DNA of 64,000 nucleotides from Lasiosphaeria ovina (taxonomy: Eukaryota > Ascomycota > Sordariomycetes > Sordariales > Lasiosphaeriaceae), in assembly GCA_033439765.1 (NCBI GenBank), contig JAULSN010000003.1, positions 2,604,001 through 2,668,000 on the forward strand, given 5' to 3'. A program made the translations under genes and the position numbers. Numbering within the stretch: the stretch's first letter is position 1; each line of letters begins with the position of its first letter. The notes beneath the pieces are model-generated. The model was not told where the DNA came from, searched no databases, and was given only the letters and a program-made list of their open reading frames with translations. Positions 1 to 64,000 of this stretch are shown here, in pieces.

Positions 1-398
1 CGGCCTGCGCACAACATGCTTCGGTAGTAGATAGTTAGCTTGAGGGGCAGACAGGGTGATATAATAACTCAACTACCTTGATCGTACCCAGATCTCTTCA
101 AGGCCTACTTCGCATGACGCCCGAACCAAGCAACCTCCAATCACCCCCTCCTCTCCATCTCTATTAACCCTCTCAATTACCCTTATATAGTGGTTCTAGT
201 TCTACGGCTTTGAGTCTAGGTATTATATAAGAGCACACTCCTCAAAGAAATCTAATTCCCTTATATCCCGGAATTCCTATTATTGCCGCCCTTAGGTTAG
301 TAGTTTTTAAGCTCGAGCAAAAGCGATGCACAGGACGGGCTAGGCGTTGCCAAAAGCAGCACCCATCTTTATTTAGTGCTACGTTGCCTCGTTTTTAA
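1..398. other. Left-edge non-coding stretch
   Basis: No convincing gene is seen. The stretch is pyrimidine-rich and lies 3' of the HET gene, which is on the minus strand and ends at 399. It therefore probably holds that gene's 3' untranslated region and spacer. Confidence 0.5.
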
Positions 399-2276
399 TC
401 ATTCAATCCATACTCGTATGCAGCTTGCTTCATCCCAAGCCTCTCCATTCATGAGACCTTGAGCTTGACAGTCCCCAACTAGTTTCCATCTCGCACTACT
501 CCCCCTACGCAGAACAAGAGGCGCTCTCGAGCCTTCCAAAACGAATACCCGATCTCCCGGATTAGTTAGTGTAGGCGCCAAGGCAAGGTATCCGGTTCTA
601 GTACGCACTAGACACCTTTCATCCATCTGGAGAATATCGCTCAGTCTATCTAGAACAGCAACATGGTTCAGGCCCAGGAAAAACAGTCTATAGGAGAGTT
701 CCAAAAGTCGCAACGCGCAGCACACAAACACAAAACTGGATGGCATCCTCTCAAGGAAGCTGAAATAGTTCCGTATAAACGTGTCGAATTGGCTCAAAAG
801 AGCACCATGTTCTTCATCCGAGAGACCAGGCTCCCTATCGTATATAGGGCGCACCAGTTTGCGAAATGCGTCCTCTGTCGTCTCATTAGAGCCGCGGTAT
901 GAGCGTGTAGGCCAGACCTGAGCCACGCGGCGCCAAATAAGATAGGCGCACACCGTCTCAGCACCCAACTCGGTACCCCCGAGCCCAAACTTCCCGCGAA
1001 GCCTCATCGAAGATGCCACGGCTTCCACACTGTCGATTTCGTACCCGGAGAGGCCGAGGGTTTTTCCTTCGTTGTCGAATACCGGAGAGCATGTCGATGT
1101 CCCGCTAGCCCGGAAATTCTGCGGATTGCGGCTTTCCGGATCCCATGCATATAAACTAGCCGGAGAGGAGGTCGTCCAGCTGTCTACTGGCAGCCACGCC
1201 CACGACGGCAGAGACGTAAATGACCCTGGGTCTCTACAGCCAATGCTACCGGCTAGGATTCCAGCATCGCCTGTTGCACGAAGAAAATTGCTAGTGAAAG
1301 TCCTGAACACATCGACTGGTGGGGTCCCATAATCAACTTGGATAGGAATGGCGGGAGCGTCTGAATTTACCAGGCCAAGCAGGGCATATATTTTGTCTCG
1401 CGCATCCGTTGCAGAAAACGGACGGGCATGCCAGACCTTAGAGAGCAGGCTTTCCGGAGCGGAAGAGCGGAAGTTTCTTCGCTCTTTGATAAGACTTCTG
1501 GTGGGGTGAAACTCGGCTATTTCTTCGATGACGGTTATTGCGCGTTCGAATGTGTCCCACGGAAGCGAATGGTGTCCGCAAAAAATGGTGGCCGCTTGGG
1601 ATACAGCCACCTCCTGTATAATCCAAACGCGATTGAAATAAGCCTCGCTAATCAAAGGTACTATTGCTTGAAGCGCGCGGCCACTCCTGAATTCGTCGAT
1701 AAACAGGCGGCGCCGAAGACGGCGTTCGCTTTGGCTCTCGGTGGCGTACTCCTCCAATGCGTCTACCATATCGATGCTGACAGAGTAGCCTGGATGTTGC
1801 TCGCTAAATAGCGCAAGTGACTTCAATATGCTAAATGCCCGGCTCCTGTATGGCTGCGGTGAAGCGCCAAGCCAGATGAGAGTGCATATGCCGTTCTCGT
1901 AGATGTGTCGCATGAGCTGAACCTGCGCATTCTTCTCGGCTGTATCGGCTTGATTTATGCACACGGCGTCAACCCAGAGCGTGCGTGGACCGTCAGATGA
2001 ACATCGGTGACGAAGTGCTCTCAAGGCCCGCCATAAGGTCCCGCCGATGGTAACCCGTTGGCCATCAATATATATACCCATGGATATATTATGATGGCGA
2101 GTTGGAGATCTCCAGGTGTACGAGAGTGGCTCGTAAGTCCTCCGTGCCAATGCGAGTTCGACTGCCCTTAAGCGGCAGCGAATGGGCGAGATATTAGAAC
2201 CAGGAAGTAAGTCCAGTAGTCGTATTTGCGAGCTGGAATCATCCAGGGGGCTACACTGGAAGAATGGCATTATCAT
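399..2276 (-). CDS. HET-domain (heterokaryon incompatibility) protein
   Basis: One uninterrupted exon of 625 residues. The N-terminal half is a HET domain. YEPLSYTW lies at residues 48-55 and LWVDAVCINQ at 100-109, followed by EKNAQVQLM and an IWLG strand, which are the signature blocks of the family. HET domains are used in fungal allorecognition, where they trigger or regulate cell death after non-self contact; some have a TIR-like fold. The C-terminal half (about 350-625) has no domain I recognise and may be the variable sensing part. The ATG at 2274-2276 precedes a short leader typical of these proteins (residues 18-26, IRLLDLLPG). Divergent from the membrane-protein gene that begins at 3136. 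Family assignment is strong. Partner and trigger are unknown. Confidence 0.93.
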   Translation of the reverse strand: MIMPFFQCSPLDDSSSQIRLLDLLPGSNISPIRCRLRAVELALARRTYEPLSYTWRSPTRHHNISMGIYIDGQRVTIGGTLWRALRALRHRCSSDGPRTLWVDAVCINQADTAEKNAQVQLMRHIYENGICTLIWLGASPQPYRSRAFSILKSLALFSEQHPGYSVSIDMVDALEEYATESQSERRLRRRLFIDEFRSGRALQAIVPLISEAYFNRVWIIQEVAVSQAATIFCGHHSLPWDTFERAITVIEEIAEFHPTRSLIKERRNFRSSAPESLLSKVWHARPFSATDARDKIYALLGLVNSDAPAIPIQVDYGTPPVDVFRTFTSNFLRATGDAGILAGSIGCRDPGSFTSLPSWAWLPVDSWTTSSPASLYAWDPESRNPQNFRASGTSTCSPVFDNEGKTLGLSGYEIDSVEAVASSMRLRGKFGLGGTELGAETVCAYLIWRRVAQVWPTRSYRGSNETTEDAFRKLVRPIYDREPGLSDEEHGALLSQFDTFIRNYFSFLERMPSSFVFVCCALRLLELSYRLFFLGLNHVAVLDRLSDILQMDERCLVRTRTGYLALAPTLTNPGDRVFVLEGSRAPLVLRRGSSARWKLVGDCQAQGLMNGEAWDEASCIRVWIE

Positions 2277-3135
2277 AATCGGTAGGTCAAACTATGCACG
2301 AAGGCAGGAATCTAACAAAATAGTGTAATATTGCTACGAAGAAGAAGGAAGAAGTCGAGAGCGATGAAAAGGTTATGAGGGTGGCCCAAGCTCCGTGGAG
2401 TAGGTGCGGGGTCATGTTGGCGCGTTACACGGCGCGGCGAAACAAGGCATGGCAACTTGGTATGATATGACAGATGCTGGCAAGTGCCAGGGGTGCCAGC
2501 CGTCAGTCAAGTAGTGGGCCTGAAGGCCCGCCGAGCTCTAGGAAAAAGGAAGGCGAGAGATGGTACTCAATGATGGCGGATTGGCTCTTTTAGATAGGAG
2601 CACCCGGGCCGGCGAATAGTATGGCCCATTTACCCCCCTCACTCCCAAAGAGTTGGTAGTTCCTCTGCCAAAAGTGACATGTCCAGGTGGTGACCAGGTC
2701 TTGGATGAGAGAGGCTGGACTTCCACCCTCAGGTATGATGCATGAATGCGAGTTGGTCAGCGAAGAAGTTATTTTCGTTCTCTCGACCGACCGCGCTTTC
2801 GAACTGGGCAGCTGTTTCGCCCGCGACGAAACCTCTGAGGGTTTCTATGCTCGGAGGGTGAATCTAGAACACACCCTGGCGTGCTCTTGTCTGAATGGTA
2901 CCACTGGATACGTACCGTCGCCGATCAGTTGCCCCGCACGTCTCCGGCGCGCATCGCCACACCATGTCCTCTACAGCAGAGTCAGAGTTCACTCGGTCTG
3001 ACGTCAGGCGCGGGGCTTGGCTTCAAATTCCTGATATACGTGTCAGAGATCCCGCTTCACATAAACGCCCCCGGGAGAATTTGCAATGAATCGCTGCAGG
3101 ACATATATTGTAGTCCATGGGATCAGTCTGACCAA
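2277..3135. promoter_or_regulatory. Divergent intergenic region between HET and membrane-protein genes
   Basis: About 860 bp separate two divergently transcribed genes, so both promoters should lie here. I see no specific operator. Short overlapping reading frames at 2687-3240 lack family features, and the last of them is largely exon 1 plus intron of the downstream gene read through. Confidence 0.4.
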
Positions 3136-5379
3136 ATGCCTTCGTCTCCGGAAGCTAGTAGCGCTTCAATCGAGTTGGAAAGATACACAGAGGATGACAG
3201 GTATGTGTACTTTGACGAATTGAATTCTATGCTCACTTAGTCAATCCACCTTTCTGACCATGGAGCTAATTAACCGGCGCAACCAACAAGCAGTCAACCC
3301 CTAAGATACATTAATGGTTCGCATTCTCACAGGAGTCAGGACGCCATCAGCGGCAGACCGAGTTACCCCCTCCGCCGCTTTTATCTCCGAGGTCTTGTCG
3401 CCATTCTCGTGCCCACAGCGGTCGCGGCATACTTTGTTGCGATATGGCTAGCGTACATCAACCCGGGGGGCGGAGAGCAAGGGGGACCTCTGACAATCGG
3501 CCGGCCCGGCGGGCTTCTGATTTTCTACTCGTGGTTTGTCATCGGCACGCTCGGACTCGGCTTAGCCGAGTATGGCCTGGCTGGCGTCGAGGCAAGCATG
3601 CTCATGGAGCCCGGCTGGGCGGCTAGCAACGCCATGCAGCTCATGATGCACTGCGAAGGAAGTTGGAGCGGGCCTGGGGGCTGGCTGGCCGTGACCCGGC
3701 AGCTGCTCCTGCTATGGCGCCGACGCGATCGCCCGACCCAGTGGCCATCCAACCTGTGGATGTTGCTCGCCGGCCTCAGTGCTCTACCCTACCTTGCGCT
3801 ACCGCTCTCGGGACTGTGTATGGAGTTGGGCGACGGCTTTGTGGACTCGGACGGGCCGGCCGCCGCAGTGATGGGGAGGAACCATGGCGACTTCGAAAGC
3901 CGCATTGATGATGAAATGATTAAGCAGGCCACCGAGCGCTGGCTGTCGGCTTCAGTCCCGTCCCTTCCCGGGCAAGGGGTCGCCTACGCGCCGGAGACGG
4001 CTGATCGGAGTGAGGACGACTGGTCGTTCCTGAACACTCTGCCGCACGCTCTCCCGGTTCGCCACGGAGTCCACGAGATCTTCCTCGCGCCGCAAGCCAG
4101 CGCACCTATTCGCGGCACAGCATGGGGCGTCGTGCTGCGCTACAACTGCAGTGTCGTGACGCGCATGGCCGACTTTAGCATTCTCAACCACCGGACCGGC
4201 AAGCGGGAGAACACGACGCGCGTTCCCGGCACGACCGACACCTACATCATGGGGCGCAACCAGTCCTTTGGCGGCCAGGTCTTCAACCTCGAGGCTTACA
4301 TGGAGCTCGGCTCCTCGTCGTACGAAGGCCTGGTTCAGACCTGGAGCTGGTTCCAGCGATACTACGACCCCGGCGACACCAATTATACCCCTCCCGCCTT
4401 CGACGCCGCCACCGGCACCCTCGAGGGCGATGAGGTCCTCGAAGTCGCCCTCTGGCAGTCCCTCGATCCGGACACCTACGGCCGGTCCCCGGCGACGACG
4501 CCCTTCACGCCTGACATGCATCTCGAGTCCACCATCCCCGAGCTGGGACGCGAGATCACCAGCCTCGCCCCGGGGACTAAGAAATCGCTGGGCTACATGC
4601 CCGCCATCGGCGCTCGGTGCACCTCCAACTCGGCCGTCGGGGCGGCGGCCATTGAGGGCCGGAGCTTTACCTTTCGGGATTTTCGGCCAGGAACCACAGC
4701 CCCTCCCCCTGCTGCCAACGGCAGTGACAACACGGCCGCGGTGCGCTTCTCGTCGGCCATCCCGCCCATCGTCCTGCAAGAGACGCCCTTTGCGATAGGC
4801 GGCCCGGAAGTCCCTGCCGAGTGGCTGGCCGGCTTGTTCGCGTCCTCGCAGCAGAGCGCCGCCCTCGTGCCCACGAGCCAGTCGCGCGAGTGGCTAGCCC
4901 CGTCGCCGCTGCAGCCGTCGAGCCTAATCAGGTCGCTGCTGCAGGCGCACGCCTCGTATGCCCTGCAGCTCGAGTACGACGGGCGGTATGGCATGCCCGG
5001 GGGGGACAATGGGTACATTGACCCCAACGTCACAGCCCTGCCGGCAGGCAAAGTCCTATCCGTAGGCGTCATGTCGCCCGTGTTCGTGGCCGTCTTACTG
5101 GTGGCATGGGCCGTCGTCTCGTCGGCGCTGGGGTGCTGGTATGGGTTCCGTCGGCGCTGGTCGCAGGTGCTCGACGGCTACAGCATGTTTCGGTTCGGGG
5201 CCGACCACGGGGACTTTATACGCTCGCAGCCCGACTTTGGAAGCGCGGCCGACTTTGATGAATGCAATTCCCTCCGGCGGATTCCGGGAATGGTCGGGAA
5301 TTCGGCGCCGTCGTGGACGCCAGGCCATATTGGCTTGGTTGACGGGACGTATGCGCCAAAGGGAGCTTTGTACGCCTAG
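3136..5379 (+). CDS. Multi-pass fungal membrane protein with large ectodomain, unknown function
   Basis: Two exons, 3136-3200 and 3333-5379, giving 703 residues. The intron (132 nt) starts GTATGT and ends CTCACAG, and joining the exons keeps frame. Without splicing the first frame stops at 3240. The N-terminus is short and acidic. Hydrophobic segments follow near residues 40-65 (VAILVPTAVAAYFVAIW), 80-105 and 145-170. Then comes a long polar region of about 400 residues with N-glycosylation sequons (NCS, NTT, NQS, NGS), and one more TM helix near residue 600 (SPVFVAVLLVAWAVV) before a cytoplasmic tail. The topology resembles fungal plasma-membrane proteins of unknown role. I do not recognise a named domain. 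GC content is higher than in the flanking spacers. Confidence 0.75.
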
Positions 5380-6358
5380 CCTTCCCTTGCAGTTCATTTG
5401 ACTCCCCGACGCATCGCGAGTCCGTAAGCACATAATAATCACCTCCATCTTCTCACCACAGCCTGTTTTGGTCCAAAAGCCACCATGTCATCCGATGGCC
5501 ATTCGGCCTACGACTTCGTGGCCCCTTTAAGGGGTGTCCGTTCCGCCGACTCCTCAGACCTCACCATCGTCGAACGCAGCGGATTTGTCGAGTCGCACCA
5601 TGCCCGGATGATCCGTCGTCCCCGTGCCCCTCAATGCAACGATGATTTAGGCAACGGGCTGCGTCGTTAATTTAGTAGGACGAATCACGACGCTGAGCTT
5701 GCAACAGCCGGTCTATTCGCTTCGTCCCCTTGAGCCCTAGGGGCGTCGGTGACAACTCCAATGATTTGACCAATGAAGGGTGGATTTTTAGGGTGCCCGG
5801 TCCTCAACATCATTAGTGAAGAGTTAGCGCAGTTGTCTTTTACCAATTAAAATCAAGAATTTCTTAACAAAACTGGACACTTCCAGGGTAATTCTCAATC
5901 ATCATTCGTCAAAACTCTTGCCAAGAGCTCGGAGACGTGACCAGCGCCCCGAGGGCACTAAAGGGAATGTTTCCGATGACCCGAATCTAGCAAAGCGTCG
6001 GCATCCTCCGCGATGGCTGAGCTTAGCGCTAGTTTGGACACCTCGCCAGCCAGGGTACCCCTGAAGGCGAACTTACGCCTCTGAATTCAACCTCCAAGTT
6101 CAGGACCCATGCTGGCGCCATATGCTCCGCGGCGCTTGGAGGTCGCTGCTGATAGTTGAGTCGTCGTGGTCCGTTGTTTTTCGCCATCAATCATAAATAG
6201 ACTGCCTTCTTTCCTTCGCATGACATGTTCCGTTCTTCCTGGTTACCCGAGAGAACAGTTTACCTTGGCCATCCGTTCTTCTGCCCGATCTTCGTTGCTT
6301 GGTGTCCTTTGATATCTTTCCTCAACCACGCTGTCTCCGTACTGCGCTACTTCCCAAC
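5380..6358. other. Intergenic region
   Basis: No supported gene. One 61-codon open frame (5485-5670) starts in a good context but has no recognisable features. A TATA-like stretch (CATAAATAG, near 6191) and a pyrimidine-rich leader precede the small gene at 6359. Confidence 0.4.
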
Positions 6359-6684
6359 ATGCCTTCCAACAACGTCAATCCGTAAGACTCTAACTTTGTG
6401 GGAGCTTTTCTGTTTCTCCTTGATATCTAACTAGGAATCTATTATTCAGGCTTTTGTCCAATGGTAATCACCAAGCCTCTACCCCTTCAAGCCAGCAAAC
6501 GTCGTCCCAGACGTCCCGCGCCGAGGGCAAGGACGGCCAGCTCGGCACCTTCTTGGCCCAAGATAGTTTTGAGGATAGTACCGTATATTGTCGCTTCCCT
6601 CCTGCTTCTACCGACCGCGCTTCGATCTATGAAGCTCGGATAACGGACAGAATTACGCATTTCAATTCGTCCTTCAGCAAGTAG
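6359..6684 (+). CDS. Small spliced gene, unknown function
   Basis: Exon 1 is 6359-6381 (ATG in the context CCAACATG) and exon 2 is 6450-6684. The 68-nt intron starts GTAAGA, contains a TCTAACTAG branch-like site and ends TATTCAG. The product has 85 residues. It is polar and Ser/Gln-rich (for example SSQQTSSQTSRAEGKDGQLG), with no signal peptide or membrane segment. I do not recognise the family. The support comes from splice-site quality, a TATA-like element about 165 bp upstream and a pyrimidine-rich leader, not from homology. Confidence 0.42.
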
Positions 6685-8209
6685 AGAAAGCCCACATCAT
6701 GCGCACGACAGTCAAGAAACGACATTCTGGCTTATCATTTTGAGCCATCTCGGCATACCAAACCGCATGCACCTCCACAAGCACTCGCACACGGAATCAC
6801 GCAAGACAGCAGAGCTCGCGGCCTATTGTCATAACCCAACAACACCAAGCAGAGCTTAGAACCGGTTACTGCATACCCTCGTTTGCATATTCAAGGGCCA
6901 CCAGCTACACGTCTTTGGCCAAGCCGTCGGAATATCCAGGGTGGATCACAGAAAACCGATGTGGCAAGTCGGCAAGAGAGATTAATGGTGGGGATAGATT
7001 CCGTCAGATCCACTAGGACAGAGACTTTGAAGATTCAAAAGGATTCCTGTGGCGCACTCGGAGCCTAGTCCGGAGGGGAATGCTGCACCGTTGTATGTAC
7101 TTTGACTGCAGCCAAGGGTGCGATGTCGGTGTGTCGTTGACGATGACAAGGTCAGGGACTGCTGCACGTTTAGGTTCGGATCGTTGGCACCAGATGCGCG
7201 CGTTGTTGGGATGCCTGGTGCCCTTGAGAGGCGCGTGTGACCCAGATGGCTGGTCAGTCAACGCCCCAGCTCTGCGCCATGGACAAAAATGCCACCTCCG
7301 CATTGTTTTTCATTTCTTTCTCTTCTCTCTTTCCTGCAATGTGTGTTGGTTGAGGCGGCTTAAAATTAGCGCTGCCAACAACTCGAACAAATCAAATATG
7401 AAGCTATATTTGAGCTGAGTTGGACCCAAAATGCTGTATTTGAGTTGTTGGCAGCGCTGCTTAAATACGGAATCCCCATAATTTTCCTCTTTTAGGCAAT
7501 ATTATCAGCACATTGAAGCCGGATGCCAAGCCGTCTGTGCGTGTCGCCGACAAGGGTTCGATGTGGGCGAGATTGCAGCATAACAAGGAGGCCAAGGGAC
7601 AGGGGTCCTCAAGAAGTCATGATCTGCCTCGTCGCGGGTTGTGTAGATGCTCGATCGAGTAGAAAACTTCAGGGGGTTATTGTCGTGTTGAGTGCAGAAT
7701 AGATGCTGTCATCTCTGAGGTTTCCTCGGCGGAGAAAGATCGCGCCCGATTGTACTCCCGCATCGTAACGTTCGAGACCGAGGGCACAAAGGAGATTGTG
7801 CTTGAAGCTTGGACCAGATGAGATTCAGGGGTGTCTACTCACTGAGTGGCCCGCTCAGACTCAGAAAACAAAGCTTCGGAAAGCCGACGCGATGGAGGTG
7901 TTTACAGGGGTGCTGATTGGTAGTGTGTAGTACCTTACTAGACTGGTTTCGGACGGACTCGGGCGACTCATCCGAGACTAGTTGTCGGCCGTTCCGTCCT
8001 TTTCCAGAAAAATTCGCCGCATTTTCCAGAAAAGTTCCGCATATTCCACTTTCGCTTCACAACTGCTTCGATGCGCCCTATAGGGTGAATGTCTCGTGCG
8101 CACTTTATATATAATAAAGCAGGCATGACTCATCCCCCAGTGCATTCCACTACCGGCTTACACCAGTCTAGTTCGTAAATCCCCGTGCCAAGCTCACGCT
8201 CCCGAGTTC
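6685..8209. other. Intergenic region
   Basis: About 1.5 kb without a convincing gene. It contains a short foldback repeat (7368-7458) and, close to the next gene, a TATA-like TATATAATAAA near 8106-8116 followed by pyrimidine-rich sequence. Confidence 0.45.
7368..7458. repeat. Short inverted (foldback) repeat
   Basis: The 20-nt left arm (7368-7387, AGCGCTGCCAACAACTCGAA) is complementary to the right arm (7439-7458) at 19 of 20 positions. The arms are separated by about 51 nt. The motif CTTAAA lies just outside both ends. This fits a tiny foldback/MITE relic or a transcribed hairpin. Confidence 0.6.
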
Positions 8210-10856
8210 ATGGCCCACCAACCTCCGTGGGACCTGCATAAGGGCCTGCCATTGCGAAACCGGTTGGGCACCGACCAAGACGCTGCCAACCTTGGAGATC
8301 TGGGAGGGGAATTCCACTACGCTTCACTAAATCTACCCGAGAACCTAGCCGCGGCCACGCCAAACGGCTTCGGAGAGACCGTCCCAGTCCCTGTTGACGC
8401 TATTCTCGACTTCAGTGCAACATACATATCCGAATCGGCACCACCCGTACCCTCAGCTAGCTCAGCGGCGATTCCACGACCTAGCGGCGACTTGCATTAC
8501 CATTTCGAATGCAAGGTGCGAGGATGGCTCGAATCTCCCGGCAAGAGGGACCTGAGGCTCGAGTGCCTGGACGAGGAGGAAGAAGCAATACTCGCAAAAA
8601 TTGCACGATCATGCCGCCTGAACCTTCGCCTCGAGCACTCCCCGTATTCTAACATAAAGTCTAGCGAGCTGAGGGTCGCCATCTTTTCTCGGCCCTCGAC
8701 AGGCGACCGACAAGCTGGCATTGTGGCTCCTCGACGCCAAGATCACACGTCCCATCCGCCAGCTGTAGAATACGCGCGAAGATTGTCGCATGTCCCACCA
8801 GCAATCTCTCCTGGTTGGGACTACTTGTTCCCAGACGCACCAGCTCCCGAATACCAACCACCAGATCCATGGGTTCTCGCCCAGCCATTTCCGCCCGCTG
8901 TTGGCGTGGATCACTGGGGCTCTAACATTCTTGAGCCGCCCATGCTCTGGGCCGATCTTAACGAGTACCCGGGGCCAAGCTTTGTCGTCCAGGCGGATCC
9001 GCAGCTTCTACCATCACTTGCGACCACTCCCGCAGCCGATTTGCTGGCACCTTACCAGACCCAATTTGAAGGACTCAGTCATATTGGCGTGAGCGTCGAG
9101 GGAACTGATGCGCGGCCCCGCACCCAGATTGCACTGCAGCATCCGTCACGCAATCTAGCCAGCCCCCGGACGTTGGGCAGGAATCAGATCGGTAGCTCTC
9201 TGCGTAAGTTTTTCGGTGCCTGCCGTTCTCGAGATATAGATGCGGCCGGCGGAACTTGCTGGCCTTGCAGGCTAGCGCGGAAAAGGGTAGGTATTTCGAC
9301 TACACGTCCGGTTGGACTCAGGCTGATGTTGTGGGTAGTGCGATTGCGACACCCCTTGTCGCCGTTGTTCGGGCTCCAAGGACGCGGGCATCATGTGCCG
9401 CCGTGGACCGGTCTGGGATTCCACGCTACTACCGTTCCTCTGTCCTGGGCGTGCCTCGCAACAAACGCAACCGCACCAGAAACAACCCCAGCAGCGATGC
9501 TCGTCTCCGGGTGCGCATTCGGTGTTGCCCGAGGACCTGTGGCCTGCAGCGAGAGCAATCAGTGAAGCGAGGAGCCGGCGCAAGAGTGACGAGAAACGAA
9601 TGCTTCGCTCCGGGTCCAGGCCTGGGGATGGGCGCAACCTGCGGATACTCGTGAATGTCATCGCCATCGAGGACAAGGATCTGCAGGGGTACTTTCACAC
9701 GTGGGAAACCCAGTTGAGCTACGACTTCAGCTACGCCGGTCTCATCACCAAGATTGTGTGGGAGCTAATAGACAATCGACAAGCTGCTCGACTGATTGGT
9801 TCCGACGCTGTTGACGACCTGGTTGGCCTCCTGGAGGCTGCATCCCGATGCGAAGTCAGGTTTCCCGGGCGGGATGCTAAGAACCGTCTAGTGTTCAGCT
9901 CCATGTCCTGTCTATGGTACTGCCTGGAAACATTACGGCTTGGTTGTGCCAATTTGTTGAGATCCAATGCTCATTCATCCTGCTCCCCCAAAATGTGCAT
10001 CTCCCCAGGAATTGGCGGCCTCAACACCGAGATTCCTCAATACCTCGATTCTCTCACCGGCGCACTTCTTGGAAAGAAACGGAACGACGACAGCCACTGG
10101 CTCTTGACATTCTACAGCCTGTGCATCCAGGCCTATGTCCGGCGCGCGCTGATGGGTTTGGAGGAAAGTTGGCAATCTGTTTGCCCTGGGGGAGAGAACC
10201 CCACGGGCGTCCCCAGCAGTGCCAACTATCTTCATACTGCAGTACCGCTATTTAGTCGCATTTCTTCACAAAATAGGGGCAAACTAGAAGACGAAATTCT
10301 GCAGGCGCAGCCGCCGCGCTCCGAGTATCTTGGCCTGGCATCGCTAGGCGACCTGTTCAACCAACGTCTATCGAATCCAACATCGGGGGCCGAGGGATGG
10401 GACAAGTGGCGGGAAGAAGGCATCGACCGCTATCTCCGGAGGATATTCGCGATCAATGACGCCGTCCCCGCGCGGGCCGACTACTCAAACGATGGCTACG
10501 ATTCTGACAGGACGGTTACCTCGGTTCCCACCACCGTAGCCAACAACCGCCGTAACCGGGATAGCAAGGATAGCACCGGAAGCTCTCGAGTTCCGAGGAA
10601 GAAAGTGCACGCGGCGACTAGTTTCGAGAGTATCGTGACCCAGGTGCCGCCAACCCTTTCCGAACTCACCGCGACCCAGACGTCTATCGTAGCTCCCACA
10701 CCCAAAAGCGCCGCATGTTCAACGTTTTCTCACAGCTCCCAATACTCGATGACATCTATTAGCGACGGCACGTCTTTCACCGGCTTCTCAAACACGTCTT
10801 CGGTATCATTATCCAGTTCGGACGATGGCTCAGTCTTCACGTACTGCAACCTTTGA
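8210..10856 (+). CDS. Zn(II)2Cys6-type regulator with central zinc cluster
   Basis: Exons 8210-9286 and 9339-10856 encode 864 residues. The 52-nt intron (GTAGGT...GGGTAG, phase 0) splits the zinc cluster. Joined, the cysteines are C350-x2-C353-x6-C360-x5-C366-x2-C369-x9-C379, close to the Zn2Cys6 spacing, with basic RLARKR between the second and third cysteines. Most fungal Zn2Cys6 factors have the cluster near the N-terminus; here about 350 Pro-rich residues precede it. Downstream is a basic stretch (ARSRRKSDEKR), a helical region (about 420-620, perhaps the regulatory domain) and a Ser/Thr-rich tail ending in TSSVSLSSSDDGS. Likely a nuclear DNA-binding protein; target unknown. The lower-order assignment is uncertain because the rest does not match a regulator family I know. 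Confidence 0.75.
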
Positions 10857-12050
10857 AAGCAGTTTATATTACGGGGAGGAGAGTTTTACTTTAACATGGG
10901 GTTCATTCCGTAGACATGGGAGCTTGCAGTATAATGTCTTGTTTTTCTTTTGCTCTCCAAATGTAGTTTACTAAGGGGAGGGCGGGTACTTGTAGAATTA
11001 AAGCTTGGGACTTGGAAATACCCCTGAATATCGGCTGCAAGGTGCAAATAGATACACGGATTGAGCATTGATGGTATCCAAGTGTGCTTTTACAACCATA
11101 AGAAGAACCAACTAATGGTAGTCCTTCGAATGAAGTCACTGAACGGCGCTGGCTAGCCCAAGAGTGAAAGCTCGCGTTTTTTATAAAAGCGGTGCCTCAT
11201 ACCAAGCCCCTATCATTGATCGATCAGTATAAGTATATGCTACCTAGACTCGGACGTACTCTCAGCTGTGGGGGCCAGTCTCGATTCCTCCGGCTGCAGC
11301 ACGACAACGGGGCAGTCCTATGAACAGAGATAAGCAATGGATCGGATGGTGGATGCGACGGAGGGGCTCAGATCGACAAGCTCTAGCTAGCAGGTTCTCG
11401 GAGCTCTGCAATATATCGCACGCGTTATTTACGTGACGGTTCCTTGTAAAAATGGGCCATGTTCTCTCACAAGCGGCATCGCGCGAGATACGGTATGCTT
11501 CCAGGGTGATCACTCAATTGGGTGATCACCAATTTAATTAGTGCAGGCGCAGGTGATAGAATCGAGGAAGCTGCTGATTCAAGCACACTCAACTTCGTGT
11601 ATAGATCCGAAAAAGGGGCACTGGGCTCTGAAAATCGTGATACTGGCATTGCTAAGTGCCGAGGTGAGTTATCATTTGGATAAGATAAGCGTTTAGCCCG
11701 TTATTGGTGGTGACACAGGTTAATGAACTCGAGCACAAACGGTTCGGTGAGTGTGCAGCAGGCGGCAACGATCGTGATTTAGCCAGTATGCGGAGCGATG
11801 CCTCCCTCCACCACAGACAAAAATAGCAGTTGTGGCTTAGCTAACTGCAAGCTGTCTGGCCGCGATGCGGATATAAGCTAGACATAGGAAATTTGGCTCG
11901 TTCATTTCTATGCAAAAAATTATCTTTAACTTGCCAATGAATTGGTGTTCTTGCGGACACATCCTTCCCATCTCCAGTTGTCACAGCATATACGACGAGA
12001 TATCGATCTATTGTTCTGTCTCGATTTGTTTGGCTCTGGCAGAGTTGTCC
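10857..12050. other. Intergenic region
   Basis: About 1.2 kb with no supported gene. A palindromic GGTGATCACC motif at 11519-11528 is preceded by a near-copy, GGTGATCACT, at 11503-11512. No further features. Confidence 0.4.
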
Positions 12051-14152
12051 ATGGAACCTACTAATACGATTAGCGAGCCAATAGAGGCCGCAAACTCAGG
12101 AACCAACTCTTCACATTCCCCAGAAGATATCAGAAATGCGGATAGCGTCAAAGTCATGCCTTCCCGTGGTATGTCATTGGACACTTTCCCTCGTATCATG
12201 CTGTTGCTGACTTTATCCCCTAAGGTATCGCCTCGGTCTTTTCGGAAATGGATGTATCTATCCAGACTGCCGAACACAATCAGTCCGATGTTGCAAACTG
12301 GAAGCCCTGGTATTATCGTCCGCTGTTCTTGGCCATCTTGATTACTCTTCAGCTTCTATACATTGGAGTATTGGAACTACTCATCCGAAAGTATCGGAAT
12401 GCCACACCAGAAGGCGCCAGCCTTAAGTCCACCCTCTACCGGAACAGCATCTTTGTCTACCGGGTCAACGACTACCCAACTTACTCTGCCTGGCAGCATG
12501 CCGCCTCTGTCTTTGCTCTCTGCAATAGTCTACTGTGGGAAATGGTATATGGCGGAGTCCATCGTCTCGAGCCTTTCCACCAGCTCACCAAACCCCAAGG
12601 TGCCTCGGTTGCCGAATCTCTCGCCCTAGACTATTCTAATGACCTGGCCTTCTGGGTCCCCATCAAGGCGATACTGAATGGACACTGGGCCGTTCTCACT
12701 GCGTCGCTTGGGCACCTTCTGGCTACCATCGGGACACCTGCGTTAACGCGCTTCGCTTGGTCCACAGGGATGCAGGAAGACGCCCTTTTAACGATCATCC
12801 ATGAGCCTTATATCCGCGCCCTACAAGGGCTCAACGCTATAGTTGCGGCGCTCGGTGCTCTCCTTATTGTCTTCTCGGTGACAAGACGGTCCGGCCTGCT
12901 TGCCGACGTGGCCACCATCGAGGATGCTGCTCGCCTTATCGCCGACAGCCCTATTCTTCCCCTCCTAAAGCAGATACCTTCATATGAGCGCATCAAGGCA
13001 ATACAGACATCGCTTTCACATCTTCGGTTTTGTCTACGCCACGTCCCAAAGAATTACCGGGGAGTTGGCCCAGCGCTGTCAGCCGAATTAGATCTAGTTC
13101 AGACAGATTCCTCACAGGATACACCATTAACAATTAAATCGACTCCCTCGCGTCACGTCTACAAAAAGTCTCGCCTGGAGGCGCATCCCTTTGGTCTGTG
13201 GGGTAGAGCTATCAGTCTCTGGATCATATTTTCATTCCTCGAAAACGGTTTCTTCCGTGCGGATTGGGGGTTTGACGCATCTGCTCTTCTACTATGGGTG
13301 AGGGTCGACATTTCGATATACCTCATCTTTAGTGAGGCACTGCAGAATAGTATGGCAGTCATCCAGCCGTTCTTCTGCCTGACGCCTTTCCGCCTGAGAC
13401 GGCGTAGACTACCGAGCCCACGCCCCAGAACAGCGATACAACTCAGGGTAACGCCTAGTGCGACGCTGCCTCTTCTAGCCCAGTCAGCATATCAGCGTCT
13501 GATTCCTATCCTTCTTGTCATCACCACTATGACCTTTGCGACCCAGATAATGAACATAGCGCTCTTGCCTATGTTGGAAATTGTCGTTACGAACCATGCC
13601 TACGGCTTCTCTACGTCCAATACTTTTGCAAGGACCAATCTGAGCATAATAGTCATCTCTCTCACCATTGGCGTCGTATCAACTCTTAACTTGTATTACA
13701 TCATCCACTCGCGACGATGCTGGGTTTTTATGCCGCGCAAACCGACAAGCCTTCTCTCTCGTCTCATGTATCTGTGCAACAGCGAGACGCTTCTCGCCGA
13801 AGTTCGAGCCAATGCGCCGCCTTCGGTCATGGCAACGCTGGGGTTTGACGCATGGAAAGCTCTAGAGGCCGGCCAGGGGGTCGATGAAAAGCAAGCGGCA
13901 GGCCGTTACTCGTTTGGCTGGTTCCGCGAACACGAAAATGATTGTGAGGAGGGCGGCGAAGGTAGCTGGTTCATCGGCGTGGAGCGCAGGAGGGCTCTGG
14001 CGATCCAGTACAGATATGGCGCAACAGAACCCAGTGCTGAGGACATCGAGTTGTGGAAGTATCTTCGTCGGCAATTCGACGGAGAATCTGAAGCAGTACA
14101 GCGCAGGGGTACTTCTGTAGTGGAGCAGAATCCCCCAACTCCTCCCTCCTAA
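12051..14152 (+). CDS. DUF3433-family multi-pass membrane protein
   Basis: Exons 12051-12168 and 12225-14152 encode 681 residues. The 56-nt intron starts GTATGT, has a GCTGAC branch site and ends CCTAAG. The N-terminal 45 residues are acidic and soluble. A TM helix follows (LFLAILITLQLLYIGVLELL), then the PFHQLTKPQGA block and a conserved VPIKAILNGHWAVLTASL region, both typical of fungal DUF3433 repeats. Further membrane helices lie near residues 205-225, 365-385, 470-500 and 520-545, and the cytoplasmic tail is polar. DUF3433 proteins are large fungal membrane proteins of unknown role. This one is shorter than many two-repeat members, so it may hold a single complete repeat plus a partial one. 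Confidence 0.85.
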
Positions 14153-15758
14153 TCACACCTACAACGATGTTCTTTCGCACATTGAATGGAGGACCACAAC
14201 TATCTTCGAAGGCGATTGATAGTTCCTGTTCTTAGCGAGATGAGGATGAGAGAAGCGCGGGCGATGAATGCAATGAAGGAGAAGAGGTAGAGACCCAAGT
14301 GAAGCAAAGAGGGAGGGGAGAAGTCGAGAGTACAAGAAAGGGCGTCGGGGAGGACGGGCTCTATTTATTCTAGGGGGCGTTGTTGGGTCGTGCGAGCACA
14401 CGGTCTGACGCGGTGCTATACACGACTGGGAAGGGCAGGTCGCGAAAAGTTGCCTATTTTCCTCTTCTAAGCTCCAGGCACTCAGATTACTACCCATTCG
14501 GTCTAACCCAATTTCAGTCACCTCCCTAATAATTTCATCGCTGTCGTCTAAGCAAAAGCGGCGAGGGGTGTTGTGGTCGACAAGGGCTGAGGAGAGCAAT
14601 ATTCGGGACTCGCAACAACTGGAGCTAAAAATATTCTGCAGGATCTCCGAGTCACGTAAAAACAGTACGCGAGAAGAAGTTAATTTTCCGGTAGTGTCTA
14701 GGGTAATAGGTCTCCCAAACGTGGTAATTGCCCCAGCGCCTTCATTTTCTGTCCTGTTATATGTCTTTCCTTCTCTCCATCGTGTTTTCCTGCTCCGGAA
14801 ATCCCCGGCCCCTGGATCTCCTTTCCCCAAAAATATATATCCACCAAAAAAAAAAAAGATACTGCGTGGGTTGCAAGTCCCAAGCCTCCATCCATTGCAT
14901 GGCGAGTTTTGTGTGCCTCTCTCCTCCCCCAGGGTGAATCCTGACCCGAGCTAACAGGTTGATGGCAGCTCTTTGTTGTGTCGCCTCAAAGCCAAACTGT
15001 CGATTGCCCGCCGCCTTAGTTGTCTGGCTGTCCTCATCCACTGCGAGAGGTTTCCGGTCGGTAATGTGGTAGGGAGTGGCCGAGGAGAAGAGAACAGAGC
15101 CAGCGTCGCAGCTGAATAAACGCCAGGTCAAGGCTCCATCGGAAGATCCGGAGCGATTTCCACAATAAACAGGCATTAATCACGCGGTGACGTGATGCTG
15201 TTTGAGACGATGAGAGAACCAAGCAACCTCCGTGGTAATTTTATGGCACAATCTTGGCCGCACTTGGTCGCCACGGCGGTATCAGACCAATTTTGGCGGG
15301 ATTTGTAAACGACTCGGGGGGGGATAAAGGTGACTAGTAATTTACAACTGGCAAGTGGTGTCAAATCGGAATGGACTGGGCTTGGTGAATGTCGTGTTAC
15401 TGGTTGGTACCCCGCTCAATAACCCAGTCCCTCTTGGTACCACGGCCATTGTACAAGTGAGTGGAATACTGAGTGGAACGAGTAGAAAGTCCATATTATT
15501 AGGAAGGCATGGGAAAATTGCCCGTCCCTGAGACACTGGATGTTGTCGACAGGCTCGACAAGCCGTCCAGCGGCAAGCTGCTCAATGTCCTTGTCAAGGG
15601 GTGGGAGAAGAATCCTGGTATGAGCTACTACGACGGCTGCGTTCTGGACTGGTGAGGCTGGTAAGTTTGGATCGATTCCGGAGTGTAATTAGACTAGACG
15701 CCGGAGGCCCTGTGAGCGGAGTGTTAGATTCGATCATGAAATTTTAAAGAGTTTAGTA
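14153..15758. other. Intergenic region between convergent genes
   Basis: This stretch lies between the 3' ends of the DUF3433 gene (+) and the SNF2 gene (-). A 223-codon minus-strand frame (14159-14830) is low in conserved character and probably spurious. At 15509-15655 (+) a 48-codon frame reads like a fragment of a real protein (KLPVPETLDVVDRLDKPSSG at its start) and ends at a GT-rich junction. I cannot name it and treat it as a possible gene fragment. Confidence 0.4.
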
Positions 15759-18700
15759 TCATTGAATGCATATTCTTTTGCTTACTTCGAGGTGGTCGAA
15801 CCCCTCTTGTGCCCCGCGCCCTTTCTTCTCCAGCAGAACCTCCTCGAGCTTTCGCTTGGACTCTTGGAGATCGAGGACCCGCTGTGGTAATTTGTTAGCG
15901 AATGTTTGTGTCCGATAGGGAGTGGTGCAATTCACTTCTTCGAACGTGTCCCGCACGAAAAACCTCACGGTCGTGACCTCTCTCTGCTGGCCGAGACGAT
16001 AGATTCTGGCTAGGGCCTGTTCCTCGACGGCAGGGTTCCTAAGGGTTTCGTGTTATTTACACGATCATGCAAAGGTTATCGGAATGTGTGGGGGTAAACA
16101 TACCAATGGGGCTCCACGAGGTAAGCTCGGCATGCTTCGGTGAGCGTCAACCTGTGCAAAAGAACCTGTCGTCAGTTAAACTAGTCCAGATTGAAGGGAT
16201 CATAGTATCGAAACCCACCCGACAGCGCCGCAAGACAGAGTCAAGAGAAACACCTGGACTGTTGCGTCTTTTCTGAACCTGTCAATGATGGACTGTCTGT
16301 TCTTTTGCTGCACCTTGCCGTCGAAGCGCACGAATTTGATGTTCTGCTGCTTCAGTCCGGCCTGCACGAGATCCAGCGTCATTCGCCAGCTTGAGAACAC
16401 GACACTGATTGCACACATTGTTAGTCTTACTCCTTCATCTTCGTCACCATCATTAATGCTCACCTCTTTTCACCGCTGGGAAGATGCGCAAGCTGCGAGA
16501 CCAACGCCTTGACTTTACTGGAAAGCCCAAACTGCGCCAGCGACGACGCTGCGCCCCCCAGCGCGCCGTCCCCGCTCGCCATGTCTCGGCTCTCCTCTAA
16601 GGCCGTCCAGCTGACCGAGACGGGCGCGAAGGGGTGCGCGGTGCCGTGTCCGCAGGTCAGGGGTTTGTTGCGGCGGGCGCAGCGCTGTACGCAGTCGCTG
16701 CAGAGAAACGCCAGGCACTGCGCGAAGACGGGCTGCACGGGCGACGACTCGCAGTCCAGCAGCGCCGTGGTCGTGTCGCACGAGGCGCGGCAGTTCCCGC
16801 AGGCCACCAGGTCCATCTCGCGCTGCAGATTGAAGGCCTGCTGCGCGACCCTGCTCCAGTCACCAACGTCGCCGGATGACTTGTCTCCAGACACAGCCAG
16901 GTCGTGCCGCGTGTCGTAGTGCAGGCCCAGGTCGCACACCATGCGCAGCGCGTTGATGCGCTGCATGACGGTGATGTACGAGTTGGACGCCGCGCCGGGC
17001 TCGCCGTCGCTGAACGCCTCGTCGGCCCGGGCGATGATCTGGTGCTTGAGTTTCTCGTAGAGCTCTCGCTCGACGGCGTTGAACTCGACGGGGAACTTGA
17101 GGTCGACGCGCGGGGGAAGGTCGATGACCGTCTTGGGCCGGCGCAGGATCAGACTGCTGGACAGGTTCTTGAGCCGCTTCGCTGCTTCCTCGATGTCTCC
17201 CGTCTTCCACATCTGTCCAATGTCGAGCTCGAACTGCCTAGCATCGTCGTAGGGGTGCGCTCGGATGAACTTGAGGAGTGCCGAAAGGTCTCCGATGCGG
17301 TTTTGGATGGGCGTGCCTGTCACTGCCCATCTCGACGTCCCATCAAGAGCGCACACTGCTCTGGCCATCTGAGATTGGGTGTTCCGAATGACATGGGCTA
17401 TCTCTTTGTCAGTAAATCCGCGTTGTGGTAATCTCACGATAATCGGACAGGTACCTTCGTCGAGAATGATCCGCTTCCAGCATGTCGAAAATAACACGCT
17501 GTTGGGGGCTTTGTGCCCGCCACCCCAGTCACCCGTCACTGTGTGGTATGTGGATATAACAATGTCGTACGGCGACAGATCATCCGCTTCTGTGAGTTTT
17601 TCCTTTCCGTAATGACGGCGCCAGGTGATCCCGCCTCGTCTGACATGCCTGCGATTTTGTTAGTTCTAGTCCATCCTGTAATTATGGAACTAATTGAGGT
17701 GATGGCTGACTGGGATAGCTGTTCTTCCCATGTGTCGAGGACTTTTAAAGTGTCAATGATTGTCAGCCTTGATCTGCTCGAACTTGAATGAACAGGAGCT
17801 TGACTCACGCGGCGGTGGAACAAGGATCAACGAAGGCATGCGGACTGGGGACGGCAGGCCCGACCCAGGGTTATGGAAGGCTCCGCTCCTGTCAGTTGCC
17901 ACCAGGGCAATCATGGTCAAGGTTTTGCCGAGACCCATTGGGTCGGCCACGATGCCGCCGCAGAACTCGGGTGGTTCATCGCGGTGAGCCGAATTAGATA
18001 TTTTGTTAACAAAGCTAGGAGCGTGATTTCATGTCAATCAGTGGTTAGCTGTTGAGTCAAACGTGTTGCTGGCCAAACTCACCAGGTCGCTTGACTCGTC
18101 TGCATCAGATCCCAGAAATCGGAAGATCGAGTATCAAAGTTCCATCCTTTCTCTCGTTCGAGCAAGAAGCTTAGCGCCTGCTTTTGATGCCTACGACGCC
18201 GTTAGCGGATGTCTGTCGGCAGGGCCGAAAGAGGCATTCCAACCTCTTGAGTGAAGGCAGTATGGCCTCTGGCTGTGGGGCTTCAGGAAGATCTTGATGA
18301 GCGTCCAGAATGCCAAGCACGTCGTTGTCTCGGGTGATGTTCTCAAAGAGGTCTTGATCCAAGGTCAAGCCCGTCAAGCTCGGGTCGGATGTCATTGGGC
18401 AATTGTCGATGTCGAGCGAAGAGAGACGATGGGGGTTGCAGTACTTGACGTCCATGTCGCAGCCTCTGGGGTCTTGAAGGTACATATCGAGGTCTTGGAA
18501 GAACTCGCCGACATCCTCGCACAGGTCCCACGGCCCGTAAACGATGATGGACAGGGAGCACGGGACAGCCACTGGTCCGAACCGCAACCTCGACTGACCG
18601 GTTGGCTGAGAATGCACGTCACTGGCGGCACAAAAGGCTTGGAGTCTGAGGCTGGCCTGGCCCAGAAGTTCCTCGAAAACATCGACAAACTCGGAACCCA

Positions 18701-19204
18701 GTGCTCCAGAGGATTCCGGACTGAACAGAGCCGTAAACTTGGAGCTGGATTGGATAGCCACCGGGAACTCGTTTGACCCTTGGTGTGCGTCATTAGCCGT
18801 CCTGATATACTTCCCGTGAAACCCTGTCACCTACAGTTGCAAGTGCGTTCATTGATTAGCTTCCATTGCTTTTAGTTTTGCGAGTCGCGACGATGAGGCT
18901 AGGAAATGCCTGTGTATACCATGCCGTAACACACTAGGGTATCTCCGGCCGTGGGTGCTTTGGAATTCGGTGGAGTTTTGCTCGCACAGGACTCAGCAAA
19001 GCCTTGCCCCAGAAAATTGGGCGCTTGGTTCGTGTCCACCATATTGACGTCGCTCTCCGTGGCTGGCCATTGTGAACTGTGGCTGTAGCTGTTTTGAGGG
19101 GTAATCCGACTTGCTGTGGGATAAGATTTCGGGGCCTGGGAAGCTTGGGCCTGTTGCTCCCATTCGTCCTCCAGCCTACGTTTCTTTCGTCTTGAGGGGT
19201 CCAT
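15759..19204 (-). CDS. SNF2-family DNA-dependent ATPase (Rad5/HLTF-like)
   Basis: Eleven exons: 19204-18920, 18830-18244, 18190-18083, 18014-17809, 17741-17711, 17648-17455, 17397-16464, 16404-16219, 16151-16104, 16038-15936, 15881-15759. All junctions keep phase, giving 934 residues. Motifs in order: basic N-terminus (RRKKRRLEDEW), LKRHQKQALSFLLEREKGW, Walker A DPMGLGKTLT, LILVPPPLLDTWEEQL, Walker B LDEAHVIRN, motif III TGTPIQNRIGDL, then the C-terminal lobe with SVVFSSWRM, LTEA and ARIYRLGQQREV. A Cys-rich insert between the lobes (CGNC...CASC-like spacing, then CSDCVQRC and CGHG) sits where Rad5/HLTF proteins carry a RING, but is not a clean RING. The family translocates on DNA in repair or chromatin remodelling. 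The GTCAGC and GTTGGA donors are weak but are the only ones that preserve the conserved sequence. Confidence 0.9.
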
Positions 19205-19586
19205 GCTTCTTGGCTTTGGTGTTTTGGCGTCTGGTGCGGTTCTCTAGCGAGAATTGCCGTCTCAAGCGTTCGTCGAGAGCACCTTTGGATTGAGCACGAG
19301 GTTTTGCAAGAAAATCGTTGGGCCACCGACAAATGAGCCAAGGCAGAATTTCGGCGCCCTCTTGCATGGCTGCCTTGCCGCGAGCTTTATGATAGGGTAG
19401 GATGGTAACACGGGGATGAGCTTGCAGAAAGGGGCTTGCACTGCCCCCTCTCTCGAGCACTGAGGTTCAATCTCACCACCCCCCAAAGACCCCCGCGCCA
19501 AATCATGGTTTTTTTTTTCCTCCCCTCTGCCGCGACCTTGTGGTCTTCAATTTCCACCTCGATCTCTTGCCTGGCCGACGCGAACA
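19205..19586. promoter_or_regulatory. Bidirectional promoter region between SNF2 ATPase and NLR
   Basis: The two start codons lie 382 bp apart in opposite directions, so both promoters must fit here. A T-run lies near 19508-19518. No specific operator is recognised. Confidence 0.45.
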
Positions 19587-22500
19587 ATGCCGCTCAAAGC
19601 GCCCGCGCCTGCGCAATCGGCGGCCAGACGCGCAATCGAAAATGCGTTCAAGGATTTGGAGCGCACCATTTCCCCAGCCGATTCCCGTGATTTTGGCTCG
19701 ACCACACTCGACGATGTCAGAAAGGCGGCCATCGACATTGAGCGCCAGCTCGCGGCCCGGCAGTCCCTGCGCAACATGCGACGGCTGGAGCCTCTTTTCC
19801 AGGGCCTGGAACACTACGCCAAGATCATCGACGTCCTGTGCAACGGAACCGACTACATATCATGGATTTGGGCTCCAATTAAGCTCATCATGAAGGTAAA
19901 GTCCTGTTTGCTCAGCGAGGCCGAGCCATCAATGGGGTTTCCAGGTCATTTCAGGTCTTTTCTCTAATTGGGAGCTCGGCGCAGATCTCGAGCGACTACG
20001 TTGAAGCGTTTGAGCGAATCATCAAGGCTTATTCGCAGATTGCCGCTTCGCTTGGGAGGTTTCGGCTTCTGGAGCAGTCATTCAAGGGCAAGCCGCAGCT
20101 GTATCCAACCTTCGCCATCTTCTATGCCGACATCCTCCGCTTCCACAAGGCGGCGTACAAATTCGTCACACGTCGCTGTAAGATGGCACGCAATGAACAC
20201 CGCGGCAATTTTGGGCCATGAAACTGACTTTTGCAACTTTCAGGTTGGAAAATCATCTTCGTGACAGCGTGGGGTCGGTTTCAGCGCGAATTTGAAAACA
20301 TTCTTGAAGATCTCAAAAACCACGAGGATCTCATCGACAAAGAGGTCAACGCCCATAACATTGTTGAGGCTAGAGAGATGAGGGCTCACCTGGAGGCCTG
20401 GAGAATCGAGAGCTCTGAGAGGCTTGCCAGAGAAGAAAAAGAACGAACAGCGAGGCAGCTCCAGGATCTTACCAGCTGGCTGCGACTGGACGACTCGGAC
20501 CAAATCGTTCTTCTTGACTCGATCATAAAAGTGGGCACCAACTATCCAGGCACCGTAGACTGGATTGTCAAGAAACCACAAGTGGTTGCCTGGCTGCGGC
20601 CAACGTCCGAAGTTCCATTCCTGTGGCTCCAGGGGGGTCCCGGAACAGGCAAAAGTGTCATAATTGGGCGTCTTTTAGCCTTCCTCAAGGCCTCGAAATC
20701 CTCTTTGGTTCTCAGTCACGCCTGTTCGTACTCGTATAATTCTTCAACCATGTATGACCAGATCATCAAATCCCTGCTTCTTCAATGCACACGGGGTGAT
20801 GGTGACCTGGTGGCGCATATCTGGGAAGAGTACGTCGGAGGCAAGCAGCCCACTCTCCCGCTTCTTGAAAAGCTTCTCGAAACTGCCATCGAGATCATTT
20901 CCGGCAACAAGCAGGGCAACAACACTGTTCACATAATCCTTGACGGACTGGATGAATGCCCCAGCGACAAACAACGTCGTCTTATCCGACTGATGGAGAG
21001 GCTCGTCTCGGTGGGAAACACATGCAAGGTGCTCGTCTCCAGCAGGGACTCAACGGCCCTCCAGGGACGACTAAAGAGTAAATCCATTGTTTCTCTGTGG
21101 GAAGAGAAGGCGAGCCTTACAGAAGCAATTGCAAAATTTTCCGAACTTCGGCTCGGATTCATGGGCGACAAGTTGATGCAACTTGGAATTACAGAGGAGA
21201 CCAAGATGAAACTTGCCAAACGGATAGGAGACAAGTCAGACGGTGAGTCCCACATTCATTCCCAATGTAACCGTTCAACTAACGAACCTGGCCGACTTGC
21301 CGCATGTATGTTAGGAATGTTCCTCTGGGCATGCCTGGTCTTGAACTACTTGACGGCGAATTTTTTTTACAGCGGCGACGAATTCGTGGAGGCGGTGGAC
21401 GGCTTGCCCCCAGAGCTTTCGCAGTTGTCAGTCTATATTCTTAATAGTCCCTTGCAAGCAAGAGACATACTGACTTCCCCCAAGTTACGAGAAGATACTA
21501 TCACGTGTTTTATCCGACCTGGACTCTCGCTCAGCTGCCCGACTCAAGACGATATTTGGCTGGATAGCATTCTCCAAGCGTCCACTTCAGAAGTCGGAGC
21601 TGCAGTCTGCTCTCTTATTCCACGATGATGGGCCAGCGGGATCTCATCCGGTGCCAGCATATGTACTTGAGGCGTGCAAGCCCCTCGTGGAAGAGCGGCG
21701 AAATTCCACCCTTGTCTTCATCCACGTTTCAGTTAAAGAGTAAGCCCAAAATATCGCAAAACTCGTAACTGCCACTGACGCTCACTAGCTTCCTTTTGAG
21801 CGACGCCTGCAAAATCTCTGTTCGCATGGATGACTTCGCGGTGCGGTGGGAAAACGGTATCGCTTCATTGAGATGTCTCCGTGCCGCGCTCGACGTCTTC
21901 AACCCCCGCTCTAACAAGTACAACCGAGAGATTCAACTCATACGTGGAGTCTGGGGCTTCGTTGCTTATGCGTCCGAATTCTGGGACCTTCAACTGGTAG
22001 AAATGGTCACTCTTCCAGTAGTGAATTGGGATGCTCGATTCGGTGCGGTGGCTGCCGAGCTATCAGCTGCGTTGGCCACATCGCGACTGGGCCATGTCGA
22101 TACCCCCCACGGCCAAGTCATCGCGGAACTTAAGCCAATCCAATGCCTTCATAGTCTCTGGTACGACGCCACGATCAGCTTGCAAGATCGCTCCGAGGGA
22201 CGCGCGCGCCCACAAGATGTCCAAACAGGAGGTGAGCCCTACCGAATTTCTCCATGTTGCGCAAAGCACGTAGCTAATTGACAAGGTAGATGATATGAAG
22301 GAGCCCACGCACATTCGCCACATTTCCGAGAACTACGAGACAGCCGTACAACACTTAGTAAGCCTTGAAGACCACTACGAGGCCACTGCATCCGAGCTGG
22401 CGCTGTTCCGCGAGAATTTTGCCGGACACGCCTACCCCTGCCGCTTTGCCTCGTGTTCCCATGCTGCTACAGGATTCAAGACCAGTGAGGAGCGCAACGG

Positions 22501-24619
22501 ACATGAATCGTCACACACGCCCCAATTTCCTTGCACCGAGCCACGCTGCCAATACCCCCCGTTCACCTCTAGCAGAGCTCTAAAGAAGCATAAATCAGAG
22601 TGCCATGACAAACAACGTGTCAAGTTGATTGTCGGGAGAACAATTTTGTCTGGAAACCGCGTGATTGAAAGCCAAGCCGAAGTCAAAGCGATAGGACTCG
22701 GAGAGCCTGGCTACAGACCAAACTTCTCTTGGGAACGGCCAATAGAAAACACGAGGGGTAGTGTTACGGAAACCGCGAAGCGCCACCTGCAGCAGCGTCT
22801 CGCTGCACAAGACAATATGCTACCCGCAAACGGAAACAACAGCGTTGATACCATTAGATTGACTGCGGATGGTGGTCTTGCAGAATCTGAGAGCGGGAGT
22901 CCTGCCACCTCCAACGATACCGGCGACCGAGGCTGGTTCGACGAAATGTTTCCTTCTGAGCCTGTTCCTGTTAAAGATAACAGCGCTGGTGGTTGGGAAC
23001 ACCTTCATCTTGCGGAATTCAACCAGAAACTCACAGGCGCAACGGATTCCAGGACTACTTCACCCTCACTGGCTCCAATTATAGACCCCAAATTATGGGA
23101 TCAGCTGACGGGGGGTCTGACGGGGGGTGAGCGAGCTACTGATGTGACGGGGAGAACCCCCGGACAGACGGGTCTCGATCTAATGTACCGTGCCGCATGT
23201 GGTCCTCATGACGAGCTGGCCCCAGTCTCCGACCCGCACTTTCCCGGAAATGAGGACAGCAATAACGGAGGTTCTAACGTTCCTGACCGCAACCTAGTTC
23301 AGTATGAATTCGGCGATACAGTACCCAGTCAAGTTGACGGAAAGATTCACGATGAAGTTGATAGATACGATAACGATCCGTATGCCAATATACCGTCCGC
23401 GCCAGGCCCCTCTGCCGGCACCCGCTACTTTGAGGGAATTGATGACTCCGATGAGCCGCCTCTGCCAGGTCAGTATGGTTTTTACACCAAACAGAGCGCG
23501 GGTCTCCTTAAGACGGTCCATTCGCTAAACACAGTTACAACAGGCAAGGCCGCCACTTCCAAGCCTGGCTTTCCGTCATACGACCCAGACTACTACCTCA
23601 ACTCGAATATAGATAACGTGCGTGATAAGCGAGTTAGCCAGACAAGCGAGTTAGCCACCCGATTTCCCTAACATAACCCTGAAATTTAACCCTTGCTAAA
23701 ATCACCAAACCTTAGTAAAAGGCCCCGAGATTTGATATTAGGGTTTATAATAATGAAGAAACTTATTATGATTTTATGTAAAATTTTACACTAAGTATAA
23801 GATAGTAAACTTGTAGTTACAATCTTGCCTACATATATAACCCTAGGGTTATATTCCGTTTTTCAAGGCTAAATTAGTCAGCAAGTAATGGTATACATTT
23901 TTACTCATATTATATACTTATATTACAAGTTTGAAGTTTTTAGAAGTTTTTACTAAGAATTAGATGACTTTTATAAAGATATATTCTCAGGGTTATATAT
24001 GAGAAGTTGAAGTGGCTAGCTCGCTTGTCTGGCTAACTCGCTTATCACGCACGTTAGCGGTGCTAGATTTTTTGATTCCAATAAGTTCAGACTCCCCAAG
24101 TTCAGACTCCCCTCCTGGAGCCAATTCGTCAAGAAAACCACGGATGATGCATCTCATGACTCGAAGAACGGCGAGGTCAGCGCTTCGCAATCTATGGCTC
24201 TATCTCTATCTCATCATCCAAGCAGCAAAGTAGACATTAATTTCAACGACTCCGGAAAGGATGGAGGCGTTGGCTCTGATACTCCCAGCACCTCCAGCAA
24301 CACCAAGACCGGGGAGAGCGGCAATTTCGGACCCTTCCCGCGGCGGCAGCTCCCTCCTAGCTACTTGTCGCTGGACCTGAATAAAAGCTATGCCGGCACT
24401 AGTTTCGGGTTTCGTCCCGAGCAGCTCAGCCCTCCATTTGCTGACCAAAAGGAGACAGATTTGGCTCGAGCTGCTCGTCGGCAGAATGAGGTCGAACGAT
24501 ATTTGAGTAGTGGGAGAAGGGATCGATTTGTAAGTGATGCTGATGCCATCGACTCTTTAATGCGACTAGAAAGCCGAAACAATATGCTGTTGCGTCCAAC
24601 CGGGTCAAAAAGAGGGTAG
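19587..24619 (+). CDS. NACHT-type NLR (STAND ATPase) with Cys/His region, last exon interrupted by a TIR element
   Basis: Exons 19587-19895, 19955-20177, 20244-21242, 21315-21426, 21485-21739, 21789-22231 and 22290 onward. As sequenced, translation stops at 23671 inside the inserted element (1240 residues). Leaving out the element plus one TA (441 bp, a multiple of three) gives an open frame to 24619 (1409 residues). N-terminal domain: residues 1-180 resemble DUF7708 (DDVRKAAIDIERQ, RRLEPLFQGLEHYAKIIDVL). NACHT: Walker A GGPGTGKS near 307 and Walker B IILDGLDECP near 407, then MFLWACLVLNYL. Residues about 830-885 hold paired Cys/His segments (CRFASC, CTEPRCQY, H-x-x-x-C) resembling degenerate C2H2 fingers. 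The tail is disordered. Fungal NLRs sense non-self and signal cell death. Splicing of the element as an intron cannot be excluded. Confidence 0.85.
23616..23658 (+). repeat. Left terminal inverted repeat of the NLR-inserted element
   Basis: 43 bp, matching the reverse complement of 24012-24054 except for one T/C difference. It contains two copies of GCGAGTTAGCCA separated by GACAA. Confidence 0.92.
24012..24054 (-). repeat. Right terminal inverted repeat of the NLR-inserted element
   Basis: 43 bp, the reverse complement of the left repeat with one mismatch. A TA follows immediately at 24055-24056. Confidence 0.92.
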
Positions 24620-25303
24620 AATATGTTGCATTGTGGAAGGAAGAAAGCAGGGCGAAAAACTCTGCTCATGACAGTTAAATGCCCGCTTTCTAGTATGTAG
24701 GCGCTAGGTCGTTGCTGGTGTAGATCAACACCCGTAACCGGGCCACTCCAAAGTGGGCCCAGTATGCAACATATACTTCTGGAACGTTAAACCAAGGACG
24801 GAAATCAGCTTTAGCAATAGATATTAGCCCTGCTAATATACGTGAGAAAATATGATTATAGAATAAACATAAGTTTATTGAGTTTTCTATCACGCGGTTC
24901 GGGGATGACGCTATACCGGGGCGACTGGGGGTAGCGGTAGGCGGCGGGCGCACTGCGCGCGCCGCGCAGCCGGGGCACCCCAACTAACTTTCATGTGGCC
25001 CAATGGCTGTCACCGAGGCGGTTAGAAGAGACCCGTGAATTGGATCGAAGAGTAACGGGAGGAAGATTGGAAGAAGGAGCGCGCACGCTTCGCGGGCGCG
25101 CCCTCTACTGTATATTAGAGCCCGCGCGAGCGGATTGAGCTTAGTAGAGGAATCGCATACCCTTCTGGGTAGAGGTTACCGCCTCCACGGAGCAAGATTC
25201 ATGATAATAATTGAGTTTTCTTTCTGTTAAAGTATGGCCAGTTACTGAGGGTTGTAGGGCCCTAGGGTGTAGGGCACTACGGTGGTCGTGCTGGTGTGGT
25301 TGG

Positions 25304-25590
25304 TGTTGTGGGCACTATACCCAGTTTGTTATCTAAGCCCCACAGTATCTTCTCGAATCCCCTATAAGCCTTGGGGTACGTAAGACAAGCCCACTAGAAG
25401 ACTGTCGAATACAGGGCCTCTTACGTAGCCTATAGACCTCTAGAACCTTCTAGAGGGCCTACCTTTGGTCTATATAAGGCCTGTCCTTTCCTTAGATAGA
25501 TTTCCTTTCTTGAAGCAAGCAACGCACTCGCCACTCTTTGTACTATATACCTTCTATAATACAACTCCTCTCCGTCTTCTTCAGCACCCA
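25304..25590 (+). mobile_element. Possible solo-LTR-like retroelement relic
   Basis: A 287-bp block begins TGTTGTGGGC and ends CAGCACCCA, that is TG...CA ends. It has a TATA box (TATATAAGG at 25471-25479), a pyrimidine-rich stretch after it, and just outside the 3' end a TAGTTGGTCCCGAAGACC string that could be a primer-binding region. No second LTR or polymerase frame is seen. Tentative. Confidence 0.3.
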
Positions 25591-25800
25591 TAGTTGGTCC
25601 CGAAGACCCTAACTATAGGGCAGAGTCACCTATAGCCTACGAGGTAGACTGCTGAGCGGAGTCCTCACAGTCTAAGTGGCAGGCCTGTAGCAGAGTTCTA
25701 CAGACCTGTAGCAGTCAGCTTGCTTCCCTCAGTGCCTTACACAAGCCACTATTGTACTAGACCGTAGGGCGTAGTTCCCTACCACCTACCCTGCACTAGC

Positions 25801-25860
25801 AGACCTGCCTTACACCTAGCAGACCTGCCTTACACCTAGCAGACTTGCCTTACACCTGGC
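25801..25860 (+). repeat. 20-bp tandem repeat, three units
   Basis: The unit AGACCTGCCTTACACCTAGC occurs at 25801-25820 and 25821-25840 exactly and at 25841-25860 with two changes. Diverged partial units lie on both sides. Confidence 0.85.
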
Positions 25861-26373
25861 CAACCTGCCACTTGATCGACCTACCCTGCACTTGGCTCCC
25901 GACTTCGCTACTGCTTCCGCTCCGCCAGCTACAGTACCGAGCCCACTGTAGCACCGTGTATAGGTGCCTTCCTACAGGCCTATCAGGCACGCAGTTCAAT
26001 ACTTTCATTTATAGTACATGTTTAATTTAGCTGTGTAATTTACCAAGATAAATCCTTTTTATAACGTTAGTTTGAATTTTTTGCTTTTCTATATATATAT
26101 TTATATAAATACATATTATGTTCTTAGTTTACTTTAATGCCTTTCACCCTTCGGTGCTCCAAGGTCTTTTCTCGACGGTCAAACTTTGCAGCCGTGGCCC
26201 ATGCCCACCGCGCCCCCCTCGACAATCACCATATCGTTTGAAAGTATATTGTTCTTCCCCCTGACAGGCCATCTGTTAGGCCGGCCTGGGCCACCATCCA
26301 GAAGTACCCAGTTTGTTATCGGCCCCGCCGGAGCCTGTTCTAAGATTCACCATTCATCAACAACAACGCCACC

Positions 26374-27369
26374 TCAGAAGAATCCCCTCTCCGACCCGGG
26401 CGTCCGCTCATAGTACCATACGGCCTTAGCCGCCTTAGCGCAGCTACTCGTGCTTCCACCGTTGATATCAGCCCCAACCGGCTTGCCGCTGCCAGCCTGG
26501 ACCTGGCCATAGATATGGTAGTAGTACCAGATCTCCGTCAGCACCGTGCGCCCGTTGTCCAGCGACCCCTTGCCGGCGGCGGTGTCGTTGTACTTGGGGC
26601 CCGAGCAGCCGAGGTAGGGCGTGGCGCCGTGCCTGACCGCGAGCGTCGACTGGATGTCGGCGAGCGTGTAGCCGGTCGAGTTGCTCGGCTTGATGGCCCT
26701 GGCTGCGAGCCAGTCATACGTTGGCAGGCGCGCGAAGTACTCGGCGGCGACGGAGAAAAAGGTCAGCAGGTCCGTATGCGTGTCGAGGGCCTTGGCTGAG
26801 AAGCACGAGGGCGCGAAGGTGCTGTAGCACGTGGCGTGCTTGGAGAACTCGTGCGCCCAGAACTCGGTGTTGGGCTGGCCCTGCGCGATCCAGAACTTGT
26901 TCATCCACGCGAGCAGGGCGCGGCCGGGGAGGCCGAGGGCCGCCAGGAACGTGTCGACGGTCGGCCCGTGGTAGGCAGGCACGGGGGTTCCGGCGGGGGT
27001 GCCAGTTGTCGTGTTGGGCGACGGGTTGGGGTCGTACTGCCGGTTGAGGTCGCAGTATTGCGTCCACGAGCCGTTGCAGAAGTCGGGCCACAGCCCGTGC
27101 AGCGTGAACGAGTTCTTGGGCAGCTGTTGTCCGAGGCTTTCACGTCCCGTGTATGTGTCCCAGAACTGAGTCGATATCACGAGTCCGCCGAGCGTTTCGA
27201 CGCAGCACGAGTCAACCAGACCCGGTTGCGCCGCCGCGGAGCAAGACAGCTCCGGTTTGGAGAAGAGGCACTTGCTAGAACCGAAGACGTCCCCGATGCT
27301 GCTGGCTAGAACCGCTGGGATCGACAAGGAGCTGGCCACCGCCAGGCGGAGCAGATTGAGCCGGGCCAT
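26374..27369 (-). CDS. Secreted ribonuclease T2
   Basis: 331 residues in one exon. The ATG at 27367-27369 is chosen because it starts a clean signal peptide (MARLNLLRLAVASSLSIPAV). Both active-site segments of RNase T2 are present: CAS I FTLHGLWPDFC and CAS II EFWAHEFSKHATC, with the catalytic histidines and the Glu and Lys in place. Conserved cysteines (SSKCLF, CCVE, YCDLN, CYS, CFS) fit the usual disulfides. The enzyme cleaves RNA to 2',3'-cyclic phosphates in the secretory pathway or outside the cell. Length fits the fungal family. In-frame codons upstream of this ATG are unlikely to be translated. The CDS ends at 26374, and a 16-bp direct-repeat copy lies 54 bp beyond it. Confidence 0.92.
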   Translation of the reverse strand: MARLNLLRLAVASSLSIPAVLASSIGDVFGSSKCLFSKPELSCSAAAQPGLVDSCCVETLGGLVISTQFWDTYTGRESLGQQLPKNSFTLHGLWPDFCNGSWTQYCDLNRQYDPNPSPNTTTGTPAGTPVPAYHGPTVDTFLAALGLPGRALLAWMNKFWIAQGQPNTEFWAHEFSKHATCYSTFAPSCFSAKALDTHTDLLTFFSVAAEYFARLPTYDWLAARAIKPSNSTGYTLADIQSTLAVRHGATPYLGCSGPKYNDTAAGKGSLDNGRTVLTEIWYYYHIYGQVQAGSGKPVGADINGGSTSSCAKAAKAVWYYERTPGSERGFF

Positions 27370-27948
27370 TCTGTGCTGATTGAGGAGCAGAGGGCAGATA
27401 TCGAGGTGGCAAGTCTCATTTCGGTGAGGAGGACTGCATGCCTGATATAGTCGAAGACAGTGTGACACTAGCAATTGGCATGCACGTCATTGGCGGTTAT
27501 CCAACCATGGCTTCCTCCCGATTCACGTTCCGCGGTTCTGGCTCGCGGTTGCCTTCCCCGCACCCGCTGACACCGTCCTCTTTTGCTCCCACGTGGGGTT
27601 CTGTTATCGACAATTCGTCCAACTACGCAGGCGCATTTCGGGCGGTCGCTGCCCGATTAGGAAGTTGCAGAACACTCGGCGGCGAAACCTGCAAGAGCTA
27701 GTGAAGCCAGACTGCAAACTGATCCGATAGCTGGGGCTCTCCGCTTCCGAAAAAGGCAGGATGGGCCCGCGTGGGAAATCCACTGGCTGCTTTTTAGTCG
27801 AAGGACTTCACTCGCCGGCTCGATTGAAGTACGGTCGCTCCCGACATGGCGTTCGCCCGCGACCGATCAACCTGAGAAAAACACTATACTGGGGGATGGA
27901 GTTCATTAGCATGTTTTTGAACAACACCTTGCAACGAAATGTGAAGTT

Positions 27949-28018
27949 GGCTGTATGGTATAGCGGAATGCGTGACCTTGTGTCTCGGAGATTTGGGGTT
28001 CGATTCCCCGTACGGGCA
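27949..28018 (+). tRNA. tRNA-like sequence, probably degenerate
   Basis: The 5' GGCTGTA can pair with 3' TACGGGC (one mismatch, one G-T). A four-pair D stem (GTAT/ATGC) and a perfect T arm (GGGGTTCGATTCCCC) follow in correct order and spacing over 70 nt. The anticodon stem pairs poorly, so no anticodon can be assigned with confidence. Most likely a tRNA pseudogene or tRNA-derived repeat. Confidence 0.4.
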
Positions 28019-28053
28019 ACCTTCATATTAAAAACATAATATAAGCAAAACTA

Positions 28054-28184
28054 TGCTATATGGCGTAATTAGCGCATCTGACTATCCTAGTCGTATTGAC
28101 GAGAAGCACCCCTAGGGGCCTTCATTAAGGGGATTGACTTGGCGTAATGGCCATGGAAGGTCTAGGTTCAATCCTAGTGTAGCA
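28054..28184 (+). tRNA. Second tRNA-like sequence with internal insert
   Basis: TGCTATA at the 5' end pairs with TGTAGCA at the 3' end (seven pairs, one wobble). A D-arm-like GCGTAATTAGCGC follows, and a T arm CTAGG/CCTAG encloses a six-nt loop (TTCAAT), one base short. The total length of 131 nt implies an intron or insertion of about 55 nt. Degenerate or non-standard; low confidence. Confidence 0.3.
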
Positions 28185-29291
28185 TTCACTATCTTGAGAA
28201 TACTTCATTGTATCAAGTTATGTTTACAGAGGGCACTGGGGGAAAGAGGGCGCTGGGGATTACAAATATTGACGGATTACTTATAAACTTAATTTTTTCC
28301 CCTACCTATTACTTTTATACCAGAACTTAACGTATCTAACCCGTATTAATTAGTACTGAATAAGTTCTAGTCTCTGGAAAGAGAGTAGATCTTCGCAGTT
28401 GCATCGGCTCGTGTCCATCTAGACCCCGCAGTCCCATTCGCTGAACGTTGTCGTCCCATCTGCAATCGCGGGTGCATTGCCCGCGTCGCTCTTGGCAGTT
28501 TCGCGCTCTCTGTTGCACAGTTGCAGTGCTGAGCGGCCCGCTCCTGCGCCAAGATTCACGCGGCTTCTTAAAGCTCCAGTCGTCGATCCCAATTTGGGAA
28601 TTGGGGTCCACGGATAAAGCTGAACGATGGCTGTCAGCTCCGCGGTTATCGCGCTGGGCCGGTGTTAAGAAATCCAGGTCATCTTTTTCCTCGCTTGTCT
28701 TTCTCCAATCACTGTCCACTAGGAACTTTTGGCTAGAATCGCGAGCACTGTCTTGAGCCACTGTCCGACGCTCTCTCCCGGTATTAAATCGGCAATGCAG
28801 CCCACCAAAGCAAACAACTGCAAAGTCCCGGCTTCAATGTCTACCTATTGTTGGCAATCGGAACATTAGTAAGGGCCATTGGTGTCAACCGGCCCCATGT
28901 CAATATGGACCTCGAACGAAACGGACGCAGTGGCAATGGCGAATCCACGCACTCGACCCGTTGTAGGGCAAACATATTTTTCCACTTCAGATATAGAGCC
29001 CATCGGCCCGCGGGGAGATATTAAGGGCGGGCTAGGCGTGGCATGTCATTCGTCGAGACGACGAACTAACAACCCGCGGCTAAATCTGGCGCCCGAGCCA
29101 ATATGCAGAGAACCATTTGTATTAACCTGGAAGTTTATCAGGATTCCATAGATGACATGGAAGAGGGGTCTGATATGGGGCCGGGGAGGAGGGTTCATAA
29201 GTATTTGAGAGCTAAGGCACCCAATACCCAGGTTGATGTGCTACAGAACGCAACCCACTCAACATCCGTTGTCAGCGTTGCACTGCTCAAG

Positions 29292-30652
29292 ATGCCTCAG
29301 TTGAAGCACCTCGCCCTCGGCCTTGCCGGCCTCCTGAGCCAGGTGGGCCGAGTGTCCAGCCAGGACCCAGGCCCGTTCGATCCGGCCACGGCCAACATCC
29401 CCCCCATGCTGCGCTTCCAGTGCTCGCAGCTCGTGGTCGAACGTCTCGATCCGTTGGTCAACCCAGGGCAGGCGCCGTCTCCTCACTTGCACCAGATCGT
29501 CGGCGGCGATTCCTTCAACGCGAGCATGACTCACGACCTCGTGGCCGAGTCGGGCTGCACGTCGTGCACCTTCTCCGAGGACTTCTCCAACTACTGGACG
29601 GCCGTGCTGTACTTCCGCGCGCGCAACGGCACGTACAAGCGCGTGCCGCAGAAGCCGAGCGAGGGGCTCAAGGGCATCGGCGGCATCACCGTCTACTACA
29701 TCCCGCCGCTCGGCGAGAACAAGACGACGGCCTTCAAGCCCGGCTTCCGCATGCTGGTCGGCGACGCCGCCCTGCGCGGGCCCGCCGACCCGACGAGAGT
29801 CGACCCCAAGGTCTGCCACCGCTGCATGCCTCTCACGGGCGACAACAACAACCTCAACTGCGCGCCCCCCGACAGCATCACGCTGCCCCACAAGTTCTGC
29901 GCCGGCGGCATCCGGAGCGTCATCACCTTCCCCACGTGCTGGGACGGCGTCAATCTCGACAGCGCCGACCACAAGAGCCATGTTTCGTATCCGGCCGTGC
30001 CGACCGCTCCGGGCGAATATGATTATGACGGGGGCGTGTGTCCCGACACCCACCCAGTCAGGATCCCGCAGGTCATGTACGAGGTTGTCTGGGATGTAAG
30101 TATATGCCGCATGTTGACGTTACCCCCGAGATGGAGTTCGCGCTGTGGATTTGGCTGACATGAACAGACCACGCCGTTCAACGACCCAGACCTGTGGCCC
30201 TTGGACAAGACGGAACAGCCCTTTGTCTGGAGCACCGGTGATGAGTAGGCGGTCCCTTCTCAGCCTTTCACTCACATGTATGGCAGCGACGCTAACTGTT
30301 GTTTAGACACGGGTACTCCCAGCACGGCGATTACGTGTAAGTTTTTGGAAAGATCCATTTTGAGCAGTTCGTCTTGTCCGGGAGAGTGCTGACATGCTAG
30401 CTGGAAATAGCTTCGGTTGGAAGGGCGACGCCCTCCAGCGAGCCATGGACAACCGCTGCCTTGGCGACGTCTGCAAGAGCCTGGACACACAGGCCCCCGA
30501 GAAGGCGGCCGAGTGCGTCAAGAGAAAGACCGTCACTGAAGACGTCGACAGCTGTAAGCCGATTCATTTACCATATCATACGACATAGTGACCTTCGAAG
30601 CTGACAATGTTTTCCTGTAGGGTTGACGGAGCTTCCCGGAATGACCATGTGA
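29292..30652 (+). CDS. Secreted DUF1996 protein
   Basis: Five exons: 29292-30095, 30168-30244, 30307-30336, 30411-30553, 30621-30652. All phases agree, giving 361 residues. A signal peptide (residues 1-23, ending VGRVSS) is followed by the DUF1996 hallmark LRFQCSQLVVERLDPLVNPG and HLHQIVGG. Conserved Cys pairs (CTSCTF, CHRCM), CWDG and HKSHVSYP come next, and the small exons restore GDEHGYSQHGDYVFGWKGD. The protein is presumably extracellular or cell-wall bound. DUF1996 is found across ascomycetes, sometimes fused to carbohydrate-binding or WSC domains, which are absent here. Length fits a stand-alone member. The third exon is only 30 nt. The ATG at 29292 is chosen over upstream codons because it starts the signal peptide. 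Confidence 0.9.
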
Positions 30653-30943
30653 AAGTAATATTTGGTTGCACGGATAACCGACACGTTGACGTTGGGCGAA
30701 TTAGACCTGTGTCGAGAGATTTAACAGAGGGATAAACAAGCCGCTGTTGGGGGCTTAATTGTTTGACTAGCGATGGAACGACCTAAGCCATATAGATTCA
30801 TCAAGTCTTTGCTCAGAAGACAGAAACTCACCTTGTGGTATTTACCTAGCTTATCGTGTTGCATTGTGAAACAGACAGTCGACCACACTGAACGATAACA
30901 TGCCGTTGGCGTACTGGACAAAGAAGTCTGCAAATCCTACCCA

Positions 30944-32712
30944 TCACCACCGCCGCTTAACACGCACTTCCAAATCGCGGTCCGGCTGGAAGATGACGAA
31001 GCCGGGCTCGTGCCTGGCCTCGCGGTCCGACGGCTTGCCATCGCTCGTAACCCACCCTTTGACCTCGACATCAAACTGCGCCACGAACAGCGCCAGCGTA
31101 CCAATGATCTCCTGCTTGGCAAAGTGCCGGCCGGGGCACATGGTCACGCCGCCGCCATAAGGGAACCAATATCCACTGCGGCTGCCGAGGCCGAACTCTT
31201 CCCGCTTCACCATCTTGCCCGTCGTCTCGTCCACCGCCTCGACAGTCTTGACATGCCGCTCCGGCCAAAACTCGGCCGCCGGGTGTCCCTCAGCCTCCCA
31301 CACGGCGTTCATGTGCGCGATGGTCATGGGCGCCTGGACCATGGCGCCGCGCGGCACACGCACACCACCGATGGCAACCCCGTCGGCCACCACGTCGCGC
31401 GTGATGATGAAGCCGCACCGCAGCCGCAAGCTCCTCGGCATACACCGCCTGCATCCACGGCGAAGTTACAAGCTTCGCCACGTCAAACGTGCGCTCGCCA
31501 TCATCCACCACCACCACCACCAGCGCAGCCTCGGCCTCGGCACGCAGCCGCGCCAACAGCGCGCCCCCGTCAGCGTGCGTCAGGGAATCCATGACCGCCC
31601 ACGCCGACGCCGGCACCGAGTTCGAGTTCTGGTTCAGCACCTGGACGCCGACCAGCCCGGCGATCGAGTCCACCTCCATGCCGACACCCAGCCCCCACCT
31701 GACCAGCGCGCGGATCAGCGGCGCGCCGAACACGGGCTCCCACGGCGCGTCCGAGGCGACTGCCGCGTCGGCACCCGGCTCGCTCAGCGCCCGGCGCATG
31801 CACGCGCGGTTCATGTCTATGAAGCGCTCGCGCGCGCGGTGCGGCGCCGGGGCGGCCCAGCGCGGCGGGCCGAACGCGATGGGCACGATGGCGAGCTCGA
31901 AGGCGGCCATGGCGTCGAAGTAGGCCGGGTTCTGATCAAACAGCTGGTCCCCGCACAGCGCGCGCGCGCGGCGCGCTGTCGGTCTGGTGCCGGAAGAGGA
32001 ACGCGTCGACGCGCAGCGCGTGCCATGCGCCTGGCGGGAACCGCGCGGCGATGGCGCGCGTCAAGTTGGCGAAGAAGCGCGCGGCCAGGTCGTCGGTCGG
32101 CTTGGTGCGCAGCAGGTGCGCGGCGAAGATGTTGTGCCACGCCAGCCAGAAGCGGTCGGCCGCGGCCAGGTGCTCGGTGCCGGGCAGCGGGACTTTCGCG
32201 CGCCCGCTGCCGTCGGCGGCGAAGCGCGCCAGGTCGCGCGGCGTCGCCCCGAACATGACGTCGACCAGCAGGTCGTGGTATTTCTTCACCGAGAGCCCCG
32301 TGTTGGCCCGGAACAGCGTGTTGGTCTTCTCCTCGCCGACGATTAGTAGGCTCTGGCGCCCGGCGAGGCGGAAGCTTAGGATCTCGGTGTTGAGGGCGTG
32401 CATTGTCTTTCTGCGATATCGTTTGGGGGTAGTTTTGGGACGGGTTGCAACTTCTGGCTCTTACAGTTCAGCGAAGAGGCAGGCTTACACGACGCGAGCC
32501 CAGAAAACACCTGGATTAGTCGCGAACTGGATCGTGTTCGAGACAAAGGGGATCGTCTCGGGGAGCCGTGGAATATCATCGTTCGTCTTAGACTTAGAGG
32601 CGACGAAATAAAACACTACGAGGAGCAACCCCACGATGCTGCCTGTGACGGCAGATGCGGTATTGTGCTGCTATAGCTCAGCAAGAGGTGAGAGGGTGGT
32701 CCGGAACGGCAT
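30944..32712 (-). pseudogene. Cytochrome P450 (CYP7/8-like), broken by one nonsense codon and two frameshifts
   Basis: The exon 1 relic runs 32712-32489 (ATG, then an in-frame TAG at 32673-32671 before a membrane anchor VGLLLVVFYFVA). A 78-nt intron starts GTAAGC and exon 2 runs from 32410 to 30944. The heme loop WFPYGGGVTMCPGRHF is intact, and regions before it resemble fungal sterol-like P450s. The frame changes in a CG-dinucleotide run near 31955-31980 and again near 31430-31437, where LRLRCGF continues in another frame. With a stop codon and two frameshifts it cannot make a full P450 as sequenced. Runs of CG are also places where assemblies err, so sequencing error remains possible for the frameshifts. 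The stop differs by one base from CAG. Confidence 0.8.
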
Positions 32713-33158
32713 TTCAAGCTAGAGTCTGAGGGCGAGCATCCAGGGAAGGGAAGTGGAGGAAAGAGGAAGTCGATGTCTTGAGAAGCGGATGGGGTCCATA
32801 TTTAGGGCTTCAGATGAGGGGGCATTTCCTCAGGGTGTCAGTTCTAACTACAAAATCATGACATCCATACTGCATTAGCACATTAAATCAGTAGGCGCTC
32901 GTTGTCAACACGCCTGGCACCACTCTGAACACTGCTGACTGCAGGAGCCGCTAGCCGCTTCGCGTTAGCCATGGTCGTACAACTTCAACTAATTATCTCG
33001 GCTTCTGATCTATAGGTAGTTGAGGCGGGGATGGTGACACTGCACGCCCCCAATCTTTGCAGCCTTTGTCCTTGGCGCGGGGGATAAGGTATTTCCTGGC
33101 AACTGGGACAATAGTTTCCCAGGCAGCTAATTAACGTTACACTCATTAATTCAGGGTA
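32713..33158. other. Intergenic region
   Basis: 446 bp between the P450 relic's 5' end and the 3' end of the fructosamine-kinase-like gene. TATTTAGGG near 32800 may be the P450 TATA element. Nothing else is seen. Confidence 0.4.
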
Positions 33159-34781
33159 TCAGAGGTTTGTGCGGCAGAGCAGGCTGAAGGCTTGCCGGAA
33201 TTCCAGCTCATTGTTGCCGCTACTAGGAGAACGCGACTCATATATCGAGCTCTCCTCTTCTTCCTCCTCGTCCTCTTGCATGTCATCCTCGTTTCCGTAT
33301 CTCTCCACCAAGTCCCGTATGTCATTCATCATCCTGCACGATGGTGCGGTTAGCTTCATCCACCAGAGTCAGAAGTAAGGTTGAAACTCACTGTTTATGC
33401 AGAGACTCATCCTCAACAAACAGCGCGGCCACGTGTGTGTTGAATTTCCTGTCGATGGCTGTCAGCAACGGCGACCCTGTACACGCTCAGCAAGTTTCTC
33501 TCACAGCTTGTAAAGATCTAGCCGCCCGTCGTAGTCCTCGATGGGCTCCGACTTAGCAACTATTTGGTGGTAGGCGTCGAGGTATCTCTTGTCGAACCGG
33601 TTGCACGCCGGCCGCCACTGGCCAAACTCATCTACCAAACGTGTCAGTCTCACCACCAACATCAACGACAGCAGCAGCGACCACCATCACACAACCGCAG
33701 CCACTCACACTCATTATGCGCATAAAACGAACACGCGTCAAAAACCAAACTCTCTCCAGTGTGCGCATCGACCCCGGTATTCGCATGCCACAAATCACCA
33801 TGCACCAGCGTAGGCCTAACTGAGCGGCCGTCCGACTCAAGCGGCCGCAGCAGGCGGGGGATGACACGGTCGAACAGCAGCGCAGCCAAAGCATCCATCT
33901 CTGAGCCCCACGGAGGCCTGCCAGCAGCAGCGCGACGCGCAGCCTCGAGGTCGAGAGCCTGCCGCAGGCTGCGCGCGAAGAAGACCTCCCAGCTGTCCTC
34001 CCAGGGCGCGACGTGCTGCGGCAGCACGCCGGCGCCCGTCTTCACATGGAACCCGAAGCGGCCCGCGGGCGGCGACTCGCTGCCCTCGTGCAGCGCCGCC
34101 AGCCGCGCCGCGAACCGCTCCGGCGACGGCATGGCGTTTTCGGGGGCGCTGGGGCTGGGCCCCACCGCCGACGTCGGCACCGCGGGCGCCATGTCGCGGA
34201 ACGCGCTGAGGATGAAATGCGCGCCCGCGTCGCTGCGGTATGTGCCCCAGGCGACAGGCGCCGGCGCGAAGCCCGGTACGACGGCGCGGATCGCGCGCAT
34301 CGACTCGTATTCGCCGCAGACCACGGCCTCGCCGTCGATGGCGGTGGCGGTGGCAGGGGCGGCGGTGGTATTGTTCTTGTTGCTGGTGCTGTTGCGCGAG
34401 TTGTGCACCGTCTTGAGAAAGTATCGGCGCCGTGTGCCGTCAGCGAGCTCGGCGTCCAGCCGCTGTGTCTTTCCCCACTGGCTGACGCCGTGGTCGGCAG
34501 CGGCGAGGACGCGGCATCCTTTGGGGAGCGCTGTTGGTTGGGGCGGGCGGGACTTGTCAGCGCGACGACGCCACGAAACTTGGGGTTTCTCTTTGGGGGA
34601 AGTTGGGATGGAGGTTTTTCGTGCTGGGTCAGGTTGGAAGGGGCGGGATGCAGAGAGTGATCCGAAAAAGGAGGGATTGACGACTGCTAGCGCGCTTACC
34701 TGCAATCACTGCTGCGTCGAGTTTGACGTCGGAGGCGCTGCCAAGACCGGCAGCAACTTTGGCACTGTCGCGAGCAGCCAT
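33159..34781 (-). CDS. Fructosamine/ketosamine-3-kinase-like protein
   Basis: Five exons: 34781-34700, 34530-33709, 33631-33505, 33448-33392, 33333-33159. Phases agree, giving 420 residues. The N-terminal SASDVKLDAAVIA runs into GCRVLAAADHGVSQWGKT and YFLKTV (the nucleotide-binding lysine), then EYESM (helix C glutamate). The catalytic loop is LVHGDLWHANTG and the metal-binding segment VFDACSFYAHNEYEFGQW, the Fructosamin_kin pattern in which the Asp of VFDA replaces DFG. The family phosphorylates ketoamines formed by protein glycation (deglycation). About 60 residues of Asn/Thr/Ala-rich and Ser/Pro-rich inserts are unusual, and the C-terminus has an acidic run (EDEEEEEE). Likely cytosolic. 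Confidence 0.87.
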
Positions 34782-35471
34782 TATGCATGGATGGATGCAC
34801 GTCAGAATTTGGCTTTTCCAGAAGAGCCGCTTCGGCGCAAAAGGGGGGAGGCAGCTTTTTGCCGTTTTGAGTTAATCACGCAGGATTCCAGGCCGCTGGG
34901 CCGTTGGGCTCGTTGGCGGGTGTTGTTGGCTGACGTGAGGGAGGCACAAGGCCCGACCCTGGGCCTGTTGGCCTGAACAAGAATGAAGGCGCGGAAATCC
35001 GGCAACCGAAAGCGAGAAATCCGCTGCTGATTCTGCAATTACTTAAGACCGGGCCGCATCTGGGACCTGAAAACAATTGTCCCGTCTGGAATGGCTTGTT
35101 TTTTCCAGTGTAAGTAAAGCCCAGAGCTCGGAAGCCAACAATGATCTCGTCAGTGCGGGGTAGACCCTAACCCTAGAGCCGCGGGGTTCTCAGACCCCAA
35201 TTGTTTGCAATCTTTGTTCAATCTCTTTCTTGCTCCTGTTTTTTTGACCATGTTGCGATGTTTCACTGCAACGTAGAGCCTTGTTCATATTCCCACACTC
35301 GTACAAAGGCACTGGATTAGAAGGAATTTTTATTGAACTGATGCCGTAGTAATTCATTGGAAACCACCAAGTTCCACGCATTGCTTTTTTCGTCGCGGCC
35401 ATGCGTCCCCGTCAAGCCCCCAAGCCAGAAAATGTGCCTTGACTCCAAGCCTTGTCCAATCAGACGCTTCT
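34782..35471. other. Intergenic region
   Basis: Promoter side of the kinase gene and 3' side of the SnoaL-like gene. Two telomere-like units (CCCTAACCCTA, 35165-35175) are present but too short to be a telomeric relic. A 70-codon minus frame (35190-35402) has no features. Confidence 0.4.
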
Positions 35472-35942
35472 TCAAGCATTCAGTTCCTGGATCGCCTCCT
35501 TGACCATTCCAAGGTACTTCTTGGTCTCGGCAGTGTCGGTGAACTGCACAATCTTCTTGACCTTAGTGCCGTCGTCGGTGAACCACAAAAAGACCGCGCA
35601 TTCGGTGGTGATGCTCTTGCCGTTGACGAGCGTGATGTGGTTGCGCTTCTGCACAACGGCCGTTTTCGCGTGGGCATCGATGACGGCTTGGACCGACTCG
35701 GACTCGGCGTGGTCCATGGCCGGGAATTGACTTTTCATGTGCCCAGCCCGCTGCTCGTTGGTCAGCTTGTGGTCAGCCGGCATTCCATTGTCGCGGAGAA
35801 AAGATGCCGGCGCGATGGCGAAGGTGCAGTCGTCAGTGCGCGCACGGCTGGCGCTCTCAATGCTCTTCTTGGCGAAGATCTCGTCGAGCGACGTAAAGTA
35901 CTCGTCGATGGTCTTTTGGATGGTGCCGTAAAGTTCAGACAT
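35472..35942 (-). CDS. SnoaL-like (NTF2-fold) small protein
   Basis: 156 residues, one exon, ATG at 35940-35942. It shows the alternation typical of the NTF2/SnoaL fold: N-terminal helices (IQKTIDEYFTSLDEIF), a central segment with HMKSQFPAMDHAESE, then strands KTAVVQKRNHITLVNG, TECAVFLWFTDDGTKV and IVQFTDTAETKKYL. Proteins of this fold bind small hydrophobic ligands or act as isomerases or cyclases; the substrate cannot be told. A TATA-like element (GGTATATAAG on the minus strand, 36051-36060) lies about 110 bp upstream, which supports the start. Confidence 0.75.
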   Translation of the reverse strand: MSELYGTIQKTIDEYFTSLDEIFAKKSIESASRARTDDCTFAIAPASFLRDNGMPADHKLTNEQRAGHMKSQFPAMDHAESESVQAVIDAHAKTAVVQKRNHITLVNGKSITTECAVFLWFTDDGTKVKKIVQFTDTAETKKYLGMVKEAIQELNA

Positions 35943-37499
35943 GATTCGAGTTGGTGGAGAGTTTAAGGTTCTGGGAATAATATTGGATGATGTTGATGAA
36001 GTGAAAATGCAGTGAGCAGCATGGCAGTCTTTCTCATGGCAAGTCATAGACTTATATACCGGGCTATCCGGGCTGTTGGCACCTCGTCAATTGCGGTCCG
36101 TCGTATCCAGCGAATCCGCTTCGCATAAGCTAAATAGGAAAATGCGAAGCGGATTCGGTTGGGTGGTCGAATCAACCCCTGGAATCATAGCATCAACAGG
36201 CCCAAGCCTCAATGCCAAAATCCTTTCGAACGCGTTCGACCGAAATCGGCCAACCCAGCCCATCGGGAAGCTGACTTCGCGGCCCGGCTCACGTAAGATT
36301 TGCGCTCAAAGGGGCTTCCAAAAAGACAGAAGCGTATTCACTGTCAACAATCCGCGGCCTTTACGCCTATTTGCGACTGCAGGGGTAGGTGCGGGATGTT
36401 GATCCAATCCCGACGGGAACCACCGGATTCCGGCGCCCCGCACTCCCCGGGCCATAGGCATTGACAATAGGCATTGGCAACAGGCATTGACACAGGCTTG
36501 GGATCTCAACGACCAAGTGGGTACGCCAAGCAGAGACGGATGAACAAGAGGTTTCTCTTTTCCCAGGAATACTGCACTCTGAAACTATGATTTCTTCCCA
36601 ACCTACTCATCACCACTCTCCTATCTCCGATCCTTTCTTACAAGAGTTGCCCGTAGTTTTGAGTGCCATCTCAACCACAAAGACTGAGGCAGTGTTGACA
36701 GTCGACGTTCTAGATAGAAATGCGTAATAAAGTGTTGTAGTATAAAAAGTGAGGTCTCATGTTATGGCCCAGTCTTATGTTACAATTTAATTTCTAATAA
36801 TAGACTAGAATCTGGTTTCACGTGTCCCGTAATGATGTTGCTCGAGACAACCACACTGGCGTACCAAAGGGTGCCTGATCAAGTACACCCTGATTATATC
36901 TCAAAAGTTCTAGCAAATGTAAACAGAAACCTGACGGGCGTGCGGCAAGAGAACCTGGTTTAGTCCAAGGCTGAGGTTGGTGATTAAACAGTGTGATTGA
37001 AACTACAAATTCGCCATACTTCTTCACCTTGAGTGTTCCACTGTCGTTCAAACACATCTGCTCTCCTAGACCAGGTTTCCTCCATTCTGAACAGCATCAC
37101 TTGTTTGCTTGGACCCTGTTTGCCAACTCACCACAGGTTATATAACTGCCGACCAGCCTTAGCTGCCGACCAGCCTCAACTGCCTGTGAAATTACAATGA
37201 TGCTGTTCAGTCATCTCAGTAGCCGAATCAACCAACTGTGTCTCCATTGTTGCCGCCGTTTCTTAATAGTCACGATGTTTTGTCTCGCTAGCTTTTTACT
37301 CTCGCCGTTACTCGCTTCTCTATTAAAAAGACCCTATCAGTAGACCTTCCCAGACTTTTGACGCAGGCCAAGTCCTTACGCACCCTCGACATACACACTT
37401 CTGCCCTGGGGCAACAGATTACCGGATACCTGCAATCTTTCTTTTCTGAGAATTGGCTTTTACAACGGCACCTAACTACTCCCAATCTGAATCCTCACC
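35943..37499. other. Intergenic region with divergent promoters
   Basis: About 1.55 kb between the SnoaL-like gene (-) and the SRPK-like kinase (+). Direct repeats of CTGCCGACCAGCCT occur at 37146-37159 and 37163-37176. The short frames present are not supported. Confidence 0.4.
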
Positions 37500-38849
37500 A
37501 TGGTTTCGTCCGGAATCCCAAACGTCGTTTTCTTGCCCCAGAGATATCGGCTCGCAAACAATGAGGTTCCCGAGAACGTCTCCGATTACACAAAGGGCGG
37601 ATTTCACCCTGTCCACATTGGCGACAGCATCGGACCGGATGGTCGATTCCGTATCATGAATAAGATGGGGTCAGGTGGCTCCGGCACTGTTTGGCTCTGC
37701 GAGGACACCCAGCACGAGATAGGAAAGCCGAAATGGAGGGCTGTCAAGATCTCAAAGGCAAGATGCGGCACGACCGGCGCTGTTGAGTTGAAGATAAAGA
37801 ACATTTTCACTAAGCACGGAGTCACCCCTTGGAGTGCCTTTCACAACGGAGTTGCCATCCCCATTGACAGCTTTACTATCAACGGACCAAACGGAACCCA
37901 CATGTGCTTGGTCCTCCCTGTGTTGGGACCAAAGATCCACCGCAATTTCGGATCATTCAATGACACCGAGCTGAAGCGGCGATCCGTTTGCCTTAATATT
38001 GCCCAGGCTATGAAATACATACACAGCCTAGGCATTTGCCACGGTGATTTCCGTCCAGCCAACATTCTCTTCCAGATGCCTGGACTCGAGCATTTTGATG
38101 AAACTGAGATCACTCAAGTCTTTGGTGGACTTCCTCGCGTCGTGAAGAATCTCCGCACGACGATGGAGCAGATGAGAACCAAGCCCGACTACCGGGTTAT
38201 TGATGCGAAGATCGACACCGTTGCCTTTCAGCAGCTTTTGAGTATGAAATACTCGGATGGGGTGTCATACGAACCGAAGATCGCTGTTGTTGACTTCGGC
38301 TCCGCATTCAAGCCGAGTGTGCAAACGAAGGAGAGGACTGCCATCACGCTCGCCTACATGGCACCGGAGTTCTTCTCAAAGGGCCCTGCCGGCATTACCA
38401 GTGATGTCTGGGCGCTGGGCTGCACAATCTCGGAGGTTATGCTCCACGTCTGCCATTTCCAAAACAGTTCGACGGCCGATGACCGCCTCCTGACAATGTT
38501 TGAGAACTGGGAGCATTTTTGCGGACCAATCCCGATGCACTACAGGCAGAGCATATCGCATGCGCTCTTGGCCGACAATGTCAACATCGAGGCTCGCTTC
38601 CCGTCCTTTGACAACCCCAACAAGCCTGCTTTGTCCGACTTGATGGCCGATGAGGAGCTGATCCACCCAAATAGTGCGGGCAGTGTGTGGGGATTTAATT
38701 CGTCCCAGCTCGAGAGAGCGATCGACAAGCTCGGCACTGACAACGCGAACCGGCTCATCGGCCTTCTTTGTGCCATCCTCAAGTGGAAGTCTAAGGAGCG
38801 ATTGTCGGTTGAGGAGATCATAAACCACCCCTTCTTTGGTCGGGACTGA
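37500..38849 (+). CDS. SRPK-like protein kinase with altered catalytic loop
   Basis: 449 residues, one exon. N-lobe: FRIMNKMGSGGSGTVWLCED (glycine loop about 57) and WRAVKIS (Lys about 80). Catalytic loop: ICHGDFRPANIL near 180; the Asp and Asn are kept, but HRDLK is HGDFR, so the usual Lys is Arg. DFG is intact (VVDFGSAF, about 262), followed by APEF and SDVWALG. A long insert separates catalytic loop and DFG, as in SRPK/Sky1-type kinases. The C-terminal subdomain ends in NHPFFGRD. SRPKs phosphorylate SR-rich proteins. The large, variable group of fungal SRPK-like kinases to which this belongs is mostly uncharacterised, so substrate is unknown. The HGDFRP loop occurs in that group and does not by itself imply inactivity. 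Confidence 0.9.
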   Translation: MVSSGIPNVVFLPQRYRLANNEVPENVSDYTKGGFHPVHIGDSIGPDGRFRIMNKMGSGGSGTVWLCEDTQHEIGKPKWRAVKISKARCGTTGAVELKIKNIFTKHGVTPWSAFHNGVAIPIDSFTINGPNGTHMCLVLPVLGPKIHRNFGSFNDTELKRRSVCLNIAQAMKYIHSLGICHGDFRPANILFQMPGLEHFDETEITQVFGGLPRVVKNLRTTMEQMRTKPDYRVIDAKIDTVAFQQLLSMKYSDGVSYEPKIAVVDFGSAFKPSVQTKERTAITLAYMAPEFFSKGPAGITSDVWALGCTISEVMLHVCHFQNSSTADDRLLTMFENWEHFCGPIPMHYRQSISHALLADNVNIEARFPSFDNPNKPALSDLMADEELIHPNSAGSVWGFNSSQLERAIDKLGTDNANRLIGLLCAILKWKSKERLSVEEIINHPFFGRD

Positions 38850-39531
38850 GATCACCGCGGTGCATCAACATATAATGTCCCGAGACAGATTTCTGGTATA
38901 TTGAGATAGGAAATAATAGAGTATAGATACTCTATGCCATAGACAGAGACACAGGCGTCTCGAAATGAATTGAGATACCAAAATTTGTGCATTCAAGTAA
39001 ATGTGATGTCATGACAATGTCGCTTTGTGCACCTTGCAATGGTCGTTGCTTCCTCCTTTGTTCCTCCTTTTCACGTCCAATTCATGGCGGCGAGGTCTCG
39101 ATACCGAAAGTGACCTTCAAATCAAGACTTGCAGCATTTCGTACCTGCGTAGCATCGATGCATGCCCGATTGCCGATAGGGACAATGAGTCGAGATGAGG
39201 AAATATTTGTGATGACTCTTGTCTGTGCTCCCAAAAGGGAAAGAAGTGGCACTCAGCACCTTCCTGCCTAATTCACCGGGGGAGTGCGCGCTCGTCGTGC
39301 TTGCCTCGTCTGGCAGCAACGCAAACGCCGGGACCGGGCTCGGGCTCGCACGTGAAAACACATGACTCTTACGTGGCGCGCCACAGCCTCAAGGCTCCCA
39401 CGCTCTAGCGCCGAACAAACCACGCCAGCTGGCACATCGCCAGCAACATAAAAACCCTCGTCGGAGAATCCTCTTTTTGAGATCAAGCCCCTTCATCCCG
39501 CATTCCCATCAATCGTTTCCGGCACGGCGGC
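38850..39531. other. Intergenic region
   Basis: The 3' region of the kinase gene and promoter of the next gene. Nothing beyond AT-rich sequence near 38900-38960. Confidence 0.4.
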
Positions 39532-40670
39532 ATGGCGGCAACTTTTGCTTCTCCCGGGGTGAGAACCCAAGTGCCCCTCCGCCGCCGCGCCCAACCAAGC
39601 AGCGGCAGTGGCAGCCGCAGCAGCAGCAGCCACAGGCCCAGTCCTGCGCGGTCAATGAGGCAGGAAGCGCCCGAGATCAAGCCCATCGCCTGGCCCGAGG
39701 ACTTCAAGCGCACGCTGCCCGTCGGCCGCCTCATCCGCCTCGAGTCGTCGGCGCCAATCGAGGTGCCCTTCTTCACGTCGCTGCCTTACGATGTACGTCG
39801 CGAGGTCTATGACATCATGCTGCGCGATGCCGGCTTCCGCCAGCATGTCTTCTGCCCCTCCATCTGCCGTGTCACCCTGGCTCGGGAGCTGTTTACTCGT
39901 TATCTGGTGTGCAAGAAATGCGACGACGACACTTTCCAGGCGGGCACCGTCTGCGGCCATTGGCAGTGCGAGGATCACAATAACACCCCCGGCACTGCAG
40001 CTGCTACTCCTCCTGCTGCCGGCGACGCCAATTTCCAGCTCAGCGACCTGATCTCTCTGATGAAAACGTGCAAATTTGGGTACAGTCGTCTTCCCATCCT
40101 GCGAGATCGCAGAAGCCCGTTAGCTAACCTGCAACCTTTACCAGATATCTCGAGGTCTCCGAGTACTTCTACCGGTCCATCACGTTCACGTTCGCGAGCT
40201 TCCCGGAGCTGCGCGTGTTTCTGGAACGGCTGCCAGCGACGGCGTTGTCGCGCGTGCGGTCAGTCGCCTTCATCGCGCACATGCTGCCGCACGACCCACA
40301 GGCGTGTCAGCGCTTCATCGGCGGCGAATACTTCGAGACGGCCGAGGCAGCGGCAGGAGCAGGCGGCGAGAACCACATGGCGCTCTTCAAGCGGATCCCA
40401 AACCTCAAGGTTCTCGACATCAACTTCTTCCCGAGCCTGATCCTAGCGCTCTCGACGCGGCTCGTCGACGTCGTCCGGCCCCTGCAGCAGCTCCCCGACT
40501 CGACGCGCGTTACCGTCCGCATCCCCAACATGGTCTACTCGGGCATCTCAGAGATAGGGCTGCCGACGGCGTCGCGACTGGGCGAGGGCGCGAACTTCAC
40601 GCTCAAGAGGCCTAATGTGGCGGCGAGCAGCGTGCAGCAGAACTGCAGGGCGTATTCGTATTCTTTCTAG
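39532..40670 (+). CDS. DUF7730-like fungal protein
   Basis: Exons 39532-40079 and 40145-40670 encode 357 residues. The 65-nt intron starts GTACAG, holds GCTAAC and ends TTACCAG. The N-terminal 50 residues are basic and Ser-rich. Then comes FFTSLPYDVRREVYDIML, the F-box-like LP..vR..IY motif typical of DUF7730-type fungal proteins, a Cys/His segment (CKKCDDDTF...CGHWQCEDH), an Ala/Thr/Pro-rich linker, and LMKTCKFGYLEVSEYFYRSI at the splice joint, followed by a leucine-rich C-terminal part. The family is widespread in ascomycetes and its function is not established. A role as an adaptor in ubiquitination is a guess based on F-box resemblance. Confidence 0.7.
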
Positions 40671-41373
40671 GCTCGAAGGGCTGCTGTTTTTCTTCTTGTT
40701 CCGGTTAGTCGAGGTTTGGGATTCGCCTCGAATTGGTAGGGAGGGTGTACTAATGAATCATGATTGTTTTTTACGATTTCCTTTTCTTTGGCGAAGCTCT
40801 TGCTTCGGTTTACTTGCAATTTCTGGTCCGCGTGGACTCCGCTACTTGCTTTTCCATTGCAAATCAAGTACACGATTATGGCTGGCCCATGTGCCCCGTA
40901 TGGTTACTCTTCTCATGCAGAGATCAAAGAGCAAGGGAAGAGAGGATCGTCGAAATTGAACCAGAGATGCAAAGGGGCCAGAAGTCTTTCTAGCCCACAG
41001 ACCGCATCCTACATAGAAACGGATCTCGTCGATACAGAAGTAGCAAGCCTCTAGTATCCACGAGAGCGGACACGGTTGATTGGAATGCAACCTGCGATAT
41101 TCATGTGTTTTCTAGCCTTATCCTTACCTCTTTGTATGACTCCGTGGGTACCGCCCAGTTGTTGACTTGTTGCTGTAATTACTGCGGCAATGCTCAATTT
41201 GTTCATTCTAGAATAGTCTGTACACGGTGATGGGTATAGGCATTTTCATTATCGTGACAGATCTCACTATGGAAGTCACTCCCAGAGTAGACAAAAACTT
41301 GCATATTTTACATCATTGCATGCATCCAAAAAGAAATATGTACCTTCGAGTAGAAAGGCTCGTCGGTCGCAAT
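40671..41373. other. Intergenic region between convergent genes
   Basis: The DUF7730-like gene (+) and the Helo/GTPase gene (-) converge here. No supported gene. Short frames present do not show conserved features. Confidence 0.4.
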
Positions 41374-43448
41374 TCAATCCTCCTCCTTGGTCTCCCTCAG
41401 GGCTTTCAAAAACCCGGGCCTCCAGGACCGTCTCTTGCGTCTTTTATATCCCCGGGGTTCGAGGGCCGCAATGATTGCCTGTTGAGGTATTAACAGTTAG
41501 ATCCAGCCTCTCGTCATTTTATATATTCGCATCTTGATCTTACTTCGTCAAAGACCTCTTTCAGGCCCCGTTGCGTGAAGATGTTGCACTCGACGTACTT
41601 GGCCGCGCCAAGCTGGCTGGCCAGGATTTCGCCCATCCGCGTGTAATCCTCGCGCCTGGACGGATCTCCTGCTCTTTTGCGTTTCTCCAACAGCTCGTCG
41701 TCGTCGTGGCTCCCGATGCCGACGATCAGGAAGGGGACGCCTGGGCAGTGGTGCATGATCTCGGGCACCCACTTCTCTCGGACGTCCTCGTAGCTAATGT
41801 GGTTGCCGATACGCGCGAAGACCAAGAAGACGTCAGTCTGCGGGTATGAAAGTGGTCGGAGGCGATCGTAGTCCTCCTGCCCGCTGCTGTCGAAGAGCCC
41901 GAGGGTCCAGGGCTCGTCGCCGATCCTAGATCGATGAGTTAGTTGCGGATAATGTAGAGTCAGGCGTCCAGTTGACTTCAAACTGCCAGGGGCATTCACT
42001 CACATCACTGTGACCGCGTAATTATCGAACACGGTGGGCACGAATTCTTCGGGGAACTTGTTGGTTGTGTATGCCATGAGCGTCTCTGTCTTTAGGGTGC
42101 TTCCAGAACCAACAACCATGACCCTGTGGTTGGAGCGTCAGTATATGGTATTGCGCCTTGACAGGGAATTAACCTTTGCTCACTTGATAGTTGCGCCCAA
42201 TGTGACAGGGTGCCTATTGACGGGCGCTGATACCTCCGGAGTATTGGTCAGAGGTGCACTAGAACCCGACCCTCCAGAGTCGACAGGCGTTAAACGATCC
42301 GGTGGAACCTCAAGGCCGTCTGGAGCCTGGATACCTTTCCCTGAACCATGACGTGGACTTGCTGGCGAGGGGGCCCCTGCTTGACTCGGCCGGCTCCAAT
42401 TGCCCTGCGACGAGCTGGGTTCTGCAATGACTGGCACCTGTCCCCGGATAAGAGACGCAAACGTAAGGTCGAGACCAAAACTCTTGATGTCGTCGAGAGT
42501 GACGGGAAGTCGAAAGACCGAAACGACGGATATGTCATTCAACGACAACATGGTCCAGGCGTGTGACCGGGCCGTTGAGCTGGAAAGCGACATATCCGAG
42601 TCGTTCAATACCGTCCGGGAGTAGACCCTCGACTGCTCAAGAACAATCTCAAATTCGCGACTTGTCAAGCCCGACGCATCTGATGTGAAAGACGACCCTG
42701 ATGTGAAAGACGACCCAGTGTTGTCCGACGAACTCGAGTCCGAGGGGCCATCGGGTGGCGGCGCCACCATGACGGACAGCCTGCGCGGGTCGACAATGGA
42801 ATCGTTATCGTAGAACCTGACTGAGCTGTTATCCCCCAACTGCATCTCGTCCAGGTTCCGCACCCGTGCAGCAAACTCTTCATCTCGCTGCAGAATCTGC
42901 TCGACGGCCGCGTTCAGTCTGTCGCGACTCGCCAGGGCCTCCATCTCCGATTGACTAGAAAAAGGAATGGATTTTTGTCAGCGCAGACCTCGCGCTGGGT
43001 AATTAGACACAAAGCCCGGGCAAAGTACGCACCACATGAGCACCGTCACCATCAGGGACAGCGACGCCTTTTGCGAATCCAGCCGCGGAAGCAGGCGCAA
43101 CACTTTTTTCTCGCCCCAGGCCCATCGCATGCGGTGCAGGACGCCGTCCTTGAAGCACACCAGCGACTCGAGCTCGGACAGCGTGAGAACGCAGTTGGAG
43201 AAGGTGATGGCGATGTGGTTCAGCCGCACCAGCAGCCGGCGGTTGCTGGGGAGGTTCGTCACCGTGTCGACGAGCCCCTTGACCATGTCGAGGGCGAGCC
43301 TGACGTCCTCGACGGCGGCCAGCGTGTCCCGCGCCGACTGCGGCGCGTCCATGGCGCTCGACACAAAGGCCGACAGCGCCAGGCATATCTTGCCCGCCGT
43401 CGCTACGAGGCCCACGACGGCCGTCGCGATGCTGAGCGGGTCCGACAT
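41374..43448 (-). CDS. Helo-like N-terminal domain fused to degenerate Rho/Cdc42-type GTPase
   Basis: Five exons: 43448-43033, 42954-42184, 42123-42004, 41925-41544, 41478-41374. All phases agree, giving 597 residues. Residues 1-140 ([20 protein letters not shown] onward) match the fungal Helo-like N-terminal domain found at the front of NLRs and other cell-death proteins. About 250 residues of Ser/Pro-rich linker follow. From 396 the protein is a Rho-family GTPase: [20 protein letters not shown], then [20 protein letters not shown] and [14 protein letters not shown] match Cdc42/Rac. The P-loop is GSGSTLKT (401-408) with Leu for the invariant second Gly, DTAGQ is DSSGQ, and the TQxD guanine motif is replaced by GIGSHDD. 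The C-terminus is basic ([11 protein letters not shown]) without a CAAX box. Nucleotide binding is probably altered or lost. A scaffold or sensor role in cell-death signalling is inference. Confidence 0.87.
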
Positions 43449-44410
43449 CCGGGTTTCGATCTGGTAAAATGGTGAGGGGTCATAAATTCGCGCATTTGGT
43501 GCAGGATGGTAGCATCGCCCTAGCTGCACCCCGCGCGGGCCCGCTTGGCAGGAGTAGACTAGTTCTAAGGTACCTAAACACCTATCTAGGCTTTACTTTA
43601 CCTCTGTTCAATAACTTACTCAACTGCCAACTCGCCTGTCACAACCAGGAGAAATACACTGGAAGCTGACCTAACTATCTGTACCTGGTTCACCTCCCCA
43701 ACAAAAAAAGGTCGGTCAACCACTGAATCGGCTAAGGAATCAAAGTCCTCCGTACCCTTGCTTTTCCCTGATTTGCTTAACCCATCATCATCCGTAATTG
43801 CCGTACTTCTGTCCGTACCGACCGGGTATGTTTTCCCCCCTGTTCTCTCCCGGACACCACGTACAACCCCAGGGAGATTTATAGACGAACAAATTAGATT
43901 CCCGTAGCCAAAACCACGATGTCGAGTAGTTCCCGTTTTTACAATCACGTTTAGCTACCTACTTCCTTCCATACATCTGTGAATTCGGCGAATACTGTGG
44001 GTCCGGATCCTCTTTCGTGGGAATGCGGGGTAAGGTACCCGTTGGCCTGTGCGATTTTCAGTCCCACTACCCTGCGGGTAGTTGGTGCCAAAATTATGGG
44101 ACGAACTAAATTCGTGGACAAGCCCCACATACAAAATGCAGCAAAATCGTGTCCAACGAAGTACACTCACCACCATCGACCTGTATTTGAACAACAACAA
44201 CAGGTCCTTTCGAATAGAAAACTGAGCTCTGAGCTAGGCCTGCCTTGAGTCGTTCAAAAATGCAATAAAATTTGAAGCCGGCTAGGTATGATCAAATAAG
44301 GTGGGGTCCGAAGAAGCCTTGGTGACTTGCCCACCTGGATGGCCCTGAACCATGATAATATAGGAAAAACAGTATAAATTTAATGATTTTCTTGGTCCGT
44401 AACCATCTTC
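43449..44410. other. Intergenic region
   Basis: Upstream region of the Helo/GTPase gene. A 15-nt imperfect palindrome, CTACCCTGCGGGTAG, lies at 44068-44082. No supported gene. Confidence 0.4.
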
Positions 44411-44608
44411 CTATTCCTGTGAGCTAGATTCACGAACATCGTGATGCCCGGGCGTGGTGTTGTTGTTGTTGTTGTTCAGCCGTGCCCGCTTCCTAGCAGC
44501 CCGGTACGGCTGCAGTGCCCGCTCAATGCTCTGCCATACAGACTCCGGCTTGTTCGGTATAGGCGCCGGCGTATTCCAACCAAAGAAGGTATCGTCAAGT
44601 CTATTCAT
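44411..44608 (-). CDS. C-terminal part of an unknown acidic/basic small protein (uncertain)
   Basis: The open frame extends upstream without an ATG to about 44760. It has an acidic segment (TDSDSGDSRPPEDRAEDSE), then FMNRLDDTFFGWN, WQSIERALQPYRAARKRARL and an Asn run encoded by a GTT/AAC repeat. The composition looks protein-like, but no start or splice joint could be fixed. It overlaps the end of the FAD-oxidoreductase relic in another frame. Confidence 0.28.
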   Translation of the reverse strand: MNRLDDTFFGWNTPAPIPNKPESVWQSIERALQPYRAARKRARLNNNNNNTTPGHHDVRESSSQE

Positions 44609-44711
44609 GAACTCATCGAGTTCAGCCTCACTATCTTCGGCCCTGTCTTCGGGAGGCCGGCTGTCCCCGGAGTCGCTGTCCGTGAGGAAAACCGTGCCGT
44701 TGTCCGCGCCC

Positions 44712-45266
44712 TCAATACGTATTCTTCCGTCCCTCGGCGGGGACTGAGGCGGAGGCGTGAGCTCTGTGAGAGGTCTTTTTACCGCTCGTCGCCGCCGCGC
44801 TCTCGGACGAGGGCGCGCTGTCGTAGATGACTATGTGCATGGCGGCGTCGCGGAACGCCGGGTTCACGGCGTTGTCGGCGCCCGGGCAGCCCGCTGTCTC
44901 GCGCGACAGCTTCATGGCCGTGCCGTGGATCTCGTAGCCACCCGAGTCGACGATCTTGCGGAGCGCGGCAAAGGCGGCCGCGTACGCTGCCGGTTCGTTC
45001 GCGCGCGGGAGGATTCGTGACGAGAAGCGCTCGTCGCGGCGCGGCGCGCCTTCGCTCAGGACTTCGGACGCCCAGTGGGGAGGGGGGGGGGGGGGGTTGG
45101 GTGGTGTTGTCAGAGCCCGAGTCCTGTTGATGCCGAGGGCCGAGAGCGAGGTGCTCAGCGGCTCGAGGGCCGTTGTGACCTGGTCGACGCTGACGCCCGG
45201 GTCGAGCGTCGAGAGGCCAGACTGGCAGTCGTGACGTTGACGCTCAGGTGGGCAGCGGAATGGCAC
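44712..45266 (-). pseudogene. FAD-linked oxidoreductase (BBE-like), truncated remnant
   Basis: The frame contains VSVDQVTTALEPLSTSLSAL, SSRILPRANEPAAYAAAFAAL, GYEIHGTAMKLSRETAG and NAVNPAFRDAAMHIVIYDSA, blocks from the C-terminal half of fungal FAD-linked oxidoreductases of the berberine-bridge type. The FAD-binding N-terminal half and the final catalytic segment are absent. It contains a run of prolines encoded by a G/C homopolymer (45085-45099), which may mark an indel. A 5'- and 3'-truncated relic. Confidence 0.6.
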
Positions 45267-46410
45267 GCTACCGCCAAGCCAAGCAGAGCTGCGCTAACTT
45301 GTGGGCCGCATCTGCAAGACTGGTGGGTTGTCGTGGTATGGGCTAGAAGAGGTGAGGAGAAGAGGAGAAAGAGGAGACAGAAGGCGCTCTTTCCAATATA
45401 CCTTAGTTCAAATCCCAAGTGTTCGGAACCCACCACGTGCGGGGGATGGGTAGTCGGCACCTCGCTTTTCCTCCTCTTCCAGCAAAGCGTCTGTCATATT
45501 ATTGCCATAGTAGAGCATGGTCTTGCACTGCACATGCAGCTATGCGGCAGTCGGCGGCCAGGTCCCGAGCATAATTATCATTGGGCCCAAACACAACCAG
45601 GCATTGACCCTTTTGCACACTGCAGACTAGGTACCCTCTTGAATGAGGAATAGAGATGAGGAGGTAGTTAGACGAGAAAACAGCCTCGCTTCAGCCTCGG
45701 CTCACCTTCCGCTCCCGAGAAAAGCGGGCCCGCTGCTGGAAATAGATACTGGGCTCGCTCCACGCGCCCGTTACAAGCCAGTCTTGAGCCCTAGTCTATT
45801 TGCGAGTACCCACTCTAATAGTCCGAGTTTTGAGGCGGTCCGGTCGCCTAAATTTTGAGGCGGCCGACTGGCTTGAATTTTGAGGCGGTCCGGCCGGTCG
45901 CCTGAATTTTGAGGCGGCCGACTGGCCTAAATTAGGAGGCCGCCGACAGGCCTAAATTCCGACGCAGCTAATGAAAGTTTAGCCTAGTTTCGCAATGCGA
46001 AGCTGCGCCTTTTTGACCTGTTTCAAAAACAAAACAAGCAAAGGATGGCCCAGGGAGGTCGGCTACGCTACTGTAACAGCGCATGGTGCGACACTTTCTT
46101 TAGGTATTCGGATTTTGTTTCAAGCTGCCGCCCATGCAGCCAGGCTAGGCGAAGTTGGCAATAGCCTGGGACGTTTCCTGGCGTCGAGAATTGGACTCGT
46201 ATGAAACTCGGAGAGTCCCAGGCTATTTATTATAAAGGGCGTGGCCATGTTTGCCATGTTGTCGGCTCACTTATATATGACGTGCGTGCCCTCTTTTCTC
46301 TCCTTGTCCCTCTTTATCTTGATTATCATTTTACTTTCTCGTCATCTTTCTTTTATTACTGCACGAGAAATATCTGGCGCCGTCCCGTCCCGTCCTGTGC
46401 AGTTGCTCCA
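45267..46410. other. Intergenic region with tandem repeats and promoter
   Basis: Holds the 25-bp tandem repeat block (45828-45958) and, nearer the kinase, a TATA-like TTTATTATAAAGG (46224-46236). No supported gene. A second open stretch (45995-46204) lacks features. Confidence 0.45.
45828..45958 (+). repeat. 25-bp tandem repeat block
   Basis: Five head-to-tail units of 25-29 bp start TTTTGAGGCGG (diverged in the last). The units alternate between a GTCCGG... type and a GCCGACTGGC type. Each unit is partly self-complementary (GGCGG...CCGCC-like). The block lies about 450 bp upstream of the FHA-like kinase. Confidence 0.85.
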
Positions 46411-48285
46411 ATGCCACGCTTCCTGCCGATCGACTATGAAGCGCATTTGTTTGACATACACGCGGAATCCGACCTTGCTCGGGAAGCGTTCGAAGCAAAA
46501 CTTACGAAGCAAGCGACCACAGACCAACCTCGAGTGAAGACGGGGGATAACGGGGAGCGTTGTATCCAAGTGTACCCTACAATTGCCGAGTACAAGAACA
46601 AGAAGCGAGCAGGCCGGCTTGTGACGTTCGGCAACGTCAAAGATGGTGACACGAGCCGCGTCGATATCCCAATCGAAAAGGAGTTCCCCGGTTACGAATC
46701 CTACTTATACCTTGATCCTGATACCGGGAGCCTCTTCCTCCATGTTCTCAAAGGAAATGCCAAAGTCTCCGTGTCTGGCTCGGAAGATCCAGAAACAGTC
46801 CGGGAGCAGGGCATTCCAGGCGCTCAGATATGCATCCCCGATACTGCGGAGTCGGTTACCATCGAAATGGGCGCAAAGGGTTACAAATTTCGCATTCATT
46901 GGGAAAGACGCCACAGAGCCAAAGAGTCGTCGCATCCTAGGTCTTTGGAGATACGCTCGTTCTTAGGCCGGCAATGGGAGCGACATCCTGATGAACTAGG
47001 CTCACAGGATCAGAAATCTCCATGGATTCTTGGCCGTTATGGGGACCTGAAACCCCTCGCCCCCAAGGACGAACCCCAGAAGCCAATAAAGCTAGGCGAA
47101 GGCGCTTTTGCCACCGTGTACAGAAGAGTGGTGAATCCTGGGAAAAGGACGTTTGCAGTTAAGGAGCCTGGCAACCTGGAGCTGGACAACCGGAATACTA
47201 GACCCGTCGTAGAGTCACTAAAAAACGAGCTCTCCTGGCTTAAGAAACTACGTCACGTAAGTCTTTCAAACACCGCACAACTAGACTACGTGAAGGCCGG
47301 CCACAGAGTGTTCCTAACCGCGGTTTATATATAGGAAAACATTATCAGGCTCATCAGGTATACAGCAGTGGTGGTAAAGGCAGGCCGGCCGCCGATACTG
47401 ACAGCACTCGCTTTCAGAGAACTCAGAGATTTGTCCGAGCTCAAGTGGGACTACCATAAGATAGATGTGAACGGAGGACGTTACTGCACCCGTCCCGCCC
47501 TCGAGAAGAGGCCGGAATGGTTGGGGGACCTAGTGATTGACGTCTTGTCAGCGCTGCAGGATATGACGGACCACAAAGTCGTGCACAGAGACATTAAGGA
47601 GAACAACATCATGTTCGAAGAGGTGCATGCGCCTATGGATCGTCCCAAAGATGGCAAAAAATATTTATTCCAACTTATAGATTTCGGACATGCTACGGAT
47701 CGAGAGAATTCGGACGCAAGGATCGGGTACGGACGTAACAAACTATTCGAAGCGGCGGAACCCTCAGAGGAAGAGTTAAAGCACACTCACCCGGGCGTCG
47801 ACCTGTCCGAGCTCGCTCCGTTGCTCCTCGAGCTTTCCGGAATCATGTGCCACGACGAAGATGAAACGCTCAATAACGGAGGATGGAAAAAGAAGGCTGA
47901 GAGCCTGGGCGCAGTGATCTTTTCCTATCGAGAGACGCTATTGGACCCCAAGGACATCGAAAAGCAAGTAAAAGGTCTAGGTCTTGATGAGAAACAGTAT
48001 GAGAGAAAACTCGACGATAAGCTCCGGCAGCGTTATCTCAAACAGGCCCGTGGGCTCCTCGACCATAAAAACGCAAAGAATCAATCCATCCTCCCCCCGG
48101 GGTACCAGGACCTGTACGATGCCGCAAACCCAAAGAGCACCACAACCGCAGGTGACATCCTTAAGAAATTCATTGCGAACCATGACTACTTGCTGTTCCC
48201 GAAGCCAGAACCCTCGAGTGCCACAGCGGCAGTTACGAAACAAATTTCCGCTCTCGGCATCACGCCGGAGAGCTCGAAGCACTGA
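46411..48285 (+). CDS. Protein kinase with FHA-like N-terminal region
   Basis: Exons 46411-47256 and 47335-48285 (78-nt intron GTAAGT...TATATAG) encode 598 residues. The N-terminal 190 residues hold a beta-rich, FHA-like region (GRLVTFGNVK, SRVDIPIEKEFPGYESYLYL). Kinase domain: LGEGAFATVY (about 228), FAVKEP, LRHENIIRLI, HRDIKENNIMF (about 364) and LIDFGHATD (about 398), all catalytic residues present. A 60-nt in-frame stretch (47358-47417, GTATAC...TTTCAG) could be spliced out as well, but that would remove strands 4-5 of the N-lobe, so I keep it. After DFG the domain is atypical, with charged inserts and no clear APE. FHA domains bind phosphothreonine; by analogy it could act in checkpoint or stress signalling. 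Confidence 0.82.
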
Positions 48286-49154
48286 ACAAGTTGGACATTT
48301 TAAAGTGTCTTTACCACCCTGGATCAGCAGGAACAAGACACCAGATACGGTGGGTATGGGGGTATATTGTGGCCTGGTGCTACAGAATTAAACAAGGAGA
48401 AATATGACTTCCCTTGGTCCCTCGTATCTAGGTACAGTAGCTAGAGAGGTAGTTATTAGTTGGCTGGCACAACTTAATCAAAGCATCCGAGTTTCGCCTT
48501 GGACCCTCCAGATCTCGGCTCATAATAAGGGCCATTACTTGTAACCGTGCGCTTATGTCTGTTCCAAGTTTACTTTCACTCAACAATGTTTGCCAGATGG
48601 TATAATATTGACGGCATATAGCAGTTCAACTTTGGCTCACTATCTTAATAGTCACCCCCGATAATCATTTTTGGCCAAATCCGTATCAATTAAGCTTAGA
48701 ACCCGAACAAGAGCTGAGGCGTTTATTCGCTTCACTTGTGTCTTGTTCCTTACCACTCGATCTCGTGAAGCTGACTAGCAAGCTGCGAGAACAGAACCAG
48801 GCAGCTAAGCTATAATGCCTAGCAACCTCTCCGCATTCCTCCACGCGGAGTGTAAGAGAAGGCAGGTACGCCTGATCAAGGTGGTCACAATGAAGGCAAT
48901 GAAGAGGGCGAGCAATGACTGGTATTGGCGTAAGACTTCAACCTGGCCCTCGCAAAGGAAGGTGGGCGAGGGCCACTGCTTATATACATGGTTAGTGGTT
49001 CAACCTAGCATGTGCTTGTAGATGCTTGGTACCATACTCTTGGTGCCACAGTGTGGTGCCGAGGTCCTAGCCGGCTAGCGGTGGCTAGGCCAGTTAGCGA
49101 CAGGTGGTGGGCGCGCACGGGGTGGGCGCGTGTGCAGGTGCTTAGGGTGGCCTT
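48286..49154. other. Intergenic region
   Basis: About 870 bp, mostly AT-rich, turning G-rich after 49040 (GGTGGGCGCGCACGGGG). No supported gene. A 68-codon frame (48815-49021) has no features. Confidence 0.4.
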
Positions 49155-49661
49155 TGGGAGTACTCGCCATTTCTATGCGGGGTCGGCCTCACGGAGGGGC
49201 TTGAACTGGCATATCGAGCCGGCATGAGGCTTTGGGATAGCACCGTTGAGCCAATTTTGTTTGTTCATCTACACAACATGCTTGTCAAAAGGGGCTACAT
49301 CAAAGAGCCCGTGGGTCTCTATGGCAGTCTGCAGAACCTCCTTCCCTCAACGTTTTTCGTCGATGGCAAAATTCCGACGACGGACTTTTCCGGGGCTCTT
49401 TTGGCAAGGATCGGCGAGTCTATGTATTCTCGGTCAAATCGAACCAGAGATGCCGCGCGCACACCTGCCAGGACGTCAACGGATATTGACACTAACATGT
49501 TTTTCAAGACAACATCGATTCTGTTGCTTTACCGCGAATCAGGCTTGGATATTGACCGGATTCCCGATAAGACATCCAGGGAATCAGTTTCGAGGTGTTT
49601 AAGCCTGGTGCGGGTCCTTCAGCGAGAGGACAGGGCTATACTATGCACTCGGTCTTTATGA
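49155..49661 (+). pseudogene. DUF6604-like protein fragment
   Basis: An open frame with W-E-Y-S-P-F-L-C at its start and LHNMLVKRGYIKEPVGLYG, LPSTFFVDGKIPTTDFSGAL, FFKTTSILLLYRESGLD further on. These blocks recall an internal part of large fungal DUF6604-type proteins, which are several hundred residues longer on both sides. No start codon belongs to the fragment and the frame ends abruptly, so it looks like a relic. Family recognition is from memory and moderate. Confidence 0.42.
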
Positions 49662-49882
49662 GTAAGACGGACCCGTCACGGGGACTTCCATCTTTTTGGA
49701 ATCTGGAACCCAACTCAATGTTCATCACAGCCTCGACTCGCTCTTTGGGAATGCTCTCCTAGACGACCTGCCCCTACTTTCAACGACCTGCCACCTGCTG
49801 CCGCTGGATCTGCTATCGCAGGCAGTCCACCATTTCCAGGGAGGCCGAATGCTTTACATCGAAGACACCCGAGACGCCATCG

Positions 49883-50768
49883 ATCAGAGCTAACCGCCTT
49901 CGCTTGCGTGAGGTGCTGTCGACAAACGTTGAAGTGCACTGGGCCAAGCCGGCTGTGCGCATCGAAGAGGGCGACGACAAGGTGACCGTCTTTTTCGAAG
50001 AGGGCACCTCCGCTTCGGGAGGCGTACTGGTTGGCGCTGACGGGACATTCAGTGCGGGTAAGTTTCCCTGCCTCGCCTGGTTGCCGCACAGGCGGAAAGA
50101 CAAACGGAACTGGATTGATGAAACTATGAGTACCATCATTTTTAACTCATTGACGGTTCGCCCCCACGTCCTCCAGAAAAGCAACGACGAAGTGCTCAAC
50201 GCATTTCCCACGGCCGTCATCTTTGGCGAAACACAGTTGAGCGCCGCCGACATGGAATAGCAGCTTCAGCTGGGCTACTCGCTGTTCCTCACCTTTGGGC
50301 CCCGACTTCGCGCTGTTCTCGGGCGTGAACCGCGTGCGTGTGGGCGATGACGGAAGGACGGTCGGAGACTAATACTTCGTCTTGGCCAGGTCGATAAGAC
50401 GGTCGGCCAGACGAACCACTGGCTCAACACCGCCACGGCGCACCCAATGACACCTAGTACGTATTGTCTGAACATGTTGCCTTGCCAGTCACCGCTCTTT
50501 GCTGGATTCCGTGAATGGGAGGCAACCACTGACTCAAGGAACCGCAGCACTCGGCGAGGGAGCGCTCTACGCCATCAAGGACGCCGTGCAGCTGAGCAAG
50601 ATGCTGAGGGAGAGCGACACGTGGGGCTTTGCAGCCCCGGGGGCCGGCCTTGACAGATACCAGCAGGATATTGTTGCCAAGGGGTACGAGTCCATCATGC
50701 TCGGCCACGGCTCTCTTTGGACAGGGCGAGAGAAGGGGCGCCGGCCAAAGCGTACGGCCAGGAGCTGA
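49883..50768 (+). pseudogene. FAD-dependent monooxygenase (FAD_binding_3), decayed
   Basis: Pieces in order: IRANRLRLREVLSTNVEVHW, GVLVGADGTFSA followed by a donor-like GTAAGT (50058), VRPHVLQKSNDEVLNAFPTA, an in-frame TAG (50258-50260) just before QLQLGYSLFL, a frameshift into DFALFSGVNRVRVGDDG, another stop, and finally AALGEGALYAIKDAVQLSKM near the end. These match PHBH-type flavoprotein monooxygenases (salicylate-hydroxylase-like). The FAD-binding GxGxxG N-terminus is not found. Several independent lesions make this a pseudogene. Confidence 0.75.
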
Positions 50769-51264
50769 GGCCACTGGACAAGTTGAGGCCCCTGCCAATC
50801 AACTTGCCTTGATCTGTCCAAAGCTGGCCACAAATGGGTAATGCCGCAGATAGGATGGGAACGTCGATTGTCAGTGGCTTTCTCCTTCCACGGTGACGAA
50901 GACATCCGCACCGAAACCAATAGGTGCGGCAATTATCAGCTTAAAAGATTGATTGGCTTTGAGAGCATAAGTGAGGCATAGATGGGATTGTGGCTTTGGT
51001 GGCTTGCATGGTTATCGCCAAATGGAGAATCATGATTTGACGATGTGGGATTCTGCGGCAGAGCTGAGCAAACACCACAAGAATTCGAATTTTGAATGCC
51101 CCCTCACATCAACACGAGACGAGGCTCTGCCATAAATAACTCGGATTCCTGGCCAAGAGGGAGCAGGCTCGCCGACTCCCCATTCCCATAATTTTCCATC
51201 TTCGACTGCAGTCTACGAAAACTATTTCCGCCGCGCTTAAAAAGCAAATATAAGCCTGCCCGTC
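50769..51264. other. Intergenic region
   Basis: 496 bp; the right end is the promoter of the two-TM gene. CTTAAAAAGCAAATATAAG lies just upstream of its ATG. Confidence 0.4.
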
Positions 51265-51994
51265 ATGCCTCCTCCAACAATACAAACCGTCAGACTCGAT
51301 GTCGGCACGGTCGAACGAATTGGAACGTGGTTACTCCAGACCATGGCGTTTGCGGCCGCGATTGTGTTCGGCACCTGGACTATTTTATCATGGGAGCAGT
51401 CTACGCAAGCGAACCTCCTTGCGGCAGATGCTCTGGGCGAGTCGAGACAGTCGAACCTCCTAGCGATTGCTGCCTTTTGCGCCCAGGACGCGTCCCAGCA
51501 GGTTAGTGACCAGCAACGCATCAATTCCTGATTACCTCGAGGTGGTTGTAATCTCCAAGAGTGCGGGTTTCGCAATGTCGCTGCGCTCTGGTTTCTAGAC
51601 GCCTCGGATTTTGAACCTCTTTCATTGACAATTTCGTTGTTCCCAAGGATAGTCTAATCTCAGCAGTCTTTGCGACCAGGTTGGCCGAGAGCTACAAGCT
51701 TCAGTCACTGCCATGGTGATCTCCCTACTGGGATCTCCGACAGCAACCAGCAAGCCAACGAGCACAGGCACCATATCTGTAACCCCATCGCCAAGCTCGA
51801 CCCCACCGGGTTCAGGCCCGTCTTCGCCAAGCCCGACCCTATCGGATCCAGGCTCGTCTTCGCCAGACTCCACATCGACGATTAATAGACTTGATGCAAT
51901 TATTGGTGTTACTGCTGCTGTAGTCGGGGTGATCGGAGCAATGCTGGCTGGGTTTCAAATCTGGGCACGAGCCCGTTCTCGGCGCAAGGTCTAG
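51265..51994 (+). CDS. Small two-TM membrane protein with Pro/Ser/Thr linker
   Basis: Exons 51265-51501 and 51680-51994 (178-nt intron GTTAGT...GACCAG, phase 0) encode 183 residues. TM1 is about residues 25-45 (TMAFAAAIVFGTWTILSW), followed by a segment ending QDASQQ and, after the joint, VGRELQASVTAMVISLLG. A Pro/Ser/Thr-rich linker and TM2 (IIGVTAAVVGVIGAMLAGF) end in a basic tail (ARARSRRKV). The layout resembles small fungal membrane proteins often found near NLR or HET genes, but I cannot name a family. The intron is longer than usual here, so the model is tentative. Confidence 0.45.
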
Positions 51995-52520
51995 TACCAG
52001 CACTAAAAGTATGTGGCAAAGTGGACAGGCTAGTCCGTCATTACTACATCGCCGAGTGGTGCGAGGGCAATGAAACCGGTTGCTGGAGACGAGCAAAGAC
52101 CGGTCTTTATCAACGAACAGGGGTATTTCACACCAAGTGGCCCAGTTCGGCGGCGAAACTGAAAGACGAGAACAAGTCTATTTGAGCAATAATTATGTAT
52201 GGAACAGCAGAGCTTGGAGCATGTCTCGCTGAATGTAAGGGTTAGGGCTAAATACGGCCATGAGATTTGCAAGGTGGGGAACTGAAGTGGTTCAGTCACG
52301 TGCTCGACCTCCCGCACCAACCACCCACCCCTGTCAAGCAGCTTTTTCGACCGCGCCGCGAGCGCCTCGCTTTTTGGCCCTGGCAAAGAAACGCCAAAGA
52401 TCATCCGCGATTCAACCGGGCCTTCCCCGACGAGTCGCCCCCCGGCTGCGAATCATCCGGAGTGAAGCCGTGAGGCCGCAGTCAATTGGAAGCAAAACCT
52501 AGACCTAGTCCCTAGGCACT
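51995..52520. other. Intergenic region
   Basis: 526 bp upstream of the Zn2Cys6 regulator. No recognised element. Confidence 0.4.
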
Positions 52521-55070
52521 ATGTCGTCAAGCTATCCGCCTCCGCCGCTCTCACCCTCGACTGCCGATGCCGTCGCCGCCGCACAACCCCCGCAACAAGA
52601 CGCCGAACAGTCCCCCCAACCACAATCGCAGCTGCATCAGCAACACCCACAGCAGCAACAACCACAGCAATCGCCGCAATCGCAATCGCAGTCACAACCA
52701 CAATCACAGCCGCAACAACAATCGCAGGCACACGACGATGATGCCCAGCTCCAGCAGCAGCTTCAGCAACACCATGTTCAACTGCATCCCTCGTACATCC
52801 ATAGTCTGTCCTCGGCCGACGATCATTCTGTCGCCGCAGCCGCCGCCGCCGCTGCTGCCGCCATAGCCGCCCACCATGGCCTACAAGCCCTCCAGGCTGC
52901 TGTCTCTGCCCCGGCCCCCCCGCCCATGCAGAGCCCGGTAACGCCACAGTATGCCACTCCCACCGAGCCTTCCTACATGTCGGGCAGTGGTACCCCAGTC
53001 GCCCCGGCCCCCGGCAGCGCCAAAGCGACGCGACTTCGCAGGGCCTGCGACATGTGCAGCCAGCGCAAGGTCAAGGTGAGCTCCTCTGTCCCTCGGGTGC
53101 CCTCGGACATGGAAGCTGAACTAACCGACCTGACCTAATGTTGTAGTGCGACGAGAAGCAGCCATGTAAACCATGCTGCGACCTCAATGTCGACTGCACC
53201 TTCATGCGCGAGATGAAGCGACGCGGACCTCCGAACAAGCACGCCGAGGCCGCCAAAGCTGCCAAACGACCCCGCCTCGAGCCCAACCTTAGCCCTGGCC
53301 CTCACAACGCCGCCGAGACCCTGATCTCGATTGCTGGCGCCCAAGATCCCCCCCATCCAGCCGTTGACGCCGAGTCAATTGCCCCCTGGCCCGTCCTCAC
53401 CTTGCTCATCGACGACTTCTTTACCTACATTCACCCGCTCGCTCCGTTTCCTCACGAACCTACATTTCGCCAGTCTTTTGCAAACCGCGAAGATCGAACA
53501 AGTCGGGAATTCCTCGCTCTGTTAGCGAGCATGATCGGTGTCCTGGTCGCTTCCTTCCCTCGCACGGCAAGGCTGCATCTCAAGGCGCAACACGGCATGA
53601 ACCTGTTCCCCAAGGCTATCACCATGATCGAGAGATGCCGCGCCGTCGCGCTGGAGGCCCGTGGGCCCATGTTCTACAACAAGGGGGATCTAACCGTTTA
53701 CGACGCTGCCACAAGTTACTTCCTTGGGCTGGCGGCTGGCTATGTGGTGCAATACAAACTTTGCCGGCGCTTTCTGACCGAGTCGATGGCCTTTATCCGG
53801 GAGATGGGCTATCATAAACCCCGCGATTTGGGTTCGTCCATGTTTGGCGTTACATACCGTGGTCCACCTTTCGATCACGTTCAAGACCAGCTCGGAAAGC
53901 GGCTCTTCTGGGTCATGTTTCTTGGTGTTCGGCATGTCTTACGCCATCCCGCTTCGGCTTTGTTGTTGCTAACCATTTCCCAGGTCTATGTCTCAGCTCG
54001 GGGGGCCGCACGGAGAGATCATCCTCCCACCTCCAACGCCGACAGAGCCCTATCCTGAGTTCCCCGCCGAGGTTGATGACCGGTACATATTACCTCAGCA
54101 GATCCTCGGCCAACCCGAAGGCGTTGTCTCCCTACTCACGGGGTTCAACCAGGGCATTAAAATATACATGACCATGAACGGCCTTGTCAGCATCGAACTT
54201 TCATATGGGATTAGCACCTTACCATTCCACGACCAGAAGGTCATGTTAGATGAATGTCTGCAAGCCGTCAAGCAAGTCATGGATGATCTCCCCAGGGAGC
54301 TTACCATCGACCTGAACAATGCTCTGCCATGTTTAGGCCTCGAAGACCTCCCGCCGGCGATTCCACCTGATGACATATTTGACGAACGCGGTTTCCAGTA
54401 CTGCCCGCCAGCTTATCCCGCCCACCAACCTCCGACAGATATCCGGCATGCCATCGAGAATAACCCCGAGCGTCGTCGTCTTCTACAGTACGAGATCCAA
54501 AAGGCCAACATCTACGTTTCGCAGTTGGCCACCCGTTCTTACTATGTCGAGCGTTACTTGAACCTTCGCGACGTGCACCGCGAAAATACTCGAGTGCAGA
54601 CGGAACAGGCGATTGCTTCCGACAACGGCCTTGATGGTGGTTCTAATGGTGTCTCCAGCAAGAGTCTGGCAGCTGCCGCCCTTCAGGCGGCCGCAGACTC
54701 CATCGACGCCAACATGTCGGCTGAGCGGGAGCTCATTGTACAGAACCTGCTCACGGTTTTGGCGTCCATCTCGCAGCGCAACATGGAGCCGAATGGCGGT
54801 TCTCTCATCAACAAGATACGCCAGGTGGCTTCGACGCTAATCAACGACGCCCCCGAGCGCAAGGGACCGGTGGCCGTCAAGGCTGAAGAGCCTCTTAGCC
54901 GGTTTGTCGATATCCTAATGCGCCTCGAGAAGACAGGGCCAGGAAACCTAGCCGCTGGCGATGGTACCATGACGCCCCAGGACGAGGAGCAAGAGCTCCG
55001 CAACTGGGCAGACTTGAGGGAGCACCAAATTCGATTCTACCAGGGGGGCGGCTACCTGAGGACCTTCTAG
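52521..55070 (+). CDS. Zn(II)2Cys6 transcription factor, COL-26/BglR-like
   Basis: Exons 52521-53075, 53147-53931 and 53984-55070 encode 808 residues. The N-terminal 170 residues are Gln/Pro-rich with CAG/CAA runs and an Ala run. Zinc cluster: C176-x2-C179-x6-C186-x5-C192-x2-C195-x6-C202, split by intron 1 (phase 0) just before the third Cys, followed by basic MREMKRRGPPNKHAEAAKAA. A fungal-specific middle homology domain spans about 240-560 (FFTYIHPLAPFPHEPTFRQS, KRLFWVMFLGVR). The cluster and the linker resemble COL-26 (Neurospora)/BglR (Aspergillus), regulators of glucose sensing, starch and cellulose use; identification from memory. Intron 2 appears to use a GC donor (CG|GCATGT...CCCAG), needed to read GVRSMSQLGG. 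The alternative is a GTTTCT donor with loss of seven residues. Confidence 0.88.
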
Positions 55071-55757
55071 TTCCACGAGGACGTGTTTAATATTCCCAAG
55101 CGGTGTTTTACCTTGTTGCATTGTCTTGTGTATTTTCAACCTGCATGACCATCTCCACTTTTCTTCTCTTGCGCTTCTCTGCGCAGGGGTCCCGGTGCTT
55201 GGCCCGGGATGGGCAACGGTCAGTGTATGACAGTACAATCTGTGAAACTATATTGGTGGTGTGGGAGCATATCAAGGGAACCCAAAAGGAAACGAGAAAT
55301 GAACTCAGATGGGAAAAGGTTCGCTAAATGGTGGAGCGGGCGCAGGCTTTCTTTGTGTGCCAATATAATCTTGAAACATCTGTGTGGGTGGAGATCGTCT
55401 TCCAGCTGACGTGAAAGCTGCACAAACATACAGATCCATTGGCTCGCCCCTAATTATGCGTGGAGGAAAAGGACGCTATCAAGGCGGGGGCATTCGTGTC
55501 TACTTACTTTTACTCGGCGAATCTAAAACCTTCCATGACGCCCTAATGTTTGACAGACAAATTGCTCCAGCCGCCCTTTCTTTGCTTTGAATCTGCCCAA
55601 ACTACAACAAGAGGGAGAAGAAAGCAAACCACTAGCTGTGTCACAACAGGCACTTTCACCAGTTTTGCTGTTATCACCGGCAAAGCTTTTACCCCTTTTT
55701 CCACATCTTCCACATCACTCCCTCAAGAAAACATGAAATCAAACCCCACTCCTTGAA
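55071..55757. other. Intergenic region between convergent genes
   Basis: The 3' ends of the Zn2Cys6 gene (+) and the DUF3237 gene (-) meet here. No supported gene. Confidence 0.4.
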
Positions 55758-56376
55758 TCAAGCCAGCGGGCTGTCCAGCTGCCACGCGTCGTACGCGACG
55801 TACGACAGGCCGGGCCCCGCGGCCAGCACCGCCACGGCCACGATGCCGTTGGGTCTAGTAGGCCGCGCTGCCCGTCTCGAGCCGCACCGTCAGGTGGATC
55901 CGCCCGTCCGCCTGCGCCGGCCCCGCCGTCCGCACAAAGATGTCGGCCCCGTCGTCCGTCCGGAGCTGGTACCGCGTGTCGGCGCGGAACGCGCCCTTCC
56001 CGTCGACCACCGACCAGTCCGCGCCGAGGTCGAGGATTTTGCCTTTTTTGGGAGGGGGTTTTCGTGGTTAGTGACTTGTTATTGGGTGTGGTGGGTGGTT
56101 TTTGGAGCTGTAGTTACTAGACAGCCGCGGCCCGGAAAACACGCCGCCCGTGATGGGGATCACCGTGCGTATCCCCACCGGGCCCGTGCCGACGGGGATC
56201 CCCGCCCCCAGGCTGCAGTTCAACGAGTACAGGTACGTGAGCCCGGGAGTTGGGGCTGAGTGCTGGGCTTTTGACGCCGCTGCTGTTCCGGTCGAGTCGG
56301 TTTGGGCCCGCACGCTGCCGATAAGAGCGGTGGAAACGCCGCACAGCAGCGTGAGGGTCGAGGCGAGGGACAGCAT
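55758..56376 (-). pseudogene. Secreted DUF3237 protein with 3' lesion
   Basis: Exon 1 is 56376-56118 and exon 2 starts at 56042 (intron GTAACT...AAAAAG). The first 20 residues form a signal peptide (LSLASTLTLLCGVSTALIGS), then LTYLYSLNCSLGAGIPVGTG, ITGGVFSGPRLSGKILDLGA and a beta-rich middle part, all typical of DUF3237. An in-frame TAG at 55857-55855 ends the product at 148 residues. Immediately after, the missing C-terminal strand (GIVAVAVLAAGPGLSYVAYD) continues in another frame to a stop at 55758. The expected Tyr-Tyr-Trp region is damaged by an indel. It is either a recent pseudogene or a sequence error at this one site. DUF3237 function is unknown. Confidence 0.72.
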
Positions 56377-57732
56377 GTTGGCTGTGGTGGGCGTTTTGGA
56401 TCGGCGGGTGGTGGAACGGGCTGGTGCAGGGAGTTGGGGCAAGCCAAGTGTGAAGTGTTGATGTAAGTGTTTGCCATGGTGAAAGAAGTGCCAGGATAAT
56501 GGGATTTGATGTTGCCGAAGAGGCCTTATATACAAATCTCATGGCGTACGAGAGTCTATGTTAGGCCATATAGCTGACTTCATCTCTGTTTCGGCCGTCA
56601 ACACGGAATACACGGACGCCAAGACACCCACAAATATCGCATTCTTCTTCGTTGCGAGCGACAGAGTGCGAGGAAACCAATAATGTAGCTGATATTACTT
56701 TACTTTCCCATTTTTCGACCCAGTTCCTGAACACAGCATCCACACGACCCTCATCTCCGCCTCCAGCGGGACCGTTACCATGCTTCCGAGTTCCCAGTGA
56801 ATTAATTCCCGTACTCAAGTCCCGGGTATCTGACCCTGGTATCAGCCGCGAATTTTCAAGGGCTACAGCGGGGGGACTGGCGCAGAGACGCGCTGCTGGG
56901 TCCGCGGCTGAATGCACGTGTACCAGCTCTGAAGTGCAAGGCAAGAATGAAAGCGATGGCGCGCTGTTATTGGTGGATTGGAATGTTTTAATTATGTCCA
57001 CGTCCGTGTGAGGTCAGTGAATGCAAGGCATGATACGCCCGTGCTTCCTCCAATCGGCCACTCGGCCGAGAATTCCTCAATGGCCGGTGAATGACGTGTC
57101 CCAGGAAGCGGGATCTCCGGAACTGCACCGTCGGGGCGCTTTCGCTTTAAGACACGTGATAACAGCATTTGTACCAAAATGACAATCCCGGGAACATGAT
57201 GAATAATCATTGTGCTGGTTACTGGTATCCGGCCGCTACTCTGGCTGACCACCACCGTTCAGACGTCCGCCGAAGTAGTTGAGCAGGACTCGCGCATAAT
57301 CGTACACCGACGGAGCCCGGATATCCACCATGAACCGCTGCACACCATCCCCATCTCCTGGACCTGGACACCTAGACTCCATTTGCCACCCAAGCTTTGA
57401 CGCCGGCACTCATGAAAATGCGGCGTTCAGGCTCTCCTAGCAGCAGAGCAACCTGTTCGCCCATGTAGCGCATGATCTTGTTACAGCTGTCCAAGAGATA
57501 GCTGAGATCGAGAGTGAACTTGCCATCGTTGATGAAAAGCCTCGTGCCCTGTGAGTGCGACTTGGCAACTTTCTGCCACCTTCTCCATTATTCCAGGGAG
57601 AAAACATGTGCCGCGGTTTGGGCTGCCGCTTTTAGATACCTTGAATTTCTGTAACATCCAATAATCACAGGGATTAGCACAGGGATTAACACAGAGGTTA
57701 TTACTATATTATCGCAATCCTGCTCTAATGAT
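56377..57732. other. Intergenic region with a relic fragment
   Basis: Mostly unassigned. On the minus strand at about 57400-57660 a coding-like fragment holds RLFINDGKFTLDLS (near 57510-57545) and a splice-like acceptor ATGTTACAG. It may be the last exon of the relic at 57733-58407. Direct repeats of CACAGGGATTA lie near 57667-57690. Confidence 0.4.
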
Positions 57733-58407
57733 CTACTTCAGTCGCAGCACCTCTGTATTGCCCCCGCCTAGTCTTCCGAGGCCACACCCTGCCGCGGTAT
57801 GACCTGGCGCAAAGCTGTCTTGAGCTCCACCTCGAGAGCTGGTTCCAGGTATCTTCCAGTTACTCACCACACCCCACAAGTCTATGTCGTCCATGTCAGT
57901 ATCGCTATCCCCAGATGACTCTATAAAGCTGTCTTCGTCGTTTGCTGTACTGCCTTGTCGGGACCTCCTCTTCCTCTGATTTAGCGGGCTTGCCGTTTTG
58001 GATCCTCCACCGCCGCCGTATGCGTTCCGAAGCTCTGTCCCAGCACAATACTCTGTCTTGTACTCTATCTTGCTAACTTCATCTCTAAAGACTCGGATGA
58101 CGTGACGATGTTGGCCTGCGGTGACGAAGAGCTTGGCCCGGAAAAGGATAGCCCAAGCGAAACGGGCAAAGAGGCGAGCGCGAGACTGGTTATGGAGGGA
58201 CTCGACGAGGGTGGTATGATATGTAGCCCATACTTCCGCTATAGAGTCGGAAATGATATGCGTGACGTATTGAAGGGAGGGCTGAAGGGAAGAACCGATG
58301 GTAATAATCCTTGGAATAATAAAAAACCACCAAGCGTTAAACGAGTAGTATATATCCTTCCTAAGAGGAAGGAGATTGCCTTGGTTATTAATATTACCCG
58401 TCCTAGA
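57733..58407 (-). CDS. Unrecognised open frame, probable relic of a multi-copy gene
   Basis: A 224-codon open frame on the minus strand with no ATG near its start; the acceptor-like CAATAG directly precedes it, so it could be an internal exon. Notable parts: FNAWWFFIIPRI, an Arg-rich helix RARLFARFAWAILFRAKLF, a Gly run, RKRRSRQGS, an acidic Ser/Asp stretch (DSFIESSGDSDTDMDDID) and a C-terminal CGLGRLGGGNTEVLRLK. It ends at a possible GTAGAT donor. I do not recognise the family. The frame is more protein-like than the plus-strand frame opposite it (58102-58608). Confidence 0.35.
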   Translation of the reverse strand, partial: SRTGNINNQGNLLPLRKDIYYSFNAWWFFIIPRIITIGSSLQPSLQYVTHIISDSIAEVWATYHTTLVESLHNQSRARLFARFAWAILFRAKLFVTAGQHRHVIRVFRDEVSKIEYKTEYCAGTELRNAYGGGGGSKTASPLNQRKRRSRQGSTANDEDSFIESSGDSDTDMDDIDLWGVVSNWKIPGTSSRGGAQDSFAPGHTAAGCGLGRLGGGNTEVLRLK

Positions 58408-60612
58408 CTATTGTATTTGATTATCCTTATACTAACGTCCTTCCTCTTTTGGTACAAGATGGGCTTCTTCGACGGCATAACTGGCGTTGGTAATACCGCA
58501 GTCCATAGTTGTAATAGGGCCGGCGTTAATAGAAGGCCACCAATCGGGGATGTGGCCGTGGGGGAACTCCCAATATTGGAAACTAGGGACGATAGGATAA
58601 AGCACTAAAAGGTTAGCGAATGACGCTCAAAGGGAGGAGGGAGTTTTTTCCGGAGCCTTTAACGATGAAGTAGCACTCCTCGTCTGTCAAGATGCCATCA
58701 AGTGACACCCGGACTTGCTGTTGACCCGCCTTATCGAGAGAGAAATAGCTATTGGCGATGGCATTCCCAGCGATACTCTGGCATGCTAGCAGGGCTGTTC
58801 TATGATGTACGCTGTAGGTAGAAATCGATGTTGTACTATCGACTCGAGGGAGAGTTAGGAGGAGGTTTTGACTGCTTGAACCGGGATGGCAAAATCTGAT
58901 ATGTTTTTTATGTGACGAATTTAGAGTAATTACTATAGAGATCGGCAGCCCCGACCACGGCACATGCATTCCAGCGAGGCGGAACATCACAGGCTGAGGG
59001 GCAGCAGGCGTGTCGACGATGGAAGGAGGCGTATCGACGATAGTAGCAGGCATATAATGCCTATACATAATGGCAGGAGACGTGTTCGGGATGCATGCGT
59101 CCAGGATAATAGGCGCGGTAACCGGCGCGCTGACTACACGAAACAGCACTAGGGGAACCGAAACGGCGGTCACTTGGCCCTGGTTTTGCTGTAGGTTCAT
59201 GTATTTCTTATCCTTCATGGTGGTCCTGCGAATATCTAGGGCCCGCACTATATCTAGATTCTGTGATAGCTTCTATAATTGACGTCCCTTAATAGGAATA
59301 TTGCCAAATGATCTCTTCCATTAACCTTATTGTGTGATCTTAATCGCCTCAGTCTTTTTCCTCCTCAATTACGTCTACCTTATCCTCCTTGTATAGTCGT
59401 ATTTCCTCCTCGTCTAATTCCTTTTGGTGAAGCCTGGTGTTAATTTCTTATATAGTTGGTGGTTGCCTGGAGTTATATGTGGGGTTATGTGGTTGAGCTC
59501 CCTATACACCAAGTTGACGTCGATTTCCTTGCGTATTTTTCCCTAGGTGTCCGTATAGTGCTTTATCCAGGTGTATAGTGGTACGTTCTCGATCGTCTTC
59601 TTTGCGGTATTGATGAGGTTTAGATTTCCCTGATACTCATAACCTCTGACGTTGATGAAACAGACGACTCTTTCAAGTTCAGAACGGACGATGTCCTGCT
59701 GGACAATCTAGCGTGGGTCGTATTTTGGGGTTCTGCCCGGCTGGCGTCGCTTGGTGGTGTACAGCTTTTGGGCTTTATAGCCTCTGAACCGCATCGTGGT
59801 TTTCTCACATTAGATAATCCAATAGCGTCATCTAGGCTCACGGATCTAGGTCTCGCCGTTAATCTATGGGTTTTCTCTCAAACCATCTTGCTCTCCAGCG
59901 TCACTACTGCTCCATTCCCGAAACATAATTTTGTCGCGCGTCGTGTTCTTATCGTAATAATAAATGATATACGGTATTCTGACACTGAGATTAGACGCGG
60001 GTCGTCCAAGATGAGTGGTTGAAACCTGGAGAGAGCGTGAGAAATCAATGAATGCCCTCGTAAAAGCCGGAATGGGCGTTGGATGTCTCTTTTTCATATG
60101 GTGTATCGGGATCCCAGCCGCTCGGCACTCGCTACGCCTAGCAATCACATGCTGTCCGTACAAGAGGTACCTGTTAGGATTTCTGGGAAATATCGCAACT
60201 AAGTAACTCGAGGACATGACTAAGTTCCCCAATGGAAGGCCCTGGAAGACAAAATATTACCCTTTGCCACTGGCCCGTATCACGTAGCTCAGGTAGGACA
60301 AAGCTTGATTAGTTCCCTATAAAATTTAAAGTCATGGGAGAGCTAGAATAATCGGAATGGCAGTGACCACGGAGTATTTATCCACTCTAATCATAGGGCT
60401 AGCAAATACAAAGACTAGAAATAAAGCAGGGATAGAACTAAGGTTACTTAGTTACTTTATATCCATGTCTTTGCCGTGGATATCCCTTGCTTGCGCTAAT
60501 TAACAAACCATCAACGCAAAAATGAATACAAACACTAAGAAATAATCGTCCAGTACCCGCCAATCTAACACAAAATCGCCTAAAACGCCCAAAACTCCCG
60601 GTCCTTCGTTCA
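58408..60612. other. AT-rich relic region
   Basis: About 2.2 kb. The minus-strand frame 58613-59248 (211 codons) has Pro/Thr repeats (IVDTPPSIVDTP) and an otherwise low-identity sequence; it may be part of the same relic. 59300-60600 has many in-frame stops on both strands and C-to-T-like decay. No intact gene. Confidence 0.4.
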
Positions 60613-62273
60613 TTACGCCTCTTGGGTAAGAGACTCGCGGAGCTTCATGAGTTGCTTGATTCCAGGTACGTGGTAGTCCATTGTCACACGGCCATCGTTG
60701 ATGAAAATTCCTTCCCGGCCCAAGGAGCGTATCTTCTTGAGCCAGCCTCTAATCTCTTCCACCTCAGTGGCTGCAGGCTTATCACTGACATCATCCACGC
60801 TTGTAAGAGCTGCAGGCTCATCACTTGGCTCAACCGATTCAGAAGAGGCTGCTGGCACACCACTTCCATCAGCCGGGGGCATAGAGGCTCCAGGTGAGCC
60901 ACTCGCAACAGACAGAGGCGGGGCGGTTGCAGGCCCAGCAACATGCGAGCTAGTTGCAGGCGTACTGAGACCAGCAACCGAAGGCAAACTAGCAACACGC
61001 GACAGGCTTTGGGTGTTTTGGATAGGCTGTTGTCCCAGGGGTGTGATTAGATGACTAATGGTGTGATACACACTCTCTGTCTCGTTGAGTGGTATACGAG
61101 GGCCTGTACCAATAGTATAAAAGGACTTTTTGGAAGTCCTACTCTTCGAGGCGAGGAGGTCGGCTGTGTCGTGCGGGTGTAATATTCCGGTATGACCAGG
61201 AACCCATTGTCTCCGAAACGTAACCTGGGTGGGGGCAATACAATACTCGAGGTCGATAATTTTGCCCTCTATCTCCTCAACTATCCCATTCAATGCAGTC
61301 GAGATAGCTGTAGTAAGCGCCTTCTTCTCGATCCCGATACGGATTCTAACAGTATGTGAGTCGGAAAAAAGGGTAACCCGAACGGTGCCGAGTGTCTGTC
61401 CCTTTGCGGCAGCTAGCTGTGCAGCTCTGCCCAGCTCTTTGATAGTGGTAGTAAGGGCTTGAAGCAAAGCCAATGCCTCTACGATATTGTTATCGTAGCA
61501 TGCAGCAGCAAAGTGCCACGCCATTTGGACCTCTTGTCCGTCCTCGGGATTTCCTGGAGCAAAGCGACGGAACACGATGCCAATGCCTGCCGGGTCTAGA
61601 TGGGCATCCCCTGGAGTAGACCCGTCACAAAATATTGCTGGACACGGGTCCTCGACTGTGGAGGTCTCTGCATAAGCTTTATTTGCCTCAGATATGGCCA
61701 ATGTTTTATCTCCTGGTGCCGTATACTCGTGAGGACCGACTGGTGAGGTGGCGGTCACGGGCAAAGGGGCAGGAGCCGGGGGCACCGGGGTGAGCGCTGG
61801 GGGAGATTGAAATAAACGGGACACCAGCAAGCCCCACGAAAGCCAAGACTGTCCAACCAACGATGGCAGAGTCGGGACGGGGGGCGACGCAACCAATACA
61901 GATGGACGCGAGGATGAGAGGACCGGAGGCTGGTTCGTGGGCGACGACCCCGATGGAGAAGGATGAGCCGGGGTAAAGTTCCCCAAAGAGGGGAACCCAG
62001 AAAGACTAAAGGCCGGGAGAGGAGCGCGAGAAATTGGGGGAGGAGGGCGTGGTGGCAATGACGGGTGCGGCGGAGGGAGAGTCGCGCCTGAAGAAGACAA
62101 ACGTTAGCAACATGGTGATATCAACTGAGCAACCGTTACATAATAAGCCCGACGCAAGACCAAAGTGCTTAAAGAGCGTCTCAGTAACGCATCTGGGCAA
62201 TCTGCCATCTCCGTGACGAGGCCAGACGAGTGCGAGTAGATGTCAGGGGTTTAGAAGCGAGTCGGGGAAGCAT
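60613..62273 (-). CDS. RNase H-fold protein with proline-rich N-terminus
   Basis: Exons 62273-62189 and 62087-60613 encode 519 residues. The 101-nt intron ends GCTAACGTTTGTCTTCTTCAG. Without it the frame has only a TTG start. About 170 Pro/Ser-rich residues precede an RNase HI-like domain: AIFCDGSTPG (first Asp), NNIVEALALLQAL (Glu), VTLFSDSHTV (second Asp) and WVPGHTGILHPHDTADLLAS (last Asp). The C-terminus has a linker, then EEIRGWLKKIRSLG and GIFINDGRVTMDY. RNase H modules of this sort come from LINE-type or other retroelements, but no reverse transcriptase lies next to it, so it may be a domesticated or stand-alone copy. Catalytic residues look complete. The donor GTTACT is weak. Confidence 0.7.
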
Positions 62274-62337
62274 TGGGTTGGAAGGGCGCTAGGCCAGGTC
62301 CTTGAAATGGAACGACAGTAGGGAGAATTTTACGGCT

Positions 62338-62673
62338 CTATTGCACAGAGGCCATTTGTTTGTCAGGGGGTCTTGGAGTGAAGGGTACTAGTGTACCGCA
62401 GGAATTGAGTGCTTTGAGGCAATGGCAGAGGATGATATCGGATATAGAGATGGGTGCGTGGGTGTGAAGGGCTGGAGGCACTATTGGATGGCGCCTCGAG
62501 GCGGTTCTGGTTTCCCGAAAATGTTCTGAGACCAAAGGAGTTTCATCGCGGACGACCGAATCTTGAGATTTGAACAGCATCGCGGCATAGTAAGTTCAGC
62601 TTCACTTACCAGTGGTCTTCTGACGCTTCGTATCTTGAGGCGTAGCCTCGTTTGCGGCTTTCCGCTTCGCCAT
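62338..62673 (-). CDS. Small spliced protein with basic N-terminus, unknown function
   Basis: Exons 62673-62610 and 62561-62338 (48-nt intron GTAAGT...CTCAAG) encode 95 residues. The first 20 (MAKRKAANEATPQDTKRQKT) look like a nuclear-localisation-rich leader. The rest contains DETPLVSEHFRETR and ISDIILCHCLKALNSCG. It is just upstream of the RNase H gene on the same strand and could be its 5' part or an independent unit; no in-frame connection was found. The donor is strong, the acceptor fair. Confidence 0.42.
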
Positions 62674-63304
62674 GTTGCTGATTGCGAGTCTCAAAAGACG
62701 GAACTAATTATTCGACTGCTCCGTAAGCAAAGCAGTTTGTTGGCTTTGTCACAGAGCCTGGCGACCGACTGCCATCCTTCATTCGATCGATCCGCCTCCA
62801 CAACGCCAGCCGAATACCTAGATTTCGAGATGCCCTCAGGAATAAGGATTGACTGTGGCTCGCACCAAACACGACTCCGAAGATCCCGCAATACCCTCCC
62901 GACCGAGCGGCTTGCGGATTGAGCATACTGGCGATGCCCTTTATTGACTCCTCCCTCTTCATCATTGTCTGCCCGCTCGTTTTTTTTTTCCTTTTTCTAT
63001 GTAAACGCCAGCTATTAAAACAAACCCGGCTTGCACAGTGGTGAAACGTGCCGCTGCACGTGGCTTTTAGCGAAAGAGCGACTGGCATGCAAGTGCAATC
63101 GAAACGTTCTAAGGCGGCCGCCCGGATAACGCGGCATCGCGGGATCATGGCACGAATGATGTGAGTGCGGGGCCACCATACACTTGTACAGATACATACA
63201 TACCCCGCCAGCGCTCGTTAACGACTAAACGTTGCCGCCCCTTCCTCCAACCTCAATTACATCCCCTAAAAGCAACCTCGCGGCGACAGGGAAACGAAAG
63301 GCGC
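62674..63304. promoter_or_regulatory. Divergent spacer before dienelactone hydrolase
   Basis: 631 bp between divergent start codons. It contains a poly-T run (62979-62989) and no further recognised elements. Confidence 0.35.
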
Positions 63305-64000
63305 ATGGCTGAATCAGAGTATCTGGCCAAGCCGCCAGGCGCGTGCTGCGTCGCCGGCACGATCCACGAGGGCACAGCCCGGGGGCAGGTCGACCAAGTT
63401 CTCCACGTGCCCACATACGTCGCGAAGCCTGCCAAAGGCAAGGCTAACGGTCACGTCGTGCTCTACTTCCCGGACGTCTGGGGCCTGTCTAACAACGCCT
63501 TGCTTTTGATGGATGGGCTCGCCGATGCGGGATTTCTCGCCTTGGGCATGGATTACTTTTGCGGAGTGATTAACGATGCCCCCCCTTGATCACGCGTTTC
63601 CTCAATTCACATCCGGCCAGGAACATGCTGATGATGTGCGAACCCTCAGGATCCTCTGTCCAAGTACCGCCAGTCCGAGAACGAACCCTTTCCCGAAGGC
63701 TTCGACCGAGCTGCCTGGAGAGCCAAACACTTGGCCTTCGCCATCGAGAACGTGCCCAAATGGGCGGCCGCCGTGAGGGAGCGGTTTGGATCTCCAGCGA
63801 CGAAATACGCCTGCGTCGGTTATTGCTTTGGCGCCCCCTTCGTCTGTCAGCTGCTCGCCACCGACACCGTCTCGGCTGGTGCTTTTGCCCACCCGTCGCT
63901 CCTGAAGGAGGAACACTTTAATGGCATAAAACGTCAGTCTCGCAGCCTTCTCTAGTTCTCTAACTTGCGCATACAGCCCGACCTCAAGAGCGGACACATT
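63305..64000 (+). CDS. Dienelactone hydrolase family protein, cut by window edge
   Basis: Exon 1 63305-63565, exon 2 63650-63932, exon 3 from about 63977 to beyond the edge. Exon 1 holds CCVAGTIHEGTARGQVDQVL and VVLYFPDVWGLSNNALLLMD. The joint restores DYFCGDPLSKYRQSE. Exon 2 has the nucleophile elbow YACVGYCFGAPFVC, where Cys of GYCFG is the nucleophile in this family, and AGAFAHPSLL. The Asp and His of the triad lie beyond the window. Family members hydrolyse lactones or esters, some in aromatic-compound catabolism; the substrate is unknown. The GTCAGT donor at 63933 makes the third exon likely. Confidence 0.85.

Follow-up and report, generated by a model that had tools for sequence, protein, structure and literature searches.

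A HeLo-like protein of Lasiosphaeria ovina ends in a Cdc42-derived pseudo-GTPase, and related fungal proteins carry other Rho-, Ras- and ubiquitin-pathway modules on the same platform

What is a Rho-type GTPase with degraded nucleotide-binding motifs doing behind a HeLo-like domain, in one and the same protein? The question is raised by a gene in the window, our name for the whole 64,000-nucleotide stretch of Lasiosphaeria ovina contig JAULSN010000003.1 that was analysed. A preliminary description had proposed five phase-consistent exons; rebuilding the gene from the window sequence recovered all five, with a 597-aa open reading frame, and placed them on the minus strand (43448-41374), which had gone unstated. 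Introns 1 to 4 all run GT..AG and measure 78, 60, 78 and 65 nt. The layout is as follows.

43033..43448, minus strand: exon 1, start codon and HeLo-like four-helix domain, residues 1-138
42184..42954, minus strand: exon 2, a further helical stretch, the linker, a conserved motif and the final pre-GTPase residues ATIK (assigned in part from a model of the relative P0001)
42124..42183, minus strand: intron 2, phase 2, within the Lys of ATIK; position and phase of intron 1 of the genome's Cdc42
42004..42123, minus strand: exon 3, P-loop and switch I of the Cdc42-derived module
41926..42003, minus strand: intron 3, phase 2, within the Met of VTVM; equivalent to Cdc42 intron 2
41544..41925, minus strand: exon 4, from the Met/Ile past strand 2 to the FDE of helix 5
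41479..41543, minus strand: intron 4, phase 0, after FDE; equivalent to Cdc42 intron 3
41374..41478, minus strand: exon 5, remainder of helix 5, polybasic tail and stop, without a CAAX box

The start of the protein, MSDPLSI, agrees with MADPLSI or MSDPLSI in its relatives. Its reading frame is not a product of chance, since residues 396-565 match Pfam Ras (E=7e-27) and a full-length relative in Apodospora peruviana is 76% identical across 100% of the query. At E 0.1, a Pfam scan of the full protein returned Ras and Roc only; neither NACHT nor NB-ARC was found. Elsewhere the window holds open reading frames for a HET domain (399-2291, minus), NACHT/NPHP3_N (20228-21628, plus), RNase T2 (26374-27486, minus) and a protein kinase (37491-38849, plus).

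Full- or near-full-length relatives, each a single protein and ranging from 76% to 34% identity, occur in Apodospora, Naviculisporaceae, Cladorrhinum, Podospora aff. communis, several Fusarium, Clonostachys and others, whose orders and classes we presume from the organism names. A search with residues 1-330 matched 35 proteins, and in 30 of them a Ras-family domain accompanies the match; protein searches here scored about 8000 candidates each, at 0.55 to 1.75 times the query length, and as a survey of partners they are not exhaustive. The fusion is conserved in many ascomycetes, and its GTPase module shares its introns with Cdc42. The locus is one gene, as first described, and not two, and a two-gene artefact or a pseudogene is ruled out.

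The N-terminus had been assigned to the HeLo-like family. Scored directly, it falls below the Pfam cut-off for PF17111 (15.8 against 27.2 bits); the Rho-type relative P0136 scores 25.7 bits, and at E 0.1 PF17111 matches 6 of the 16 members of relative set A1, with a best E of 0.0023. Profile-profile comparison is what sustains the assignment: against ten PF17111-bearing sisters (seven above the cut-off by score, the other three by precomputed PF17111 annotation), the N-domain of the window family gave an hhalign value of 99.96% (E 9.6e-39, 144 columns), and a column-shuffled control gave 0.11%. By profile, then, the window N-domain qualifies as a homologue of domains above the cut-off, though it lies below it itself. 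An AlphaFold model of exon 1 (pLDDT 86.5) has four helices (4-31, 37-64, 77-97 and 105-137) and weak, model-based structural matches to MLKL and NRG1 CC-R; the Pfam families of MLKL, HET-S and RPW8 gave no match in the domain at E 1.

The ancestry of the C-terminal module can be read from its introns. The genome's own intact Cdc42 (C12:5562300-5564200) has two phase 2 introns, one within the GTIK Lys and one within the VTVM Met, and a phase 0 intron following FDE; all three introns of the module agree with these in place and phase. Cdc42 leader residues are kept at the start of the module (ATIK; VVATIK in P0014), which suggests capture of an entire Cdc42 coding region. A 37-row tree unites 21 fused modules in a single clade (100/99) that joins seven fungal Cdc42 rows (97/84) within the Cdc42 group (99/96), away from Rac and Rho, so that the "Cdc42/Rac-like" GTPase of the preliminary description can be narrowed to a Cdc42-derived one; an origin from Rac or Rho1 is ruled out. 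The fused modules have much longer branches than Cdc42. Because some rows sit on long branches, the order within the fused clade is unsure, and the pairing of P0136, which keeps Gly15, with P0017 (88/78) drew a program warning of two long branches.

A separate second join in this genome (L032, C30:996300-998000) places a HeLo-like start (55 aa, PF17111 E 0.12) before a Cdc42 copy that keeps AVGKT and the last two Cdc42 introns; it is frameshifted where the two parts meet, reads DTANQ in place of DTAGQ and contains an in-frame TGA.

Residue numbers in the window module equal Cdc42 numbers plus 391 up to G4, and the sites that matter for GTPase function are these.

42087..42110, minus strand: degenerate P-loop GSGSTLKT, residues 401-408, with Leu406 (codon 42093-42095) in place of Cdc42 Gly15
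42018..42056, minus strand: switch I equivalent (Cdc42 28-40), retained, with Phe for Y32
41838..41891, minus strand: G3 and switch II equivalent (Cdc42 57-74)
41706..41717, minus strand: lost guanine-specificity site, residues 506-509, TQVD changed to IGSH
41577..41585, minus strand: lost G5 site, residues 550-552, SAL changed to NIF (ECSAL to ECNIF)
41377..41445, minus strand: tail replacing CAAX, with the pattern [RK][RK]x[WL][RN][PA]xFL

Every defect first reported, namely Leu406 at Gly15, DSSGQ instead of DTAGQ at G3, the lost guanine motif and the missing CAAX box (the C-terminus is ETKEED), was found again in the rebuilt sequence. T35, N39 and Q61 in Cdc42 numbering are kept, and the tail pattern occurs in the window and in 9 of the 37 Rho-type relatives scanned. 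A splice variant restoring Gly15 is ruled out: the P-loop lies within one exon, and relatives show the same loss.

The loss of Gly15 extends across the ascomycete relatives. When the window module was aligned with 34 of them, one of the 35 rows, P0136, had Gly15; elsewhere M, L, E, A, V, Q, K, C or F stands there, or the loop is unreadable (no P-loop can be made out in P0006, P0135 and P0140, and that of P0002 has a gap of two residues). Thinning at 85% identity, with P0141 already removed as short, leaves Gly15 in 1 of 21 rows. The P-loop Lys is kept in 32 of the 35 rows, Asp57 in 30 and Gly60 in 31. By pattern count over 37 Rho-type fusions, the strict P-loop GxxxxGK[ST] occurs once, an SA[KL]-type pattern and a C-x-x-x end never, and TQxD once, in P0005, as TQQDL at the G5 end and not at G4. 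Among 105 non-platform homologues, a control biased because the list was ranked by likeness to the degenerate query, the strict P-loop is present in 85 and missing from 20, several of the latter appearing truncated. Judged by motifs, the defects in G1, G4, G5 and CAAX recur family-wide, which speaks for the pseudo-GTPase reading already proposed.

P0136, from Hypomontagnella monticulosa, is the sole Rho-type fusion seen with an intact P-loop (GDACTGKTS), which could be the state before Gly15 was lost, or a reversal. Gly15 is also replaced, by E, D or K, in the non-platform Cdc42/Rho-like modules P0047, P0061, P0043, P0010, P0020 and P0021, whose sources include Rhizophagus irregularis, a kinase-Cdc42 fusion, Anaeramoeba and the fish Siganus; these replacements are possibly convergent.

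Erosion is uneven over the surface of the module. With assumed sets of nucleotide-contact and switch positions, the window's clade (nine rows, chosen after the motif table was known) is 31% identical to Cdc42 at nucleotide contacts and 86% at the switch surface, with position-permutation values of 0.003 (contacts, low) and 0.00025 (switch surface, high); six canonical Rho/Rac/Cdc42 rows give 89% and 97%. Adding P0011 and P0121 to the clade lowers switch I from 81% to 73% and switch II from 83% to 77%. A second clade of seven rows is more eroded (contacts 14%, switch surface 60%, switch I 34%), and T35 is lost in most rows outside the window's clade. The module is a Cdc42-derived pseudo-GTPase without G1 (Gly15), G4, G5 and CAAX that, in the window's clade, keeps its switch I/II face. 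Its motifs predict a class i pseudoGTPase, in which nucleotide binding would be lost.

Between the two domains lies a linker that had been called disordered. It contains a conserved stretch that is common to other fusions, although the structure model of relative P0001 has low confidence there.

42456..42665, minus strand: conserved platform motif, residues ~236-305

Twenty aligned sequences place this motif in Rho, Ras, GAP, GEF, CRIB and ubiquitin fusions, and it gave no Pfam match at E 0.1. With the N-terminal part of the genome's Ras fusion as query, 54 proteins matched, and their partners were Ras-family in 29, RhoGAP in 8, and CDC24+RhoGEF+PH, PBD/CRIB and ubiquitin in one each; the remaining 14, among them P0171 with a weak ubiquitin match, have no partner listed or PF17111 alone. 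A Ras/Rho-pathway domain is thus present in 39 of the 40 partnered proteins. On a 42-row platform tree the five GAP rows form one clade and the two GEF rows (one from the window's genome, one from Fusarium) another, each at 100/100, and the Ras rows, P0156 excepted, cluster with one row that has no partner (100/99). Three changes are needed to account for the 17 Rho rows, since these are interspersed with the partner-less P0147 and P0158 and the highly degenerate P0150.

Several of these partners have lost catalytic residues. The arginine finger is gone from all eight RhoGAP fusions, replaced by Ala in seven and by Ser in P0169, where an Arg adjoins the Ser (P0164 and P0162 were aligned to solved GAPs, the other six by eye); the canonical RhoGAP of the window's genome reads EGIFRLSG at this site. 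A solved complex of an arginine-finger-mutated RhoGAP (R85A) with RhoA, so titled (5m6x), indicates that a finger-less RhoGAP domain is still able to bind. The CRIB fusion retains ISPP..H..HV, and the Ras-type fusions L030 and P0142 retain their P-loops. The Cdc24-like P0161 has Gln at the Glu of DTERKYV in the genome's Cdc24; the genome's own GEF fusion keeps the Glu.

The window's genome contains at least five platform genes (two pseudo-Cdc42, one Ras, one Cdc24-like and one E2), a lower bound because the searches ran exon by exon. Those other than the window gene are listed here.

C12:7068975-7070660: second pseudo-Cdc42 fusion, P-loop GDSSSCKT
C4:649737-651565: Ras fusion, intact P-loop GDESVGKT
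C27:568285 onward: Cdc24-like fusion with a GEF-clade platform, RhoGEF at 26.2 bits, just below the cut-off of 27.6, known from exon-level matches
C1:2240575 onward (L033, C1:2240000-2242800): E2 fusion with the same motif as the window gene, UQ_con at 3.3e-18, known from exon-level matches

In the E2 fusion an Arg aligns with the catalytic Cys, where the best-matching solved chain reads GSIK, presumably GSIC in its wild-type counterpart. One HeLo-like platform, newly described here, therefore carries Ras, RhoGAP with the finger lost, a Cdc24-like GEF, CRIB, E2 with the Cys lost, or ubiquitin.

At C1:59500-62500, a RhoGAP-like ORF whose finger site reads HVFGQDA has a different N-domain, positive for PF17111 (36 bits), upstream of it, and similar finger-less RhoGAP-like ORFs occur at two further loci (L065 and L066).

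What might such a protein do? To the reading we favour we give about an even chance: a non-NLR HeLo-like front end bears a Cdc42-derived integrated bait, likely GEF-trapping, which gates the HeLo-like domain. The platform would be a signalling or cell-death front end, and the C-terminal modules would be baits for the Cdc42, Ras and ubiquitin machinery. Replacement of Gly15 would leave the module without nucleotide and held in the GEF-binding form; the module would keep watch on Cdc42 GEFs (Cdc24), or on any factor that binds the Cdc42 switch face or modifies it, and a change in this contact would lead to clustering or release of the HeLo-like domain at the membrane. Since a replaced Gly15 corresponds to the nucleotide-free, GEF-trapping state, Cdc42 GEFs would be the likeliest partner, and the replacement and the retained switch face together would mark a bait that binds GEFs or other switch-face ligands. 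Cdc42 and Rac1 G15A and RhoA G17A serve as nucleotide-free baits in the available part of PMC12644026, and in that of PMC6678807 RHOA G17V impairs GTP binding and sequesters or alters GEFs. The loss of Gly15 speaks for a GEF trap no less than for the effector bait of the preliminary description, whose interpretation as a whole is partly supported; a decoy function is what we infer. Its phrase "NLR-like logic without NACHT or NB-ARC" may serve as a fair analogy, and the interpretation is strengthened by sister modules with a dead RhoGAP or E2, or with a Cdc24-like GEF, CRIB or ubiquitin.

The main rival, which we consider unlikely if far from negligible, would make these proteins housekeeping polarity regulators, the HeLo-like platform serving as a membrane or oligomerisation anchor and the dead Cdc42, GAP, GEF and CRIB modules dampening or scaffolding Cdc42 signalling, with no immune or death role. 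The near-uniformity of the partners (39 of 40) would suit such a role, as would the stability of partner types on the platform tree, with GAP and GEF in one clade each; further precedents are the dominant-negative effect of RHOA Gly17 loss and the regulatory pseudoGTPase domains of p190RhoGAP, as given in the accessible parts of PMC6678807 and PMC5593906, respectively. It sits poorly with module branches much longer than those of Cdc42, with the HeLo-like domain being elsewhere an incompatibility or NLR effector, and with the E2 and ubiquitin fusions, which fall outside polarity.

Rho GTPases are well-known effector targets, and the preliminary description saw here a strict effector or toxin bait: foreign effectors that modify the Rho switch face would act on the decoy and free the HeLo-like domain. 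We find this quite doubtful, since a nucleotide-free module is not the form preferred by most modifiers, Y32 is Phe in the window and T35 is lost in most rows outside its clade, even though the switch face is 86% kept in that clade and the window retains T35, N39 and Q61. Integrated decoys proposed in Sordariales NLRs, in the text available of PMC12258605, also count in its favour. That the gene is a relic or an annotation chimera, in which a HeLo-like gene reads through into a Cdc42 duplicate in decay, has next to no probability: the broken join at L032, with its frameshift and TGA, offers a parallel in the same genome, but the open frame, the splice sites common to Cdc42, the 76% identity to another genus and the single clade across many ascomycetes tell against it. 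An atypical working switch, a slow or constitutive G protein of pseudoGTPase class ii or iii that would still bind nucleotide through altered motifs and gate the HeLo-like domain, is improbable; it would explain the residues retained in the 35 rows (P-loop Lys in 32, Asp57 in 30, Gly60 in 31), the full P-loop of P0136 and those of L030 and P0142, yet G1, G4 and G5 are all degraded and the assumed nucleotide-contact positions are poorly conserved.

If the favoured reading, a likely GEF-trapping bait that gates a HeLo-like domain, is right, fungi would possess a layer of guards and decoys beyond NLRs, directed at Cdc42, the polarity switch that governs growth and cell fusion, where self and non-self are decided. 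A broader proposal, which we put forward tentatively and at somewhat less than an even chance, is that these proteins make up an undescribed non-NLR class of death-domain receptors in filamentous ascomycetes, in which parts of Cdc42/Ras polarity and of the ubiquitin system have been grafted onto one HeLo-like platform, several of them frozen at the residues of trapping mutants (Gly15, arginine finger, E2 Cys), and that the family would watch the pathway at several steps. The analysis yields a short list of testable genes, five of them in the window's genome, and a conserved motif by which the family could be defined. Even as polarity scaffolds these would be HeLo-like proteins with inactivated Rho-pathway enzymes, of which we found no description in the open-licence literature; an earlier one elsewhere is possible. 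The same literature yielded nothing on a HeLo-like domain with a fungal small GTPase or on HeLo with RhoGAP, and the sole match for a HeLo domain with a GTPase concerns, in the portion available, another matter. PMC12258605, as far as its available text goes, deals with kinase domains integrated as decoys in Sordariales NLRs; neither "Ras" nor "Rho" occurs as a whole word in its main text.

The nearest known systems compare with the window gene as follows. The HeLo-like domains of fungal NLRs and stand-alone effectors (PF17111, now PigL_N) belong, by profile comparison and a four-helix model, to the same N-domain family, but in the window gene no NACHT, NB-ARC or repeats were found, and it has the conserved motif and a signalling-protein module instead. 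The MLKL, HET-S and RPW8 cell-death domains share the four-helix architecture predicted by the model, without a Pfam match to those families at E 1 in the window protein. Integrated decoys of NLRs, namely plant NLR-IDs and the CHK-2-like kinase domains of Sordariales NLRs (available text of PMC12258605), likewise set a duplicated housekeeping signalling domain on a death- or immune-type front end, and the modules here form one clade; the window gene, a putative receptor, has a duplicated Cdc42 that brought its introns along. It is not an NLR, however, its proposed bait is inactivated, and several parts of one pathway occur on the same platform. Compared with the class i pseudoGTPases p190RhoGAP pG1/pG2 and CENP-M (accessible part of PMC5593906), the window module is still clearly Cdc42, keeps its switch face in one clade and is fused to a HeLo-like domain. 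In the nucleotide-free Rho mutants Cdc42 G15A, RhoA G17A and lymphoma RHOA G17V, the same P-loop glycine is replaced. Whereas those are mutants, the fused modules are natural and inherited, and in them the glycine has given way to various residues (L, M, E, K, C and others); if the favoured reading holds, the platform proteins would be natural equivalents of the G15A GEF trap made in laboratories and of RhoGAPs dead at the arginine finger.
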